From positions 868,001-932,000 of the forward strand of contig NZ_LMAF01000001.1 in NCBI RefSeq assembly GCF_001542875.1: a stretch of DNA of 64,000 nt, in the 5' to 3' direction. This DNA comes from Erythrobacter sp. YT30 (GTDB lineage Bacteria; Pseudomonadota; Alphaproteobacteria; Sphingomonadales; Sphingomonadaceae). Below, in pieces: positions 1-64,000 of the stretch (positions are counted from its first letter, which is position 1; the number at the start of each line of letters is the position of its first letter). The position numbers and the translations under genes are program-made. The notes beneath the pieces are model-generated. The model saw nothing but the letters and a program-made list of their open reading frames with translations, searched no databases and was not told the DNA's origin.

Positions 1-337
1 GCATCGCAACGGTCACCAAGCGATCCATGAATTCGTACATGCGATCACGGCGCAAGGTGACCTTGCAACCGATAGGCATGCCTTCGCGCAGCTTGAACTG
101 AGCGATCGATTTCTTCGCCTTGGTGATGACCGGCTTTTGACCAGCGATCAGCGCCATTTCTTCAGCAGCCGTGGCTACTTTCTTCTTGTCCTGGCTCGCT
201 TCGCCAACGCCCATGTTGAGCGTGACTTTTTCAAGCCGTGGGACTTGTAGGCGATTGGTGTAACCGAACTTTTCGGTCATCGCCTTGACGATTTCGTCCT
301 CGTACTTGGACTTAAGACGGGGCGTATAATCAGCCAT
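1..337 (-). CDS. rplE: 50S ribosomal protein L5 (partial, 3' end off window)
   Basis: L5 binds 5S rRNA in the central protuberance of the large subunit and contacts the P-site tRNA. About 112 N-terminal residues are visible; the rest runs off the left edge. The protein begins [17 protein letters not shown] and shows the L5 segments MGVGEAS and [15 protein letters not shown]. The ATG lies inside the end of rplX with an 8-base overlap, which suggests translational coupling. It is the last visible gene of the ribosomal-protein run. Confidence 0.95.
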
Positions 338-650
338 CGATCGTCTCCCCACTCTTTACAGCGACGCGCACTTTCTTGCCGTCTTTTTCTTCGAACCGGA
401 CGCGCGTAGGCTTGCCATCCTTGGGATCGGCGAGCGCAACTTTCGACAGGTGCATCGGCGCCGGATAACGGTCGATGCCGCTCTGCGGGTTTTGCTGGCT
501 TGGCTTGCGGTGACGGGTCGCGATATTGATGCCTTCGACAATCACTTTGCCATCCTTGGGCATAACCTGCTGGACGGTGCCGGTGCGGCCCTTGTCCTTG
601 CCGGACAGCACGACAACGCTGTCACCTTTTTTGATCTTTGCAGCACCCAT
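330..650 (-). CDS. rplX: 50S ribosomal protein L24
   Basis: L24 is an assembly-initiator protein that binds the 5' domain of 23S rRNA. The 106 residues are close to the usual length. A KOW motif sits near the N-terminus ([15 protein letters not shown]), followed by the [18 protein letters not shown] stretch that is typical of L24. It is two bases from rplN upstream and overlaps rplE downstream, so it is part of one long cotranscribed unit. Confidence 0.97.
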
Positions 651-652
651 GA

Positions 653-1021
653 TCAGAGCACCTCCGGAGCAAGCGAAATGATTTTCATGAAGCCGCGTCC
701 GCGCAGTTCGCGCACGACAGGGCCAAAGATACGAGTGCCAATGGGCTCTTCGCTCTTGTTCACGAGAACCGCTGCGTTGCTGTCAAAACGGATCACGCTG
801 CCATCGGGACGACGAACGTCCTTCTTGGTGCGGACGATCACAGCGCGGTGAACGTCACCCTTTTTGACTTTAGCGCGCGGTTGAGCCTCTTTCACAGAGA
901 CCACGATCACGTCGCCAACGGAAGCGAAACGACGCTTAGACCCGCCCAGCACCTTAATGCACTGGACGCGCTTTGCGCCGCTATTGTCCGCGACGTCGAG
1001 ATTGGATTGCATCTGGATCAT
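653..1021 (-). CDS. rplN: 50S ribosomal protein L14
   Basis: L14 lies at the subunit interface, where it bridges to 16S rRNA helix 14 and contacts L19. The 122-residue protein starts [20 protein letters not shown] and ends [14 protein letters not shown], both diagnostic of L14. A 73-base spacer separates it from rpsQ upstream, one of the longer gaps in the run, with no obvious terminator. As in most proteobacteria it opens the part of the cluster that corresponds to the spc operon. Confidence 0.97.
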
Positions 1022-1094
1022 GGATCCGGTTCCTTCTCTTGGCTTGCTGGGACACCCGATTTCTGGCCGGGGCTCAGCAGTTCCTAGTTACGTC

Positions 1095-1397
1095 TTACTC
1101 TGCGCCGCCTGGAGTGACTTCTGCCACTTCCAGATCAGCCTCGATTGCCTGCACTCCGCCAGCCACGACGCGGTCTTTCACAGCCCATGTCTTGGTTTTG
1201 GAGATTGGCTTTGTCTCTTCGATACGAACGACATCACCCATGGCGTATTCGTTCTTCTCGTCGTGAGCGTGATACTTTTTCGAGCGACGGATGATCTTCC
1301 CGTAAAGCGGGTGCTTCACCTTGCGCTCGACCAGTACGGTCACGGTTTTGTCGGTCTTGTCGGAAGTGACAGTCCCGATCAGGATACGTTTCGGCAT
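1095..1397 (-). CDS. rpsQ: 30S ribosomal protein S17
   Basis: S17 is a primary 16S rRNA-binding protein of the OB fold. The motif [20 protein letters not shown] and the opening [14 protein letters not shown] identify it. At 100 residues it is longer than the 84 residues of the E. coli protein, because of an acidic tail ([14 protein letters not shown]) after the core. It follows rpmC by 11 bases. Confidence 0.96.
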
Positions 1398-1408
1398 TGT
1401 CTACTCCC

Positions 1409-1615
1409 TCAAGCTTTCGCTGCCGAAGCAGCGCGCTCATTCTGAAGCGTCTTGATCTGCGCAATCGTCCGGCGGACGCGGCGCATTTCAGACGGGTTGT
1501 CCAATTGGTTGGTCGCAGCCTGGAAACGCAGATTGTACTGCTCACGCTTCAGCTCAGTGAGCTGGATCGAAAGCTGATCATCTGTCTTGGTGCGAAGATC
1601 GGCGATATCAGCCAT
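1409..1615 (-). CDS. rpmC: 50S ribosomal protein L29
   Basis: L29 is a small helical-hairpin protein near the peptide exit tunnel, part of the docking surface for trigger factor and SRP. The 68-residue sequence has the conserved core LKREQYNLRFQAATNQLDNP followed by RRTIAQIKT. The start codon overlaps the stop of rplP by one base. Confidence 0.96.
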   Translation of the reverse strand: MADIADLRTKTDDQLSIQLTELKREQYNLRFQAATNQLDNPSEMRRVRRTIAQIKTLQNERAASAAKA

Positions 1616-2052
1616 TACTTGCCTCCTCCGAGGTGCGATGTGTCACCCAAACGGGCAACAACTTTGGTCTTGATCGGCAGCTTCATGGCGGCGCGCTCAA
1701 ATGCGAGCGCGGCCAATTGGCCATCAACGCCGTCGAGTTCGAACAGGATACGGCCTGGCTTCACGCGAGCAGCCCAGTATTCAACGGAGCCTTTGCCTTT
1801 ACCCTGACGGACTTCGGCAGGCTTCTTCGACACAGGCACGTCGGGGAACACGCGGATCCACAGACGACCCTGACGTTTCATCGCACGCGTAATGGCACGA
1901 CGAGCCGCCTCGATCTGACGAGCGGTGATACGCTCAGGCTCAAGCGCTTTGAGACCATAGGAGCCAAAGTTCAGCGTGGTGCCGCCTTTGGCATCGCCTT
2001 TGATCTTGCCCTTGAAGGCCTTGCGATATTTGGTTTTCTTCGGTTGCAGCAT
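1615..2052 (-). CDS. rplP: 50S ribosomal protein L16
   Basis: L16 helps to organise the A-site and the elbow-binding region of tRNA on the 50S subunit. The 145 residues begin [19 protein letters not shown] and include [20 protein letters not shown] and [15 protein letters not shown], which are family signatures. It is slightly longer than E. coli L16 (136). It is located between rpsC and rpmC, as expected for an S10 operon. Confidence 0.97.
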
Positions 2053-2076
2053 TGTCTGTCTCTCTTAGCGAGCCCC

Positions 2077-2772
2077 TCAGCGAGCGGGGCGAACGCCCGA
2101 AGTTTGCGATTCCATCATGAGGCGATCTTGTGCCGTCGGATCATGGCCCAGGATCTCACCTTTGAAGACCCACACCTTGATGCCGATGATGCCATAAGCG
2201 GTGAGCGCTTCGGCTTCGGCATAGTCGATGTTTGCGCGCAGCGTGTGCAGCGGCACACGGCCTTCACGATACTGCTCAACACGAGCGATTTCAGCACCGC
2301 CAAGACGGCCACCGCATACGATCTTGATGCCTTCAGCACCCAGACGCATGGCGGATTGCATCGCGCGTTTCATCGCGCGGCGGAAAGCCACACGGCGAAT
2401 AAGTTGATCCGCAATGCCTTGTGCGACAAGCTTCGCATCGACTTCAGGCTTACGGATTTCGACGATGTTCAGCTTCACTTCGCTCGACGTCATGGTCGAC
2501 AGCTTGGCTCGCAGCTTTTCAATGTCTGCACCCTTCTTGCCGATGATAACACCCGGACGAGCCGCATAGATTGAGATGCGGCAAAGCTTCGCCGGACGCT
2601 CAATCACAACTTTTGAAATCGCTGCCTGAGGCAGGTTTTTCGTGATGTACTTGCGGATCTTGATGTCTTCTGCGAGCAGACCTGCATAGTCACGCCCTTC
2701 GGCGTACCAGCGGCTGTCCCACGTACGGTTGATCTGAAGACGCAGACCAATCGGATTACTCTTCTGGCCCAT
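2077..2772 (-). CDS. rpsC: 30S ribosomal protein S3
   Basis: S3 forms part of the mRNA entry tunnel and helicase site of the small subunit. The 231 residues match the usual length. A type II KH domain with the RNA-binding loop [15 protein letters not shown] lies around residues 60-75, and the C-terminal domain has the typical [18 protein letters not shown] segment. It lies three bases downstream of rplV. Confidence 0.98.
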
Positions 2773-2775
2773 GGT

Positions 2776-3153
2776 TTATGCCTCTTCTTCTTCGCGAACG
2801 ACGATGCGCAGCTTGCTGAATGGCTTCAGAATGCGCGTCGATTTGCCGCGGCCACGTGTGTGGAAACGCTTCATCGTGATCGACTTGCCAACCGATGCTT
2901 CTGCAACGACGAGCGCATCGACATCGAGATCGTGGTTATTCTCGGCGTTAGCGATAGCAGACGCGAGAACCTTGCTCGCATCTTTTGCCATCGCCTTCTT
3001 TGAAAACGACAGGATGTTCAGCGCTTCTTCGGCTTTCTTGCCGCGGATCAGTTCCGCAACAAGGTTGAGCTTCTGCGCGCTGCCACGGATCTGCGTACCA
3101 ACGGCGAGAGCTTCATTGTCAGCCACGCGGCGAGGTGATTTTGCCTTGCCCAT
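2776..3153 (-). CDS. rplV: 50S ribosomal protein L22
   Basis: L22 binds all domains of 23S rRNA, and its beta-hairpin lines the exit tunnel. The hairpin is visible near the C-terminus ([19 protein letters not shown]). At 125 residues it is about 15 longer than E. coli L22, mainly through the N-terminal [20 protein letters not shown] segment that is common in alphaproteobacteria. It overlaps rpsS by one base. Confidence 0.97.
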
Positions 3154-3428
3154 TAGCGTTTGCCCTTCTTGTCAGCCGCGTGACCAGGGAAGTTGCGCGT
3201 AGGCGCGAATTCACCAAGCTTGTGGCCAACCATTTCTTCGGAAACCGAAACCGGGATGAATTTCTGACCGTTGTAGACGTTGAACGTAAGTCCAACGAAT
3301 TGCGGCAGAATTGTCGAACGACGCGACCAGGTCTTGATCGGCTTCGTGTTGTTTGCGTCCTGTGCCTCTTCGGCCTTCTTGAGAAGGCTGAGCTCGACAA
3401 ACGGACCTTTCCAGACGGAACGTGCCAT
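3153..3428 (-). CDS. rpsS: 30S ribosomal protein S19
   Basis: S19 sits in the head of the 30S subunit with S13. The 91 residues start [20 protein letters not shown] and contain [14 protein letters not shown] and [16 protein letters not shown], all family signatures. The stop overlaps the rplV start by one base, and rplB ends seven bases upstream. Confidence 0.97.
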
Positions 3429-3434
3429 CGTGTC

Positions 3435-4271
3435 TTACCTCTTCTTCTTCGCGTGACGCGAACGGATGATCATCTTGTCCGTCTGCTTGTTCTTACGAGT
3501 GCGCGCGCCCTTGGTCGGCTTGCCCCATGGCGTCACTGGGTGACGACCACCTGAGGTCCGGCCTTCACCACCACCGTGGGGGTGATCGACAGGGTTCTTT
3601 GCAACACCGCGAGTAAGCGGACGACGGCCCTTCCAGCGAGTGCGGCCAGCTTTACCGAAATTCTGGTTCTGGTTGTCGGGGTTTGACACCGCGCCAACCG
3701 TACCCATGCAATCGGCACGCAGGTACCGCTGTTCGCCCGAGTTGAGACGCACGATGACCATGCCGCGGTCACGACCGACGAGCTGGACATAAGCGCCGGC
3801 GCTGCGAGCGATCTGACCGCCCTTACCCGGCTTCATCTCGACATTGTGACAGATCGTGCCAACCGGCATTTGCCCCAAAAGCATGGCATTGCCAGGCTTC
3901 GTATCGGTCTTTTCGCCAGCAACAACAGTGTCACCTACAGCCAATCGCTGCGGGCAAATTATGTAAGCAAGCTCTCCATCTTCGTATTTAAGAAGCGCGA
4001 TGAAAGCGGTGCGGTTCGGATCGTATTCAATCCGCTCAACGGTTGCAGGCACATCCCACTTGCGACGCTTAAAGTCGATGAAGCGATATTTCTGCTTGTG
4101 ACCGCCAGCAATGCCGCGCGATGTCACGTGGCCCTTGTTGTTGCGGCCACCCGTCTTGCGCTTGCCTTCGGTGAGCGACTTGACCGGGCCACCTTTATGG
4201 AGACCCGACTTGTCGACCAGAATAAGGCCGCGCCGCGCAGGGCTTGTCGGTTTGTAATTCTTGAGTGCCAT
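3435..4271 (-). CDS. rplB: 50S ribosomal protein L2
   Basis: L2 is needed for subunit association and peptidyl-transferase activity. The 278 residues start [20 protein letters not shown]. The C-terminal loop [10 protein letters not shown] holds the conserved histidine close to the catalytic centre. Length and order (between rplW and rpsS) are standard. Its ATG overlaps the rplW stop by one base. Confidence 0.98.
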
Positions 4272-4591
4272 CAGCTCACCTGCTCAGTGATGTCGATCAT
4301 GGTGCCCTCTTCGAGCTTCACAATCGCTTTCTTGAAGTCCGAGCGCTTGTAGGGTTTGCCCCGCCAGCGTTTCGTCTTCCCCTTGGTGACAATCGTATTG
4401 ACCGAGACGACTTTGGCCTTCTGGTCAGCGTAGATCGCCTCCACGGCTTCCTTTATTTGCGGCTTCGTCGCATCATTCGCGACTCTAAACACTACAGCGT
4501 TGTTCTCAGACGCCATCGTCGATTTCTCGGTGATGTGCGGAGAGAGAATTACATCGTAATGCTTTGCAGCGACTTCGGATTTCTTAGCCAT
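4271..4591 (-). CDS. rplW: 50S ribosomal protein L23
   Basis: L23 forms the docking site at the exit tunnel for trigger factor, SRP and SecA. I start it at the ATG giving [19 protein letters not shown] (106 residues) because this matches the family N-terminus; an open frame 33 codons longer runs back into rplD and looks spurious. This start overlaps the end of rplD by eight bases, the same geometry as rplX/rplE. Core motifs are [14 protein letters not shown] and [17 protein letters not shown]. Confidence 0.96.
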
Positions 4592-5207
4592 TGAAGCGCG
4601 CCTCCAGCTTTTCGACCGCGTCTTTGGTAAGAACGAGCGTGTCGTGATTGAGGATGTCATAAACATTGGCGCCAGCAGCGGGCATGACATTCACACCTTT
4701 GAGATTGCCAGCAGCGCGGCTGAAACCATCGTCGACGCTTTCGCCGTCGATCACGAGGACTTTGCCAACAAAACCAGCTTTGTCGAAGTGACCCTTGAGC
4801 GCCTTCGTCTTGGCATCTTTCAGCGTGAGGCTGTCAACGACCACGAGGCCGTCTTTTGCCTTGCTCGAAAGAGCCATCTTGAGCCCAAGTGCACGAATCT
4901 TCTTATTGAGCGACTGCTCGAAATCACGCTTGCGGGCACCATGCGCCTTACCGCCGCCGATAAAGATCGGAGCGGAACGGGCACCATGACGAGCGCCGCC
5001 TGAACCCTTTTGGGCACCAAACTTCTTACCCGTGCGAGCAACGTCAGAACGCTCACGCGTCGGCCGCGCGGTTCCGCGACGGTTTTCAAGCTGCCACGTA
5101 ACGACGCGGTGCAGGATGTCAGCGCGCGGCTCCACACCAAACACGGCATCGTTCAATTCGATGTCGCCTGACGCCTTCCCGTCGATTTTCTGGACCTTCA
5201 CCTTCAT
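4584..5207 (-). CDS. rplD: 50S ribosomal protein L4
   Basis: L4 lines the exit tunnel; in gammaproteobacteria it also represses its own S10 operon by attenuation and translational control. The 207 residues contain the extended tunnel loop (GTKR-type [18 protein letters not shown]) and the C-terminal [20 protein letters not shown] segment. It lies three bases downstream of rplC. Whether L4 acts on the hairpin in the leader upstream of rpsJ cannot be told from sequence. Confidence 0.97.
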
Positions 5208-5210
5208 GGC

Positions 5211-6059
5211 TTAGTCTTCCTTCTTCTCATCCGCTGCCGGAGCGTCGGCTGCAGGAGCTTCGGCTTCGGGAGCAGGTGTGTCTGCGGCGGGCGCTTCAGG
5301 AGCTGGCGTTTCTGCCGCTGTGTCCACTGCGGTTTCTTCAACCGGGGCCTCAGCAGCAGGCTCGTCATTGGCAGGCTTGCCAGCTTCAACAACAGCGCCG
5401 GGGAACGGTGCATCTTCAGGAGCCGGCAGTTTGATCGCATCGCGAACAAGCAACCAGCCATTCTTCGCACCAGGAACAGAGCCCTTGATGAACAGCAAGC
5501 CGCGATCCGCATCAGTGCGAACCACTTCGAGGTTCATCTGGGTGCGCTGACGATCACCCATGTGACCAGCCATCTTTTTGCCCTTGAACACGCGACCCGG
5601 ATCCTGACGGTTACCCGTCGAACCGTGCGAACGGTGAGAGATAGACACACCGTGCGTCGCACGAAGACCACCAAAGCCCCAGCGCTTCATCGCGCCCGCA
5701 AAGCCTTTACCTTGCGTGTGGCCGGTGATGTCGACCTTTTGACCAGCAACGAAGTGGTCAGCGCTGATAAGCGACCCGACGGGAACAAGGCCGTCTTCGC
5801 CTTCAACACGAAATTCCGCCACGCGCTTTTTGAGGCCTACACCGGCCTTGCCAAAATGCTCACGCTGCGGCTTTGCTACGTTCTTTTGCTTCGCTTCGCC
5901 TGCACCAAGCTGAACGGCGAAATAGCCATCCGTGTCCTGAGTGCGGTGCGAGACGACCTGGCAATCCTCCAAAGCCAGAACGGTAACCGGCACGTGCCGA
6001 CCGTCCTCCTGGAAGAGGCGGGTCATCCCTACCTTTTTCGCGATCACGCCAGTGCGCAT
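5211..6059 (-). CDS. rplC: 50S ribosomal protein L3 with long Ala/Pro/Glu tail
   Basis: L3 is an early assembly protein that reaches to the peptidyl-transferase centre. The core is clear: [20 protein letters not shown] at the start, and [20 protein letters not shown] with its conserved Gln in the central loop. At 282 residues it is about 70 longer than E. coli L3 (209). The extra part, roughly from residue 215 on, is a low-complexity acidic tail of Ala, Pro and Glu (for example [20 protein letters not shown]) ending in EKKED. The tail is probably disordered and exposed. A 203-base spacer upstream separates the gene from rpsJ; it contains two GC-rich hairpins but no T-tract. Confidence 0.96.
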
Positions 6060-6262
6060 CGTCTTTACTCCTTACAGAGGCACCAGGAGGACCATCCCCG
6101 AGGTGCGTGCCAACCCAATGATTTATGCTACGAGCCCCGTCCGGGCTGATGCTCTTGCGACCAGATGGTCGTTCAAGCGAGACGGGAGACGCAGCCCGGC
6201 CAAAAGGCCGGCGGTATCTCTATGTCTGCGGGACCCGGATCAATTCCGAATCCCAAACCAGC

Positions 6263-6574
6263 TTAAGCCAGTTTGATCTCTACGTTTACGCCAGCAGCCA
6301 AATCGAGCTTCATAAGCGCGTCGACAGTTTGAGCGTTGGGCTGCACAATATCGAGCAGCCGCTTATACGTACGTACCTCGAACTGCTCGCGCGACTTCTT
6401 GTCGATGTGCGGGCCGCGGTTCACGGTGAATTTTTCAATACGCGTCGGCATCGGAATGGGGCCGCGAATAAGAGCGCCGGTCCGGCGCGCTGTTTCTGCG
6501 ATCTCTCCAGTTGCCTGGTCAAGAACGCGGTGGTCAAACGCCTTAAGGCGAATACGAATATTCTGAGCTTCCAT
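6263..6574 (-). CDS. rpsJ: 30S ribosomal protein S10
   Basis: S10 is a head protein of the 30S subunit and, as NusE, takes part in transcription antitermination with NusB. The 103 residues equal the E. coli length. Signatures are [39 protein letters not shown] and [16 protein letters not shown]. It is the first gene of the S10 operon. The leader between its ATG and the proposed promoter holds a terminator-like hairpin, described separately. Confidence 0.98.
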
Positions 6575-6615
6575 TACCTACACCGATGCGAAAGAGCCTA
6601 AGATGGGTTGCCCCA

Positions 6616-6667
6616 CCTCAAAAACAAAAGGCCGGCCCCGTTTCCGTTTCCATCCACGGGCGGCCTT
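6616..6667 (-). terminator. Terminator/attenuator-like hairpin in the S10 operon leader
   Basis: Read on the minus strand, a ten-pair GC-rich stem (AAGGCC GCCC pairing with GGGC GGCCTT, one bulged base, about 19-base loop) is followed directly by TTTTGTTTTTG. It lies roughly 50 bases before the rpsJ ATG and downstream of the proposed rpsJ promoter, so it sits in the leader and not behind a gene. It could attenuate the S10 operon or stop residual read-through from tuf. Confidence 0.55.
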
Positions 6668-6710
6668 ACAAAATTGCGGTCGCGAGAACGAATCCTCGCC
6701 TTGAGGCGCG

Positions 6711-6739
6711 CGTATACGTCTGAGGCGGGCAACTGGCAA
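6711..6739 (-). promoter_or_regulatory. Candidate sigma-70-type promoter for the S10 operon
   Basis: On the minus strand TTGCCA is followed after 17 bases by TATACG. This is a good match for a housekeeping promoter. It lies between the tuf terminator and rpsJ, giving a leader of about 130 bases. No other equally good match is seen in this spacer. Confidence 0.45.
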
Positions 6740-6818
6740 CCCCCTATCGCCCGCATTTTTGGCGCAATTCTCAAGCTGCCAGTTCTACTGCCACCATAGC
6801 TGCAAAAACTGGGCTTGC

Positions 6819-6862
6819 ATAAAAAGCGGCCCGGCTCACCTTCAAGTGAGCCGAGCCGCCAA
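6819..6862 (-). terminator. Rho-independent terminator after tuf
   Basis: About 25 bases after the tuf stop codon, on the minus strand, GGCGGCTCGGCTCAC pairs with GTGAGCCGGGCCGC across a short loop and is followed by TTTTTATG. This is a canonical intrinsic terminator. It separates the str operon from the S10 operon. Confidence 0.85.
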
Positions 6863-6886
6863 TTTCATACCCTGATGGGTCCGATT

Positions 6887-8062
6887 TTAGTTGGTGATCT
6901 TGGCAACAACGCCCGAACCAACCGTACGGCCACCTTCGCGGATAGCGAAACGCAGACCTTCGTCCATAGCGATCGGAGCGATCAGCTTGACGTTGATGGT
7001 TACGTTATCGCCAGGCATCACCATTTCGGTGCCTTCTGGAAGGATCACTTCGCCGGTCACGTCAGTCGTACGGAAGTAGAACTGAGGACGGTAGTTGGCG
7101 AAGAACGGCGTGTGACGGCCACCTTCGTCTTTCGACAGAACGTAAACTTCTGCACTGAACTCGGTGTGCGGCGTAACCGAACCGGGCTTCGCAAGAACCT
7201 GACCACGCTCAACATCTTCACGGCCAACACCGCGGATGAGAGCACCGATGTTGTCGCCTGCTTCGCCGCTGTCGAGCAGCTTACGGAACATTTCAACGCC
7301 GGTAACAGTCGTTTTGGTTGTGTCCTTGATGCCGACGATTTCAACTTCGTCGCCAACATTCACAACGCCGGTTTCAACGCGGCCGGTAACAACGGTACCA
7401 CGACCCGAGATCGAGAACACGTCTTCAATCGGCATCAGGAAGTCCTGGTCAACCGGACGATCGGGCTGCGGGATGTGCTCGTCGACAGCTGCCATTAGTT
7501 CCTTGATCGAGTTTTCGCCGATTTCAGGATCGCGACCTTCGAGAGCAGCAAGAGCCGAACCCTTGATGATCGGAATGTTGTCGCCGTCAAAGTCGTAGCT
7601 GGAAAGCAGTTCACGGACTTCGAGTTCAACCAGCTCGAGGATCTCTTCATCGTCAACCTGATCAACTTTGTTCATGTAAACAACCAGAGCGGGAACGCCG
7701 ACCTGACGAGCAAGCAGGATGTGCTCGCGCGTCTGCGGCATTGGGCCGTCAGCAGCGTTCACAACCAGGATTGCGCCGTCCATTTGCGCCGCACCAGTGA
7801 TCATGTTCTTCACATAGTCAGCGTGGCCGGGGCAGTCGACGTGTGCGTAGTGACGGTTGTCGGTTTCGTACTCAACGTGAGCGGTCGAAATCGTGATACC
7901 ACGCTCGCGCTCTTCAGGTGCTTTGTCGATGTCAGCGAAATCGACAGATGCGCCCATAACCTTGGTGATAGCGGCCGTCAGCGTCGTCTTACCATGGTCA
8001 ACGTGACCAATGGTGCCGATGTTGCAGTGCGGCTTATTACGCTCAAATTTTTCCTTCGCCAT
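6887..8062 (-). CDS. tuf: Translation elongation factor EF-Tu
   Basis: EF-Tu delivers aminoacyl-tRNA to the ribosome at the cost of GTP. The 391 residues (E. coli 394) start [21 protein letters not shown]-motifs are GHVDHGKT (G1), the switch-region RGITIS, DCPGH (G3), NKVD (G4) and the SAL-type G5 around residue 173. Domains II and III follow and it ends VVAKITN. It is last in rpsL-rpsG-fusA-tuf and is followed by a clear terminator. No second copy is seen in the window. Confidence 0.98.
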
Positions 8063-8153
8063 TTCTCAAATAACCTCTGTTAGAATTTCAATCCTTGCGG
8101 GAGAAAGGGCGGGCCCGCTGAATCAGGCGCCGCCCCTAGCCTTGCTTGGTGTG

Positions 8154-10286
8154 TTAAGCAAGCTTCTCCTTAACTTCTGCAGCAACATTCGCCGGCACTT
8201 CCTCATAGTGAGAGAACTGCATGGTGTATTGCGCCCGACCTTGCGTGAACGAACGAAGCTCATTCACATAGCCGAACATGTTTGCAAGCGGTACGAATGC
8301 TTCGACTGCCTGCGCGTTGCCGCGACTGTCTGTGCCTTGGATTTGTCCGCGGCGACTGTTCAAGTCACCGATTACATCGCCCAGATAATCCTCAGGCGTC
8401 ACGACTTCAACCTTCATCACTGGTTCAAGCAGCTTGATCCCTGCCTTTTGTGCCGCTTCACGCATCGCGCCGCGACCGGTGATTTCGAATGCGACCGTGC
8501 TGGAGTCGACATCGTGATACTTGCCGTCAACCAGGCGAATGGTGAAATCGATGATTGGGAAGCCAACGAGGAAGCCGCTCTCGGCTTGCTCGCGCATGCC
8601 CTTTTCAACCGACGGGATGTATTCGCGCGGAATGTTACCGCCCTTGATCTCGTCTTCGAAGATGATGCCCTGGCCGCGTTCACCCGGAGTGACGACAACC
8701 TTGGCTTCACCGAACTGACCCGAACCACCCGACTGTTTCTTGTGGGTGTAGGTAAGCTCGACTTCGCGACCGAGCGATTCACGATACGCCACTTGCGGTG
8801 CACCGACATTCGCTTCGACTTTGAACTCGCGCTTCATACGATCGACAAGAATGTCGAGGTGAAGTTCGCCCATGCCCTTGATGATCGTCTGACCGCTTTC
8901 GTGGTCAGTCGTCACACGGAAGCTTGGATCTTCAGCTGCCAGACGATTGAGCGCAACACCCATTTTCTCCTGGTCAGCCTTGGTCTTGGGCTCAACGGAA
9001 AGCTCGATCACGGGATCGGGGAATTCCATCCGCTCAAGAATGATGGGCTTTGATGGATCACAAAGCGTGTCACCCGTGGTCGTCTCTTTAAGACCTGCAA
9101 TCGCAACGATATCGCCGGCAAACGCCTCATCGATATCTTCACGGTTGTTGGAGTGCATCAGCAGCATGCGGCCGATCTTCTCCTTCTTAGCCTTGACCGA
9201 GTTCAGGACGCTGCCCTTGGTCAGCTGGCCTGAATAGATGCGGGTAAAGGTAAGCGAACCCACGAACGGATCGTTCATGATCTTGAACGCAAGCGCGGAG
9301 AACGGCTCGTCATCAGAAGACGGGCGCGTTTCTTCTTGGTCGCTATCAGGAAGCACACCCTTAATCGCGGGCACGTCCAGCGGTGATGGCATATAGTCAA
9401 CCACGGCATCAAGCAGCGGCTGAACGCCTTTGTTCTTGAAAGCAGAACCACAAAGGACAGGAACGAATGCGCGCTCCATGGTGCCCTTGCGGATCAGTTT
9501 TTTGAGTGTCGCAACATCAGGCTCATTGCCTTCAAGATATGCTTCCATCACGTCATCGTCTTGCTCCACAGCAAGCTCGATCAGCTTCTCACGATACTCA
9601 GCGGCCTTGTCAGCGAGGTCGGCAGGGATTTCGACGTGCTTGTAGCTCGCGCCGAGACCTTCCGATTCCCAGATGATCGCACGGTTGCCAACCAGATCGA
9701 CCACACCCTGCAAGTCACTTTCCGCACCTACGGGGAGATAAAGAACAAGAGGTGTCGCGCCGAGACGATCAATGATCGACTGCACACAGTAATAAAAGTC
9801 CGCGCCGGTACGGTCCAATTTATTTACGAAGCACATGCGAGGTACGCCGTACTTGTCTGCTTGACGCCAAACAGTTTCCGATTGCGGCTCTACTCCGGCA
9901 ACGCCATCGAATACTGCGACTGCACCGTCCAATACTCGCAAGGAACGCTCGACTTCGATTGTGAAGTCGACGTGGCCTGGCGTGTCGATGATGTTGATGC
10001 GGTGCTTTTCCTGACCTTCGCGCAGAGCTTCGGGGTCGCTCATTGGATCCTTTGTTGGATCCTCAGCGGTCCAGAACGTCGTGGTAGCGGCGGAAGTGAT
10101 TGTAATTCCACGCTCTTGTTCCTGCTCCATCCAGTCCATCGTCGCAGCGCCATCGTGCACTTCGCCGATCTTGTAGGACTTTCCGGTGTAATACAGGATA
10201 CGCTCGGTCGTCGTAGTCTTGCCAGCATCGATGTGCGCCATGATGCCGATATTGCGATAGCGCTCCAGCGGATATTCGCGGGCCAT
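8154..10286 (-). CDS. fusA: Translation elongation factor EF-G
   Basis: EF-G is the GTPase that drives translocation and, with RRF, ribosome recycling. The 710 residues compare with 704 in E. coli. G-motifs are AHIDAGKTT (G1), RGITITSAA (G2), DTPGHVDF (G3) and NKLDR (G4). Domain IV carries [15 protein letters not shown] and its tip, and the C-terminus has [16 protein letters not shown] gap of about 90 bases separates it from tuf, without a good terminator. Confidence 0.98.
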
Positions 10287-10397
10287 ATGCCTATTCCTTA
10301 AAGAGAGAGTTCGGGGGCCAACCTCAAACGGTCACGCGCCCCATATAGTTGCAAATGTGACAGGCGGAAGTCCAACATTTCCGCCCGTCCACATTCT

Positions 10398-10868
10398 TTA
10401 CCAACGATAGTGCGAGAACGCGCGGTTCGCATCGGCCATCCGGTGCGTGTCCTCGCGCTTCTTCACAGCGTTGCCGCGATTGTTTGCTGCATCCATCAGT
10501 TCACCCGAGAGACGCGCGCTCATCGTAGTTTCAGGACGACCACGCGCGGCCGAGATCAACCAGCGAATGGCAAGCGCCTGAGCGCGGTCAGGGCGAACCT
10601 CAACCGGCACCTGATACGTAGCACCACCCACACGGCGGCTGCGCACTTCAACCTGCGGCTTCACATTGTTCAATGCATCGTGAAACAGCTGCACCGGATC
10701 GGCTTTCGCCTTGGTCTCGACTGTATCGAGCGCTGAGTACACAATTCCTTCAGCAACGGCCTTCTTACCGTCCAGCATCAGGTTGTTCATGAATTTCGAC
10801 AGCACCTGATCTCCAAACTTGGGATCAGGCAAGATTTCCCGCTTAGGCGGCTGACGACGACGTGACAT
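10398..10868 (-). CDS. rpsG: 30S ribosomal protein S7
   Basis: S7 starts assembly of the 30S head and, in E. coli, represses the str operon by binding the rpsL-rpsG intercistronic RNA. The 156 residues start [20 protein letters not shown] and end [27 protein letters not shown] is the central signature. A strong stem-loop lies in the spacer upstream. Confidence 0.97.
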
Positions 10869-10924
10869 GTTTTCTTACTCCTTCGGAGAGCCGCTCGCAT
10901 CCGCGAGCGTCTTGCGGCACCGGC

Positions 10925-10983
10925 CCTCTCCCCCGCCCTTCCACCCGGAAATTATCCCTATGGATGGAAGCACGGGGGAGAGG
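10925..10983 (-). promoter_or_regulatory. Large rpsL-rpsG intercistronic stem-loop
   Basis: An 11-pair perfect outer stem (CCTCTCCCCCG with CGGGGGAGAGG) encloses a second six-pair stem (CTTCCA with TGGAAG). It starts 19 bases after the rpsL stop and no T-tract follows on the minus strand, so it is not an intrinsic terminator. In E. coli this spacer is the S7 target for feedback; the same role here is an inference from position. Confidence 0.5.
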
Positions 10984-11001
10984 ACCGCCGCCGCGTCTCA
11001 A

Positions 11002-11373
11002 TTATTTAGGCCGTTTCGCCCCATACTTAGACCGGCTCTGCTTGCGGTCCTTCACCCCTTGCGTGTCGAGCACGCCGCGCAGCACGTGATAGCGCACGCC
11101 GGGAAGGTCGCGCACACGGCCGCCGCGGATCAGGACAACCGAGTGCTCTTGCAGGTTGTGCCCTTCGCCAGGGATGTAGGAGATGACTTCGCGCTGGTTC
11201 GTCAGGCGCACCTTGGCAACCTTGCGCAGCGCCGAGTTCGGCTTCTTCGGCGTCGTTGTGTAGACGCGCGTGCAAACACCGCGCTTCTGCGGGTTCTGCT
11301 CCATTGCAGGGACCTTGGATTTGGCCTTCTGCGGAGTGCGGCCCTTGCGGACCAGCTGGTTGATCGTTGGCAT
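11002..11373 (-). CDS. rpsL: 30S ribosomal protein S12 (Arg at residue 88)
   Basis: S12 controls decoding accuracy at the A-site. The 123 residues start [20 protein letters not shown] and end KYGAKRPK. The decoding loop [12 protein letters not shown] keeps Lys43. At residue 88, in [10 protein letters not shown], the codon is CGC (Arg) where E. coli has Lys (position 87 without the initiator Met). Lys-to-Arg at this site is a classical streptomycin-resistance change in other bacteria, so the ribosome may be naturally tolerant. It is the first gene of the str operon. Confidence 0.97.
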
Positions 11374-11849
11374 ATTATCTCACTTCGTTCGTTGCGCGCC
11401 CCTTCCGAGCGCAAAACCGGTTCCCACTTTTGCTGAAGGGAGCGCGGCGCTTGCCAATTCCCTTGCGCATTCGGCAAAAACCGAAATCTCGTATTCAAAT
11501 GCGCGGTAAGAGAGCAAACAAGCCCCGAACCGCACTGGCACTTTCATGAAGATGGAATGGATCAAAGTCCGCGCTTAAACCGTCATCCCGGCAAAGGCCG
11601 AAAAGCGGCAAGACCAAAACGCCGCACTCTAATGCGGCCGCCTCGCCAATAAGCGCGAGCTGAAAACACTCCACCCAGACGAAACCGCCGGATTACTCTG
11701 CCGACCGTTTACCACGGAGGTAACTTAGGCCGCCATTGTTTAGCTCTATGTTTCGAGGGGTGATCCTGCCGCAAAGGCGAGGCCACTCCTCAAGTGGGGT
11801 GCCCGTTAGAGAGGTTTTGGTGGGGGGTCAAGGGGAACTGAGGGGACCC
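11374..11849. other. 476-base intergenic region upstream of rpsL
   Basis: This stretch must hold the str-operon promoter, but I find no match good enough to assign on the minus strand. It contains a palindromic repeat near its left end (separate entry), a small TTCGG/CCGAA hairpin around 11470 and GC-rich runs between 11700 and 11840. The right part, behind the winged-helix gene, has no T-tract terminator. No open frame here is convincing. Confidence 0.6.
11411..11433. repeat. Palindromic GCAAAA...TTTTGC element
   Basis: A 23-base imperfect palindrome with arms GCAAAA and TTTTGC flanks the core CCGGTTCCCAC. On the other strand it contains AAAAGTGGGAACCGG, a word I associate with abundant intergenic repeats in Rhizobiales genomes. 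Only this copy was noticed in the window, so calling it a dispersed repeat is an inference. Confidence 0.35.
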
Positions 11850-12395
11850 TTACGCCCAGCGTTGCAGATAAGCCTTCATGTTGTCGATCCCTTTCGGGGT
11901 GATAACGATGAATCCTCTCCGCCGATCTATCGGATCGCTTCGTTTCTCAGCCAGACCTTTCTCGATGAGAATCGTTATCCATCGATAGGCCGTTGTGGCC
12001 GGAACGTTTGCGGCACTCACCACCTCCTTAATTATCGGGACCCGGTGATCTGCGTTAGCTGAAAACAGATAAAGCAAGATATCCCATGCAGGATCAGCGA
12101 ATATTCCGGGTTCGAAGAATTCAGCTCTCTTTTCACGAGCTTTAAGCCAGTTTGAAAAAAAATCTGGATCAGAAATCCTCGCACCATTCACAGATTTATT
12201 GAAAGTGGAAGACTTTCTCTCAATATTATAACCATCTCTTTCTTTTATCGAAATTTCATCTGAATCAGGATCCCCCAAATCCTGGCTGTGTTCTGAAATT
12301 CTCACAGCAGTTCTCATCTTACGAATGAGGTATTCGGCCTGCATAAGGTCAAATTCGATACTTCTTTCATTACCCTTTTTCATTTTGCGCCCCAA
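11850..12395 (-). CDS. Winged-helix (MarR-like) DNA-binding protein
   Basis: A 181-residue protein with a charged N-terminal half of unknown function and a C-terminal winged helix from about residue 95 (FADPAWDILLYLFSANADH, then VPATTAYRWITILIEKGLAEK with the wing RRGFIVITPKG). Similar winged-helix proteins occur in Sphingomonadales without assigned function. It is divergent from the LuxR-type gene across 153 bases of A+T-rich DNA containing a dyad. An internal ATG four codons in is an alternative start. The base composition is clearly more A+T-rich than that of neighbouring genes, which suggests acquisition. It probably regulates itself, the luxR gene, or both. Confidence 0.75.
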   Translation of the reverse strand: MGRKMKKGNERSIEFDLMQAEYLIRKMRTAVRISEHSQDLGDPDSDEISIKERDGYNIERKSSTFNKSVNGARISDPDFFSNWLKAREKRAEFFEPGIFADPAWDILLYLFSANADHRVPIIKEVVSAANVPATTAYRWITILIEKGLAEKRSDPIDRRRGFIVITPKGIDNMKAYLQRWA

Positions 12396-12447
12396 AATGG
12401 ATTAACCATGATCCCATAACGGACATAACTTCAGAAACGCATTAGTA

Positions 12448-12501
12448 TTGTCACCTAACCAGTCTACGTAGAATTACTTTGTCCCCCAATTCAGTGACAA
12501 A
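12448..12501. promoter_or_regulatory. Dyad with repeated TTGTC-type half-sites between the regulators
   Basis: TTTGTC (12478-12483) and GACAAA (12496-12501) form an inverted repeat with a 12-base spacer. A further half-site TTGTCAC lies at 12448-12454, and the right arm reads GTGACAAA, its mirror. The sites sit in the divergent spacer where an operator for either regulator would be expected. No canonical lux-box of about 20 bases is evident. Confidence 0.35.
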
Positions 12502-12548
12502 ATTTGAAGATAAATATTAACACTTGTAAACAGAGAATTATGTAACTC

Positions 12549-13382
12549 TTGAACACACATGATCGTCTCCTCTCCAATCACCCCTTTGGAGAATTTAATC
12601 CCTTCCGACCTCGACAGTGTGTTAAGACTAATGCGAATTCTAGAGAGATGATCGCATATCGGGGCAATGCCTTGCAGAGAGCACTGGAAGAAATTGAAAG
12701 GCTGGATGATCCCGGCGAGATTTACAGACTGGCGTTTGCGAAATGCCGTGACTTAGGAGTTATTAGGCAAAGCGCCCATTTAACCCCACGATCAAGACTG
12801 CCAAACGCCGTGAGCGTTGCGGTTTGCAGCGATGGTTATTCGGACGACTGGGTCGAATTGTATGAAAATGCGGATTTTAGGGCAAAAGATCCCATTCCTG
12901 CGAGAACCATCGCGCATGGTTCGATGCTAAAATGGTCTGACGCAATGAAATTGCAAAAGAATTCAGCCGCGCACGAAGAATACTTCGTAGCCATGAAAGA
13001 CTTTGGACTGATCCACGGTTGTGGGATTCCGCTTTATGGTCCTGATGGAAGGGAAACCTACGCTTCATTCGATTTTGGCAAGCCCATCGAAGACATTAAG
13101 CCAATGACGGTTGGCACTGTGCGAGCCATTGCGCAATGCGCGTTTCAGAGAATATCTATCTTACTAAAGCAAACTCAAACCTTGCCGAAGCTATCGAAGC
13201 GAGAAGGCGACGTATTAAAATGGATTGCCCAAGGTAAATCGGTAAGCTCGATAGCGGTGATCCTCGACCTGTCACCTGAAAGCGTAAAGACTTATGTCAG
13301 ACGACTCTACACAAAAATGGAGGTCTCAGATCGGGCAGGCTTAGTGCTCAAGGCGAACCGGTCAGGAATCCTTCGCTGGTAG
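12549..13382 (+). CDS. LuxR-family regulator with autoinducer-binding domain (solo)
   Basis: An N-terminal autoinducer-binding domain is followed by a GerE-type HTH. From the TTG start, acyl-homoserine-lactone-pocket positions are all present: Trp101, Tyr105, Asp114-Pro115 and Trp129, in the right spacing (WVELYENADFRAKDP). The HTH runs from about residue 214 with the invariant Glu219, Leu223 and Gly229 (LSKREGDVLKWIAQGKS). No luxI-type synthase is in the window, so it is a solo receptor or its synthase is elsewhere. The start is uncertain: TTG at 12549 gives 277 residues; ATG at 12648 gives 244, the usual family length, but its purine run abuts the ATG. The A+T-rich composition matches the divergent winged-helix gene. 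Confidence 0.88.
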   Translation: MNTHDRLLSNHPFGEFNPFRPRQCVKTNANSREMIAYRGNALQRALEEIERLDDPGEIYRLAFAKCRDLGVIRQSAHLTPRSRLPNAVSVAVCSDGYSDDWVELYENADFRAKDPIPARTIAHGSMLKWSDAMKLQKNSAAHEEYFVAMKDFGLIHGCGIPLYGPDGRETYASFDFGKPIEDIKPMTVGTVRAIAQCAFQRISILLKQTQTLPKLSKREGDVLKWIAQGKSVSSIAVILDLSPESVKTYVRRLYTKMEVSDRAGLVLKANRSGILRW

Positions 13383-13547
13383 ACAAGAACCTGCTGACCT
13401 ACTGCCCCCTATCGCCAACTTGACGCCGGGCGCGTCTGGATGCTCACCGAACCCGATCATCAAATGCTCGCTCCGCAAGAGGCAAATGCGCGGCTGTTCG
13501 AGTAATTGCGACGGGGGTGATGCGGTGAACTCCCCTCCCGCAAGCCG

Positions 13548-14264
13548 ATGAAGTATATTCATTTTCCTACTCGCCAAAAACCTGCTCCAAGCTTGTGGAT
13601 GAGTAGCAATCTCCCCGTCCCCACTCGCAAACTCCCCAAGCAAGCCACCAGCCGTGTCGCATTCGTGCGCGATCCTCTGGAGGACGATGATCCGCTGCTT
13701 GCCTTTGAGCCCTATATGCATGCGCGTCCGCGCTCGAACTCGATTACGCCTGATCTCCAGCGCACCTTTATCGCGCATCTCGCGGCAACAGGCATCGTCA
13801 CCAGTGCGGCGCGCAAGATTGGGCGATCCATGGAGGCTTTGTACAACCTCAAGCAAAAACCGGGGGCGGAAGGGTTCAAGCGGGCGTGGGACCGGGCCGT
13901 GCAGATGGGGGTGGAGCGGCTGGAAGATACAGCCTTGGCGCGCGCCATCGAGGGATCGGAGCGCAAGGTCTACCGCGATGGCGAGCTGGTGGGGACCGAG
14001 CGTTTTCACAACGAGGCGCTGGTGATGTTCTTCCTGCGCAACCGCCTCGCCGATCGCTACTCACCGCAGGCGCATATCGCTCCGGGGCATCCGGTGTATG
14101 AGCGGATCCGGCGCGAGATCGAAGAGGAGCGGCGGCGCGAGGCCAACGATCCCAAGGTAATTCAGGCGGTGCGCGACAGCATCGACCGCAAGATCGAGGC
14201 ATTGCGGCTGAAGGTTGAGCGGGAGAAACGAGAGGCGGAGGAAAAAGAAGCGAAAGGCTTCTAG
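13548..14264 (+). CDS. Hypothetical protein with HTH-like segment and charged helical tail
   Basis: The 238 residues have a disordered N-terminus, then RTFIAHLAATGIVTSAARKIG followed by EALYNLKQKPGAEGFKRAWD (about residues 70-120). This resembles the HTH of small terminase-like or resolvase-like proteins found as hypotheticals in sphingomonads. The C-terminal 60 residues are almost entirely charged (RREIEEERRREANDP, KVEREKREAEEKEAKGF), probably a long helix. ATG at 13599 (MSSNLPVPTRK) is a possible later start. The antisense frame of 215 codons at 13362-14009 has no family features. Function unknown. Confidence 0.7.
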   Translation: MKYIHFPTRQKPAPSLWMSSNLPVPTRKLPKQATSRVAFVRDPLEDDDPLLAFEPYMHARPRSNSITPDLQRTFIAHLAATGIVTSAARKIGRSMEALYNLKQKPGAEGFKRAWDRAVQMGVERLEDTALARAIEGSERKVYRDGELVGTERFHNEALVMFFLRNRLADRYSPQAHIAPGHPVYERIRREIEEERRREANDPKVIQAVRDSIDRKIEALRLKVEREKREAEEKEAKGF

Positions 14265-14268
14265 ACGG

Positions 14269-14787
14269 CTAGGCTTCCGAAGGCCGCAACTTGCCATAGA
14301 AATACATGTCGCACACGCCGATATGCGTTTCCTCATGGTGCTTGATATGAGCATCGCACGTAAATCCCAGCTTCTCGATCAGCCGGAGCGAGGCGGTGTT
14401 GCGGGTGTCAATCTCAGCAGTCAGTTTTCGCGCGCCTGTTGACCACAGATGCGCGATCAAGGCCTCCATGCACTCGCGTGCGATGCCCTCACCCTGGCGG
14501 TCCTTGCACACGATATAGCCGATCTCTAACACCCCATCGGCAGGGCCGGGAACAGCGACAAATCGCCCCGCGACCTCTCCCGCTTCATCGATCGCGATCC
14601 AGCTGAGCCCTGGCCATTCCGGGTCGGCGAGCCAGTCCCACAATTGCTGCTCGCTTTCGAACGGAGGGTGCGAGAGATACCGGCATTGCGCTTCATCACC
14701 GAGCGTCGGAAAAAGCGCCGCCTCATCCCCGTGCTGCAAAGGGCGCATTTTAAAGCGGAGTGTTGTCAGAACTTCGATGTCAGCCAT
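14269..14787 (-). CDS. GNAT-family N-acetyltransferase (RimJ/RimL type)
   Basis: The 172 residues show the GNAT fold of the RimJ/RimL subgroup: TLRFKMRPLQHGDEAALFP at the start, LEIGYIVCKDRQGEGIARE with the acetyl-CoA pyrophosphate loop (RQGEGIA) around residue 100, and NTASLRLIEKLGF near the C-terminus. The acceptor (protein N-terminus, amino acid or small molecule) cannot be deduced. It overlaps the upstream LysR gene by eight bases, so the two are probably cotranscribed. Confidence 0.85.
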   Translation of the reverse strand: MADIEVLTTLRFKMRPLQHGDEAALFPTLGDEAQCRYLSHPPFESEQQLWDWLADPEWPGLSWIAIDEAGEVAGRFVAVPGPADGVLEIGYIVCKDRQGEGIARECMEALIAHLWSTGARKLTAEIDTRNTASLRLIEKLGFTCDAHIKHHEETHIGVCDMYFYGKLRPSEA

Positions 14788-15571
14788 CAGTCAAAAATGC
14801 GACCAGTGCTTTCACCTTCTTGCTGCGCCATTGCGGCGTGGGTGCGACTAGCCAATAGGCGCGGCGGCTTTCCTCCGGCCCTTCAAGCGCTGTAAGAGCG
14901 CCGCTTTCCAGTGCCTTTTCTACCAGTGGTAGAGGCAGCACCGTCTTGCCCATCCCTGCCAACGCAGATGAAAGCGCTTGCCCCGCAGATCCAGCCTTGA
15001 TGCACGGTTTGACACCTTCAGGAAGCGAGGCGCCGGGCCAGTCAATCCACGCATCGCGCGCTTTTGGAGCGACGACAGTCACGCGTTCAGCAGGCGCCAA
15101 TTGCACGCCTTCAAGATCGCCTGGCCCATCGACCAGCCGGATCGCAAGGTCGAGATTGGCCTCGGTAAAGTCGGCATTTTCATCGGCGACAAAGGAATAG
15201 AGCACGCCCGGCGTGTCCGCTTGAAAGACAGCGAGACGCGGGCTCAGCCATTCGGCGTAAAATTCACGCGGGGCAGCGATGGTGTACCGGTCCGAGGCTT
15301 GACCTGCCTGCATGGCCTGCACGCTTTCTTCGAACCGCAAAAACCCTTCGCGTAAAGGATCAAGGCCCGCCTCCCCCTCAGGCGTCAGCTCCAATCCTTT
15401 CGATGTGCGGCGGAAAAGGACCACGCCCAGATGATCTTCCAGCGCGCGGATTTGCTGGCCGACGGCCGCAGGCGTTACTGCAAGCTCATCAGCTGCGCGG
15501 GTGAAGGACAAATGCCGGGCGGCGGCATCATAGACACGCAGGGCGTTCAGCGGGAGATGGGTGCGCTTCAT
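14780..15571 (-). CDS. LysR-family transcriptional regulator (GcvA-like)
   Basis: The N-terminal HTH is LPLNALRVYDAAARHLSFTR, AADELAVTPAAVGQQIRALE, with the linker helix HLGVVLFRRTSKGLELT. This is the GcvA subgroup, which includes regulators of glycine cleavage and of beta-lactamase genes. The effector domain is short (263 residues in total, usual 295-310). It probably regulates the overlapping acetyltransferase gene or the divergent secreted-protein gene; the ligand is unknown. Confidence 0.88.
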   Translation of the reverse strand: MKRTHLPLNALRVYDAAARHLSFTRAADELAVTPAAVGQQIRALEDHLGVVLFRRTSKGLELTPEGEAGLDPLREGFLRFEESVQAMQAGQASDRYTIAAPREFYAEWLSPRLAVFQADTPGVLYSFVADENADFTEANLDLAIRLVDGPGDLEGVQLAPAERVTVVAPKARDAWIDWPGASLPEGVKPCIKAGSAGQALSSALAGMGKTVLPLPLVEKALESGALTALEGPEESRRAYWLVAPTPQWRSKKVKALVAFLTDG

Positions 15572-15736
15572 GGTGGTTCTGCGCCTAACCGCTCACCAAG
15601 GGCACCGCAACAATTGAAGACCCTCCCCCGGTGCGGCCCCAACATTGCCAGAGCGAGAACGCCGCGTTCAGCGCCCGTTTCTGGTTCAGGGCGAATAGTG
15701 GTATTAGGCATTCATTGGGGAAGAGGGGCAAGTCAG

Positions 15737-17506
15737 GTGGCACAACTCTTTTGGAATGGGCAGCGAAGGCTCTTTTGCGCGCTGACTTTCGCGCTGGTGA
15801 GCCTAAGCTTCGCCCCACTAGGAAGCCTGCTAATCGAAGCCCCTGCTTCCGCAGCCAAGGCCGCAAATTGCGGTAATCTCAACCAACGATCCTGTACCAT
15901 CGCCGATGCACGATATTACAAGATCGGCGCGTGCAAAAAGGGATTGGAGCCCACCACCTTTCTCGGCGGGAAATGCTCAAAGTCTCGCTCGAGCGTCATG
16001 AGGGACGCAGGCAATGCGATCAAGGCAAACAGCGGCGCGCTGGCGCAGGTAGCCGCAGCCTGGAGCCGATGTCTTACCCCTGGACAATTGATCAAGGCAG
16101 CGGGCAGCAGAGACAGTTTCTACGGCGCAATCTCGCAAAGCGAATGTCTCAGCCAAGTGCGAGCCGTCGCCAAGAACGCAGGGTATGGTCACGTGACCAT
16201 CGGCGTTTCGGCAAGCCTTGGCGTCGGCATTGGCGGTGATGTCGAAACGGGCTTTGCCTTTGACGTGGCCGGGCAAAATGCTCCGGTGTTCTACCAAACA
16301 CGCGGACTGACTTATTTCAGCTTTGGCGGCGGCAAAGCGATTGTTCTTGGGCTCGGCAAAGGTCCAGCAACAGTCAGCAATATTGCCGGGGATGAACTCA
16401 GCTCAAGCAGAACCTTCACTGCTCTGAAAGGAGGCGGCGCAGGCGCATCGTTCAGCTATCAGGGGCAGTTGCAAAGCGTGGCGGTGATCCTGACAGCAGG
16501 CGCAAAGGGCGAATGGGGATACAGCCGCACCAATACCGTCGCGCGCAGCACCTCGCGAAAAATGCCAGCAATCGCATCTGAGTCGCGTTCGGGTGGCTAC
16601 AACAATGGTTCGAGCGATAGCTACGACCCCGCCCCATATGTTGCGCCTTCCGAACGCTCGACCAAGCTGCGCCTCTGCAATGAGACCGACGAAGAGTTCA
16701 TTTATGCAGGATTTGGGTTCTGGGACGATGGATCGGCGATGGGTGAGACCGGCTGGTCCGCCAAAGGCTGGAAGAAAATCGGCAAAGGCCGCTGCCAGAC
16801 AACGACCATTCCCAACTACGCGACCGGAGAGGCGTATGGCGGCGATGTTTACCTTTTCGCCACGGCCAACGGAGCATGGTGGGGACGCGGCGCGGTGGCG
16901 ATGTGTGTCCTGTCGCCCGATGCGAATGCGCCGCTGAGAATGGCTAATGTGGATCGCGGTTGTGTCACTGATGATCCTGATCTTTTTGATACCGCGACAT
17001 ATGAAGTGCGCGACATTCCCTCATCGCAGCGGACCACATTTGCCTTTACTGGTGCGCCCGATTTTTCGCCAGCGCCTCAGCAAGCTTCTCTGCCGGCATA
17101 CTCGGCCACCTTATGTAATAAGACGCCTGCTCCAGTTCTCTATACTGGTCTCGGGATCGAGGGGCCTTCGAGAACCTATGCTCACGCATGGTTCGAAATC
17201 GCGCGCGGCGAATGCCGGACACTCGATCTCGCCAATTCAGATGGCACACCTATGGGATCGAAGATCTATGCCTTCGCAACGGATAGAAAGCGTGTTTGGG
17301 GCGGGACAAACCAGGTCTTTTGTCTGCGGGATCCGGCACAATTCGGAAGGCTTTCTGACACACAGACCAATCGCTGCGGTCAACCAAGTCAGTTTCGCGC
17401 CCCAACCCGGTTGCTGGGACAGTTGGACCTCAAGCCCAATCTTTCGATGGAATTCACAGGCGCATCAACCAACGCCTTCGTTCTGAACAGTGATAAAACT
17501 AACTGA
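15737..17506 (+). CDS. Secreted protein with two DUF1036-like domains
   Basis: I choose a GTG start because AGAGGGG lies eight bases before it and a clean signal peptide follows (LFCALTFALVSLSFAPLG ... APASAAKA); frames opening further upstream overlap the LysR gene. The 589-residue product has a Cys-containing N-terminal part, a Gly-rich middle region (GVSASLGVGIGGDVETGFAF, about residues 165-260), a Ser/Tyr linker and two related domains at about 310-395 and 455-535. Each starts with an LCN-T motif (LRLCNETDEEFIYAGFGFWD; ATLCNKTPAPVLYTGLGIEG) and has a G-x-C and a YxFA element, like DUF1036. Periplasmic or extracellular, function unknown. Confidence 0.75.
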   Translation: MAQLFWNGQRRLFCALTFALVSLSFAPLGSLLIEAPASAAKAANCGNLNQRSCTIADARYYKIGACKKGLEPTTFLGGKCSKSRSSVMRDAGNAIKANSGALAQVAAAWSRCLTPGQLIKAAGSRDSFYGAISQSECLSQVRAVAKNAGYGHVTIGVSASLGVGIGGDVETGFAFDVAGQNAPVFYQTRGLTYFSFGGGKAIVLGLGKGPATVSNIAGDELSSSRTFTALKGGGAGASFSYQGQLQSVAVILTAGAKGEWGYSRTNTVARSTSRKMPAIASESRSGGYNNGSSDSYDPAPYVAPSERSTKLRLCNETDEEFIYAGFGFWDDGSAMGETGWSAKGWKKIGKGRCQTTTIPNYATGEAYGGDVYLFATANGAWWGRGAVAMCVLSPDANAPLRMANVDRGCVTDDPDLFDTATYEVRDIPSSQRTTFAFTGAPDFSPAPQQASLPAYSATLCNKTPAPVLYTGLGIEGPSRTYAHAWFEIARGECRTLDLANSDGTPMGSKIYAFATDRKRVWGGTNQVFCLRDPAQFGRLSDTQTNRCGQPSQFRAPTRLLGQLDLKPNLSMEFTGASTNAFVLNSDKTN

Positions 17507-17514
17507 GCCGTAGC

Positions 17515-17922
17515 TTACGAGCGCCCGTCCGCCGTTTCAGGAGCGGCAAGCGGGAAGAACGGGATACGCACCTCAACCGGCGTGCCATCATTGCGCGAGA
17601 AGGTGTAGAACCCTTCCATTGAGCCGTGCGGTGTTGTAAGCGGGCAACCCGAAACGTAGTCGTGGCTTTCGCCGGGGGAAAGCAGCGGCTGTTCGCCAAC
17701 CACGCCTTCGCCATCAACATGGTTCACCATGCCGCGCGCATCAGTGATCCGCCAATGCCGCGTGCGCAATTGCAGCGGTTCGTGAGAGCCGTTTTCAATC
17801 CGTATATGATACACCCAAAACCATTTCCCCGCTTCCGGATGCGATTGCTCCGGCAGGAAATTCACCGCAACGCGTACGGTGACGCCCTCGGTAATGGCAG
17901 CGTGTTGAAACAGCTCTTTCAT
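17515..17922 (-). CDS. apaG: Co2+/Mg2+ efflux-associated protein ApaG
   Basis: ApaG is a small immunoglobulin-like (fibronectin type III fold) protein, linked genetically to Co2+ resistance and Mg2+ efflux in enterobacteria; its exact biochemical role is unsettled. The 135 residues contain the signatures FWVYHIRIENGSHEPLQLRT, RHWRITDARG and GSMEGFYTF. AGAGGTGT precedes the ATG. It is convergent with the secreted DUF1036-like gene with eight bases between the stops. Upstream, 263 bases without a gene hold a GGCCCGC/GCGGGCC hairpin near 18022-18040 without a T-tract. Confidence 0.93.
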   Translation of the reverse strand: MKELFQHAAITEGVTVRVAVNFLPEQSHPEAGKWFWVYHIRIENGSHEPLQLRTRHWRITDARGMVNHVDGEGVVGEQPLLSPGESHDYVSGCPLTTPHGSMEGFYTFSRNDGTPVEVRIPFFPLAAPETADGRS

Positions 17923-18185
17923 ACACCTCTCAGAGTAAGCATTATTGCACCAGCGACAAGTACACCAACGCGCTTAATCCCGGCTGTATCCCGCATAATT
18001 TTCATTTCGTGTTCGATGTAGAGGCCCGCGTCTGGCGGGCCAAGAAAAACAAGCTCCAACAATCAATGCATTAGCGAAGCGAAATCGCATCGTCGTGCGG
18101 AAATGAGATTGGTCCAGTTGCGCAGGCAGTGCAGGGTAGCGGTCGAAAACAGGGTCCGTCTTTGACGCGCTGTTTTTTCTCCCTT

Positions 18186-19265
18186 TCAAATGCCATGTAA
18201 CCCTAGAGGTTCATAGGGGCCGAGGATTAGCTGTTCGAAAATGCCTGTGCCTATTGCATCGCCTTCGACCGCGCAGATCATCTGGACGTGGCGGTTTTCC
18301 ATTTGGGCGGGATCAACTGCGGCGAGGTCGAATTCCTCGCGCTCTGTCTTGAGGGCTCCCTGGTAGACGCCGTGTCCCCAGCTGGGGTGAGTGTATCCGA
18401 TGCCTTTCATTTGGAAACGATCGCGCACGCTGAGGCGCAGGCTGGAAGGCGCGCCCTTCACATTGAGATCAAGAGTGGCAGAGGCTGGCCAACGCGATCC
18501 TTCGATTAGGTCGCATGCAAGCTTGCCCTCGCCTTCTACGAGCGCTCCCTCGCCCGCACCATCAGCTGCCCAGACTGCGCGCGTGTTCCAAGGCGCGCCA
18601 TCGTTATCGGCGTTGATGTGGAAGAAGATCGAGCCACCTTCCACATTGAGCGGCATCCATTGCCAGAAAAACTGCGGTATCGGATTGTCGGGCATGGGCT
18701 GCGGATCGCGCGCGCCGATGGGGCGCACACCCCAGCTTCGGTCGCGCGTGCCCAGCGTGCCGGGGATCATCTCCTGTCGCGCCCCATCAAGCGCAATCCA
18801 GCCAGCATAATGCCCGTTCTGAGTCATGCGCGAATAATCCATAAACGCGCGCGGGCCGATGCGGTGAGTAAAGCGCGGCTCAGCGATAGGAAATGCGCGG
18901 CCATCGAACGTGAACTCGCCTTCGATCCCTTCGCATTCGTCGATCGTGACTTTCAAGCGCTGCAAAGGCTCGATCACTTCGATCGCAATGGGGCCGGCCC
19001 GCAGCGCAATGCGCTCCATATTGAGATGCGTTGATGCGTGGAGCGCGTATTGCTTGCCATCGCGGATAAAGCTGAAATGCGCATCTGCCAGGTCCAGATG
19101 CGGGTAGACGCCAAATGCGAGCGCGAAGAAATTGCTGCCATCGGGCGCATAGCCGTTGAAGAAATACCGATCGTAAAAATTGCGATCCGTACCGGCAAAT
19201 GCGATGGGTTCGGGCGTCTGGTGAATGGGAAAATCATCACCGCGGGACAAGACCATTTCAAACAC
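18186..19265 (-). CDS. Conserved hypothetical, AttH/CrtC (hydroxyneurosporene synthase)-like
   Basis: A 359-residue soluble protein without signal peptide. The N-terminus DDFPIHQTPEPIAFAGTDRN and the central TLGTRDRSWGVRPIGARDPQ are typical of proteins with a lipocalin-like double barrel in the CrtC/AttH group (DUF7064/7065-type), often found in actinobacterial and sphingomonad degradation clusters. I assign the group with moderate confidence and no reaction. Its start overlaps the stop of the kinase-like gene upstream by eight bases, so the two are coupled. Confidence 0.65.
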   Translation of the reverse strand: MFEMVLSRGDDFPIHQTPEPIAFAGTDRNFYDRYFFNGYAPDGSNFFALAFGVYPHLDLADAHFSFIRDGKQYALHASTHLNMERIALRAGPIAIEVIEPLQRLKVTIDECEGIEGEFTFDGRAFPIAEPRFTHRIGPRAFMDYSRMTQNGHYAGWIALDGARQEMIPGTLGTRDRSWGVRPIGARDPQPMPDNPIPQFFWQWMPLNVEGGSIFFHINADNDGAPWNTRAVWAADGAGEGALVEGEGKLACDLIEGSRWPASATLDLNVKGAPSSLRLSVRDRFQMKGIGYTHPSWGHGVYQGALKTEREEFDLAAVDPAQMENRHVQMICAVEGDAIGTGIFEQLILGPYEPLGLHGI

Positions 19266-20334
19266 TCTCCTTTAAGGCGCCCAGAGAATTGTGCTGAAGC
19301 GCAAGTGCACAAGCACCGCGCGCCATGGACAGGAAATTGGCATCTCCGCGTTCTGTGCGCTCAACAAAGGCAGCGCTGAACACCGCTGTCGTCAAACCAT
19401 GGAGCGCGCCAACGCGATAGTCGCGCCATATGTGATCGCGTGACAGGGTGACACCATATTGGGCCATTTCGCTGCAATAGAGCGCCAACAATTCATCCTC
19501 ATGCCTGCGGCGAAGCTCGTCGCCGAATCCAGTGCCCATCAGATACCCGATATCGGTCATCGCGCGGCCCGCCACGATTGTCTGCCAATCAAGAATAGCA
19601 ATGGGCTCTGCTGCGTCCTTGATATCGAACAGCATGTTGTCGAGGCGAAAGTCTCCGTGAACGATGCATTGCGGTGGAGACAGGCGAACCGCGCTCAGTT
19701 CAGGAAGGGCTGCGACCGCTTCGCACAGCGCCATGTATTCGCGCTCCAACGTGCCGGAATAGCGCTCGCGAAATACTGCGTGTGCTTGGGGGTAAAGCGC
19801 GTTGACCTGCTGCGTGACGGCCTGTGGTGTGTGGAGCCAGTCTGCACCGATGATGGCCTCGTTTTCCCAGCTTGGCCCGTGAATGGCCGCCGCCTGGCGG
19901 ATTGCGGCGCGCGCTTCTTCGATGTCGCAGCCAGCCAACTGATCCCCAACACGCGCCGGGCCAAGATCTTCGAACAGAAGGATGAATTCGGTGCCTTCTG
20001 CATTCATCTCGGCATGCGCAATCTGCGGCGTCCGAACGGCCAGATGCGGGGCAATGTCAGTGTAAAAACGCACTTCCTTTGCATACAGGCCAAGCATGGC
20101 GGCGGTTGCGCGGCTTTTGGGGTCTGCTGCAGGAAACTTGGCAGCAAGCGTACTTCTTTTGCCGTCCGCGTGCTCAAGGTGGAAGCGTACGCTGTCGCCG
20201 ACCTGACCCGTGCCTATCGGCTCCCATGACTGGGCCAGGATTGGCCCTTTCTCTGCAAATGGTGAACCTTCAAGACGCCGCTCCAGCCATTCAGCGCTGA
20301 CGTCATCCGCCTTCGCGGGAAATCCGCTCATCAA
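19258..20334 (-). CDS. Phosphotransferase family protein (APH/choline-kinase fold)
   Basis: The 358 residues belong to the aminoglycoside-phosphotransferase superfamily. The catalytic loop is CIVHGDFRLDNMLF with the catalytic Asp, and the metal-binding Asp is in IAILDWQTIVAG. LAAKFPA gives the ATP-binding Lys and FILLFEDLG the hinge. It is closest in wording to ecdysteroid-kinase-like or acyl-CoA-dehydrogenase-associated phosphotransferases, not to classical resistance enzymes. It sits between an HCCA-isomerase-like gene and an AttH-like gene, which hints at catabolism of a hydroxylated hydrophobic substrate. Confidence 0.8.
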   Translation of the reverse strand: MMSGFPAKADDVSAEWLERRLEGSPFAEKGPILAQSWEPIGTGQVGDSVRFHLEHADGKRSTLAAKFPAADPKSRATAAMLGLYAKEVRFYTDIAPHLAVRTPQIAHAEMNAEGTEFILLFEDLGPARVGDQLAGCDIEEARAAIRQAAAIHGPSWENEAIIGADWLHTPQAVTQQVNALYPQAHAVFRERYSGTLEREYMALCEAVAALPELSAVRLSPPQCIVHGDFRLDNMLFDIKDAAEPIAILDWQTIVAGRAMTDIGYLMGTGFGDELRRRHEDELLALYCSEMAQYGVTLSRDHIWRDYRVGALHGLTTAVFSAAFVERTERGDANFLSMARGACALALQHNSLGALKESV

Positions 20335-20346
20335 ATGTCACTCCCC

Positions 20347-20967
20347 TCACCCCTTCGCCAATTCATCCTCAATCTGGGCGAGGCGCTCCTTGCCGAAAAA
20401 CATTTCTGTATCGCCGCCTTTTGGCCCCACGAACATGGTGGGAATGCCAAAAGCACCGCGCTCGACAGCATGATCGGTGTTTGCGGCAAGACCCTGTTTC
20501 ACTTCGTCCGTTTGTGAGCGCGCGAACAGGTCTTTTGCATCAAAGCCCGCTTTGGTGACGGCAGCACCTAAAGCTTCAGGGTCGCCTAGATCGATGTTTT
20601 CTTCCCAGATTGCAGGCAGCATCCCTTCGACAAACTGCACCCCGCGCCCATCCTGATCGGCCGCATAAAGCATGCGCTGCAGCGTGATTGAATTGAAGGG
20701 GAATTGCGGATGCATCTTGTACCTGGTCAATTGATGCGTTTCGATAAAGCGCCGGATCTCGAGCATATCGTATTCGACTTTGCCCTTCACATCCTTGTTT
20801 CTGATCATCGGGGGTGCGTTGCCTGTTAGCTTGTGCATCCCGCCAAGAAACACGGGCGTTACGTCAAGCTCTGCGCCCGTGCGCCTCATCAGATCACGAA
20901 GCGGCCACCAAATGAAATAGGCATTGGGACTGACAAAATCGAAAATCAGCTCAACACGGTTGGCCAT
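20347..20967 (-). CDS. DsbA-family protein, 2-hydroxychromene-2-carboxylate isomerase-like
   Basis: HCCA isomerases are glutathione-dependent kappa-class enzymes of aromatic degradation. The 206 residues have FDFVSPNAYF with the Ser that binds glutathione in this family instead of a CxxC, and the cis-Pro loop GAFGIPTMFV. I start at MANRVELIFDF because GGGAGA lies five bases upstream; an ATG 11 codons earlier lacks a site. It leads a three-gene minus-strand unit with the kinase-like and AttH-like genes (12-base gap, then overlap). Confidence 0.82.
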   Translation of the reverse strand: MANRVELIFDFVSPNAYFIWWPLRDLMRRTGAELDVTPVFLGGMHKLTGNAPPMIRNKDVKGKVEYDMLEIRRFIETHQLTRYKMHPQFPFNSITLQRMLYAADQDGRGVQFVEGMLPAIWEENIDLGDPEALGAAVTKAGFDAKDLFARSQTDEVKQGLAANTDHAVERGAFGIPTMFVGPKGGDTEMFFGKERLAQIEDELAKG

Positions 20968-21030
20968 GACATTCTCTCCCTTTTGATAGGTGAGTTGCAT
21001 GGTGAAACCGGATTGGCAAGAGCCGTCACA

Positions 21031-22545
21031 TCAATGCGGCGCGAGCCCCTGCTCCAATCCCGTGCGATCTTCCAGCGCAAACCGATCAACCAGATCAGCG
21101 CTAGCCCGGTTCATGCCGACTACTCGAACATGGCGGCCATTACGGCGCATCCGTTCGACCGCTTTTTCAAGCGCTCCGATAGCCGAGATATCCCAGAAAT
21201 GCGCTTGCGCCACATCGATGATGACATCGTCGGCCGGGTCCTCCTGTGCGCTCTCAGGGCCAAGCATGCGCTGGAACTTGTCCGAGCTTGCAAAGAACAG
21301 CTCACCACGTACGTGATAAACCGCAGAATGCGGACGGCGCACGCGCTCTACGGTGAAGAGCGAGCGGACTTTATTGGCGAAGAAAATGCCCGACATGAAC
21401 ACACCGACGACCACGCCCAATGCAAGATTGTGCGTCCATACGACGACCACGACGGTCGCGATCATCACAAGCGAGCTTGATGGCGGGTGGATGCGCAGGT
21501 TCGGGATCGAATTCCAGCTGAAAGTCCCAATGCTCACCATGATCATCACCGCGACAAGAGCGGGCATGGGCACCTGGCCCACATAAGAACCCAGCACCGT
21601 CAGCAGGAACAGTAAAAACGCACCAGCGGTAAAAGTCGAGAGGCGCCCTCGCCCGCCTGATGCAATATTGATGACCGATTGCCCGATCATCGCGCAGCCG
21701 CCCATTCCGCCAAAGAACGCTGCCACGATGTTGGCAACGCCCTGGCCAGCGCTTTCGCGCCGCTTGTCACTATCGGTGTGGGTCATGTCATCGACAATCT
21801 GCGCGGTGAGCAGACTTTCAAGGAGGCCGACCGCCGCCATCGCAAGCGAATAGGGTGCAATGATTTGCAGCGTTTCCCAAGTCAGCGGGACGTCTGGCAG
21901 CGCGAAAGTTGGCAAGCCATCGGGCAGATTACCTTCGCCTGCGACATTGTTGACTGGTAGGCCCCAAAACACCGCCGCCGCTGTCAGAAGGACGATAGCA
22001 ACAAGCGGGCTCGGCACGACTTTGGTGATACGGGGAAAGCCATAAATGATAGCAAGGCCAACAGCGACCATGATGTAGGTCTGCACTCCCACGCCATCAT
22101 TGTAGGGGTTCAACTGCGGGATCTGCGCCATGAATATCAGGATTGCGAGCGCGTTTACAAAGCCTGTGATCACGCTGCGCGATACAAACTGCATTAAGAG
22201 ATCGAGCCGCAGAACAGCCGCGATGCCTTGAAAAATGCCCATCAGAATGGTTGCGGCAAACAGATAATCGACACCGTATTCGTCCACCAGCGGGATCACC
22301 ACAACCGCGACAGCGGCAGTCGCTGCCGAGATCATTCCGGGCCGCCCGCCGGTGAGCGCGATTACCATGGCAATCGCGACGCTCGCATAAAGGCCAACGC
22401 TGGGGTCCACCCCCGCAATAAGCGCAAAGCCAATTGCCTCTGGGATCAGGGCGAGCGCTACGACGATGCCTGCAAGAATATCAGCACGCGGCTGCGCAAG
22501 CCAATCGCGTTTGAACGTAGCCGCGAAAGAGCGGGTCTGGGCCAT
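21031..22545 (-). CDS. SulP-family anion transporter with STAS domain
   Basis: An inner-membrane transporter with about 11-12 hydrophobic segments from residue 20 to 400, including the SulP signature region [21 protein letters not shown] cytoplasmic STAS domain follows (about 415-495) with [20 protein letters not shown], where the DIS motif carries the usual conserved Ser. The start [15 protein letters not shown] (504 residues) has GGAC upstream; 31 further upstream codons look untranslated. The substrate could be sulfate, bicarbonate or dicarboxylate and cannot be read from sequence. A CBS-domain gene lies 188 bases upstream on the same strand. Confidence 0.88.
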
Positions 22546-22733
22546 GGGCGAAAGTGTCCTGAGTCTTTGGCGCAGTCTGATCCCAATGCGCCGGGAGAGA
22601 GTGGCCAAGCGCCTAGGGATAAATGCTGCATTGCACAAGCAGGCGATGTTTTAGATGCCGCTTTGCCGTTGTTGAAACTTTGAGACAGAGTTGGAGCCGC
22701 CAAATGGCCCAACAACACTTTCACCCTCGATCG

Positions 22734-23249
22734 TCAGGTGAGGCTGGCCACTGCAAACACGATTGCTGCGGTGTAGATAAACATGCTCACAAGGATGAAA
22801 GTCGGGTTTACCCTCTCTGGCAGACTTGCCCGCGCAAGTTCCTGAGCGTGTTCGAAAAGGTCGGGCCAGGTATATGAAACAAAGTCGCCCTGCGACATGA
22901 CCGCGACGAGTTTTCCGTTGTCATCAACAATCGGGAGACGCCTGAAGCGCTCGTTTGACATCATCCTCAGCCAATCGAGCAATTCGTCGTTGGCTTTCGC
23001 GGTTTTGACCGAGGTGGTCATTATCTGATCAACAGTGGTTTTCTTGGGTTCGAGCTCCTCTGCGATCAAACGGCGAAAGATGTCCCGCTCGGTCATCATC
23101 CCGACGACGTTTTCATCCTCGTTCACAACGATGATCGAACCGAAATTCTTTTCGGCCATTTCTTTCACTGCATCGAAAACCACGGTTTCGGGAGAGCAGG
23201 TGAGAGGTTGCGGTTTGTTTGCAAATTCCTTGCGATCACTAATCTTCAT
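22734..23249 (-). CDS. CBS-pair protein with C-terminal membrane segment
   Basis: The 171 residues contain two CBS motifs: TVVFDAVKEMAEKNFGSIIV to GMMTERDIFRRL, and DQIMTTSVKTAKANDELLDW to VAVMSQGDFVSY. CBS pairs bind adenine nucleotides and act as energy or ionic sensors. After about residue 140 comes one hydrophobic segment (FILVSMFIYTAAIVFAVASL) that would anchor the sensor to the membrane, an arrangement unlike stand-alone cytoplasmic CBS proteins. It lies upstream of the SulP gene and might modulate it; this is inference from proximity. Confidence 0.82.
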   Translation of the reverse strand: MKISDRKEFANKPQPLTCSPETVVFDAVKEMAEKNFGSIIVVNEDENVVGMMTERDIFRRLIAEELEPKKTTVDQIMTTSVKTAKANDELLDWLRMMSNERFRRLPIVDDNGKLVAVMSQGDFVSYTWPDLFEHAQELARASLPERVNPTFILVSMFIYTAAIVFAVASLT

Positions 23250-23529
23250 TCGGCTTTTTCCTCATATCTTGCGCCGAAGGGTTCGCGACATGACGAAGCC
23301 AATAAAAGGTCGAGGGCGGCCGCGCCCCAAGGAGCGGTGGCTAGATGCCTTTATCCTGCCAACCAAATTGGGAAGGCGACACTTGAGTTCCCGTTGTGGA
23401 AACGCCCCTGAGAACTTCGTGATGCGCCAAACTCTTCGGTAATTCTCATTTATTTCAACGCATCACACGAAAATTGTTCCGCAGTGATTTTCAAAGCGGC
23501 GCGATTTGGTGGAGAATCTTGGGCGAGGT

Positions 23530-24750
23530 CTACCGAATGCCAGCGCGTGCAAGCGCCTGATCCATATCCTCAATCACGTCGGCCACGTCTTCTAGGCCAA
23601 CATTGATCCGCAGCAGTCCTTCGGTAACGCCCATTTCTGCGCGTGCTTCCTCGCTCATGCTGGCGTGCGTGGTCGATGCGGGGTGGCACATCAGGCTTCT
23701 CGCATCGCCTATATTGTTGGAGATATCGACCAGTTCGAGCGCGTCGAGAATGGCGAAAGCAGTATCCTGCGTGCCCACGTCGAACGCGAAGATCGGGCCA
23801 GTTGCCTCCATCTGCTTTATCGCAAGATCGTGGCGCGGATGGCTTGGAAGGCCGGGATGCAGCATTCGCCCGCCTGCCTTTTCGATGCGCGGTTCCAAGA
23901 ATTCACCCAAAGCCACGGCGTTTTCGCTTTGGCGGCGAGCGCGCAAGTCCAGCGTTTCAAGGCCCTTGTGCACCACCCACGCGTTAAACGGGGCAATGTT
24001 GGGGCCGGTGTTGCGCTGAAAGGGTAGAAGAACCTCGTTAATCCACTCCTCGCTCCCGCAGATGGCACCGGCGAGCACTCTGCCCTGTCCGTCCATCAGC
24101 TTGGTTGCAGAGTATGCGACTACGTCAGCACCGAATTGCATCGGCTTTTGCAGCGCAGGTGAAGCAAACGCGTTGTCGACCACCATGGTGATGCCATGCG
24201 CCTTTGCCAGATCGCACACGAACTGAAGATCGACGATATCGAGCGTGGGGTTTGCGGGCGTCTCGAAGAAGAACACCTTCGTGTTTGGCCGGATCGCCGC
24301 TTCCCATGCCGCATTGTCGGCGCTGTCGATTACGGTCGTCTCAATCCCGAAACGCGGGAGCAGATTATCGACCAGCCAGCGGCATGAGCCGAAAGCCGCT
24401 CTCGCCGCAACGCAATGATCGCCTGCGGAAAGCTGACACAACAACGAAGCTGTCATCGCTGCCATCCCGCTTGCTTGTGCACGGCACGCCTCTGCTCCTT
24501 CCATCAGCGCGATGCGCTCTTCGAGCATCGCAACCGTTGGGTTCTGGAGTCGCGAATAGGTCATCCCATCGGCTTCGCCCGCGAACCGATCTGCCACCGT
24601 TTGCGCATCTTCATAGGTGTAACCAGAGGTGAGGAACAAAGCCTCACTCGTCTCGCCATGTTCGCTGCGCCATGTGCCGCCACGCACCGCTTGGGTTTGC
24701 GGGCGCCATTTGCGCGTTGCCGCGCGGTCCATGCCTGTGGTCTTCTTCAT
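23530..24750 (-). CDS. metZ: O-succinylhomoserine sulfhydrylase
   Basis: MetZ makes homocysteine from O-succinylhomoserine and sulfide with pyridoxal phosphate. The 406-residue protein carries SGYTYEDAQTVADRFAGE, YSRLQNPTVAMLEERIA and the PLP-lysine segment VAYSATKLMDGQGRVLAGA; the LMDGQGR wording is typical of MetZ and not of cystathionine synthases. I start at MKKTTGMDRAATRKW; earlier in-frame codons lead back towards the TetR gene. No SAM-II-like element is seen in the 49-base spacer upstream. Confidence 0.92.
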   Translation of the reverse strand: MKKTTGMDRAATRKWRPQTQAVRGGTWRSEHGETSEALFLTSGYTYEDAQTVADRFAGEADGMTYSRLQNPTVAMLEERIALMEGAEACRAQASGMAAMTASLLCQLSAGDHCVAARAAFGSCRWLVDNLLPRFGIETTVIDSADNAAWEAAIRPNTKVFFFETPANPTLDIVDLQFVCDLAKAHGITMVVDNAFASPALQKPMQFGADVVAYSATKLMDGQGRVLAGAICGSEEWINEVLLPFQRNTGPNIAPFNAWVVHKGLETLDLRARRQSENAVALGEFLEPRIEKAGGRMLHPGLPSHPRHDLAIKQMEATGPIFAFDVGTQDTAFAILDALELVDISNNIGDARSLMCHPASTTHASMSEEARAEMGVTEGLLRINVGLEDVADVIEDMDQALARAGIR

Positions 24751-24799
24751 CGCCAAGCCGATTAGTGGGGAGCGCGTAGGGTTACAAGCCGCGTGTTTC

Positions 24800-25351
24800 T
24801 TAAAGACCGCTCGCCGGGATGCCATCGCGGGCGGTGACTTCATGCCCCACAGCATTCAGCATTAGTGTGCCTTCCATTAGCGTCAGCAAATAACGCGCGC
24901 CGCCAGCAGGGTCAGGATCATCAGCGGGCATTTGCCCTTCGAGCCAAAGGAGTTGCTTGGCAATCATCGCTTCAGCTGCATCGCGATAACCAGGCAGTCC
25001 GCGCGCAGAGCCTGCAACAATCTCCCACCAAAGGACCATGAATGGCTGCATCATGGGATGGCTTCCCTGCGCCATAACGCGCTCAAAACACTCGCGGCGC
25101 GTTTTGGGCCGCTCCGCCCCTATCGCCGCATCGAGCGCTGCTGAATAGATACCAGCGATATGATCGAGCAATTCGGTAATCAGCGTTTCCTTGTTGCCGA
25201 AATGATAGATCAGCATCCGGTCTGACGTGCCAGCAGCCTTGGCAAGCGGACGCAAGCTCGCGCCGCCCAGCCCATTGGTGAGGACATGACTGGCGAGCAG
25301 TGGAAGCAGCGTTTCCTTTGACATTTTGGGCTTTGCAGCAGGCATCGTCAT
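24800..25351 (-). CDS. TetR-family transcriptional repressor
   Basis: The 183 residues begin with MTMPAAKPKMSKETLLPLLA. The HTH is LGGASLRPLAKAAGTSDRML with IYHFGNKETLITELLDHIAG, the TetR signature. The C-terminal ligand domain is not diagnostic. It is divergent from a small membrane-protein gene, and the 74-base spacer holds two palindromes of the same class, so it very probably represses both itself and that gene. Extra in-frame codons upstream of this start would place coding sequence over the operators. Confidence 0.9.
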   Translation of the reverse strand: MTMPAAKPKMSKETLLPLLASHVLTNGLGGASLRPLAKAAGTSDRMLIYHFGNKETLITELLDHIAGIYSAALDAAIGAERPKTRRECFERVMAQGSHPMMQPFMVLWWEIVAGSARGLPGYRDAAEAMIAKQLLWLEGQMPADDPDPAGGARYLLTLMEGTLMLNAVGHEVTARDGIPASGL

Positions 25352-25358
25352 TTTGCTC

Positions 25359-25376
25359 TTGTAGCGAGCCCTACAA
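25359..25376. promoter_or_regulatory. TetR operator 1 (proximal to the repressor gene)
   Basis: TTGTAGCGAGCCCTACAA is an inverted repeat with six-base arms TTGTAG and CTACAA, seven bases in front of the repressor start codon. Confidence 0.7.
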
Positions 25377-25391
25377 TGGAATAACAGAGTA

Positions 25392-25407
25392 TGTAGCACT
25401 CGCTACA
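25392..25407. promoter_or_regulatory. TetR operator 2 (proximal to the membrane-protein gene)
   Basis: TGTAGCACTCGCTACA is a palindrome with perfect six-base arms. It shares TGTAG/CTACA with operator 1, and the centres are 32 bases apart, about three helical turns, so two dimers would bind the same face. It lies 18 bases before the membrane-protein start and its RBS (AGGAGA). Confidence 0.7.
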
Positions 25408-25425
25408 AAAATAGGAGATTCTATC

Positions 25426-25836
25426 ATGGACACTCTGCAAATCCTCTTCTTCGCCATTATCAGCGCCAGCACCTTGGCGGGCATCTACATCCTGATTGCC
25501 AAACCTCAAAAGGGCAATGCTTTGGTCGCAGCGCTGCTTTGTGCGGTGTTTTCCGGTTATACTCTGGTGCAGATCGCGCAAGAAGGCGTGGTGATGTTCT
25601 TCACCAATCACGCAAGCAACCTTACAGGCATTCAAGTCTGGTGGGATCTGGTGATGTGCGTGGTGATCGCGTTTTTCTTCATCGCTCCGCGCGCACGGGC
25701 GCAGGGGATGAACCTCGTGCCCTGGGCGCTTCTGATCGGCACAACTGCCAGCATCGGATTGCTAGCCATGTGCGCGCGATTGTTCTGGCTTGAAAACCAA
25801 AGCGAAGGCGCGTCCGCAAAGGCAGCCACCACCTAA
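25426..25836 (+). CDS. Small four-helix membrane protein under TetR control
   Basis: From the ATG preceded by AGGAGA the product is 136 residues: MDTLQILFFAIISASTLAGI forms the first of four hydrophobic segments, followed by ALVAALLCAVFSGYTLVQIA, VWWDLVMCVVIAFFFIAPRA and WALLIGTTASIGLLAMCARL. No catalytic motif is visible. The operator arrangement suggests a ligand-inducible membrane function such as protection or transport of a hydrophobic compound. Family not recognised. Confidence 0.8.
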   Translation: MDTLQILFFAIISASTLAGIYILIAKPQKGNALVAALLCAVFSGYTLVQIAQEGVVMFFTNHASNLTGIQVWWDLVMCVVIAFFFIAPRARAQGMNLVPWALLIGTTASIGLLAMCARLFWLENQSEGASAKAATT

Positions 25837-25880
25837 ACCGGCTTGCTCTCGTTCGGGCGCGCGCTTAACACGCGCGTCCG

Positions 25881-27221
25881 ATGTCGCCGGTCGCACCTCC
25901 AGAGACTTTTGCACCCGAAGAAGTGGGGCCGCCGCCCCGGCCCAGCGATCCCTGGGTATGGTGTTTGGTGATCCCAGCTCTGTTTGCGGCGCTCGCCAGT
26001 TTCCGGCTCAGCATTCCCAGCGCGCCCTACTTTGACGAAGTGCATTATTTGCCCGCCGCGCGTGAATTGATTTCAATGGGGTTGGGAGAAGGCGGCCGAT
26101 ACCTCAACCCAGAGCACCCCCTGCTGGGCAAGCAATTCATTGCGTTGGGTATCTATCTCTTCGGCGACAATCCGCTGGGCTGGCGGATCATGTCGCTTTT
26201 CTTCGGTACGCTCACGATCGCTGCCAGCATGCGCGCATTATGGCAGGCAAGCCATGATCGCTTTGCGGTAATTGCGTTCGGCATACTTCTGGCAACCGGT
26301 TTTCACCTTTTCGTCCATGCGCGCATTGCGATGCTCGATATCTTTATGGCGGCATTCCTGAGCATCGCCGCCTGGCAATTCGCCGCAGCTTGCCGCGAAC
26401 CTGAAACAGGGCGATGGCGCTTGGCTGTGACAGGAATTGCCATCGGTTGCGCTCTGGGATCAAAGTGGAACGCGGTGCCGCTCGCAATGGTGCCGGGCCT
26501 CACATTCTTTGCGGCGCGCCTCTCTGCAGGTCGCCGCCGCCTAGTCGCCAGTACGCGAGGCATTCCTGTGCCCGGCATTTCTCTGGCCGAGGCGTTCGTT
26601 TGGCTCGGGTTAGTACCGCTCACGATCTACGCGCTCACTTTTGCGCCTGGGTACTGGCTGGGCGAGTATCTGCGCCCTTCTCCCCTTGCGGAGGCCGGAT
26701 TGATCGGATTTCATCAGGAGATCCTCGCACTGCAACAGCAAGTGCTTGCCCCTCACAATTACCAGAGCACTTGGGATCAATGGGTGCTTAACACGCGCGG
26801 CATCTGGTATCTCTACGAATATGCAGATGGCGCGCAGCGCGGGATCCTGCTGATTGGCAATCCTCTGACGATGCTGCTGGGGCTGCCCGCGCTTATTTGG
26901 GCCGCAGGCACGGGGATTGTTCGCGGCGATTGGGCCAAACTGGGCGCTGCCATCGGGTTCGGCGTGAGCCTCGGTCTGTGGTTGATCGCGCCCAAACCTG
27001 TGCAATTCTACTACCATTACATGATGCCCAGCGTATTTCTGCTGGCCACCCTCGCCCTGTGCTTGAGCGAGCTTCGCAATAATGGCTGGGCGAAGTGGAG
27101 CTATGGCATTCTGGCCGCATCAACCGCGATGTTCGCTGTGTTTTACAAGGTTCTGTCCGCCGCACCTCTGGACGGGCCAATGAGCTTTGCTGATTGGACC
27201 TGGATTTCAGGGTGGATGTGA
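25881..27221 (+). CDS. PMT-family (dolichyl-phosphate-mannose-protein mannosyltransferase-like) enzyme
   Basis: A 446-residue polytopic glycosyltransferase of the GT39/PMT group. The first lumenal loop has YFDEVHYLPAARELI, the DE pair thought to be catalytic, and NPEHPLLGKQFIALG, matching the EHPPLGK-type motif. About ten hydrophobic segments follow, with QFYYHYMMPSVFLLATLALC near the end. It would transfer a sugar from a polyprenyl-phosphate donor to a protein or another acceptor on the periplasmic side. It converges with a polyprenyl-phosphate sugar synthase-like gene, 13 bases apart. No clear RBS; a GCGCGC hairpin lies just before the ATG. Confidence 0.85.
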   Translation: MSPVAPPETFAPEEVGPPPRPSDPWVWCLVIPALFAALASFRLSIPSAPYFDEVHYLPAARELISMGLGEGGRYLNPEHPLLGKQFIALGIYLFGDNPLGWRIMSLFFGTLTIAASMRALWQASHDRFAVIAFGILLATGFHLFVHARIAMLDIFMAAFLSIAAWQFAAACREPETGRWRLAVTGIAIGCALGSKWNAVPLAMVPGLTFFAARLSAGRRRLVASTRGIPVPGISLAEAFVWLGLVPLTIYALTFAPGYWLGEYLRPSPLAEAGLIGFHQEILALQQQVLAPHNYQSTWDQWVLNTRGIWYLYEYADGAQRGILLIGNPLTMLLGLPALIWAAGTGIVRGDWAKLGAAIGFGVSLGLWLIAPKPVQFYYHYMMPSVFLLATLALCLSELRNNGWAKWSYGILAASTAMFAVFYKVLSAAPLDGPMSFADWTWISGWM

Positions 27222-27234
27222 TGCCGAAGGGACG

Positions 27235-28341
27235 CTACCCAAACCGTCCCCAGACAAACCGGCTCGACAACGCATAATTCCAGACCGAGCCGATTAGTAT
27301 CCCGGCGAGCGCTGCAAGCGCCCAATACGCGCCGCTTCCCTCAAGGAAAGTCGCAACCGCCACATTGGCGAACCCGCCCACTGCGCAGGTTGCGCAAAAG
27401 CCTGCCCAGCCGCGCAGCACATCGCCCCAGCCCTTGAGCCGCTTGTCGCGATAGGTCAGCCAGTTGTTGAGCCAGAAATTGAAGCTCATCGCGGTGAGGA
27501 CTGCAGCGGCCTGAGCAAGCGTAAATGAGAGCGCGAACGCTTCATCAAAAACGAACAGCAGACTTGTCAAAACGGCAAAGTGCACAAGCACGCCAAGTGC
27601 TCCCACCGTCCCAAACAAGGCAAATCGAGTTGGGATAACTCTGCCCAGCAGTTTGTCATATAGCCCGGCGAGGAAATCGAAGAGCACCGCACGATCAAGC
27701 TTGCTCGTCCCTTCGCGGCGAGCAGCAAAGTTCAGCGGAAATTCCTGAACGCGCATGGGCGTTTGCGAAGTTGCGAGCAGATCGAGCAGGATTTTAAAAC
27801 CGATGCCTGAAAGTCTTGGCACCAAACTGCGCGCGGTAGCCGTGGGAAGCATAAAGTAGCCGCTCATCGGGTCGGTCAATTCAACTCCCGTAATCCGGCG
27901 GGCGACTGAATTGGCTAGGCTCGATAATCGCTCGCGCTCTGGCTCAGCCCAATCCAGTGTACTCGCTCCGTCGGCAAAACGGCTGGCGACCGCGATATCT
28001 GTTTCTCCCCCTTTCAAGCACTCCAGCATTTTCGGGAGCAGCGCGGGATCGTGCTGGTGATCGGCGTCCATCACCGCGACATATTCTGCCGCCGTTGCGC
28101 AGAAACCTTCGATCGCTGCGCTTGCAAGTCCGCGCCGACCGATTCGCTGAATCACGCGGACGCGGCGGTCAGAGCCGGCCAGCGCGCGCGCCTCATCGGC
28201 AGTTCCATCCTTGCTATCGTCATCGACGATCAGGACTTCCCACCCCTCATAGCCCAGCGTGCTCTCGATACGCTCAACAAGCGGCGCAAGATTGCCGCGC
28301 TCGTTGAGCGTTGGGAGAACGATGGCGAGAGTGAGCGGCAT
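27235..28341 (-). CDS. Family 2 glycosyltransferase (DPM1-like) fused to GtrA domain
   Basis: The N-terminal 230 residues are a polyprenyl-phosphate mannose/glucose synthase-like GT2 domain: LAIVLPTLNERGNLAPLVER, VLIVDDDSKDGT, MDADHQHDP (metal site) and DPMSGYFML. The C-terminal 130 residues form a GtrA-like domain with about four helices (FALFGTVGALGVLVHFAVLT, NFWLNNWLTYRDKR). Such fusions make the lipid-linked sugar used by PMT or GT-C enzymes, which fits the convergent PMT-family gene. It is the last gene of a probable ubiK-recO-leuB operon (nine-base gap to leuB). Confidence 0.88.
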   Translation of the reverse strand: MPLTLAIVLPTLNERGNLAPLVERIESTLGYEGWEVLIVDDDSKDGTADEARALAGSDRRVRVIQRIGRRGLASAAIEGFCATAAEYVAVMDADHQHDPALLPKMLECLKGGETDIAVASRFADGASTLDWAEPERERLSSLANSVARRITGVELTDPMSGYFMLPTATARSLVPRLSGIGFKILLDLLATSQTPMRVQEFPLNFAARREGTSKLDRAVLFDFLAGLYDKLLGRVIPTRFALFGTVGALGVLVHFAVLTSLLFVFDEAFALSFTLAQAAAVLTAMSFNFWLNNWLTYRDKRLKGWGDVLRGWAGFCATCAVGGFANVAVATFLEGSGAYWALAALAGILIGSVWNYALSSRFVWGRFG

Positions 28342-28350
28342 TGCCCTGCC

Positions 28351-29409
28351 CTACAATCGCTCCAGCACCGCATCGCCAATTGCAGAAGTGCCGTGCGTAC
28401 CGCCAAGATCACCGCCGTGGATCCTGTCAGCGAGCGCCTTTTCAACTGCGGTTTCGATGCGCGCGGCCTCATCGTTCTTGCCAAAGGAATGGCGCAGCAT
28501 CATTGCGACTGAAAGGATCGTCGCCATCGGATTTGCTTTGCCTTGCCCTGCTATGTCAGGCGCGCTTCCATGGATGGGCTCGTAAAGGCCATAAGTGCCA
28601 TGCGCTGTCTCTCGTGCACCCATCGAGGCACTCGGTAAGAGCCCGATGGACCCCACCGCAGCGCTCGCCAGATCGGACAGAATATCGCCAAACAGATTGC
28701 CCGTGACCATGACAGAGAATTGCGCAGGGTTTGAAATGATCTGCATCGCGGCGTTATCGACATACATGTGATCAAGCGTCACATCCGGATAGCGCGCGGC
28801 TTCGCCCATAACCGTGTCGCGCCACACCTGACTGGTTTCCAAGACGTTCGCTTTGTCAACCGAGGTGAGCTTCCCGCCTGACCCTTGCGCCGCTTTGAAA
28901 GCCACTTCTGCAATCCGGCGCACTTCGCTTTCCGAATAGGACATCATGTCCCACCCTTCGCGCGCTCCATCATCGCTTTCACGAATACCCTTGTCGCCGA
29001 AATACACATCACCCGTCAGCTCGCGAACGATCAGCAGGTCGAGCGCGCTTGCCACGTCGTGTTTTAAGGGCGACAGATGCTCGAGCCCTAAAAACACCTT
29101 TGCCGGGCGCAAGTTTGCAAACAGTTCCAGCTCTTTGCGCAGGCCCAGCACCGCCTGTTCGGGGCGCAAATGCCGCTCCAGCCCGTCGCAAGAGGGATCA
29201 CCCACCGCACCAAACAGCACCGCATCCGCTTCACGCGCCATGGTGAGCGTTTCGGCTGGCAGCGGATGGCCGTGCCGGTGATAGGCCGCGCCGCCCACAT
29301 CGCCTTCGAACAAGGTGAGGCCAGGCAGTTCCAGGTTCTCCAAAACCCGCACTGCTTCGCGTGTCACCTCAGGGCCGATCCCATCGCCTGCCAGAACTGC
29401 AATTTTCAT
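28351..29409 (-). CDS. leuB: 3-isopropylmalate dehydrogenase
   Basis: LeuB oxidises and decarboxylates 3-isopropylmalate in leucine biosynthesis, using NAD+. The 352 residues start [20 protein letters not shown] and contain [15 protein letters not shown] (substrate arginines), [18 protein letters not shown] and [20 protein letters not shown], with the C-terminal [18 protein letters not shown]+ loop. ilvE lies in the same window but in another operon. Confidence 0.96.
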
Positions 29410-29432
29410 GTGTGTGCCTACTTCACCGAGCG

Positions 29433-30035
29433 TTACTTGATCATCCGGGCTAGCCGCTCTCCAAGAGCGGTGCGCGCGGCCATAACATCGCGAGAGCGCT
29501 CGGCAAGCAGGTAGTCGCGGATCGGCTTATGCAATTGGCGGAATGCCTCGAATTGCGTCTCGAGATCGCCTTCCATGTGAGGCTTGGCCCCGCCATATCC
29601 CATTTCGAGCAGTAGCATGCTCTCATAAGCGACCATTGCAGCAAGCCATCCGCGCGCCGAGGGCGCATGGCAAATCGCGGTCAGCAGCGCATACAGTGTA
29701 TCATAGAGCGCCGGGAATGGCTCACGCTCGGGCAAGGCGCTTGCCGTGATTGCACAGGCCCACGTTATCGCAGCAGCTGGCAAGGGCTCGCTCAGCCAAG
29801 GGCCGCAGCTTTCTTCAAGCTCACATTTTGCAAATGGCAATTGGCTGGCTGAACGAGCGCGCAATTCCAATGCGACGCGATTGCCGGGGATCATGACGGG
29901 ACGCAATTGCCGCCCTCTGCCTCCCGCGACATAGCCTGCAACAAGCCCGTATTCGCTGGTCAAAAAACGCGCAATGCATGCGGTCTCGCCATGCGCGCGT
30001 GATGATACAAGGATGGCAGGAGCGGAGAGGATCAC
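29433..30035 (-). CDS. recO: DNA repair protein RecO
   Basis: RecO loads RecA on SSB-coated DNA together with RecR. The 200-residue protein has the N-terminal OB fold with [21 protein letters not shown] and [11 protein letters not shown], then the helical domain. It is shorter than E. coli RecO (242) and shows no CxxC zinc pair. The start codon is GTG; no ATG alternative keeps the OB fold whole. It sits 18 bases after ubiK and 23 before leuB. Confidence 0.9.
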
Positions 30036-30053
30036 GCCCCTGGCCCGGCAGGC

Positions 30054-30302
30054 TTATTTGGAAAGCTTAGCCTCAAGCTCAGCGACTTTGGTTTCCAAAG
30101 CGTCAGCCTGTTCGCGCGCTTTTTGCGCCATGGCTTTCACCGTATCGAATTCTTCACGACTGACGAAATCCATGCCGCCCATCGCCTCACGCACTCGTTC
30201 GCGCGCATTCTCACGCGCTTCGCGTGTCATCCCTGCCATGGTTCCGGCGGCGGAGTTTGCGAGTTTGACGAAATCGGCGATGATCGGGTTTTGGCTTTGC
30301 AT
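30054..30302 (-). CDS. ubiK: Accessory factor UbiK family (BMFP) protein
   Basis: UbiK-type proteins support ubiquinone biosynthesis with UbiJ in enterobacteria and have membrane-fusogenic activity. The 82 residues show the typical layout: a short amphipathic N-terminal helix (IIADFVKLANSAAGTMAGM), then FVSREEFDTVKAMAQKAREQ and a coiled coil ending ALETKVAELEAKLSK. It is the first of the genes spaced closely with recO. Confidence 0.85.
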   Translation of the reverse strand: MQSQNPIIADFVKLANSAAGTMAGMTREARENARERVREAMGGMDFVSREEFDTVKAMAQKAREQADALETKVAELEAKLSK

Positions 30303-30369
30303 GGAGCGCTATTTGGGGATGTTTTTGGGTTTTCGCAAGCGGATCTGCACGGGCCGGTTGGCAAATATC

Positions 30370-30918
30370 CTAAAGCTCGATCCCAACTGCCGCGCCGCTC
30401 CCAGTTCCTTCGCCTCCATCGGGATTCTCGACGATGAATTGCCAATTGAGCGCGGTCGCGAAACACACCCATGCGAGATAAGGCAGCAACAACAGAGCTG
30501 CGATACGCCGGACGCGCCAAAAGAGCGCTATCACGAACAACAGGCTCACGACTACGTAAACGAGCACATAAAGCCCACCGGTCATATTTTGCATTCCGAA
30601 GAAAACCGGGGTCCATGCAAGATTACCGATGAAATGGAGCGCGAATGCTATGATCGCGATGCCCCTTCCGTGCGCGCCCCAAGCGCTCGCGACAAGCGCG
30701 ACCGCAAATCCGATTACGACATATAAAATGCCCCAGACGATCCCAAAAGCGGCAGAAGGCGGGAAGATCGCCGGTTTCGTAAGGCTTTGGAACCAAGGCG
30801 TTTGCGGACTGCCCAATTGTCCGGCGACGAATCCTAAAAGAACAATCAAAGGCACAAGAAAAAGCAACCAGCGCAGCAGGCTCGCTCGCAATTGCGCCTT
30901 GGATGCAAGAATGTTCAT
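30370..30918 (-). CDS. tspO: TspO/MBR family tryptophan-rich sensory protein
   Basis: TspO is a five-helix membrane protein that binds porphyrins and affects tetrapyrrole and stress responses in alphaproteobacteria. The 182 residues contain WFQSLTKPAIFPPSAAFGIV, the AFGIVWGILYVVIG helix, NLAWTPVFFGMQNMTGG and YLAWVCFATALNW near the end, all family signatures. The N-terminus is about 20 residues longer than usual. The start overlaps the stop of a small upstream gene (ATGA). Confidence 0.92.
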   Translation of the reverse strand: MNILASKAQLRASLLRWLLFLVPLIVLLGFVAGQLGSPQTPWFQSLTKPAIFPPSAAFGIVWGILYVVIGFAVALVASAWGAHGRGIAIIAFALHFIGNLAWTPVFFGMQNMTGGLYVLVYVVVSLLFVIALFWRVRRIAALLLLPYLAWVCFATALNWQFIVENPDGGEGTGSGAAVGIEL

Positions 30919-31181
30919 TCGGACCTCTTGATTGCCCCGACCATTTCAATCCCGCCAGCTGTGTTGGACACATCAGCGGCGGTGTCACTCAGCGTTCGCC
31001 ACATAGGGACAAAGCCCCAAGCGATTCGCCTGATTGACACAGCGCCTCCGCGTACACGAGCAGCCCCAATGCGCCAATCATCCGGCCCAAACTTGTCGCG
31101 CAAAACCCAGTTTTCCGCCAGCTTTTGGACGAATTTACAAAAGGCATGTGCGTTCCCGAATGATTGTGATAGCGTCGCCAC
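30915..31181 (-). CDS. Hypothetical protein upstream of tspO
   Basis: An 88-residue frame whose TGA overlaps the tspO ATG in the ATGA arrangement that is typical of coupled genes. The sequence (KFVQKLAENWVLRDKFGPDD, then WRIGAARVRGGAVSIRR) has no motif I recognise, no signal peptide and no membrane segment. The coupling geometry is the main reason to accept it. A second, shifted frame covers the same region, so the call is tentative. Confidence 0.4.
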   Translation of the reverse strand: MATLSQSFGNAHAFCKFVQKLAENWVLRDKFGPDDWRIGAARVRGGAVSIRRIAWGFVPMWRTLSDTAADVSNTAGGIEMVGAIKRSE

Positions 31182-31287
31182 ATTCTTGCCGTGATTCGGG
31201 GTGCGCCTTGGCAGGACTGGACGAATTTGCGTGCCTCACTTTCATCCTATGGGTTCGTGGAGAACTCTTTTTCGGGGAATGAACATA

Positions 31288-31554
31288 ATGAAAAAGACCA
31301 ACTTTGCATCGATGCTCGCCGTCACCGGCGGTCTCGCACTCGCCACCGCTGCTTGCTCAGCTCCTGCTGAAGAAGCTGCTGACACCGGTGCAGACACCGA
31401 AGCAAACGCTGACGCATGTGCCGGCGCTGAGTGCGGCGCTTGCGGCGCAGAAGGTTGCGAAGCTGCTTGCGGCGCGGAAGGCTGCGAAGCTGCATGCGGT
31501 GCAGAAGGCTGCGAAGCTGCTTGCGAAGCAGAAGGCTGCGAAGCTGCCGAGTAA
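31288..31554 (+). CDS. Small lipoprotein with four CGAEGCEAA repeats
   Basis: An 88-residue product from the ATG preceded by GGGGA nine bases upstream. It starts MKKTNFASMLAVTGG with a signal peptide ending in LALATAAC23, a lipobox-like site although -3 is Thr rather than Leu. An acidic Ala/Glu/Asp linker follows, then residues 44-88 with ten cysteines: CAGAECGA and four copies of a nine-residue unit CGAEGCEAA (the last is CEAEGCEAA). The regular Cys spacing of 5 and 4 and the surrounding glutamates suggest metal binding or thiol chemistry in the periplasm. It is monocistronic with its own terminator. It resembles in style, but not in motif, the EGKCG-type substrates of MNIO enzymes; no MNIO gene is in the window. 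Confidence 0.85.
   Translation: MKKTNFASMLAVTGGLALATAACSAPAEEAADTGADTEANADACAGAECGACGAEGCEAACGAEGCEAACGAEGCEAACEAEGCEAAE
31441..31548 (+). repeat. Four tandem 27-base coding repeats
   Basis: Four contiguous 27-base units encode CGAEGCEAA within the lipoprotein gene. Copies differ by one to three bases, some silent (GCA/GCG, GGT/GGC), which indicates expansion by duplication and later selection on protein sequence. Confidence 0.9.
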
Positions 31555-31593
31555 TCGGCGTTTCTGCCGGGCCTCAATGGCCTGACACAATTT

Positions 31594-31628
31594 GGCCGAT
31601 GGCATCCTCGATGCCGTCGGCCGTTTTG
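31594..31628 (+). terminator. Rho-independent terminator after the Cys-repeat lipoprotein gene
   Basis: GGCCGATGGCAT pairs with ATGCCGTCGGCC (one G-U pair) across a five-base loop, then GTTTTGT. It lies about 40 bases after the stop codon. Confidence 0.8.
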
Positions 31629-31735
31629 TATCTGGGAGTTATCTGCATGATCGCTGCAATAACGCCTTGAATTCGATCACAACCAGGCAAATTCCCGGCT
31701 GTACCTAGCCAACTCAGTTGCTAAGGTCGTCCGGT

Positions 31736-32392
31736 ATGACACCGATCCAAGCTGCTCACACTGTTATCGAAACCATCACGCAGATGGCTGCGGAGCAAAA
31801 ACCGCTCATGCTGCGCGTTGTGCCAGAAAAAGGCGCTACATTCTGGACGCATTATCCCAAAGGCGATGCACGCGATAAGAATTGCAAGAGCCGCTGGTAT
31901 TATCACGTCCATGCCGCTGGAAGCCGCGATGAAGATGAGCACGGCCACTTCCATCTGTTCATGCACCGCGATCAATTGCCCAAGGGTCTGGAGCCCAAAG
32001 TGTGGCCGCCGCAGGGCGAAGATGCGAAAGCCCACGTCACCCATCTGATCGGCCTATCGATCGACACAAACGGCATTCCGCGCAGCTGGTTCGCGGTCAA
32101 CCGATTTGTGACCAATGAATTTCTCTACCCCGCTGATGTGATGATCGAGCATTTGCCCGATTTCAACGTCGATCACACCAAACAAGATAACCTCGTTAAT
32201 CGCTTCGTGACTGCGATGGTGGCACTTTACCGTGACGAGATTGCCGAGCTCTTGCGCGAACGCGATACACGACAGGCAGAGCTGGTCGCCGAGCATGGCG
32301 AGAAGGGGTACGAAAAAGCGAGCGGCGTTGAGGTATTGGCCCAAATCCCGATTGATCTGGATGAGAAAATTGGCTCGCTTGAGCTAGCCTAA
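31736..32392 (+). CDS. Conserved hypothetical protein (DUF6969-like)
   Basis: The 218-residue cytoplasmic protein has a His/Trp-rich middle region: FWTHYPKGDARDKNCKSRWY, YHVHAAGSRDEDEHGHFHLF and the later HLIGLSIDTNGIPRSWFAVN. The wording resembles a family of uncharacterised alpha- and betaproteobacterial proteins (I think DUF6969), where the HxH pattern may bind a metal. I use the ATG with AAGG nine bases upstream and not a TTG six codons earlier. Its stop overlaps the convergent tlyA stop by four bases. Confidence 0.7.
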   Translation: MTPIQAAHTVIETITQMAAEQKPLMLRVVPEKGATFWTHYPKGDARDKNCKSRWYYHVHAAGSRDEDEHGHFHLFMHRDQLPKGLEPKVWPPQGEDAKAHVTHLIGLSIDTNGIPRSWFAVNRFVTNEFLYPADVMIEHLPDFNVDHTKQDNLVNRFVTAMVALYRDEIAELLRERDTRQAELVAEHGEKGYEKASGVEVLAQIPIDLDEKIGSLELA

Positions 32393-33162
32393 TTTCTTTC
32401 AGCCGCAATCAGGAACTCAATGTTGCCTTGTGGACCTGTAATCGGGCTTTGGACAACTCCTTTGATATCCCAGCCAAGCCCCTGCAACCATTCGCGAACT
32501 TCGCTACAAACCCGCTCATGCAGAGCGGTATCGCGCACCACGCCGCCCTTGCCCACTTCCTCGCGGGCAACTTCGAATTGCGGCTTGATAAGCGCGACCA
32601 ACTGACATTCGCGCGCCGCCATCTCTAGCGGCCGTTCAAGCACTTTCGAAAGCGCAATAAAGCTCGCATCGCACACCACCCAATTGCAGTCTTTTGTGAT
32701 GTGGGCGTCAGTGAGTATCCGTGCACTCGTCTGTTCAAGCACAGTCACACGAGGGTCCTCACGCAGTTTCCAGGCGAGCTGATTGGTGCCGCTATCGACG
32801 GCGAAGACATGCTCTGCGCCATTGGACAGCAAAACATCGGTAAAGCCACCGGTCGAGCTCCCGATATCCATCGCAATCGCGCCAGTAGGATCGAGGTCAA
32901 AATGCTCCAAAGCGTGCGCAAGTTTAATCCCGCCCCGGCTCACCCAAGGATGATCGCGACCGCGAACATCGATCTCCGCGTCTTCGAACACTTGCTGTCC
33001 TGGCTTTGAGAGCTTCTGCTCCCCCAGGAAAACCACCCCCGCCATGATCAGAGCCTGGGCCCGTGTGCGACTTTCAGCCAAACCCCGCTCAACCAAGAGT
33101 TGGTCAGCGCGCATCTTCTTAGGCTTGCTGGCTTTTTTTGAGGATGGCGGCGAATTGGTCAT
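32389..33162 (-). CDS. tlyA: TlyA-family rRNA 2'-O-methyltransferase
   Basis: TlyA methylates ribose 2'-O of 16S and/or 23S rRNA (capreomycin-sensitivity sites in mycobacteria). The 257 residues have an S4 RNA-binding domain (MRADQLLVERGLAESRTRAQ) and an FtsJ-like methyltransferase domain with the SAM motif AMDIGSSTGGFTDVLLSNGA and the KPQFE segment. I start at MTNSPPSSKKASKPKK; MRADQL (16 codons later) is equally possible. Earlier in-frame ATGs would overlap the divergent lipoprotein gene. Confidence 0.92.
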   Translation of the reverse strand: MTNSPPSSKKASKPKKMRADQLLVERGLAESRTRAQALIMAGVVFLGEQKLSKPGQQVFEDAEIDVRGRDHPWVSRGGIKLAHALEHFDLDPTGAIAMDIGSSTGGFTDVLLSNGAEHVFAVDSGTNQLAWKLREDPRVTVLEQTSARILTDAHITKDCNWVVCDASFIALSKVLERPLEMAARECQLVALIKPQFEVAREEVGKGGVVRDTALHERVCSEVREWLQGLGWDIKGVVQSPITGPQGNIEFLIAAERN

Positions 33163-33196
33163 GGACGGCTCAACCGATAGCTTGCATTGGGAATGC

Positions 33197-33772
33197 ATGG
33201 AAGCGATCCATTTGAAATGCATCACAGCGCTCGCAATGAGCCTTTCAGCCTGCGCTTGCGTCCCCTCGGTCGATGAGCCCGCTCAGCCAGCCTCACCTGC
33301 ACCAACGCCCATTGCAACGCCAGCACCCGCGCCCACTCCTACTCCAACGCCTGTGCCGGTCGTCAATGAGCCGGCATATGATAATTACCTCGATGCACCG
33401 CAAACGGCGGGGGCATGGAGCTATCGCGATGCGCCGCAGCTCAGTTTTGCGACGTTTGGTGAAATCGGGAAAGCCGCTGTGTTTGGCGTGGAATGTGCCA
33501 AGCCTTCACGCCAGATACGATTGGTCCGCGGGGGAGCCAGTTCAGGACCTCGCGTAATGACTATTCAAACGGAAACGACTGAGCGCACGCTCGATGCGCA
33601 GATATCACCCGATGGACGGCCCATGCTGATGGCGCTGATCCCAGCTGGCGATCCGGTGCTCGATGCGATGGCGATCACCAAGGGCCGCGTATCGATTGGC
33701 GTTGAAGGGATGCGGACACTGTACGTGCCCGTCTGGGTGGAAATCAGCCGCGTGATTGAGGATTGTCGATAA
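33197..33772 (+). CDS. Putative lipoprotein with Pro/Thr/Ala linker
   Basis: A 191-residue product starting MEAIHLKCITALAMSLSACA, with a lipobox LSAC at residues 16-20. Next comes a Pro/Ala/Thr low-complexity linker (SPAPTPIATPAPAPTPTPTP), which may span part of the periplasm. The C-terminal 120 residues are globular without a known motif: AWSYRDAPQLSFATFGEIG, RGRVSIGVEG. GGGA lies close upstream of the chosen ATG; an ATG 12 codons earlier is possible. Conserved-hypothetical type, function unknown. Confidence 0.7.
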   Translation: MEAIHLKCITALAMSLSACACVPSVDEPAQPASPAPTPIATPAPAPTPTPTPVPVVNEPAYDNYLDAPQTAGAWSYRDAPQLSFATFGEIGKAAVFGVECAKPSRQIRLVRGGASSGPRVMTIQTETTERTLDAQISPDGRPMLMALIPAGDPVLDAMAITKGRVSIGVEGMRTLYVPVWVEISRVIEDCR

Positions 33773-33840
33773 CGACACGTGGGTTTGGGGGATTAGGAAC
33801 GGTGAGCGTCAGCACGATCCTTCTCCGATTCTATCCGTTA

Positions 33841-33872
33841 ATATCCACAGGTGTTTCCACAACCTGTCCACA
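33841..33872 (+). promoter_or_regulatory. Three phased DnaA-box-like sites
   Basis: ATATCCACA, GTTTCCACA and CTGTCCACA begin 12 and 11 bases apart, about one helical turn. The consensus is TTATNCACA; the matches have one, two and two mismatches to TTATCCACA. They could mark an origin, a titration site, or be chance. Confidence 0.35.
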
Positions 33873-33986
33873 AATGCGCCCACACCCACTGCGCACGACA
33901 AAAAAGCCCGGAAAACCCCGCGGCACCTCATTCTGATCTTGTGTGGGAGCGAGCGAGTATGACTTGGGAAAAGTTTTTTTCAAGTC

Positions 33987-34016
33987 TTGTCATCAGCGCC
34001 CCGACGACTCAAATAT
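33987..34016 (+). promoter_or_regulatory. Candidate promoter of the small transcription unit
   Basis: TTGTCA and AAATAT are separated by 18 bases. A transcript starting near 34023 would have an 81-base leader before the small ORF and end at the terminator, about 230 bases in all. Confidence 0.4.
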
Positions 34017-34103
34017 GTGCTCGAGGCCAGCGGCGAACGCGGCTCTCGGCCCGCCGGTGAAACGCACGGGTCTTGGCTTACTAGCGCGAAAGGAGGTGAT
34101 CCG

Positions 34104-34160
34104 ATGTCTCATGGTTCAGTAGAGAGGTCGGCAAGTTTCCGCGCGAGGCATATTCGGTAA
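34104..34160 (+). CDS. 18-codon ORF with near-perfect anti-SD complement
   Basis: The ORF encodes MSHGSVERSASFRARHIR: five Arg, four Ser, net positive, and no run of a single regulatory amino acid. In front of it GAAAGGAGGTGATCC (34088-34102) is complementary to 15 contiguous bases of the canonical 16S rRNA 3' tail, with seven bases between GGAGG and the ATG, the ideal spacing. It is followed by a 7-pair hairpin and a 13-pair terminator. It may be a real micropeptide, a leader peptide that measures translation, or a ribosome-binding RNA in which translation is secondary. Not recognised from any family. Confidence 0.45.
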   Translation: MSHGSVERSASFRARHIR

Positions 34161-34212
34161 TTCATCCTACCGAGTAAGGCTTCGTGAGCGGCGCTTACCG
34201 CCGCTGACCATG

Positions 34213-34257
34213 AAAGGGCGTTTCCTGACCGAAAGGCGGAAACGCCCTTTTTGTTTT
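34213..34257 (+). terminator. Strong Rho-independent terminator before ilvE
   Basis: A perfect 13-pair stem (AAAGGGCGTTTCC with GGAAACGCCCTTT), 12-base loop, then TTTTTGTTTTG. It ends 50 bases before the ilvE ATG, so it either closes the small unit or attenuates ilvE. Confidence 0.92.
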
Positions 34258-34307
34258 GCCCCTTGTTTTGGTTGTATCGGGCCTCCTCCCATATTAACCG
34301 CACTCCC

Positions 34308-35387
34308 ATGGAATTCACTCGCATCCCCAACCCTGCCCCGACGCCCAATGAGGCTCGCAAAGCCGCCATTGCCGATCCCGGTTTCGGCACTGTCTTCACC
34401 GATCACATGGTGACCGTCGATTATGACGAGGCAAAAGGCGGCTGGCATTCAGCGCAAATTGGGCCGCGCGAACCTATTGCGCTCGATCCGGCGGCGAGCG
34501 TCCTGCATTATGCGCAGGAAATCTTTGAAGGGATGAAGGCTTTTCCCCACGCAGAGGGCGGCCTTGCCCTGTTTCGCCCGGAAGAAAATGCGCGCCGTTT
34601 CAATTCGAGTGCGCAGCGCATGGCCATGCCCGAAATACCGGAGGAACTGTTCCTCGATGCGGTCAAACTCGCAGTGGAAACCGATGCCGCGTGGATGCCG
34701 CCAGTCGATGGCGGATCACTCTACATTCGGCCATTTATGTTTGCATCAGAAGCATTCTTGGGCGTGCGTCCGGCAAAACAATACAAGTTTGTCGTCATCA
34801 CCGTTTCGACAGGGAACTACTTTAAAGGAGGCATAAACCCGGTCAAAATCTGGGTCGCGCAAGGATATGTCCGCGCAGCCCCAGGAGGCACTGGCGCGGC
34901 GAAGACAGGTGGCAATTACGCGGCCTCTCTCGTCCCTCAAGCCCAAGCGATTGAGAATGGCTGCGATCAGGTCGTCTTCCTCGATGCCATCGAGAACAAG
35001 TGGATTGAGGAACTGGGCGGCATGAACCTGTTTTTCGTGCGCAAGGATGGCTCAGTTTTCACTCCGCCTTTGACCGGCACAATCCTGCCCGGCATCACCC
35101 GCCACAGCCTGATCGAAATGCTGCAGGAAGAGGGACTTGAGGTCCGCGAAGAGCCCTATTCAATCGACCAATGGCGCGAAGAGGCAGAAAGCGGCGAACT
35201 GCTCGAAACACTTGCTTGCGGCACAGCAGCCGTGGTGACGCCAGTGGGAACGGTGGCCTCACCCGATGGCGAATTCACAATTGGCACAGGCGGCATCGGC
35301 CAAATGGCCATGAAAATGCGCGAAAAGCTGGTGGGTATCCAGAATGGCCATCTCGAAGACAAGCATGGCTGGGTAATGCGGGTTTGA
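34308..35387 (+). CDS. ilvE: Branched-chain amino acid aminotransferase
   Basis: IlvE interconverts branched-chain amino acids and their 2-oxo acids with PLP (fold type IV). The 359 residues are of the long BCAT type: LHYAQEIFEGMKAFPHAEGG, SLYIRPFMFASEAFLGVRPA, the PLP-Lys region GGTGAAKTGGNYAASLVPQA, and CDQVVFLDAIENKWIEELGG. The start MEFTRIPNPAP fits the family; in-frame codons upstream overlap the terminator. No Shine-Dalgarno is visible before the ATG (CCTCCTCCC lies upstream), so initiation may be weak or leaderless from an unseen promoter between the terminator and the ATG. Confidence 0.94.
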   Translation: MEFTRIPNPAPTPNEARKAAIADPGFGTVFTDHMVTVDYDEAKGGWHSAQIGPREPIALDPAASVLHYAQEIFEGMKAFPHAEGGLALFRPEENARRFNSSAQRMAMPEIPEELFLDAVKLAVETDAAWMPPVDGGSLYIRPFMFASEAFLGVRPAKQYKFVVITVSTGNYFKGGINPVKIWVAQGYVRAAPGGTGAAKTGGNYAASLVPQAQAIENGCDQVVFLDAIENKWIEELGGMNLFFVRKDGSVFTPPLTGTILPGITRHSLIEMLQEEGLEVREEPYSIDQWREEAESGELLETLACGTAAVVTPVGTVASPDGEFTIGTGGIGQMAMKMREKLVGIQNGHLEDKHGWVMRV

Positions 35388-35390
35388 GAA

Positions 35391-36416
35391 ATGACGGAGT
35401 GCATCACAGTCGCCGCCCTCTATCGTTTCACGCCCTTCGACGATCACGAAGCGCTCAAAGGTCCGCTTAAGGCTGTTTGCGAAGAAGCGGGCACCAAAGG
35501 CACGATCCTGCTCGCGCATGAGGGGATAAACGGCACCATTGCAGGTTCGCCAGAAGGCGTTGCCAAAGTGCTCGATCACATCCGCGCTCTGCAAGATTGC
35601 GCTGACACTGACGTCAAATTCTCCACCGCTGAGGAAATGCCGTTTAACCGCATGAAAGTGCGGCTTAAGCGGGAGATTGTGACTATGGGCGAACCTGGTG
35701 TGGACCCGCGCGCAAGCGTTGGCCGCTATGTCGATCCACATGATTGGAACGCGCTAATCTCGGATCCCGATACGGTCGTGATCGACACGCGTAATGATTA
35801 CGAGGTCGCAATCGGCACGTTCGAGGGCGCGATTGATCCCAAGACACCGAGCTTCCGTGACTTCCCGGCATGGTTTCGCGAAAACCGCGAAGAATTACTC
35901 GAAGGCAAAAAGAAAGTCGCGATGTTCTGCACGGGCGGGATACGCTGCGAGAAATCGACTAGTTTCCTGCGCCAAGAGGGCATCGAAGACGTCTTCCACC
36001 TGAAGGGCGGCATTTTGCGGTATCTCGAAACCGTCCCCCAAGAAGAGAGCAAATGGGACGGTGAATGCTTCGTTTTTGACCAGCGCGTCTCGGTAAAACA
36101 CGGGCTCGAGCTGGGGTCTTACGGCCAGTGTTTCGCCTGCCGGATGCCGCTTTCTCAAGAAGAGATGGCGTCCCCCGACTATGCCCCAGGCATCAGCTGC
36201 CCGCATTGCATTGACGCGCGTGACGACACGCAGCGCGCCCGCTATGCGGAGCGGCAAAGGCAGCAGCAGCTCGCCAAAAAACGTGGCGAAGCGCATGTCG
36301 GCGCGACCGTCGAGCCCAAGATGGAAAGCGGTGTGCAACTGCCCGGTGGCGGGTGGGAAGCAAACTTTCCCGGCGGCTTGATAAGCGATGGTGAGGAGCA
36401 GGAGGCAGACGCGTGA
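35391..36416 (+). CDS. trhO: tRNA uridine(34) hydroxylase (rhodanese domain)
   Basis: TrhO (YceA) forms 5-hydroxyuridine at tRNA position 34. The 341 residues contain an N-terminal ferredoxin-like domain ([20 protein letters not shown]), the central rhodanese domain with active Cys in [16 protein letters not shown], and a C-terminal Cys pair region ([12 protein letters not shown]). It begins three bases after ilvE and is cotranscribed with it and with the GST gene downstream. Confidence 0.93.
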
Positions 36417-37084
36417 GCGCTTCTCCCATTCTCTATTCCTTTCGGCGCTGCCCCTACGCGATGCGTGCGCGCATGGCCCTGTGCATCGCTGACATTCCGG
36501 TGGAGCTGCGCGAGGTCAAGCTGTCCAACAAGCCGCCTGGATTAGCGGAGGCATCACCCAAAGCGACTGTACCAGTCCTGGTTTTGCCCGATGGAACCGT
36601 AATCGATGAAAGCATTGCGGTGATGCGTTGGGCGCTGGCGCGCAACGATCCAGAAAACTGGCTTTCCGGCGATGATCAGGCCTTGATCGATGAGGCCGAT
36701 GGCCCGTTCAAGCATCACCTTGATCGTTACAAATATCCGGTCCGCTATCCGGACGAGAATGGCGGTGATGAAAGCGCATTCGGCCTTCATCACCGCAGCC
36801 AAGGCCTTGCGATCCTGCAAAAGCTCGATGAGCGGCTCGCGGAAAGCAAACAGCTTTGCGGGGATCGCCCTACCCTTGCTGATATTGCGCTGTTTCCGTT
36901 CATCCGCCAATTCGCAAACACCGACAGGGCATGGTTCGATACTCAGGATCTCCCGCACCTCCAGCGGTGGCTCGACGCGCATCTCAAGTCAGACTTGTTC
37001 GCCGCCATCATGCCCAAGTTTGATCCGTGGAAGGCTGGCGATGAGCCAATCCTCTTCGCGCCCCACGGTAACCTTGCCCATTAA
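36413..37084 (+). CDS. Glutathione S-transferase family protein
   Basis: The 223-residue protein has the thioredoxin-like N-domain with [13 protein letters not shown] (a CxxA motif, Cys in place of a redox CxxC) and the glutathione-binding [20 protein letters not shown], where cis-Pro and ES(I) are standard. The C-domain has [17 protein letters not shown]. The GTG start overlaps the trhO stop (GTGA), indicating coupling. The substrate cannot be deduced. Confidence 0.88.
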
Positions 37085-37132
37085 GACGTCGAATTGACCT
37101 GATGTTTACCAAGCGCTGCTACGACTCGTTCG

Positions 37133-37513
37133 ATGAGCACGCTTGCCCCAAGCCAGACGATCAAGCGCGATGATTTGCGCGATGAGCTGTATTTCAGCAT
37201 TGGCGGCTTTTGGCCTCACGAAGAAATGCTCGGATTTCTTAATGATCTTTCGCGCGCGGCAGGCCCGTTCATAAAGGCAAAGAAACCTTTCGTTTCAATC
37301 GGAAACTTTACAGATTTCGTCCCACAAAACCGCGAAACCGCCGAAGCGATCCGCGATAGTCTTCTGCTTGCAGCCAAGAACGGTTTGAAACGCTTCGCCG
37401 TCGTCAATGCTGCGCCACTCGTGACCCTGCAATATCGCCGGATTACGAAAGACATGGATGTCGAGTTTTTTGAAACTGAATCAGCTGCCCGGGCCTGGTT
37501 ACACGCGGATTGA
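37133..37513 (+). CDS. STAS/SpoIIAA-like small protein, paralogue 1
   Basis: A 126-residue soluble protein: ELYFSIGGFWPHEEMLGFLN, then a predicted alternation of strands and helices (FVSIGNFTDFVPQNRETAEA, RFAVVNAAPLVTLQYRRITK, FFETESAARAWL). The fold pattern and the terminal E-x2-A-x2-WL are like SpoIIAA/STAS-type domains, but I see no phosphorylatable Ser in the expected place. The neighbouring gene encodes a clear paralogue. Confidence 0.75.
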   Translation: MSTLAPSQTIKRDDLRDELYFSIGGFWPHEEMLGFLNDLSRAAGPFIKAKKPFVSIGNFTDFVPQNRETAEAIRDSLLLAAKNGLKRFAVVNAAPLVTLQYRRITKDMDVEFFETESAARAWLHAD

Positions 37514-37578
37514 GACGCCTACCTCACGCTCAACCCCATTCTAAACGTTTGTTTACTCAGCTATTTTAGGTGATCGCA

Positions 37579-37977
37579 ATGTCAACGACCGCTGCCCCGA
37601 CACTTGAGCCTCACTATTCCGTCACCCGCATCGACGATTCAGGTGAAATCCACTTTTCGATGAGTGGCTTCTGGTCGATGGAAACCATGACCGAATTTCA
37701 GCGCGAATTGCTTGCAGCGGGAAAGCCATTCTTCGAAAACGGCATAAAGATGCGCTCGCTTGCTGATCTCAGAGGCTTTGTCGCACAGAACAAAGACGTG
37801 TCGAATGCAATCCGGACCGTGGTGGTCGAAGCCATCAAGCTGGGCACAATCCGTAGTGCGGTCGTCTACGACAGCATGCTTGTTAAAATGCAGTATGCGC
37901 GTCTCAATGAGGGTCTCGATCTGGAAACCTTCGAGAGCAAGGACGAAGCGATCAAGTGGCTTCGTCGCCCGGCTTAA
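37579..37977 (+). CDS. STAS/SpoIIAA-like small protein, paralogue 2
   Basis: A 132-residue product starting at the ATG with AGGTGA five bases upstream (a GTG three codons earlier is less good). It lines up with the neighbour along its length: EIHFSMSGFWSMETMTEFQR, LADLRGFVAQNKDVSNAIRT, SAVVYDSMLVKMQYARLNEG and ETFESKDEAIKWL. Shared positions are FS-GFW, DF/GFV-QN, AIR, and MQ/LQYRR/AR. The two come from a tandem duplication. It converges with nadE, seven bases apart. Confidence 0.75.
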   Translation: MSTTAAPTLEPHYSVTRIDDSGEIHFSMSGFWSMETMTEFQRELLAAGKPFFENGIKMRSLADLRGFVAQNKDVSNAIRTVVVEAIKLGTIRSAVVYDSMLVKMQYARLNEGLDLETFESKDEAIKWLRRPA

Positions 37978-37984
37978 TCGCTGC

Positions 37985-40054
37985 TTACTTTTCTGCGCCG
38001 GGTGGAAGGCTAGACCGCAGTTCCTCTACCCATACATCAGCAACGCTATCCGATGGCGCCCGCCAATCGCCGCGCGGTGACAATGCGCCGTGAGAGGACA
38101 CTTTTGGCCCATTTGGAAGCGCGCTGCGCTTGAACTGAGAAAATCCGAAAAAGCGCTTCAGGAATTTTTCAAGCCACCCGGCAATCTCTTCGAGATTGTA
38201 TTGGTGTCGGCGCTCCTCCGGAAAGCCCGACGGCCAAGCGCCCGCCGACGCATCCCGCCACGCGTGCCATGCTAGAAACGCTATTTTCGAAGGCTTCTGA
38301 CCATATCGGATCGTGTGGTGCAGGAAGAAATCGTTCAATTCATACGGGCCAATATGCGCCTCCGTATCCTGAATTGCCCCGTCCTTGTCCGCAGGCACGA
38401 GTTCGGGCGAAATTACAGTGTCATAGACGGCCATGAGCACCTTGCTGCATTCAGGCAGGAATTGCTCGGTTTCAACGGTCCAACGAATGAGATACCGGAT
38501 CAGCGTCTTGGGAACGCCTGCATTGACGCCATAGTGGCTCATATGATCGCCCACGCCATAGGTACACCAGCCGAGCGCCAGTTCACTCAAATCGCCAGTG
38601 CCCACGACAAACCCTGCATGCTGGCCAGCAAGGCGGAATAGGTAATCTGTGCGAAGCCCGGCCTGCACATTCTCAAACGTCACATCATAAACCGGCTCAC
38701 CCTGCGCAAACGGATGGCCCATGTCTGTGAGAAGCTGGTTGGCAGCGGGCTTAATGTCGATTTCTTCAGCCGTGATTCCGAACGCGTCCATAAGCTTCCA
38801 CGCGTTCGATTTCGTGGCGTCCGAGGTTGCAAAGCCCGGCATCGTGTAGCCGCGAATGGTGGTGCGTGGCAGTCCCAGCCGATCGCAAGCCTTCGCCGCA
38901 ACGATCAGAGCGTGCGTGCTATCGAGCCCGCCTGATATGCCGATGACGAGGCTCTTGGCCTTGGTAGCCTCAATCCGGCGCATGAGTGCATCGACCTGGA
39001 TGTTGAAGGCTTCGTAGCAGTCTTCGTCCAACGTTTTCGCGTTGTTGGGTACGAACGGAAAGCGGCGTACAGGGCGGATGAGGCCAATGTCGGCAGTCTT
39101 CGCTGCGTGTTCGAACGGTATCTGCCTAAAGGTATCTTCGGGCCTACCAGCAGCTTCTGCAGCATCGCTCCATGTTTGATTGCGCATGCGCTCCGCCGCG
39201 ATCCTATCGGTATCGACGTCGACAACGCACAATTCAGGCTCAAGATCGAAGCGCTCGCTTTCCGCCAGCAATCCGCCCATTTCATAGATGACGCCTTGCC
39301 CATCCCATGCAAGCTCGGTGGTGCTTTCACCGTGCCCGCTGGCCGAATAGACGTATGCGCAAATTGAGCGCGCGCTCATCGAGCGGCAGTGGAGGTGACG
39401 GTCATCCGCGCGGCCGATTGTGATGGGCGATGCGGACAGGTTGCACAGGATATTCGCGCCGGCGAGTGCAGCCATGGTACCGGGAGGAATGGGCGCCCAG
39501 AAATCCTCACAAATCTCCACGCCAATGGTGAAGCCGGGCAGATTGTGCGCGGCGAAGACTAGATCGGTGCCGAAGGGAACTTCGAGATCGCCGACAGCGA
39601 TCCAAGCATCTTTAATGCCGCGCCCATGCGAGAAATAGCGTTTCTCGTAAAATTCGCGGTAATTGGGCAGATAGCTTTTGGGGATAACACCCAGCAGCTC
39701 GCCGCGCGCAATCACCAGCGCGCAATTATACAGCTTCCCATTGCGGCGCAGCGGCGCTCCCAGCACCAGAACGGGCGTCAATGCCTCGCTCGCCTCAACA
39801 ACTTCAGCGACGGCGCGCTCGACTCTGCCGATCAAAGCGTCCTGCAAATGGAGATCATCAATCGCATAGGCCGACAGCGTCAGCTCTGGATAGACTAGCA
39901 GATCGACATGCTGATCATGCGCCTTTTGCGCCTCCGCAATGACGCTAGAGGTGTTGAACGCCACATCCGCCGGACGCACGCACGGCGTCGACGTCGCCAC
40001 ACGGACAAGGCCATGGCGATGCAGATCGTAGAAAGGATGCGTGTTCTCGCTCAT
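37985..40054 (-). CDS. nadE: Glutamine-dependent NAD+ synthetase
   Basis: The enzyme amidates nicotinic acid adenine dinucleotide with ammonia from glutamine. The 689 residues fuse a nitrilase-type glutaminase (YPELTLSAYAIDD with Glu, IPKSYLPNYREFYEKRYF with Lys, GVEICEDFWAP with the nucleophile Cys) and an N-type ATP pyrophosphatase synthetase (VIGISGGLDSTHALIVA, about residue 360). This is the long TB-type NadE. The start MSENTHPFYDLHRH follows GGGCGG; an ATG seven codons earlier is less well placed. Upstream, 190 bases without a gene include a weak GCCAAG/CTTGGC hairpin. Confidence 0.95.
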   Translation of the reverse strand: MSENTHPFYDLHRHGLVRVATSTPCVRPADVAFNTSSVIAEAQKAHDQHVDLLVYPELTLSAYAIDDLHLQDALIGRVERAVAEVVEASEALTPVLVLGAPLRRNGKLYNCALVIARGELLGVIPKSYLPNYREFYEKRYFSHGRGIKDAWIAVGDLEVPFGTDLVFAAHNLPGFTIGVEICEDFWAPIPPGTMAALAGANILCNLSASPITIGRADDRHLHCRSMSARSICAYVYSASGHGESTTELAWDGQGVIYEMGGLLAESERFDLEPELCVVDVDTDRIAAERMRNQTWSDAAEAAGRPEDTFRQIPFEHAAKTADIGLIRPVRRFPFVPNNAKTLDEDCYEAFNIQVDALMRRIEATKAKSLVIGISGGLDSTHALIVAAKACDRLGLPRTTIRGYTMPGFATSDATKSNAWKLMDAFGITAEEIDIKPAANQLLTDMGHPFAQGEPVYDVTFENVQAGLRTDYLFRLAGQHAGFVVGTGDLSELALGWCTYGVGDHMSHYGVNAGVPKTLIRYLIRWTVETEQFLPECSKVLMAVYDTVISPELVPADKDGAIQDTEAHIGPYELNDFFLHHTIRYGQKPSKIAFLAWHAWRDASAGAWPSGFPEERRHQYNLEEIAGWLEKFLKRFFGFSQFKRSALPNGPKVSSHGALSPRGDWRAPSDSVADVWVEELRSSLPPGAEK

Positions 40055-40243
40055 ATTTCCGCCCTTTAGCCGCAATTGGTTAAAGTGCCTAGCGATGGAA
40101 GGTTGGCATCCAAGAAAGGTCAGCTTTCGCGCTCAGATGCGATTGTTTGCCGCAATGCGCTTGCGCGAATGATGCCAAGCCTCCACTTGGCTTTTCACGA
40201 AGGGCATCAGGACAATTCCCCTTAGATTAAGGAGCACACCATC

Positions 40244-41101
40244 ATGGCCGATCCAACCTACACCCCGCCAGAAGTCTGGAGCGCAGACACAGTAAGCGGC
40301 GGCCGCTTTGCCTCGATCAATCGCCCTACCGCTGGCGCGCGTGAGGAAAAGGAATTGCCCAAAGGGGACAACCCCTTTCAACTGCACTCGCTCGCCACCC
40401 CCAATGGCGTGAAGGCGACGATCATGCTCGAAGAACTCCTCGAAAAAGGTCATTCGGGCGCGGAATACGACGCTTTCACCGTGAACATCGGCGAAGGTGA
40501 GCAATTCACCAGCGGATTTGTCGGCATCAATCCCAATTCCAAGATCCCCGCGCTGATCGACAATTCAGGCGACAAACCATTTCGAATCTTCGAATCAGGT
40601 GCAATTCTGGTGCATTTGGCGGAGAAATTCGGAGAATTCCTGCCCACCGATCCCCCCGCACGTGCCGAGGTGCTGTCCTGGACATTCTGGCAAGTCGCAA
40701 GCGGGCCTTTCATCGGTGGCGGGTTCGGCCACTTTTATGCCTATGCGCCCGAAAAATACGAATATCCGATCAACCGCTACGCCATGGAAACCAAGCGGAT
40801 ATTCGACGTCGCAGACCAGCGTCTAGCGAAAAGCCGATACCTCGCCGGCGATGAGTACACCATCGCCGATATTGCCAATTTCCCGTGGCTGGCCCCGTTC
40901 GTTTTCGGCCAAATCTACAACGAGGCGAAGACATTCCTCTCGATCGATGAATACACAAACGTCGCGCGCTGGGTTCACGAAATCGCTTCACGTCCGGCTG
41001 TGAAGCGCGGGCGGATCGTCAACAAGACATGGGGCGATGAAGATGCACAATTACGGACACGCCACTCTGCTGCCGATTTCGAAGGCAAGAAACTGGATTG
41101 A
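40244..41101 (+). CDS. yghU: Glutathione-dependent disulfide-bond oxidoreductase YghU-like
   Basis: YghU-group GSTs reduce small disulfides and bind two glutathiones. The 285 residues contain the group signatures ELPKGDNPFQLHSLATPNG, NIGEGEQFTSGFVGINPNSK and IPALID, ending RTRHSAADFEGKKLD. RBS AAGGAG lies ten bases before the ATG. A terminator follows the stop, so the gene is monocistronic. Confidence 0.93.
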   Translation: MADPTYTPPEVWSADTVSGGRFASINRPTAGAREEKELPKGDNPFQLHSLATPNGVKATIMLEELLEKGHSGAEYDAFTVNIGEGEQFTSGFVGINPNSKIPALIDNSGDKPFRIFESGAILVHLAEKFGEFLPTDPPARAEVLSWTFWQVASGPFIGGGFGHFYAYAPEKYEYPINRYAMETKRIFDVADQRLAKSRYLAGDEYTIADIANFPWLAPFVFGQIYNEAKTFLSIDEYTNVARWVHEIASRPAVKRGRIVNKTWGDEDAQLRTRHSAADFEGKKLD

Positions 41102-41107
41102 TCTGGG

Positions 41108-41134
41108 AACCTCACCAGCTTTGGTGAGGTTTTC
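41108..41134 (+). terminator. Rho-independent terminator after yghU
   Basis: AACCTCACC and GGTGAGGTT form a perfect nine-pair stem with a six-base loop, then TTCC. It starts seven bases after the stop codon. Confidence 0.82.
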
Positions 41135-41177
41135 CCTTCACATCTGAAAATGGCGCGTTATATCGCGCGTCTCCTGC

Positions 41178-41252
41178 TGGGGTGTAGCCAAGTGGTAAGG
41201 CACCGGTTTTTGGTACCGGCATTCGCAGGTTCGATCCCTGCCACCCCAGCCA
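41178..41252 (+). tRNA. tRNA-Gln (anticodon TTG)
   Basis: All arms fold: acceptor TGGGGTG/CACCCCA, D-arm GCCAAGTGGTAAGGC, anticodon arm CCGGT-TTTTGGT-ACCGG with TTG in the loop, T-arm GCAGG-TTCGATC-CCTGC, discriminator G and an encoded CCA. It reads CAA and, by wobble, CAG. Confidence 0.98.
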
Positions 41253-41253
41253 A

Positions 41254-41475
<222 letters not shown>

Positions 41476-42237
41476 TTAGGGTTTGCCCGACATTGCGATG
41501 CACTGTCCCGTGATCCATTCGGATGCGGGGGCGACGAGATACAGCACCAGCCCGGCAATATCTCTCGGCGTGCCGAGCCTTCCTGCGGGCAATTGCAATT
41601 GTTCAAGCAACGGGCCGAAATCCTCATCCGACATATTGAGCGCTTTTTTCACGGTATCGGTCGGCACAAATCCAGGCATGATCGCATTCACCCGCGTCTT
41701 TGGCCCCAGCTCCATTGAAAGCGTCTTCGTCATCATGTTCACACCTGCCTTCGCGGCGGAATAGTGCGCACTACCCGGGAAAGGCTCGAGCCCGGCCAAT
41801 GACGAGATGTTTACCATCGCGCTCCCCTCTCCCAAATGCGGAACTGCGGCCTGCACGCTATAGAAGACCGAGGAAAGATTGACCGCCAGCGTCTTGTCCC
41901 ATTCGGCAGTGTCCAGTTCGGCGAGCGGAGCGGAAACCAGCGATCCCCCCGCATTGTTGACCCAGATATCGAGCCGTCCAAATTCATCGATTGCGCGCTG
42001 TGCGAGCGCCATCATAGCATCCCGGCTCGAAACATCAGTAGGCTGGGTGATCGCGCGCGACTGGTTCTTCGCGTCGTTGATGGTTTTTGCCGTATGCTCG
42101 ATCTGATCTGCAGATCGCGCCGCGCACACTACATTCGCGCCCGCCTCTGCCAGCAAGGTTGCAATCCCTTCGCCAATCCCGCGGCCTGCCCCGGTGACAA
42201 CGGCTGTCTTGCCTGTGAGGTCGAAGAGTTCCTGCAT
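41476..42237 (-). CDS. SDR-family oxidoreductase
   Basis: A classical short-chain dehydrogenase of 253 residues: TGAGRGIGEG nucleotide loop, NNAGG, catalytic Ser in NISSLAG and YSAAK with the catalytic Tyr and Lys. The sequence after the nucleotide site (CAARS) has an Arg that favours NADP(H), but this is uncertain. Substrate unknown. I choose the ATG giving MQELFDLTGKTAVVTG; GGAG lies about eight bases upstream. An ATG five codons earlier exists. Confidence 0.9.
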   Translation of the reverse strand: MQELFDLTGKTAVVTGAGRGIGEGIATLLAEAGANVVCAARSADQIEHTAKTINDAKNQSRAITQPTDVSSRDAMMALAQRAIDEFGRLDIWVNNAGGSLVSAPLAELDTAEWDKTLAVNLSSVFYSVQAAVPHLGEGSAMVNISSLAGLEPFPGSAHYSAAKAGVNMMTKTLSMELGPKTRVNAIMPGFVPTDTVKKALNMSDEDFGPLLEQLQLPAGRLGTPRDIAGLVLYLVAPASEWITGQCIAMSGKP

Positions 42238-42305
42238 TCTGCCTGCTCCCATGTCTGGTTTTGCAAGAGAGAATGGAGCAGGGCCATGAAGGCGTCCACT
42301 AACCC

Positions 42306-43259
42306 TTATGGGGTTCGCAGCACCTTTGACGCGAGCGCTTGGCCGGAAAGAAACGCCCCTTCAACGCGAGGTGAGTGAAGATAGTCGCCTGCAATGCCGA
42401 TCTTGGCCTCGGCATCGTAATGTGCGGATTCTCCGTTAAGAGATGCTGGCATGGCATACAGCCAGCGATGCGCGGCGCTGTGGATGGGTACACTGCGTTC
42501 GATGCCCATTTGATCGAAGAAAACCTCGACCAAATGCGATGCCGCTTCCTCCTGGGGCATATCGATGATCTCGCGCGATTTCTGGGGGCTCGCATGCAGC
42601 ACCCATGTTTCGCTGCCCGTGCGATGAGGTTTAGCCGAATTGCGCGCGGCCCAGCTGATCGGCGCATCGGGCATCCGCACCGTGTCAGCGTCCAGCCCGA
42701 TTTTCTGCGCAAAAGCAGCCATCACAGCCCAGCACGGCTCTGAAGTAACGGAGCCAGCAATCGCCCCAAAATCTGGCGAGCAAGGCTCTAGCAGCTCGCT
42801 CGCCTGCTCAGCTGGGACGCATACAAGCAGAATATCTGCCTCAAAACTGTCCGTGCCCGCATCCACGAACCATCCTGTTGTTCGCGTCAAGGCCTCAGCG
42901 CGCACGCCCCAGCGGACATCGAGATCTTGTGCCATGGCGCGGATAGGGCCGTTCATTCCGGGAACCCCAACCCATGCAGCATCGCCGTCCGCTTTCTCAG
43001 CTGCAGTCCAACGTTCGACGACGCCTTGTTCTTGCCACTCGGCTATTCGCCTCTGGAAAGCAGGATCACGCGCGGTGAAGTATTGCGCGCCATGATCAAA
43101 ACTCACTGTTTCGCCAGCAATTTCTGCTCGCCGTGCAGCCATGCGTCCACCCGGGCCGCGTCCTTTATCAAGGATTGTTACTGAATGCCCCGCCCGCGCC
43201 AACTCGCCCGCGCAAGTAAGGCCTGCCATTCCGGCGCCGATGACGATGATTTCGCTCAT
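42306..43259 (-). CDS. Renalase-like FAD-dependent oxidoreductase
   Basis: A 317-residue flavoprotein with the dinucleotide motif IIVIGAGMAGLTCAGELARA and the amine-oxidase-type GRGPGGRMAARR, then FDHGAQYFTARDP, which is typical of the renalase group. Renalase oxidises aberrant dihydro-NAD(P) isomers; bacterial members do the same in the characterised cases. The C-terminus IAGDYLHSPRVEGAFLSGQA closes the FAD site. It follows egtD by 31 bases on the same strand. Confidence 0.88.
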   Translation of the reverse strand: MSEIIVIGAGMAGLTCAGELARAGHSVTILDKGRGPGGRMAARRAEIAGETVSFDHGAQYFTARDPAFQRRIAEWQEQGVVERWTAAEKADGDAAWVGVPGMNGPIRAMAQDLDVRWGVRAEALTRTTGWFVDAGTDSFEADILLVCVPAEQASELLEPCSPDFGAIAGSVTSEPCWAVMAAFAQKIGLDADTVRMPDAPISWAARNSAKPHRTGSETWVLHASPQKSREIIDMPQEEAASHLVEVFFDQMGIERSVPIHSAAHRWLYAMPASLNGESAHYDAEAKIGIAGDYLHSPRVEGAFLSGQALASKVLRTP

Positions 43260-43290
43260 GTCCGCTCACCTAAGACGCTTAGGGCTTGCG

Positions 43291-44277
43291 TCAAGGCGCG
43301 CTGCGATTGGGCCGCGCCTCGGCAAGGATCAGTGAAAAGCGCTTCTTGCTATCGAGCCAGCGCTTCTGCGGCTCCCATCCCCCAGCAAGCAGCAGCATAT
43401 TGCCAGTTCGGCGATTGAATTTGTGGCTGTTTTCGGTGTGGATCGTCTCGCCTTTGCGCATCGCAAACCTCTCACCCGATACGGCGAAAGCGATGTCTGA
43501 TAACGCGACCAGGTGCATCTCGATGCGCGCAAAATCATCATTCCAGCGCGCCTCATGGCGAAGCTTGTCCGCCGGGATATCGCCATCCAATTCGCGGTTG
43601 ATGCGGGCGATGAGATTGGTGTTGAAATCGGCTGTCACACCAGCCGCATCGTCATATGCCGCGACCAGCATATCTTCATCCTTGATCAGGTCCATCCCGA
43701 TCAGAAGCTGCGCGCCCGTCCCCAGTGTTTCACGCATGGATCGCAGCAGATCCACAGCCGTGCGCGCCACCATATTGCCTATGGTGGAGCCAGGGAAAAA
43801 GCCGAGCTTTGGCAAGTCGGCGACCGCTTTTGGGAGCTCGACCTGCCGCATAAAATCAGCTTCGACAGGATGCACCGGAAGGCGGGGAAACTTGGCAGAC
43901 AGGTCTTTCGCCGCAGCGCGCAGAAAATCGCCCGATATATCGAGCGGAACGTAAGCGGCAGGATCAATCGCCTTCAGCAAAAGCGGCGTCTTAACAGAGG
44001 AGCCTGAGCCAAATTCAACCACGGCGCGGTTTCGGCCAATCAGATCGGCGAACTCATCGCCGTGCTGCGTCAAAATCTCTGTTTCAGCACGGGTCGGGTA
44101 GTATTCTGGAAGCTGCGTGATATCCTCGAACAGCTGCGATCCCGCATCATCATAAAGCCAGCGCGCAGGGATTGCCTTTTGCGTTTGCGACAGCCCTTTC
44201 AAGACGTCGGCACGAAACGCGTTGGCGACGCCTGCATTATCGCGATCCACCAGCATCAACCCATCTGATGTTGCCAT
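43291..44277 (-). CDS. egtD: L-histidine N-alpha-methyltransferase EgtD
   Basis: EgtD makes hercynine from histidine by three methylations, the first step of ergothioneine synthesis. The 328 residues include KAIPARWLYDDAGSQLFEDI, LPEYYPTRAETEIL, the SAM motif VVEFGSGSSVKTPLLL, GFFPGSTIGNM and IHTENSHKF near the C-terminus, all diagnostic. The start MATSDGLMLVDRDN lies four bases after egtB; longer frames run into egtB. Confidence 0.95.
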   Translation of the reverse strand: MATSDGLMLVDRDNAGVANAFRADVLKGLSQTQKAIPARWLYDDAGSQLFEDITQLPEYYPTRAETEILTQHGDEFADLIGRNRAVVEFGSGSSVKTPLLLKAIDPAAYVPLDISGDFLRAAAKDLSAKFPRLPVHPVEADFMRQVELPKAVADLPKLGFFPGSTIGNMVARTAVDLLRSMRETLGTGAQLLIGMDLIKDEDMLVAAYDDAAGVTADFNTNLIARINRELDGDIPADKLRHEARWNDDFARIEMHLVALSDIAFAVSGERFAMRKGETIHTENSHKFNRRTGNMLLLAGGWEPQKRWLDSKKRFSLILAEARPNRSAP

Positions 44278-44281
44278 TGCC

Positions 44282-45616
44282 CTAAATGTCCTTTGCGAGC
44301 CGCAGCCCGGTGAATTGCCAGCGCTGATGCGGGTAGAAGAAGTTGCGGTAGGATGCTCGCGAATGCCCACGAACGGTCGCACAGCTGGCGCCCTTCAGGA
44401 CGCACTGCCCGCTCATGAATTTGCCATTGTATTCGCCAACGGCGCCCGATGCGGGCTTGAAGCCGGGATAAGGCAGATAAGCTGAGCGGGTGAATTGCCA
44501 GCAATCGCCAAACAGGCTTTCTCCACCGCCGGGCATGGGAGCATAAGCTCCGTCCAATTGATTGCCGCCGGAAGGGTTATGCGCTGCAGGTCCTTCTTCC
44601 TGCCCCCGCGCAATGGCTTCCCATTCGAATTCGGTCGGCAGCCGCATTCCCGCCCAGGTCGCGAAAGCATCCGCTTCGAAATGAGAGATGTGCGTGACCG
44701 GCGCGTCCGGATCGCGCTCCTGCCATCCTTGATGGGTGAAGTAGGCATCACCACGCCAATAGAGCGGTGCGGTGATGTCATTTTCTTTCACCCAAGCCCA
44801 GCCATCGGACAGCCACAGCGAAGCGGTGTCATACCCGCCATCAGCGATGAACTGCGTCCATTGATCATTGGTCACCAATCGCCGCGACAAAGCAAACGGT
44901 TCGAGCAAAACCCGGTGGCGCGGCCCTTCATTGTCGAAGGCAAAACCTTCGCCATCAGTGCCAATCAGCGCGATCCCACCCGGATGCTCATACCAGCCCA
45001 CACCGCCTTTTCCCGCCGACATGGCTGGTTCCGGCGCGCCGTCCCAAATTGCGGGCCCGGTTGGGTTCTGGAAAAAGCCATGTTTGATATCAGTCAGCAG
45101 CAATTCGATATGCTGCTGCTCATGTGCGATACCGAGTTCGATAAGCTGTGCGCGCTCAGGGTCTTCCAACAATGGTACCATGGCCTCATCGACGGCGCCG
45201 CGCCATTCGAGGATTTCGCTGAGCGACGGACGTGACAACATGCCACGCTTGTCTCGCGCTATGCGTGCGCCTTCAGCCTCGTAATAGGAATTGAAGAGGA
45301 ACGGGTAATGCTCACTAAACAGGTCATACCCTTGCGCATATTCACGCAGGAGGAAAGTCTCCCAGAACCATGTCGTGTGCGCGAGATGCCATTTGGCAGG
45401 AGAAGCGTCTTCCATTGATTGCAGACACGCATCGGCATCGCTCAATGGCTCAACCAGTGCCTCGGTTAAAGCGCGCGTTGCGGCGAAGCGATCTTTCAGA
45501 ACCGCCGCCTGATCCGCCCCATCTGCATCTTGCGGCCTTTGAAGGCCCACAGGCTCCTCCTGTTGCGCGCGGCTGCTCCCGATGGAAACGCATAACCGTA
45601 CGTTGGCAGCAGCCAT
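44282..45616 (-). CDS. egtB: Ergothioneine biosynthesis protein EgtB
   Basis: EgtB is a non-haem iron sulfoxide synthase that joins hercynine to a thiol donor. The 444-residue product has a DinB-like domain with iron ligands in KWHLAHTTWFWETF and HEQQHIELLL (HxxxHxE), and a C-terminal FGE-sulfatase-like domain (GIALIGTDGEGFAFDNEGPR; FSRRLVTNDQW-type; RLPTEFEWEAIARG). The true start is uncertain because the first 40 residues are not conserved; I use ATG at 45616 and not an upstream TTG. No egtA, egtC or egtE is in the window, so the donor and the C-S lyase are unresolved. Confidence 0.92.
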   Translation of the reverse strand: MAAANVRLCVSIGSSRAQQEEPVGLQRPQDADGADQAAVLKDRFAATRALTEALVEPLSDADACLQSMEDASPAKWHLAHTTWFWETFLLREYAQGYDLFSEHYPFLFNSYYEAEGARIARDKRGMLSRPSLSEILEWRGAVDEAMVPLLEDPERAQLIELGIAHEQQHIELLLTDIKHGFFQNPTGPAIWDGAPEPAMSAGKGGVGWYEHPGGIALIGTDGEGFAFDNEGPRHRVLLEPFALSRRLVTNDQWTQFIADGGYDTASLWLSDGWAWVKENDITAPLYWRGDAYFTHQGWQERDPDAPVTHISHFEADAFATWAGMRLPTEFEWEAIARGQEEGPAAHNPSGGNQLDGAYAPMPGGGESLFGDCWQFTRSAYLPYPGFKPASGAVGEYNGKFMSGQCVLKGASCATVRGHSRASYRNFFYPHQRWQFTGLRLAKDI

Positions 45617-45677
45617 GCCGGAACTTGCGAGCAATTGAAAGGGCTTAGGTCGCGACTTCGCGTCGCTTCACCGGGCT

Positions 45678-46748
45678 TCAAGCCGCCATGCAAACCTTGT
45701 TACGGCCCGTTTTCTTCGCGTCATACAAGGCAGTATCCGCTCGCGCGAAAAGCGTGAGCGATGTGTCGCCTGCTTGCCAATCAGCATAACCAATGCTGAT
45801 CGTCACTGAGGGCACTTCGCCAACCGAACTACCTCGCGCAATCGCATCGCGCAGCCTTTCAGTCATCTTTCGAGCGAATTCTTGATTGGCGCCGGGAACG
45901 ATCCAAACGAATTCCTCACCGCCAACACGTCCTACCAGATCACCTTCTCGCGCTTGCTGCAAAGCAATGCGGGCCACATTCTTGATGACCTTGTCGCCTT
46001 GCGGATGGCCGTGCGTGTCATTCACCAGTTTGAAGTGATCAATGTCGAACAGCACCAGAACAAGACTCCCTTCGCTGTGGCGCGCGTTCATGATCAAACG
46101 ATCGAGTTCGGCCATGACCCGGCGCCGATTGGCAAGTCCCGTCAAAGGATCGGTGTCGGCCAGATCGCGGGCGCGCCGTGCCTCCTGCACCGCAATTTGC
46201 CGTGAGAATTCAAGCTCGCGCTCGCGTTCTTTTTCGTCGGTTACATCGCGCAAGACAGCAACCACGCGGCTTACCTCTCCGCTATCCCCGCGCAAATTGC
46301 ATGCCTCAACGCTGACGGTTCGCGGATCGCTACTGGCGCCATTAATCTCAAAGGACATCGCGAACGGCCCCTGCACGCTCGCGCGCTTTGTAACGTTGCC
46401 GATGAGATCGACATCGTTTGCATAGAGAAGCGTTTCAGCATCGCCTTCGACAAACGGTTCATCGTGCTGAACCCCGAACATCCGCCGCATTCCGAGCGAC
46501 CACTGCTGCGCTCCGGTGGAAGGATCGTATTGCCATATGCCCAGCCCTGCCATCTTCTCTGCCATGCCGATTGTGCGCAAAAGGTCGCTCATCCGGCGGG
46601 CGCGTTCGCGAGCAATTCGGGCAATGATCTGAGTTTCGCGGCGGGCTCTGAGCACCGACACACATGCGACCGTTGCAATCAAGCCGAGCGCTATCGCTGC
46701 TGCGAACAGCGCCGCAGAGCCGGAATTGGAGGCAGCAAGGTACTCCAT
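45678..46748 (-). CDS. Membrane-anchored PAS-GGDEF diguanylate cyclase
   Basis: The 356 residues start with one hydrophobic segment (ALFAAAIALGLIATVACVSV), followed by a PAS-like domain (MAGLGIWQYDPSTGAQQWSL to VVAVLRDVTDEKER) and a GGDEF domain (ADTDPLTGLANRRR). The active-site motif reads GGEEF, a functional variant, and RxxD (REGD) lies five residues before it, so the inhibitory I-site for c-di-GMP is intact. It should make c-di-GMP with product inhibition. No EAL domain is fused or adjacent. Confidence 0.93.
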   Translation of the reverse strand: MEYLAASNSGSAALFAAAIALGLIATVACVSVLRARRETQIIARIARERARRMSDLLRTIGMAEKMAGLGIWQYDPSTGAQQWSLGMRRMFGVQHDEPFVEGDAETLLYANDVDLIGNVTKRASVQGPFAMSFEINGASSDPRTVSVEACNLRGDSGEVSRVVAVLRDVTDEKERERELEFSRQIAVQEARRARDLADTDPLTGLANRRRVMAELDRLIMNARHSEGSLVLVLFDIDHFKLVNDTHGHPQGDKVIKNVARIALQQAREGDLVGRVGGEEFVWIVPGANQEFARKMTERLRDAIARGSSVGEVPSVTISIGYADWQAGDTSLTLFARADTALYDAKKTGRNKVCMAA

Positions 46749-46868
46749 CCGGGCCCGGATAAGGGCAAACCCTTGTTACGTTGCCCCGGTGTACCCTCGG
46801 GTAAATACCTATACGAACCGAGGGGCCGCGTGAACGGCACCTGTTAAGCCGCCGTCAGCAATTGGCGA

Positions 46869-48254
46869 TCACGCAGCGTCGGCTTCCGCTATGCCCATCT
46901 TTTCGCCAACCTCGTTGTTCAAGGTTTCAGCGATCAGGAAAGCCAATTCGAGCGATTGTTCCGCGTTGAGCCGCGGGTCGCAATGGGTGTGATAGCGGTC
47001 CCCCAGCGCATCGTCGGTGATGGCTACTGCACCGCCAACGCATTCGGTCACGTCCTGTCCAGTCATCTCGATATGGATGCCGCCAGGGTGAGTTCCTTCG
47101 TCGCGATGCACTGCGAAGAAGCCCTTCACCTCGGTTAGAATGCGGTCAAACGGACGCGTTTTATAGCCGCTGTCCGATTTGATGACGTTGCCGTGCATCG
47201 GATCACAGCTCCACACAACAGGATGTCCTTCGCGTTTCACAGCCTGAACCAGCTTTGGAAGCCCATCTTCAACCTTGTCATGGCCAAAACGGCTGATGAG
47301 AGTGATGCGGCCAGCTTCGCGCCCGGGATTGAGCTGATCAAGAAGCCGAATAAGCGCATCTGGCTCAAGCGATGGGCCACATTTCATGCCCAGCGGATTA
47401 CCAATGCCACGCGCAAATTCGATATGCGCGCTGCCGTCAAACCGGGTTCTGTCGCCAATCCAGAGCATGTGTGCAGACGTCGCGTACCAATCACCCGTCA
47501 GCGAATCCTGCCGTGTGAGCGCTTGCTCGTAAGGCAGCAGCAGGCTTTCATGACTGGTGTAAAAGCTTGTTCCCTGCAACTGCGGCACCGTGCCCGGATC
47601 CACACCGCACGCTTCCATGAAGTCCAGCGCTTCGCCGATACGATCCGCGGTTTCAGCGAATTTGTCAGTCCAAGGCGTGCGGCCCATGAAATCGAGCGTC
47701 CACTGATGCACCTGCCGCAAATTCGCATACCCGCCACCCGCGAATGCGCGCAGCAGATTGAGCGTTGATGCAGCCTGAGAATAGGCGCGCACCATCCGCA
47801 TGGGATCGTTGCGGCGCTGTTCCGGAGTGAACTCAATCCCGTTGATATTGTCACCGAAATAGCTCGGCAGCGTTATTTCGCCCTTGGTCTCTGTCGGCGC
47901 AGAACGCGGCTTTGCGAATTGGCCCGCCATCCGACCAACTTTTACAACGGGGCGCTTGCTCGCAAAGGTGAGCACAACCGCCATCTGCAGCAGCACGCGG
48001 AACGTGTCGCGAATGTTGTTGGGATGGAATTCGGCAAAGCTCTCAGCGCAGTCACCGCCCTGCAGCAAGAACGCCTTGCCATTGGCAACTTCTGCAAGGT
48101 CTGCCTTAAGCGCGCGCGCCTCTCCCGCAAAGACAAGCGGTGGATATGCAGCCAGAACCTCTTCGGCCTGAGCCAATTCGTTGGCGTCTTCATAAGCGGG
48201 CAAGTGCCGCGCTTCGTGGGCTTTCCAGCTCTCTGGTGTCCATGTTGTTGTCAT
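46869..48254 (-). CDS. Class II 3-deoxy-7-phosphoheptulonate synthase (DAHP synthase)
   Basis: First enzyme of the shikimate pathway, condensing PEP and erythrose-4-phosphate with a divalent metal. The 461 residues are of the plant-like class II type: [40 protein letters not shown] (metal Cys), [31 protein letters not shown]-type and [16 protein letters not shown]. The spacer upstream holds a candidate promoter on the minus strand (TTGTCG, 18 bases, TACATA) near 48329-48352. Confidence 0.95.
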
Positions 48255-48387
48255 GGCTTGTGCTTTCTATTTTTCTTCTGTTTTCGTTCGTGCGGCGGCG
48301 CGGCTACACGGGTCGTGTTCTATATGTAAAGCGTCAAAGCGATCTTCGACAATATTATTTCATGCGCGCTGTGATCGCAAAAGCCGA

Positions 48388-51387
48388 TCAGCGTCCCGAA
48401 ACCATCGCTGCTGCAGGTTGCACGGGAGCGTCCAGCACAGGCGGAGGACCTTCGGCCAATTCCTGGCCTTCGGGGATCACCGCAAGCTTCAGCGGAGTGC
48501 GCTCCACAAAGTACCGATTGGCAAGGAATTGCATGATCTGCGGACTGGTCTGAGAATAATCCGACAATAGTGTGCGAAGCAGCGGCACACGCTGCGGATC
48601 GGTGCTCGAGCCTTCCAGATTATAGAGCCAGAACTGATTGCCCGTCGATGCGCGCCGCACAAGCTGCGCCAAAGGTTCGGTCACGCGCGCAAGCTCATCC
48701 TCAGTCGGCGGATTGGCCGCTAGATCGCGCGCAATCCGATCCGCCTCTGCAAAGAAGATCGGCACCAGATCGGGCTGCAATTGCGCAAGAGCCGTAATCC
48801 GCCCGCCGCCATTGATATCCGTCGGCCAGCTTGAAAAGACCTGCGGGCTGTAACTAGCACCCAGTCTCTCCCGCAAGGCTTCGAGCAAGCGATTGTTGAA
48901 CAATTGCGTCAAGATTTCGAGCTGACGCGATTCGCGAATTCTCTCCATCCCGCCACCCGATGGCCAGGCAATGACAGCAGCCGCCTGATTGCCATCGCCG
49001 CGATGGTTCAGCACTCGCGGAGCGCCGGTGTCTTCGGCAAAATTGGGAACGCGGGCAGCAACTTGTTCGCTAATCGGCTCGCGCGCAGGCAGCGCGCCGA
49101 ATGTCTCGCTGAGTTTTTGAACAATCGCATCGCGATCAAACTCGCCAAAAATCAGAACTTCGATCGGGCCTTGTTTGAGCAGCGGCTCCCACACTTCTCG
49201 GAAACGCTCTGGGGTGACGTCTCGCAGTGCATCGGGATCAGGCGTTGCAAAGCGCGGGTCTCCACCGGTCGCGAAGTATTCGAGATCGCGATTGAGGATG
49301 CCGCTGGGGCTGGTTGAATAAGAATTGTAAGCAAGCTCTCCAGCCGCCTTTGCCCGAACCACGGGATCTGCGTCCCAACGCGGCATGCCAAGTTTGGCCG
49401 CGAACAGATAAAGCTGATCGGCCACATCATCAGATCGTGTCTGCGCGGTGAACGTAAACACCGCATCATCGATCCGGAAATCAAAGCCAAGTTTGCGGCC
49501 CGTTGCCAGCCGGTCGAGCTCGTTCTGGCCCAATTCGCCAAGGCCCGATCCAACCAGCGCCATTTCTCCAAGCGGGGCGTAGACGGCATTGCTTTCATCA
49601 AATGCACGATAGCCAGCGCCAAAGCGGACTTTTACCGTCACTCGGCCCGGCTCTGCGTTATTCGACCACAAAAGTGCGCGCACGCCATTGTCGAAATTGA
49701 CCTGCTCGACTTCCAGAATGCCAAGCGGCTCTGCCGAAACAATTTCGCCCGGTTCGCCAACCTGGGGCAGTTCATCGAAGGATATCGTCTGTGCTGCAAG
49801 GCGCGCGGTTGCGTCCGCCTCAATCTCGCGTCCCAATGCGAAACGCAAGGCCGTGCGATCCGCTTCGTCCGCTACCGGCGTGACATAGACAGAGCGCAAG
49901 ACATCGCCTTCGAACAGCTTGATTGTGCGTTCGTGCACTTCTTCTGGGTTGAGACGGCCACTCATCCCTCTAAACACGTCCAGCACCGTTTGGGGCGAAG
50001 CGACTGTTTCGCGGATATCAACCGCGTTGACGATATTATCGGCTAGTTCTGATCCCGACTGCACGCTTTCCTGTTCGACCTGATTGGCGAAAATCACATC
50101 GAATTCTGCAGCTTCGCGATCGATCTCTTCCTGCGTGGGCGGGCTCGCTATTGCATCCTGAATGACCGAGCGCACGTCGATCAACGCATTTTCCCAGTCA
50201 CCAGAAAGCGGGGCGAAAGCGACAAAGGTCGCATCGGTTGAACGCGATACATCATCTTGGGAAACCTGCGCATAAAGGTAAGAGCCGCCAGCCCTTGCAC
50301 GGGTTTCCAGCCGGCGATTAATGATCGCCTGCGCAATCGCATCCAACAGCAGACCTTCATTGTAGACGATCGTGTCTTCCACCTGACGCCATGGCCGCAT
50401 GATGGCATAGGTCAGATTGCGCGGAAGATCAGCTTCTACTGCAACGGCGAGCTCGCCAATCGGCTGAGCCAGATCGTCATTGTCGTTTGCCGCTGGCGCA
50501 ACGGGATCACCAAAATCAGGCGCAACGCCTGCTTCGCCCGTGCCTTCCCAATCGCCGAACCATTGTTCGACGAGGCCAGCGAGAATTTCAGCAGGAGCAT
50601 CGCCCGCGACCACGATCACAGTGTTTTCCGGGCGATACCAGCGATCATAGAATGCCTGCATCTTTGCACCGGTCGCAGCGTTGAGCGTTTCGACAGTTCC
50701 GATCGGGTTGCGCGTCGCAAGCCTTTGTCCGGCGAAGAACGTGCGCCGGGTCAAATCTGCCACGCGCTGAGATGCCCCGCCCCGCTCGCGCTTTTCTGCC
50801 AGAACAATGGGCAGTTCCGCCGCGACATTGACTTCGCTCAGCACTGGCTCGCGGATCATGCCTGACAGCAGCTTGAAACTCTCCGATAGTTTCGCGGGAT
50901 CAATGTCGGGAATGTCGAGCTTGTATGCTGTGTGCGTCGGGCTGGTTTCGGCGTTGGCATCGCTGCCAAATGTCGCGCCCAGCCGCTGCCATGCGGCAAT
51001 CGCTTCGGCCTGGCCCAGATACTTACTCTCGCGGAACAACAAGTGTTCAAGCAAGTGCGCAAAGCCTTGCTCATCGTCACGCTCGTGCAAGGAACCTGCA
51101 TCGACACGCACCCTGATCGATACCTGACGCGGGGGTACGCCATTGCGCCGCACGGCGTAGCGCAGGCCATTATCCATTTCACCAAACAGCCATTTGTCAT
51201 CGACCGGCACATCACTCCCGCGATAAAGCCATGGCACTTCATCGCCAGTTTGCAGCGCCTGCGGTTCGGGCACCTCCGATGCAGGCGGCCGCGCAGGTGC
51301 GACGTCCTGAGCGGCAAGCGGAAATGACAACGCAAACGGCGCAGCCAATAGAGAAAGAGCGAAAACGGCCCGGTTCAAAACATTCAT
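48388..51387 (-). CDS. Large periplasmic M16-family zinc peptidase
   Basis: A 999-residue pitrilysin/insulinase-type protein. From the chosen ATG there is a signal peptide (MNVLNRAVFALSLLAAPFAL, ending LAAQ). The inverted zinc motif HLLEH is at about residues 111-115 (GFAHLLEHLLF), with the third ligand likely in the ELPIVLAEKRERGG segment about 75 residues on. At least two M16 repeats follow; the second lacks HxxEH, as is normal for the inactive half. Upstream in-frame codons reach into the nfuA promoter region, so I do not use them. An ATG three codons earlier is also possible. Confidence 0.92.
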   Translation of the reverse strand: MNVLNRAVFALSLLAAPFALSFPLAAQDVAPARPPASEVPEPQALQTGDEVPWLYRGSDVPVDDKWLFGEMDNGLRYAVRRNGVPPRQVSIRVRVDAGSLHERDDEQGFAHLLEHLLFRESKYLGQAEAIAAWQRLGATFGSDANAETSPTHTAYKLDIPDIDPAKLSESFKLLSGMIREPVLSEVNVAAELPIVLAEKRERGGASQRVADLTRRTFFAGQRLATRNPIGTVETLNAATGAKMQAFYDRWYRPENTVIVVAGDAPAEILAGLVEQWFGDWEGTGEAGVAPDFGDPVAPAANDNDDLAQPIGELAVAVEADLPRNLTYAIMRPWRQVEDTIVYNEGLLLDAIAQAIINRRLETRARAGGSYLYAQVSQDDVSRSTDATFVAFAPLSGDWENALIDVRSVIQDAIASPPTQEEIDREAAEFDVIFANQVEQESVQSGSELADNIVNAVDIRETVASPQTVLDVFRGMSGRLNPEEVHERTIKLFEGDVLRSVYVTPVADEADRTALRFALGREIEADATARLAAQTISFDELPQVGEPGEIVSAEPLGILEVEQVNFDNGVRALLWSNNAEPGRVTVKVRFGAGYRAFDESNAVYAPLGEMALVGSGLGELGQNELDRLATGRKLGFDFRIDDAVFTFTAQTRSDDVADQLYLFAAKLGMPRWDADPVVRAKAAGELAYNSYSTSPSGILNRDLEYFATGGDPRFATPDPDALRDVTPERFREVWEPLLKQGPIEVLIFGEFDRDAIVQKLSETFGALPAREPISEQVAARVPNFAEDTGAPRVLNHRGDGNQAAAVIAWPSGGGMERIRESRQLEILTQLFNNRLLEALRERLGASYSPQVFSSWPTDINGGGRITALAQLQPDLVPIFFAEADRIARDLAANPPTEDELARVTEPLAQLVRRASTGNQFWLYNLEGSSTDPQRVPLLRTLLSDYSQTSPQIMQFLANRYFVERTPLKLAVIPEGQELAEGPPPVLDAPVQPAAAMVSGR

Positions 51388-51498
51388 GCTGTGCATATAG
51401 GGGCGCAAGGTCTGAAGGGATAGTGAATGCGGCAACATGTGCGATTTCATGCGCCGAAACCATTGCCGCGCCGTGTCATGCCCACTATCTTTCAAGCC

Positions 51499-52077
51499 AT
51501 GTTTATCGAAACCGAAACAACGCCAAACCCCTCTTCGCTCAAATTCTTGCCGGGCCGCACGGTCATGTCGACAGGAACACGCGAGTTTCCCTCTCCAGAA
51601 GCGGCTGAAGCGAGTCCTTTGGCGCAAGCGATTTTCGATACGGGCGAAGTCGTGAACGTTTTTTACGGTTGGGACTTTGTGACCGTCACCGCCGCTCCAG
51701 GCAGCGATTGGAGCGCGTTGAAACCACAGGTCATTTCAATCCTGCTCGATCATTTCGTGTCTGAAGCTCCGCTGTTCGCAGGCGGAAGCGCGGACGGCAT
51801 CAACGTTCCGGCAGAAGAAGAAATGGCTGTCGAAGACAGTCCAGAGGATGCCGAGACCGTGGCAGCAATTCAGGAACTGCTCGAAACGCGCGTTCGCCCT
51901 GCGGTCGCAGGAGATGGCGGCGACATTGCCTATCGCGGCTTCAAGGACGGTGTCGTCTACCTGACATTGCAGGGCGCATGTTCGGGTTGCCCTTCGAGCA
52001 CAGCCACCCTCAAACACGGGATCGAAGGTTTATTGAAACATTACGTGCCTGAAGTTGTTGAAGTGAGAGCCGCCTAA
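51499..52077 (+). CDS. nfuA: NifU/NfuA-type iron-sulfur scaffold protein
   Basis: A carrier that delivers 4Fe-4S clusters to apoproteins. The 192 residues have an N-terminal Nfu domain (MFIETETTPNPSSLKFLPGR) and a C-terminal NifU-like domain with RPAVAGDGGDIAYRGFKDG and CSGCPSS, the CxxC that binds the cluster. The start at MFIETE is the family N-terminus; 24 in-frame codons upstream are unlike it. It is divergent from the M16 peptidase gene and 23 bases ahead of rutE. Confidence 0.94.
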   Translation: MFIETETTPNPSSLKFLPGRTVMSTGTREFPSPEAAEASPLAQAIFDTGEVVNVFYGWDFVTVTAAPGSDWSALKPQVISILLDHFVSEAPLFAGGSADGINVPAEEEMAVEDSPEDAETVAAIQELLETRVRPAVAGDGGDIAYRGFKDGVVYLTLQGACSGCPSSTATLKHGIEGLLKHYVPEVVEVRAA

Positions 52078-52100
52078 CTCACTTTGATTTCAGGACTCAC

Positions 52101-52709
52101 ATGACAACTCAATTTCACGATCACATCCTCTCCGACACTGCGCTCGATCAAATTTTCAACGAGGCGCGCACCTATAATGATTGGCTGGATAAGCCCGTTT
52201 CAGATGAACAATGCCGCGCAATCTGGGATCTTACCAAGATGGCGCCCACATCCGCTAACATGCAGCCGGTGCGCATCGTCTGGGTGAAATCGGACGAACA
52301 AAAGGCAAAACTCGCCGATTGCGCCTCGGATGGAAACAAGGACAAGATCAAAGCTGCGCCAGTAACCGCCGTCATAGGCTACGACATCGATTTTCACGAA
52401 GAGCTTCCATGGCTGTTTCCTCATGCCGATGCGAAAAGCTGGTTCGAGGGCGATGAAGACGGCCGCAAGGAAGGCGCATTTCGCAATTCGTCTCTGCAAG
52501 GTGCTTACCTAATCCTCGCCGCTCGCGCGCTTGGACTTGATTGCGGGCCGATGTCAGGTTTCGACGAAGACGCGGTGAACGAAGCATTCTTTGGCGATGA
52601 ACCCCGCCACCGCGTGAACTTTATCTGTTCAATTGGCTATGGCGATCCGGAGAGCATTTTTGATCGCTCCCCGCGCCCGGACTTCGAAAAATTCAACACC
52701 ATAGTCTGA
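52101..52709 (+). CDS. rutE: Nitroreductase-family malonic semialdehyde reductase RutE-like
   Basis: The 202-residue flavoprotein matches the RutE/HadB group: ARTYNDWLDKPVSDEQCRAI, KMAPTSANMQPVRIVWV (FMN binding), AYLILAARALGLDCGPMSGF and CSIGYGDPESIFDRSPR. In E. coli RutE reduces malonic semialdehyde from uracil breakdown. No other rut gene is nearby, so the physiological substrate here is open. Confidence 0.88.
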   Translation: MTTQFHDHILSDTALDQIFNEARTYNDWLDKPVSDEQCRAIWDLTKMAPTSANMQPVRIVWVKSDEQKAKLADCASDGNKDKIKAAPVTAVIGYDIDFHEELPWLFPHADAKSWFEGDEDGRKEGAFRNSSLQGAYLILAARALGLDCGPMSGFDEDAVNEAFFGDEPRHRVNFICSIGYGDPESIFDRSPRPDFEKFNTIV

Positions 52710-52777
52710 CCTGAAGCTGTTGCGATTGATGATCCGCGCTTGCGGCGTCCGTCGCTCTCGGGCATCGGGCATCAATC

Positions 52778-53398
52778 ATGCGTATCCTCGCGATTGAAAC
52801 AGCGACAGAAGCCTGCTCGGTAGCGCTCTTTGATGGGAGCGCGTGCATAGCGCACGATCACCGCGTGCTTGGCCGCGGCCATGCCGAGGCGCTGGTGCCG
52901 ATGATCGCAGCATTGCCCGACAAAGGCCGGGCGGATCGGATACTTGTCTCGCTTGGTCCGGGAAGCTTTACAGGAGTGAGGATCGGCATCGCCACCGCAC
53001 GTGCGCTCGGTTTTGCATGGGGAGCCGAGGTGTTGGGGTATCCAACCTTATCCCTCTTAGCGGCGATGGCCCAAGCGGAGCACACGGAGGGCGTTACAGT
53101 GTGCATGAATGGCGGGCATGGCGAATGGTTTGTGCAGAATTTCGGCAGTGATGACGGCATCGTAGGTGATGCACAATCGCTTACACCCGATGCAGTTAGG
53201 CAGATGGGTACGCATGTCGTGATTGTCGGCAACCGCGCCAAGGAATGCGCTGCATTGTTCAGCGACAAAAAAATCGCGCTGGAATGGCTTCCAAACGCGC
53301 AGCACACCCAATCGCTGGAGGAAGCGAACCTCACCCACGATCTGTCGCCCATTTATGGCCGCGCGCCTGATGCTGTGCCGCAAAAGGTCGCTTTATGA
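52778..53398 (+). CDS. tsaB: tRNA threonylcarbamoyladenosine biosynthesis protein TsaB
   Basis: TsaB is the scaffolding paralogue of TsaD in t6A37 formation. The 206 residues start MRILAIETATEACSVALFDG and have HAEALVPMI and LVSLGPGSFTGVRIGIATAR, both signatures. The stop overlaps rimI in an ATGA arrangement, the frequent tsaB-rimI pair. Confidence 0.95.
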   Translation: MRILAIETATEACSVALFDGSACIAHDHRVLGRGHAEALVPMIAALPDKGRADRILVSLGPGSFTGVRIGIATARALGFAWGAEVLGYPTLSLLAAMAQAEHTEGVTVCMNGGHGEWFVQNFGSDDGIVGDAQSLTPDAVRQMGTHVVIVGNRAKECAALFSDKKIALEWLPNAQHTQSLEEANLTHDLSPIYGRAPDAVPQKVAL

Positions 53399-53871
53399 TT
53401 ACGCGCACTGCCCTTGTCGATCGGATCATGCCCGTAATGGAAGCGGCGTTCGATCCAACCTACGGCGAAGCATGGAACAGGCGCCAGATTGCCGACGCGC
53501 TTACGATGCCCAGCACCCATGCGATCTTGGTCGATGCGAGTGGCAATCGGATTGAGAGTGACGAAGAAGAAATCGAAGCGGCGGGCTTCGTCCTTTCGCG
53601 CCATGCAGCTGATGAAGAGGAGTTGCTGCTTATTGCAGTTGTGCCAAATGCCCGCCGCAGCGGCCTCGGCGACACCTTGATCAAGGCATTGTTCGAAAGC
53701 GCGAAATCCAGAGGTGTGGCCCGCGTTTTTCTCGAAATGCGACGGGGTAATCCGGCTGAACACCTTTATCGAAGCGCCGGGTTCGAACCGATCGGTGAAC
53801 GCTCCCAGTATTACCGCATGTCTAATGGTACACGAATAGATGCAATTACTTTCAGCCGCTCTATTTCATAA
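53395..53871 (+). CDS. rimI: GNAT acetyltransferase, RimI-like
   Basis: RimI acetylates the N-terminal Ala of ribosomal protein S18 and some other proteins. The 158 residues have the acetyl-CoA loop VVPNARRSGLGDTLIKALFE and the C-terminal RGNPAEHLYRSAGFEPIGER segment. Coupled with tsaB, which supports this function over a generic GNAT. After the stop, 127 bases lead to the next gene. Confidence 0.9.
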   Translation: MITRTALVDRIMPVMEAAFDPTYGEAWNRRQIADALTMPSTHAILVDASGNRIESDEEEIEAAGFVLSRHAADEEELLLIAVVPNARRSGLGDTLIKALFESAKSRGVARVFLEMRRGNPAEHLYRSAGFEPIGERSQYYRMSNGTRIDAITFSRSIS

Positions 53872-53997
53872 GTGTAGTCACCATTTTTTCACCTGAAATC
53901 GATCCGGTATCAGCTGAAATCATATTGCATTCAAAACTTCGCTCGTTCATGACACGCCCTACCGGAAATATCCGGACAAATAATAAATGGGGAACTC

Positions 53998-54429
53998 ATG
54001 CAAGATTTGGAAATCGAGAAAGAGACGTTGATAACGCTTACCAGCGATATCGTCGCAGCTCATGTTAGCAACAACGAAGTCACCGTCGAAGATGTGCCCG
54101 AGCTGATTACCAGCGTTTATGGCGCGCTTTCGCATTTGGGTGGGCCTGATGAGGAAGAAGAGGCGCCGCCAGAACCGGCCGTTTCGATCCGCGCATCGGT
54201 CAAGCCTGACTACCTGGTGTGCCTTGAAGACGGCAAAAAGCTGAAAATGCTTAAGCGTTATCTTCGCACCAATTACGACATGAGCCCCGAGGAATATCGA
54301 GCACGCTGGAATCTGCCTGCTGATTATCCAATGGTTGCTCCGAACTATGCCGAAAAGCGCCGCGATCTTGCCAAGAAGATCGGACTTGGGCGCAAGCCAG
54401 GCAGCGGTCGCGGTCGCCGCAAAGGTTAA
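53998..54429 (+). CDS. Ros/MucR-family transcriptional regulator
   Basis: A 143-residue MucR homologue: VPELITSVYGALSHLGG in the dimerisation half, then KPDYLVCLEDGKKLKMLKRY, LRTNYDMSPEEYRARWNLPA and a basic tail ending GSGRGRRKG. The Cys and Asp zinc ligands (CLED) are kept, but the two His of the usual KRHL..TH are Tyr and Asn, as in zinc-independent members. MucR proteins silence A+T-rich DNA like H-NS and control exopolysaccharide, motility and virulence genes. GGGGA lies five bases before the ATG. Confidence 0.9.
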   Translation: MQDLEIEKETLITLTSDIVAAHVSNNEVTVEDVPELITSVYGALSHLGGPDEEEEAPPEPAVSIRASVKPDYLVCLEDGKKLKMLKRYLRTNYDMSPEEYRARWNLPADYPMVAPNYAEKRRDLAKKIGLGRKPGSGRGRRKG

Positions 54430-54437
54430 GCTTTGTT

Positions 54438-54477
54438 CGTTTGAGGGGCCTGCCTGCAATGGCCGGTCCCTCGAACG
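54438..54477. other. Long hairpin between the mucR homologue and fur
   Basis: CGTTTGAGGG pairs with CCCTCGAACG (one G-U pair) around an inner GCC/GGC. No T-tract follows. It lies directly after the stop of the MucR-type gene and could protect its 3' end. Confidence 0.4.
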
Positions 54478-54596
54478 GTATGGGCACATGCATCCATTCA
54501 CGCACATCCGCGTCATCGCCTTGGCTTGAGCAGTTGGCTTAGCCTGTCTAAGGACGGTTAAGCACCAAGCCTTGGCATGAGAGATGGAGCTGTGAC

Positions 54597-55019
54597 TTGA
54601 GCCAGAAAATCGACCTCGAACAACTCTGCGCGGAAAAAGGTCTGCGCATCACCGAACAGCGCCGCGTGATTGCCAAGGTTCTGTCTGACAGCGACGATCA
54701 TCCCGACGTGGAATTGCTGCACAGCAGAGCATCGGCAATCGATCCGAAGATCTCCATCGCAACAGTCTATCGAACCGTCCGCCTGTTCGAAGAGGCCGGG
54801 ATTCTTGACCGCCACGATTTCGGCGATGGCCGCTCTCGCTATGAACCTGTGCCGGAGGCGCATCACGATCATTTGATCGATGTTGAAACTGGCAAGGTTG
54901 TTGAATTTGTTGATCCCGAAGTTGAAGCACTCCAGCGCCAGATTGCGGAGAAGCTGGGCTACCGCCTCGTTGATCACCGGATGGAGCTTTACGGTGTGCG
55001 CCTGTCGCGCGACGATTAA
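54597..55019 (+). CDS. fur: Fur-family transcriptional regulator (TTG start)
   Basis: The 140 residues start MSQKIDLEQLCAEKGLRITE, with the winged-helix SIATVYRTVRLFEEAGILDR and the metal site EAHHDHLIDVETGKVVEFVD. The CxxC pairs of structural zinc are missing, as is usual in alphaproteobacterial Fur/Mur proteins, so whether iron or manganese is sensed cannot be decided. Initiation is at TTG with GGAG about eight bases upstream; no in-frame ATG precedes it, and the family N-terminus fits. Confidence 0.93.
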   Translation: MSQKIDLEQLCAEKGLRITEQRRVIAKVLSDSDDHPDVELLHSRASAIDPKISIATVYRTVRLFEEAGILDRHDFGDGRSRYEPVPEAHHDHLIDVETGKVVEFVDPEVEALQRQIAEKLGYRLVDHRMELYGVRLSRDD

Positions 55020-55031
55020 GCGGCTGCAATA

Positions 55032-55955
55032 TTGGCACGTAATCCAGACACTCTGAAACAGGCAGCCGATGCCGAAACCCGCGAATGGGAATTGCGCGTG
55101 GCAGCAGCGCGTGGCGAGACCACGCCCCTCTCCTTGGGGGGAAAAGTCCGTCTTTTCTTTCGCGCACTCGCGCTTGCTCTTTTGATGATCATCTTCGTGC
55201 CGCTGCATTATGCCTATCGCATCTTTGCCTACGGCTCACCGTTTCCGATGTTGTTCCTGCGCTATGCGGCGCGAATTTCGGGAGCGAAAGTTAAAACCGA
55301 AGGCACACACCTAAAACGCGACGTTTTCTATGTCGCAAACCACGTGTCGTGGATCGATATCCTGTCACTCGCCGGTGCTTGCGGTACGGCTTTCGTGGCG
55401 AAGGCAGAACTCGAACAGTCACCGCTTGTTGGTTGGCTTGCATCGCTCAATCGCACCGTTTTTGTGAAACGCGAACATCGGATGGGTGTGGCTGAACAGA
55501 TCAACGCTTTGAAAGAGGCGCTGTCTGACAATTGGTCTGTCACCGTTTTTCCAGAGGGCACAACAACCGATGGCCGCTCTCTTCTTCCGTTCAAGACAAG
55601 CATGCTCAGTGTACTTGAGCCACCTCCGCCCGGTGTATTGGTGCAGCCTGTTCTGCTCGATTACGGCGAAATAGCCGAATGGATCGGATGGATTGGTGAC
55701 GAAGGCGGTCTGAACAATTCGAAGCGCGTTCTTGCGCGAAAGGGTACTTTTGAGCTGCGGATCAAGTTCCTTGAACCTTTCAGCCCCGAAGACTTCCGCG
55801 GACGAAAAGCCATCAGCCAAGAAGCGCGTCGCCGCATTGAAGACGCCTTGTGCGAAACAATTGGCGGGCCTCTGCGCGATTTTGCGCATGACGTAGCGCC
55901 CATCCGGTACGAAGCGCCCTCACCCGCTAAAGTGCCCGACGATACGCAGGCATAA
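55032..55955 (+). CDS. plsC: 1-acyl-sn-glycerol-3-phosphate acyltransferase
   Basis: PlsC makes phosphatidic acid from lysophosphatidic acid and acyl donor. The 307 residues have one N-terminal membrane segment (ALALALLMIIFVPLHYAYRI), the catalytic NHVSWID (HX4D) near residue 97, and the acceptor motif VFPEGTTTDG. It starts with a TTG, 12 bases after fur; the next in-frame ATG would remove the membrane segment. It is the last gene of the plus-strand run. Confidence 0.92.
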   Translation: MARNPDTLKQAADAETREWELRVAAARGETTPLSLGGKVRLFFRALALALLMIIFVPLHYAYRIFAYGSPFPMLFLRYAARISGAKVKTEGTHLKRDVFYVANHVSWIDILSLAGACGTAFVAKAELEQSPLVGWLASLNRTVFVKREHRMGVAEQINALKEALSDNWSVTVFPEGTTTDGRSLLPFKTSMLSVLEPPPPGVLVQPVLLDYGEIAEWIGWIGDEGGLNNSKRVLARKGTFELRIKFLEPFSPEDFRGRKAISQEARRRIEDALCETIGGPLRDFAHDVAPIRYEAPSPAKVPDDTQA

Positions 55956-55963
55956 GTGGGCGT

Positions 55964-56848
55964 TTAGAGCCCCGCTCTCACCAACCAATCGTGGAACAGC
56001 CGCACGGGCCGCGTTTCGAGCGCCGTCGGCTTGCAAACAAACCAGTAACTGTACGGGCTTTCGACATCTTTTTTCGAAAGTTCAGTCAGTCGGCTATCAG
56101 CCGCCCGCCGCATGTGATCATCGTGCATGATCGCAATGCCCAGCCCTTGTGCAGCGGCTTCCAGCATGAGCTGGCCTGAGTCGTAATGGTCAATCGCTGC
56201 CGGATCCATTTCCTCAAGCTGGTGCGCCGCCTTCCATGCGACAAAGCTCTCAGGCAGCTCATTGTGAATAAGGAAAGTCTGCTTGGCGAGGCTTTCGGCA
56301 TTGACGACGTCGCCGATATTGCGCGCAACGTCCTTCGAACAGATCGCGTGGACCAGGTTGTGATCAAGGCGCACAGCGTGCAACCCGGATGCCGGACCAC
56401 GCGACAAGATGATCGCTGCGTCCAAGGTATCACCCACGCGGTCCTCCAAATGCGGCCCGGTGTCGATATCGATGTGCAGCAGCGGGTGACGTTTGCGCAA
56501 TTCACCAAGCCGCGGGAACAGGCGCTGGCTGCCGAACAGGGGCAGCACACCAAGGCGCAGGCGCAGAAGCGATATATTGTCGGATTGGCTTTCCACCGCG
56601 CGGGCAAGCGCTTCCATATGCGGGTTCACCGCTTCGTAGAAAGCCTGACCTTCATCGGTAAGCTGCATGGACTGGCGGGCACGAGTGAACAGCTTCTTGC
56701 CCACAAACTCTTCAAGATTTGTGATCCGGCGCGACAATGCAGACGGCGACAGACCAATCTCCTCAGCAGCTGCGCGAGCCGACCCTAAACGGACCGTGCG
56801 CATGAACGCTTCGAGTGCGCGCAGGGGTGGAAGACGACGTGACGGCAT
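55964..56848 (-). CDS. LysR-family transcriptional regulator (GcvA-like)
   Basis: The 294 residues show the HTH LPPLRALEAFMRTVRLGSAR, AAAEEIGLSPSALSRRITNL and a full effector domain (LRLGVLPLFGSQRLFPRLGE). It converges with plsC, eight bases apart. It lies 93 bases after corC on the same strand, where lnt is often found in related bacteria. The 93-base leader includes a small CCTT/AAGG hairpin. Target unknown. Confidence 0.88.
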   Translation of the reverse strand: MPSRRLPPLRALEAFMRTVRLGSARAAAEEIGLSPSALSRRITNLEEFVGKKLFTRARQSMQLTDEGQAFYEAVNPHMEALARAVESQSDNISLLRLRLGVLPLFGSQRLFPRLGELRKRHPLLHIDIDTGPHLEDRVGDTLDAAIILSRGPASGLHAVRLDHNLVHAICSKDVARNIGDVVNAESLAKQTFLIHNELPESFVAWKAAHQLEEMDPAAIDHYDSGQLMLEAAAQGLGIAIMHDDHMRRAADSRLTELSKKDVESPYSYWFVCKPTALETRPVRLFHDWLVRAGL

Positions 56849-56941
56849 TGAACAACTCCTTCTTGCAAGGAGCTACGGCTGTCGAGACGAAAGGATGCAA
56901 AAAATCGAAGAAAAAAGTGTGAGAAACGATTCTTTGTGCAA

Positions 56942-57868
56942 TTACTGCAAGTCATTCTCATCTTCAGGCGCATGAAGGCGCAAGCGCTTTACGTGCGTTT
57001 CATCGCCCGCAGTCACTTCAATCCTCCAGCCCGAAGGATGTTCCAGGATCCGCCCAACTTGGGGCACCTGTTCGGCAAGCACAAAAGCGAGGCCGCCTAA
57101 AGTATCAACAGATTCAGATACTTCAGCGAGTCGCGGGTCCACCATTTCGGCGACGTCGTCCAATTCAGCGCGGGCATCACAATCCCACATCCCCTCGCCA
57201 ATGGGCACTATCAATGCCTCTGGTGTTTCGTCATGTTCATCCTCAATCTCGCCGACAATTTCTTCGACAAGGTCTTCGATGGTGATGATGCCGTCTGTTC
57301 CAGAAAACTCATCAAGCACGATGGCAAGATGCACCCGGCGGGCCCGCATATCGGCAAGAACGTCCAATGCGCCGCGTGATTGCGGGACGTAGAGCGGTTG
57401 GCGCATCAGGATTGTCCAATCCTTGGGCGGTTTTTTGTCGCCGGTCAGGTAGGTGAAGACGTCCTTGATGTGGATCATGCCAATCACGTCATCCAGAGTC
57501 TCACGATAGACCGGCATGCGCGAATGGCCGTGCTCTGAAAACGCGGCAACGAGCTCATCCCAGCTAAGCGCTGCATCCACCGCGATGATTTCGCCGCGCG
57601 GCACGGCAACGTCGTCCGCATCGTGTTCGGAGAAATGCAGAAGGTTGCGCAGCATCTGGCGCTCAACCGGGAGAAGATCGCCATTGCCCCCCGCGCTGCT
57701 GTCGTCAGGCTCGGTATCGCCGTTTTCGCCCTCGTGCTCGTCAATGGCTTCTTCAAGCTGAGCGCGCAGCGAACGATCGCCTTCGTCGAGCTTTAAAATC
57801 TTGCGGAAAGCGGACAGAAGTCCGCTGCTACTCTCCGCTTCTCCTGCAGTGGATTGGGAATCGGGCAT
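56942..57868 (-). CDS. corC: CorC/HlyC-family CBS-domain protein
   Basis: The 308 residues lack membrane segments and carry a CBS pair (AVPRGEIIAVDAALSWDELV; MRQPLYVPQSRGALDVLADM) and the CorC_HlyC transporter-associated domain (ALIVPIGEGMWDCDARAELD). Members influence Mg2+/Co2+ efflux with CorA. It is last in the order phoH-ybeY-corC, 35 bases after ybeY, typical for proteobacteria. Confidence 0.93.
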   Translation of the reverse strand: MPDSQSTAGEAESSSGLLSAFRKILKLDEGDRSLRAQLEEAIDEHEGENGDTEPDDSSAGGNGDLLPVERQMLRNLLHFSEHDADDVAVPRGEIIAVDAALSWDELVAAFSEHGHSRMPVYRETLDDVIGMIHIKDVFTYLTGDKKPPKDWTILMRQPLYVPQSRGALDVLADMRARRVHLAIVLDEFSGTDGIITIEDLVEEIVGEIEDEHDETPEALIVPIGEGMWDCDARAELDDVAEMVDPRLAEVSESVDTLGGLAFVLAEQVPQVGRILEHPSGWRIEVTAGDETHVKRLRLHAPEDENDLQ

Positions 57869-57903
57869 TGTGTGTTTCGGGCCCCGGCCCTGTGTGCTCC
57901 AGT

Positions 57904-58395
57904 TCAGTGTCGATCCCCATATGGGTCTGGAATGCCCATTTTTGCAAGAGCAGTTATCTCCAAAGCTTCCATGGCTTCTGCTTCTTTGTCGGAATGGACG
58001 TGATCATAGCCCGCCAGATGCAGCAGACCGTGAACGATGAGATGGGCTGCATGGTTCTCTAGCGGAATGCCCTTGTCAGCAGCTTCGCGGGCGCATGTTT
58101 CGTGAGCCAATGCGATATCGCCGAGCATTACCGGTGGGCCTTCGGCATCGATTTCAAGCAATTCCGCGCGCGAGAGCATCGGAAAACTGAGCACATTTGT
58201 CGGCTTGTCGCGCTTGCGCCATTCACGATTGAGGGCGCGCACCTCCTCATCTCCTGCGAACAGGAGGCTCACGCACAAGCGGGCATTGCCCAATTCGGGT
58301 GCGGCGTGGGCCGTTGCGTCATACGCGAATTCAGCAAGCTGGGCGGTGTCAGAGCTTTCGGTCCAACTACCCTCAAACGCAATGTCCAGCTGCAT
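57904..58395 (-). CDS. ybeY: rRNA maturation endoribonuclease YbeY
   Basis: YbeY is a metal-dependent RNase needed for 16S rRNA 3'-end maturation and ribosome quality control. The 163 residues include NREWRKRDKPTNVLSFPM and the zinc motif HGLLHLAGYDH (HxxxHxxxxxH), then EAEAMEALEITALAKMG. It begins six bases after the phoH stop. Confidence 0.96.
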   Translation of the reverse strand: MQLDIAFEGSWTESSDTAQLAEFAYDATAHAAPELGNARLCVSLLFAGDEEVRALNREWRKRDKPTNVLSFPMLSRAELLEIDAEGPPVMLGDIALAHETCAREAADKGIPLENHAAHLIVHGLLHLAGYDHVHSDKEAEAMEALEITALAKMGIPDPYGDRH

Positions 58396-58401
58396 AGAGG
58401 C

Positions 58402-59454
58402 CTATGAACCGCCTTCATAGGCTTCAACAATCCGTCCGACGATCGGGTGTCGCACCACGTCGGCTGCGGTAAAGCGGATCGTACTAAAGCCGTCGACGCC
58501 TTCCAGTTTCTCCACCGCATCGGCAAGACCGCTCATCCGGTCTCCGCCAGGAATATCGACCTGACGCGGGTCTCCGCACACGACCATCCGACTGTTCTGA
58601 CCAAAGCGAGTGAGAAACATCTTCATCTGTTCGCGCGTAGTGTTCTGCGCCTCATCGAGGATGACGAAGGCATCGGCCAAAGTCCGTCCGCGCATAAAGG
58701 CGATCGGCGCGATCTCAATTTCGCCGCTCTCAATCCGTCGCTCTACCTGTTCCGGCGGCATGCAATCGTAAAGCGCATCGTAAAGCGGGCGCAGATAGGG
58801 ATCGACTTTGTCTTTCATATCGCCGGGCAGAAAACCGAGCTTTTCACCCGCTTCAACGGCAGGGCGCGAAAGGATCAGGCGCTGCACGCTGCCGGTCATC
58901 AACTGGCTGACAGCTTGTGCGACCGCAAGGTATGTCTTGCCCGTTCCCGCCGGACCGAGTGCAAAGATGATATCATCGCGCACAAGGCTGCGCATGTAGG
59001 CGATCTGCATGGCCGAGCGCGGCACAATCGTCTTGCGCCGGGTGCGGATCATGATGGGCGGTTCTTCCTTATCGCCCGAAATAATGCCTTCCAAGGTTGG
59101 CTCGTTCGACATCGCGATCAGCGACTCGATCGCACCTGCATCGAGATCCTGCCCAAGGGCCAGCCGATCGTACATCGTGGTGAGCGTCTCGCGAGCACGC
59201 GCGACAGCATCTTGAGGTCCCTCAATCACGATTTGATCACCGCGCGCATGGATCATCACGCCCAAGCGATTCTCGACCTGCACCAGATTGGCGTCGAATT
59301 CCCCGAACAAGGCGCCGAGGAGGGATTGGTTTTCGAAACTGACCTCGGTTCTGGATCGGGTCACATCGTTCGGGTGCACCGCTGCATCCTTTGGGGCGTT
59401 AATGGGATCGGGCAGAACTGCCGGATCAATCGAACGAGTTGGTCTGCGGCCCAT
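58402..59454 (-). CDS. PhoH family protein
   Basis: A cytoplasmic ATPase of 350 residues with the P-loop ALGPAGTGKTYLAVAQA and Walker B FVILDEAQNTTREQ; KLGFLPGDMKDKVDPYLRPL is a PhoH signature. A KH-like N-domain binds RNA in this group. I start at MGRRPTRSIDPAVL because AAGGA lies four bases upstream; a TTG 20 codons earlier is less likely. Together with ybeY it forms a unit linked to RNA processing. Confidence 0.94.
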   Translation of the reverse strand: MGRRPTRSIDPAVLPDPINAPKDAAVHPNDVTRSRTEVSFENQSLLGALFGEFDANLVQVENRLGVMIHARGDQIVIEGPQDAVARARETLTTMYDRLALGQDLDAGAIESLIAMSNEPTLEGIISGDKEEPPIMIRTRRKTIVPRSAMQIAYMRSLVRDDIIFALGPAGTGKTYLAVAQAVSQLMTGSVQRLILSRPAVEAGEKLGFLPGDMKDKVDPYLRPLYDALYDCMPPEQVERRIESGEIEIAPIAFMRGRTLADAFVILDEAQNTTREQMKMFLTRFGQNSRMVVCGDPRQVDIPGGDRMSGLADAVEKLEGVDGFSTIRFTAADVVRHPIVGRIVEAYEGGS

Positions 59455-59616
59455 AGATTCCTTTGCAAATGCGGTTGAGGGCTGATTCGGGAGCGTAAGG
59501 GGGAAACGCGTCAAAGCAATCTAGGGTGTGTTCCTTGCGGTGGAAAGTCATAGCTCGGTCATATTGGAACCGGACATGTTATGCAGGCGTTCCAGATTGA
59601 GAGGAGTCATTGGACC

Positions 59617-60540
59617 ATGATTGCCGCAATCGCCTTCGCTTTGAGTGCTATGGTGGGGCCAGCGAACCAAGCTGAGCCAGCTGAGGTCGATCCTCCCACG
59701 CAATCCAGAGCGCAGGGCAATAAGCCCCAGATCATCGTCCAGCCGCAAAAAAGCGAAGGCGATCGGCGCGAAGAACTACGCGAGTTTACGCGGAAGATCG
59801 TGCGCGAGCCGCGGCGTAAACGCGCCATTGCTAGCTTCCGTTTCCCTATCTGTCCGCAAGTCATTGGAATTGCAGCCGAAGACGCACGGGCAATCGAGGC
59901 GCGCATTCGCGAAAATGCCGAGCGCGTTGGGCTGGGCGCGGACGATGAAGCCAAGTGCACACCCACCATTCGCGCTGCCTTCATGGCTGCGCAGGCAGGA
60001 CCGCCGGAGAGCTGGCTCGATGAGGGATCGCCCCAGCTTGCGCATTTGCCGCTTTATCAGCGGCACTGGGTGCTCACCGAAGAGGGGCCCGTGCGCGCCT
60101 ACAACCGCGTGGTTTTGCGCGATGCCTGGGGGCAGCCCCTGCTGTTCAGCAAGGGGAATGCGCGCGTGTTCGGCGCCTTGGACCAGATTTCCGAGCTACG
60201 GCCCTTCTCCACCTCAGACCCCATCAACGTGAACGAGATCACGGGCGCGGCGGTGATGATCGAACTTGAGGCCGCTCAAGGCCTATCTCTTGCTCAACTC
60301 GCTGACTACATCACGATGCGAACTCTGCTCGCGACCTCCGTGCCAGAGCCGGGCGAACCTGTCGCTGCGGCGACAATCCTAACGCTTTTCCAGTCGGACA
60401 ATCCGCCCGAGGCATTGACCGTCTATGATCTTGCCCTGCTTGATGAGCTTTACAACGCATCGCTCTTCTCTAGCCCGCGTCGGGTCATCGCACGAACCGC
60501 TGCGCAAACGACCAAGATCGAAAGATCAGGCGAGGAGTGA
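59617..60540 (+). CDS. Secreted conserved hypothetical, opposite to the miaB-phoH run
   Basis: A 307-residue product with a signal peptide (MIAAIAFALSAMVGPANQA). I use this ATG because GAGAGGAG lies about ten bases upstream; an ATG 12 codons earlier is possible. The mature part has a basic stretch (REPRRKRAIASFRFPICPQV), a pair of Cys (CPQV and KCTPTI) and an alpha-helical C-terminus (MIELEAAQGLSLAQLADYIT). No enzymatic motif. It is transcribed against its neighbours and overlaps the 3' end of miaB by 15 bases. Confidence 0.8.
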   Translation: MIAAIAFALSAMVGPANQAEPAEVDPPTQSRAQGNKPQIIVQPQKSEGDRREELREFTRKIVREPRRKRAIASFRFPICPQVIGIAAEDARAIEARIRENAERVGLGADDEAKCTPTIRAAFMAAQAGPPESWLDEGSPQLAHLPLYQRHWVLTEEGPVRAYNRVVLRDAWGQPLLFSKGNARVFGALDQISELRPFSTSDPINVNEITGAAVMIELEAAQGLSLAQLADYITMRTLLATSVPEPGEPVAAATILTLFQSDNPPEALTVYDLALLDELYNASLFSSPRRVIARTAAQTTKIERSGEE

Positions 60541-61848
60541 GCCGCGCATAGAGTTCGGGCCCGCATCGACAAGATCGACCTCAACCAGATCGCCGATTTC
60601 CGCGTCGCCCTCAAACCACACGCTCGTAAGCCATGGCGATTTGCCGAGCCATTGGCCGGGTAGCTTTCCCTTGCGCTCGACAAGAATGTCGCAAGTCTTG
60701 CCCACCAGAGCATCGTTAAAGGCTCGCTGGTCCCGGTTGAGGCGAGCTTGAAGGCGTTGGAGACGGTCGTCCATCACTTCGCGCGGGATTTGATTGTCCA
60801 TCGCCGCAGCTGGTGTGCCCGGACGCGGCGAGTATTTAAAGCTGAAGGCTTGGCTATAGCGCACTTCGTCAATCAGGCTCAGAGTGTCCTCGAATTCCGC
60901 TTCACTCTCGCCAGGAAAACCCACTATAAAATCGCCTGAGAGCGCAATATCGGGGCGAGCTACGCGGAAGCGTTCGAGCAGCTTCAAATAGCTCTCCGCC
61001 GTGTGCGCCCGGTTCATGGCTTTCAGCACTCGGTCATTGCCGGACTGCACGGGCAAGTGGAGATAAGGCATCAGCTTTTCGACTTCGCCATGCGCCGCGA
61101 TCAGGTCGTCTTCCATGTCGTTTGGATGCGATGTGGTGTAGCGAATGCGCTCCAATCCATCGAGCGGCGCAAGAGCGCGGATCAGACCGGCAAGTCCTAC
61201 CGCCTTGCCTTTGTCATCCTCGCCAGACCAGGCATTCACGTTCTGACCCAGCAGAGTGATTTCGCGAGCGCCTGCTTCAATCAGCTTACGAGCCTCGTCC
61301 AGTAAGTCATTAAACGGACGTGATATTTCAGCGCCGCGGGTGTAAGGGACCACGCAATAGGTGCAAAACTTGTCGCAACCTTCCTGCACAGTCAGAAATG
61401 CTGTGGGTGATCGCCGCGTTCGCTGCGGAAGCGCTCCAAACTTCGCAATGGCGGGCATGTCAGTGTCTGTTGCGCGTTCGCCCTTCACCGCTTTGTCCAA
61501 CATATCGGGCAACCGGTGATAGGCCTGCGGGCCCACAACCATGGACACCGCTGGCGCGCGTGCCATGATCTCTTCACCCTCGGCCTGCGCAACGCATCCG
61601 GCGACCGCGATCATCGGTTTGGAGCCATCGTCCTTTTTCAGACGCCCAATATCCGAATACACCTTTTCGGCTGCCTTTTCGCGGATATGGCAAGTGTTGA
61701 GCACCACCAGATCCGCCTCCTCACCGTCGGGCGCAGGGGTGATGCCTTTTTCGGCCAAGAGCTCACCCATACGCTCGCCATCATAGACGTTCATCTGGCA
61801 GCCGAAAGACTTGACCCTGTAGGTCTTGGGAGGGGTTTGCGGTTTCAT
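60526..61848 (-). CDS. miaB: tRNA-2-methylthio-N6-dimethylallyladenosine synthase
   Basis: MiaB adds methylthio to i6A37 using radical SAM chemistry and two 4Fe-4S clusters. The 440 residues have the N-terminal cluster cysteines (FGCQMN, LNTCHIR, VAGCVAQAEG), the radical SAM CDKFCTYCVVPYTRG (CxxxCxxC) and a TRAM domain at the end. The start MKPQTPPKTYRVKSFGCQMN is supported by the family N-terminus. It lies upstream of phoH in the order expected, but an opposite-strand gene lies between them. Confidence 0.96.
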   Translation of the reverse strand: MKPQTPPKTYRVKSFGCQMNVYDGERMGELLAEKGITPAPDGEEADLVVLNTCHIREKAAEKVYSDIGRLKKDDGSKPMIAVAGCVAQAEGEEIMARAPAVSMVVGPQAYHRLPDMLDKAVKGERATDTDMPAIAKFGALPQRTRRSPTAFLTVQEGCDKFCTYCVVPYTRGAEISRPFNDLLDEARKLIEAGAREITLLGQNVNAWSGEDDKGKAVGLAGLIRALAPLDGLERIRYTTSHPNDMEDDLIAAHGEVEKLMPYLHLPVQSGNDRVLKAMNRAHTAESYLKLLERFRVARPDIALSGDFIVGFPGESEAEFEDTLSLIDEVRYSQAFSFKYSPRPGTPAAAMDNQIPREVMDDRLQRLQARLNRDQRAFNDALVGKTCDILVERKGKLPGQWLGKSPWLTSVWFEGDAEIGDLVEVDLVDAGPNSMRGSLLA

Positions 61849-61909
61849 GATGGACGCGCGTTTAGCGGCAAGCGGCGCGCGGTTCAATTGTTCTCATCGC
61901 GCTGCGGCC

Positions 61910-62815
61910 TCACCGGCTTGATGTTCGAGCGTTGTGCACACATGGCACCAACTGCCGATGCTGCGTGCCGGGATGCTGTTTGTCGTCAGGCCCACATTCC
62001 ACCATCGGTTTGGCGATCTGATTGGCTGCGACCAAGCGTCCCGCCTCGTCATCGTCGTAGGCCGCGATCCAGATCAGGCAATCAGCCAACGGCCTGAGCT
62101 TGTGCTTGGAAAGGCGCCCATTTTGCGGGCTGCAGTTCAAGGTGAAAAGGTCTGCCGCAGGCGATGCATCAAAGCGCGCAAAGCGGCGCAGCAATTCTCC
62201 GCGCTCATTAAACACGGTGCGCTGCATATCGTTGGTCATGTCCTCGCCGCCATAAAAGGGAGACGTGTTGAACATGTAAGCGCGCACTTGCGGGTGTTTG
62301 ATCGAAACTTCAGTGGCGAGCGCTCCGCCCATCGAATGGCCTACCACGATCCAGGGGACATCGTCTGTGAACCGCGCCGCTTCCGCTTCGAAAGTGCGCA
62401 CCGCAATCTCGATCTGATCATTGCGAAGCGTGCCGTAGAATATGTCCGTCAGGCCATCGAAATCGGTGCCTCGAAAGGCAAGGATGCGGGCCTTTGGAGC
62501 TTTGTCAGTCGGGTTTTGAAACTGCTCGAACAGCTGATAGCCAAAGCCTTTCTTCTCGTAGTCATGCGAGATCGGCAGGCGCTCAATCCGCTTCAGGCGC
62601 GATCCGATATTGGTGTAAAGATTATCATCGCCCGAATAGGCCTGCGTTGCCGCGATAGCATAAGGATAAGCATCCACAGCTGCCTCGCGCACGAAGTCGC
62701 ACCACCCGCCGGGCTCCAAGCGACATGGAGAGCGCGATTGCGAGATATCTGGGTATGTTGCGCAACCAGGCAACAAAACCATTAGCAGGCATGCAAGGAT
62801 GCAGCGCACTTTCAC
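61910..62815 (-). CDS. Lipase-like alpha/beta-hydrolase lipoprotein
   Basis: The 301 residues begin with a lipoprotein signal (MKVRCILACLLMVLLPGCAT, Cys18). The hydrolase core has AFRGTDFDGLTDI (oxyanion region) and VPWIVVGHSMGGALATEVSI with the nucleophile Ser, as in class 3 lipases; MFNTSPFYGG follows. It is probably in the periplasmic leaflet. The start overlaps the stop of the nucleotidyltransferase-like gene in an ATGA arrangement, so an odd pair is cotranslated. Confidence 0.82.
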   Translation of the reverse strand: MKVRCILACLLMVLLPGCATYPDISQSRSPCRLEPGGWCDFVREAAVDAYPYAIAATQAYSGDDNLYTNIGSRLKRIERLPISHDYEKKGFGYQLFEQFQNPTDKAPKARILAFRGTDFDGLTDIFYGTLRNDQIEIAVRTFEAEAARFTDDVPWIVVGHSMGGALATEVSIKHPQVRAYMFNTSPFYGGEDMTNDMQRTVFNERGELLRRFARFDASPAADLFTLNCSPQNGRLSKHKLRPLADCLIWIAAYDDDEAGRLVAANQIAKPMVECGPDDKQHPGTQHRQLVPCVHNARTSSR

Positions 62816-63267
62816 ACCTCTCCAAGACTAGCAGCGCGTTGGCGATCTTTCTCGCGGCCGAAGCGCAAGAGGATGTTGACGAGCTCAGCCTTTTCGGGGG
62901 CATAGAGAGTGTGTTTGTCGAGCGGAATTGCCATGCGGGTCTTTGGCTCAATGGGCTGCCATTCATCCCCCACGCGAAGCTTGAGGCCTGCCATGAATTC
63001 TACGTCGAGCTCAGGTTCCGACCACCGACCGAACAGTTCTGAGCGGAACATCGCCTTCCCCGCTTCGGGCGTATTGGTGAGGGGCAAAGACTTGTAGAGC
63101 GCTTCCAGATCGCGCTTTGACGTCATCACGTCGATATCGGCAATTGAGCCTGGGTCGCCGCGGTGAAGCGCGACGGCAGCACTGCCGATGATCCACCAAG
63201 GATCTTCCGCATTCCGCATCGCGTCAGCTACAGAGAGAAGAGCGCTTGAAGTCTTGGGCTGAAGCAA
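62812..63267 (-). CDS. Nucleotidyltransferase-fold protein
   Basis: The 151 residues include PWWIIGSAAVALHRGD and SIADIDVMTSKRDLEALYKS, the GS...D-x-D metal site of the Pol-beta-type fold. This resembles MNT/AbiEii-like or uncharacterised domains; without a HEPN neighbour I do not call it a toxin-antitoxin. Initiation is at TTG with AAGGGG seven bases upstream; ATG at residue 17 would remove the site. Confidence 0.7.
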   Translation of the reverse strand: MLQPKTSSALLSVADAMRNAEDPWWIIGSAAVALHRGDPGSIADIDVMTSKRDLEALYKSLPLTNTPEAGKAMFRSELFGRWSEPELDVEFMAGLKLRVGDEWQPIEPKTRMAIPLDKHTLYAPEKAELVNILLRFGREKDRQRAASLGEV

Positions 63268-63280
63268 AGCATTGGCCCCT

Positions 63281-63745
63281 TCAATCGAGCCTGACCTTTA
63301 TCAGCTTTCCACCTTCGATGGTTAAAAGCGAAGAAGCTTCCTCCGATCCACCCCAACTGCGCCCAAATGAATTGAGGCCGCGCTTTTCCGCTTCTTCTGC
63401 GGCCTTCTTTGACCACACTTTCCGGCCTTTTCGCCACCTGCGCCGAGCGTTCTGTTGCTCAACCTTCTCTGCAAGGGTCTGGTCCGGCCATTTTTTCCAG
63501 CGGCCTAAACGATCAAGATCGTGCAGCATGGCATTCTCTTCAAGCGCTGCTGCATCCTCGTCAAATGTTACGTATCGGCTCAGCTTGGACGCTGCTTGAC
63601 GCCTGTTGACCCTGTGTCCGCGCGCACGGCTGCGTGGAATGCACTTACGCGACGCCTTGTCGTTCATCCCAGAAAGATTGCGCCTGTCTTTGGCATAGGA
63701 CAGGGCTTTCTTTTCCTGAGGAGAACGACGGCGCTTTTGCGGCAT
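63281..63745 (-). CDS. Basic hypothetical protein
   Basis: A 154-residue Lys/Arg-rich protein (MPQKRRRSPQEKKALSYAKD, RARGHRVNRRQAASKLSRYV) with a more ordered C-terminus (AEEAEKRGLNSFGRSWGGSE). The ATG overlaps the stop of the cyclophilin gene (TAATG). It could bind nucleic acid by charge; I do not recognise a domain. The gene spacing (13 bases to the nucleotidyltransferase-like gene) supports an operon. Confidence 0.7.
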   Translation of the reverse strand: MPQKRRRSPQEKKALSYAKDRRNLSGMNDKASRKCIPRSRARGHRVNRRQAASKLSRYVTFDEDAAALEENAMLHDLDRLGRWKKWPDQTLAEKVEQQNARRRWRKGRKVWSKKAAEEAEKRGLNSFGRSWGGSEEASSLLTIEGGKLIKVRLD

Positions 63746-64000
63746 TAGCCCACGCTGGCCTTCACAATCTTGCCTGGCGATGCTGGTGGCTCACCTTTTG
63801 GCAGGGCGTGGACGTGTTCCATGCCGCTCTGAACCTGGCCCCATACGGTGTACTGCCCGTCGAGGAATTCGGCATCTTCAAAGCAGATAAAAAACTGGCT
63901 GTTTGCACTATCGGGCATTTGGCTGCGTGCCATTGAGCAAGTGCCTTCCACGTGCGGTTCGGAATTGAACTCCGCTTTCAGATCGGGCTTATCACTGCCG
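63745..64000 (-). CDS. Peptidyl-prolyl cis-trans isomerase, cyclophilin type (partial)
   Basis: Only about 85 C-terminal codons are visible; the 5' part lies beyond the right edge. The frame continues upstream of the first in-window ATG to the edge, reading DKPDLKAEFNSEPHVEGTCS, then MARSQMPDSANSQFFICFED, LDGQYTVWGQVQSGMEHVHA, all typical of cyclophilins. It is the first visible gene of a minus-strand unit with the basic protein, the nucleotidyltransferase-like protein and the lipase-like lipoprotein. Confidence 0.95.
   Translation of the reverse strand, partial: GSDKPDLKAEFNSEPHVEGTCSMARSQMPDSANSQFFICFEDAEFLDGQYTVWGQVQSGMEHVHALPKGEPPASPGKIVKASVG

Follow-up and report, generated by a model that had tools for sequence, protein, structure and literature searches.

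The window, by which we mean the whole 64,000-nucleotide (nt) stretch of Erythrobacter sp. YT30 DNA analyzed here, carries a small RNA unit with an open reading frame (ORF) that appears to be kept for its length and not for the peptide it would encode. By alignment, the unit is a diverged relative of the Caulobacter sRNA CC2171 (Rfam RF01867). The RF01867 family itself is known; the fixed-length, peptide-free ORF is what we would call the surprising new part. Comparison across genomes indicated an apparently translation-linked RNA group, much wider than CC2171, with a rare pattern in which the length of the ORF is kept and the peptide is not.

Architecture of the unit and its 16S complement

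The initial annotation had described a compact transcription unit in which an extended Shine–Dalgarno (SD) sequence precedes an 18-codon ORF, and all of its elements are present in the sequence. Its 7-pair hairpin and 13-pair terminator recur in the predicted fold as well. The features, with the kind of evidence for each, are as follows.

33987–34014, + strand: promoter-like block TTGTCA-16-TCAAAT (sequence), with a putative transcription start near 34021
34021–34087, + strand: 5' extension predicted to form hairpins of its own, a feature of the window's sub-clade (alignment, fold)
34080–34248, + strand: full-length match (1–159) to RF01867 CC2171 (50.3 bits; gathering score 75)
34088–34102, + strand: extended SD GAAAGGAGGTGATCC, complementing the 16S 3' tail (sequence)
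34104–34160, + strand: 18-codon ORF, peptide MSHGSVERSASFRARHIR, from ATG (34104–34106) to the stop TAA (34158–34160)
34110–34119, + strand: 5' arm of helix H1, CATGGTTCAG, running from codon 3 through codon 5 and one base into codon 6 (own-against-foreign pairing)
34145–34183, + strand: hairpin H3, whose 5' arm carries the stop codon at its inner end (fold, own-against-foreign pairing)
34187–34205, + strand: 7-pair hairpin, 34187–34193 with 34199–34205 (predicted fold)
34204–34212, + strand: 3' arm of H1, CTGACCATG, immediately 5' of the terminator (own-against-foreign pairing)
34213–34257, + strand: intrinsic terminator of 13 pairs (34213–34225 with 34238–34250), then TTGTTTT (sequence, predicted fold)

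The 7-pair hairpin and H1 compete, because the final bases of the former overlap the 3' arm of the latter. The RNA of the window (177 nt) had a fold z of -5.98, and 0/200 shuffles were as stable. A generic terminator scan that allowed loops of 3–8 did not pick up the 13-pair terminator. A TTG-N-TCA(A/C/G)A block recurs upstream of 56/126 sphingomonad-type copies (one after simple shuffling), and a generic sigma-70 scan detected no + strand promoter at the unit. Caulobacter-type copies mostly have, in place of the 5' extension, a CAACAA-like stretch a few bases 5' of the SD. The motif counts for this region (35/127 and 35/126) come from two differing strict patterns and are lower bounds.

The 15 contiguous 16S-complementary bases reported in front of the ORF are real. 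The stretch GAAAGGAGGTGATCC (34088–34102) is complementary to GGATCACCTCCTTTC, and the perfect 14-mer AAAGGAGGTGATCC has a single occurrence in the 3.2-Mb assembly, plus two one-mismatch sites, with 0 in the backwards control. The 16S rRNA gene, and with it the genome's own tail, was not detectable in the assembly of the window's genome (G000), where it is perhaps unassembled, so the complement was deduced from relatives. A search for 16S ends in 19 alphaproteobacterial genomes gave GGATCACCTCCTT in three, GGATTACCTCCTT in eight, and no match in eight. A Sinorhizobium 16S-processing paper contains a 39-mer RNA oligonucleotide that begins GGCUGGAUCACCUCCUUUCUAAGG and shows GGAUCACCUCCUUUCU; we take this to be the 16S end of S. 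meliloti (PMC6943124). The genomes with GGATTACCTCCTT tails rather than GGATCACCTCCTT were G245, G257, G345, G353, G442, G449, G462, and G519; seven of these eight had SD-like matches, which were the 16S end itself in six and a stretch with no start codon in G257.

Across loci admitted with up to two mismatches, the 15-mer was perfect in 112/132. The remaining loci held 22 SD substitutions (a count that leaves out one non-element, L179), 17 of which were A→G or C→T transitions that preserve a G-U pair with 16S; coming from related loci, they support selection on the 16S complement itself but are not proof of it. The outer half of the SD, GAUCC, extends past the usual SD. An ATG, GTG, or TTG follows the SD directly in 130/132 loci, with the proviso that the search patterns favored such starts. 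Two loci without a start codon (L135 and L179) are not evident members, yet are inside the 132-locus counts.

Distribution, relation to CC2171, and genomic neighbors

A permissive Rfam search aligned the unit with positions 1–159 of the 159 of RF01867 (50.3 bits, E 8.4e-10), and the alignment covers the SD–start block, H1, and the terminator. We consider the unit a relative because coverage, architecture, and graded scores agree; over the class, RF01867 scores run from 90 to 27 bits. We file it as a diverged relative and not as a member of RF01867 because 50.3 bits falls below the gathering score of 75 bits, and at Rfam's own threshold there was no match at the unit. The unit also differs in its 5' extension and in having an ATG and 18 codons, whereas Caulobacter-type copies mostly have GTG and about 20–26 codons. 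Two weak Rfam matches (mir-7552 and STnc250) both overlie the terminator hairpin and were taken as chance. Elsewhere in the window, a tRNA gene (41178–41249) was the sole Rfam match at gathering score. Our literature search, by that name and by Rfam number, returned no study of what CC2171 does, and no description of an ORF or a 16S complement in it; other names may exist.

Relatives of the unit are, as judged from sequence searches, found throughout the Alphaproteobacteria. In the window's own family, blastn located the unit in 125/149 genomes. RF01867 itself matched 61/289 class genomes (nine above the cut-off) and 1/14 control genomes, the one being Caulobacter. When the search pattern was extended to the start codon, with up to two mismatches allowed, it occurred in 70/289 class genomes. 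In a phylum sample, the same pattern hit 31/51 class genomes and 4/149 outside the class, all four with two mismatches, and its backwards control hit 3/200. A scan of named genomes with an exact pattern (GGAGG to codon 3) gave at least 120 loci; 80 titles among the matches listed comprised 78 that name a taxon group and two that say only Proteobacteria. We take the 78 named groups to be alphaproteobacterial (e.g., Sphingomonas, Brevundimonas, Bosea, Methylobacterium, Roseomonas, and Azospirillum). A class-wide count based on the 15-mer only (172/385 genomes) was rejected as a measure of distribution, since many matches were opposite-strand 16S 3' ends, and was replaced by the pattern with the start codon.

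We examined 90 family loci from the 125 blastn-positive genomes; three were without the core pattern (L081, L088, and L089), leaving 87. Duplicates L114 and L118 were excluded, and 252 loci were reduced to 244 distinct copies, which comprise 130 sphingomonad-type copies (defined by ATGTCTCATGGT), 78 Caulobacter-type copies, and 36 others. One genome of the window's family (G091) has a copy of each of the two main types, at C1:805112 and C1:2922049.

One option raised in the initial annotation was a translation-sensing leader, or attenuator, of ilvE. In the window, ilvE does start ~150 bases 3' of the ORF stop, with the terminator in between. Within flanks of ~1–2 kb per side, however, ilvE was found at only 38/87 family loci and at 0/45 loci outside the family, and its position varies (37 downstream, with the match beginning 219–1017 nt from the SD, and one upstream on the other strand). 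The ORF also lacks any string of codons for Leu, Val, or Ile. We therefore rejected the ilvE leader, which is largely refuted and which we rate as scarcely probable. The annotation's own view that classical Leu/Val attenuation is not supported agrees with the ORF, which has one Val codon, one Ile codon, and no Leu.

Other neighbors change as well. The gene 5' of the unit in the window is lipoprotein-like and was present in the flanks of 73/87 family loci; a putative uvrB (8/87) and a putative DUF2721-like gene (13/87), both named from their sequences, also occurred. None of the five neighbors sought (ilvE, lipoprotein-like, uvrB, DUF2721-like, and tlyA) was found at the 45 non-family loci, and the largest neighbor cluster among 102 loci of other types had at most eight loci. 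The terminator, the separate promoter-like block, and the changing neighbors point to a stand-alone RNA gene. The lipoprotein-like gene of the window (33044–33772) is proline-rich and has no Pfam family at cut-off.

Frame, length, and peptide of the ORF

Search design limits what the copies can tell at the start of the ORF: selection of the sphingomonad type by ATGTCTCATGGT makes codons 1–4 uninformative there, and for many loci the start codon and codons 2–3 lay within the search patterns, so that part of their conservation follows from how the loci were found. The searches placed no condition on ORF length, the stop, later codons, the H1 3' arm, or H3.

The sphingomonad-type ORF is exactly 18 codons long in 116/130 distinct copies, and the other two frames have no such length. 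Among 113 distinct sphingomonad-type ORFs, the stop is TAA in 70, TGA in 35, and TAG in eight, and the bases of codons 16–18 vary at 0.27–0.61. Caulobacter-type ORFs span 14–30 codons in 77/78 copies, compared with 12/78 and 25/78 in the other frames. The amino acids behave differently: pN/pS over codons 6–18 of the sphingomonad type was 1.28 in frame (95% bootstrap 0.88–1.96), the two alternative frames giving 0.82 and 0.77, and it ranged over 0.94–1.19 across four Caulobacter-type length classes. No conservation of amino acids from codon 6 onward was detected by pN/pS, and the peptides of the two main types have little in common beyond MSH. Of the 87 family loci, which were found by blastn and not by motif, 83 share the first four codons (ATGTCTCATGGT) without a single base difference, which suggests an RNA-level constraint there.

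We conclude from this comparison that the start, the stop, and the distance between them matter and that the peptide mostly does not. Because start, stop, and length are kept while the peptide varies, the act of translation, rather than its product, would seem to be what counts. The ORF noted earlier thus is, on comparative grounds, under selection as a frame (18 codons in most sphingomonad-type copies, closed by any of three stop codons), and we infer that it is translated.

Several loci deviate from the usual length. At L128, L130, L225, L254, and L267, the SD–start block (MSHGA...) leads into an ORF of 56–59 codons for an exported-looking small protein; two of these loci, L225 and L254, come from records titled Azospirillum. 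Pfam gave no match for L128 and L130, and a third long-ORF variant reached DUF6520 at E 0.19.

Helices, alternative folds, and possible function

Pairing was evaluated on 233 loci with a start codon and a scan-detected terminator, which were thinned for later tests. We compared arms from the same locus with arms from foreign loci, a design chosen to avoid alignment artefacts; since the sequences are related, all p values given here are optimistic, thinning notwithstanding. H1, which joins codons 3–5 to the bases before the terminator, was stronger between own than between foreign arms at 27 diverse loci (-8.49 vs. -7.07 kcal/mol, p 0.0004), as well as at 61 Caulobacter-type (p 0.0018) and 73 sphingomonad-type loci (p 0.0202). 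The test over all 161 loci (p 0.0002) was driven largely by differences between types. Control regions gave p 0.99, 0.79, 0.94, 0.28, 0.39, and 0.22 in the tests by type, and 1.0 and 0.69 when all loci were pooled. At some of 30 diverse loci, H1 paired no better than foreign arms did (ranks up to 1.0). Pairing of H3 at the stop codon was supported with p 0.0002 (90 loci) and 0.0032 (70 loci), with controls at 0.14 and 0.79.

A further pairing would mask the SD. The 19-base initiation region paired with the ORF interior beyond dinucleotide shuffles in 54 Caulobacter-type representatives (mean z -1.48, p 3e-9), and the corresponding mean z for 28 sphingomonad-type representatives was -1.04 (p 2e-7). 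When the 14-base SD alone was set against the region up to the terminator, mean z was -1.12 for 43 non-family loci and -0.05 for 85 family loci, so that masking in these sphingomonads was not significant. SD masking thus appears weaker in the window's clade, and the result depends on the test set-up. The mask partner contains CUGGA in 28/54 Caulobacter-type representatives, and in its fullest form, CCUGGAUC-N3-GCCUCC (CUGGAUC-N3-GCCUCC), it resembles the 16S tail CUGGAUCACCUCC.

The long-range helix is a feature of RF01867 with support from comparison in each of the three sets above, but it is absent from the minimum-energy fold of the window RNA, in which its pair probability is 0.0 and forcing it costs +4.8 kcal/mol. 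Its probability exceeded 0.5 in 49/127, 39/76, and 10/30 loci, and forcing it cost on average 4.1, 5.3, and 6.4 kcal/mol in the three types. A nested fold should hold either H1 or the masked SD, and not both, because the two cross by geometry. The RNA may switch between folds; alternatively, the energy model may misjudge one of these pairings.

The reading that we favor, if tentatively, is a small RNA that is transcribed on its own, ends in a terminator, and would have its working state set by translation. Without a ribosome, the RNA would be folded with its SD masked or with H1 closed. The SD of 14–15 bases would let the 30S subunit invade, elongation through the fixed number of codons would unfold H1 and the mask, and the terminating ribosome would be parked at H3. 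How much of the RNA is open would in turn track free-ribosome or initiation capacity, and candidate outputs are pairing with other mRNAs, RNA stability, and 30S binding itself. Comparison shows the sequence features and pairings in this scheme; that a ribosome binds and translates the RNA, that the RNA switches, and that it has an output are steps that we infer.

A more far-reaching version, which we regard as doubtful, is that the RNA might be a class-wide alphaproteobacterial sensor of ribosome availability, in which the 30S subunit and the RNA's own interior would compete for the SD and the ORF would act as a sequence-free ruler. Translation of the ORF would set which of two folds forms, and a regulatory part would be released or hidden as a result. 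Cells are thought to track ribosome availability mainly via ppGpp and ribosomal-protein feedback; if it does report ribosome availability, this RNA would sense a quantity tracked mainly by other means.

Published data bear on the translation-coupled reading from several sides. A row labeled RF01867 for Mesorhizobium huakuii MH_s33 gives what we read as a 215-base sequencing product; as we read its columns, this would be expression of a CC2171 relative (PMC5596092). A Caulobacter study states that its ncRNA regions, as a set, are untranslated, which weakens the translation-coupled reading (PMC4117421). In S. meliloti, 33% of 54 non-annotated translated small ORFs detected by Ribo-seq sit on annotated sRNAs, so translated sRNAs would not be rare in that species (PMC10117765).

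The alternative that weighs most with us, although we think it improbable, is a plain non-coding base-pairing sRNA of the CC2171 kind, with the SD and the ORF as by-products of constraints on the RNA. Rfam files the relative CC2171 as an sRNA, and both the identical first four codons and the statement on Caulobacter ncRNA regions would fit; yet such an RNA would not be expected to keep a TAA, TGA, or TAG at one distance while the adjacent codons vary, nor to place a start codon directly after the SD in nearly every locus, even allowing for search patterns that favored it. Rather less likely still is a ribosome decoy, the sequestering RNA among the options of the initial annotation, which would bind the 30S subunit via the 16S tail and lower translation, as 6S RNA binds RNA polymerase. 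Conservation of a 14–15-base complement far past the usual SD speaks for it, but a decoy has no need for a fixed-distance stop codon or for self-masking of the SD. 6S RNA mimics the binding site of a central machine, the polymerase. We draw the parallel as an analogy and claim no homology: the window's unit would address the ribosome, not polymerase, and has an ORF with a stop.

To an mRNA for a functional micropeptide, another option of the initial annotation, we give the same low credence as to the decoy. A conserved frame and stop, the common MSH start, and the exported-looking longer ORFs at a few loci speak for it; it is disfavored because the amino acids from codon 6 are not conserved where frame, stop, and length are, as the in-frame pN/pS values and the scant likeness of the two peptide types past MSH indicate. 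We consider it very unlikely that the RNA is a sponge for sRNAs whose seed resembles the anti-SD, for example that of alpha-R8, UUUCCUCCCU. Caulobacter does have a sponge RNA for that seed, CrfA (PMC12559287), but by inspection the conserved GAUCC half of the SD matches the 16S tail and not the alpha-R8 seed, and conservation of the ORF would be left unexplained.

A small RNA with its state set by translation, as favored here, has partial counterparts among known systems. Like rnTrpL/peTrpL of Sinorhizobium meliloti, it is a small alphaproteobacterial RNA with a short ORF, translated in rnTrpL and known from sequence in the window (PMC10117765). Unlike the window's unit, with its extended SD and no fixed downstream gene, rnTrpL is leaderless and serves as a trp attenuator for a gene downstream of it. 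In dual-function sRNAs such as Spot 42, an sRNA-sized transcript carries an ORF of 15–30 codons. Their peptide acts, whereas that of the window's unit is not conserved (in-frame pN/pS above 1).

A further peptide subtype was seen at L115, L119, L142, and L169, whose ORFs contain EQPP or EQPS; the DNA behind these residues (GGAGCARCCTYC) is short, one half being SD-like and the other anti-SD-like.
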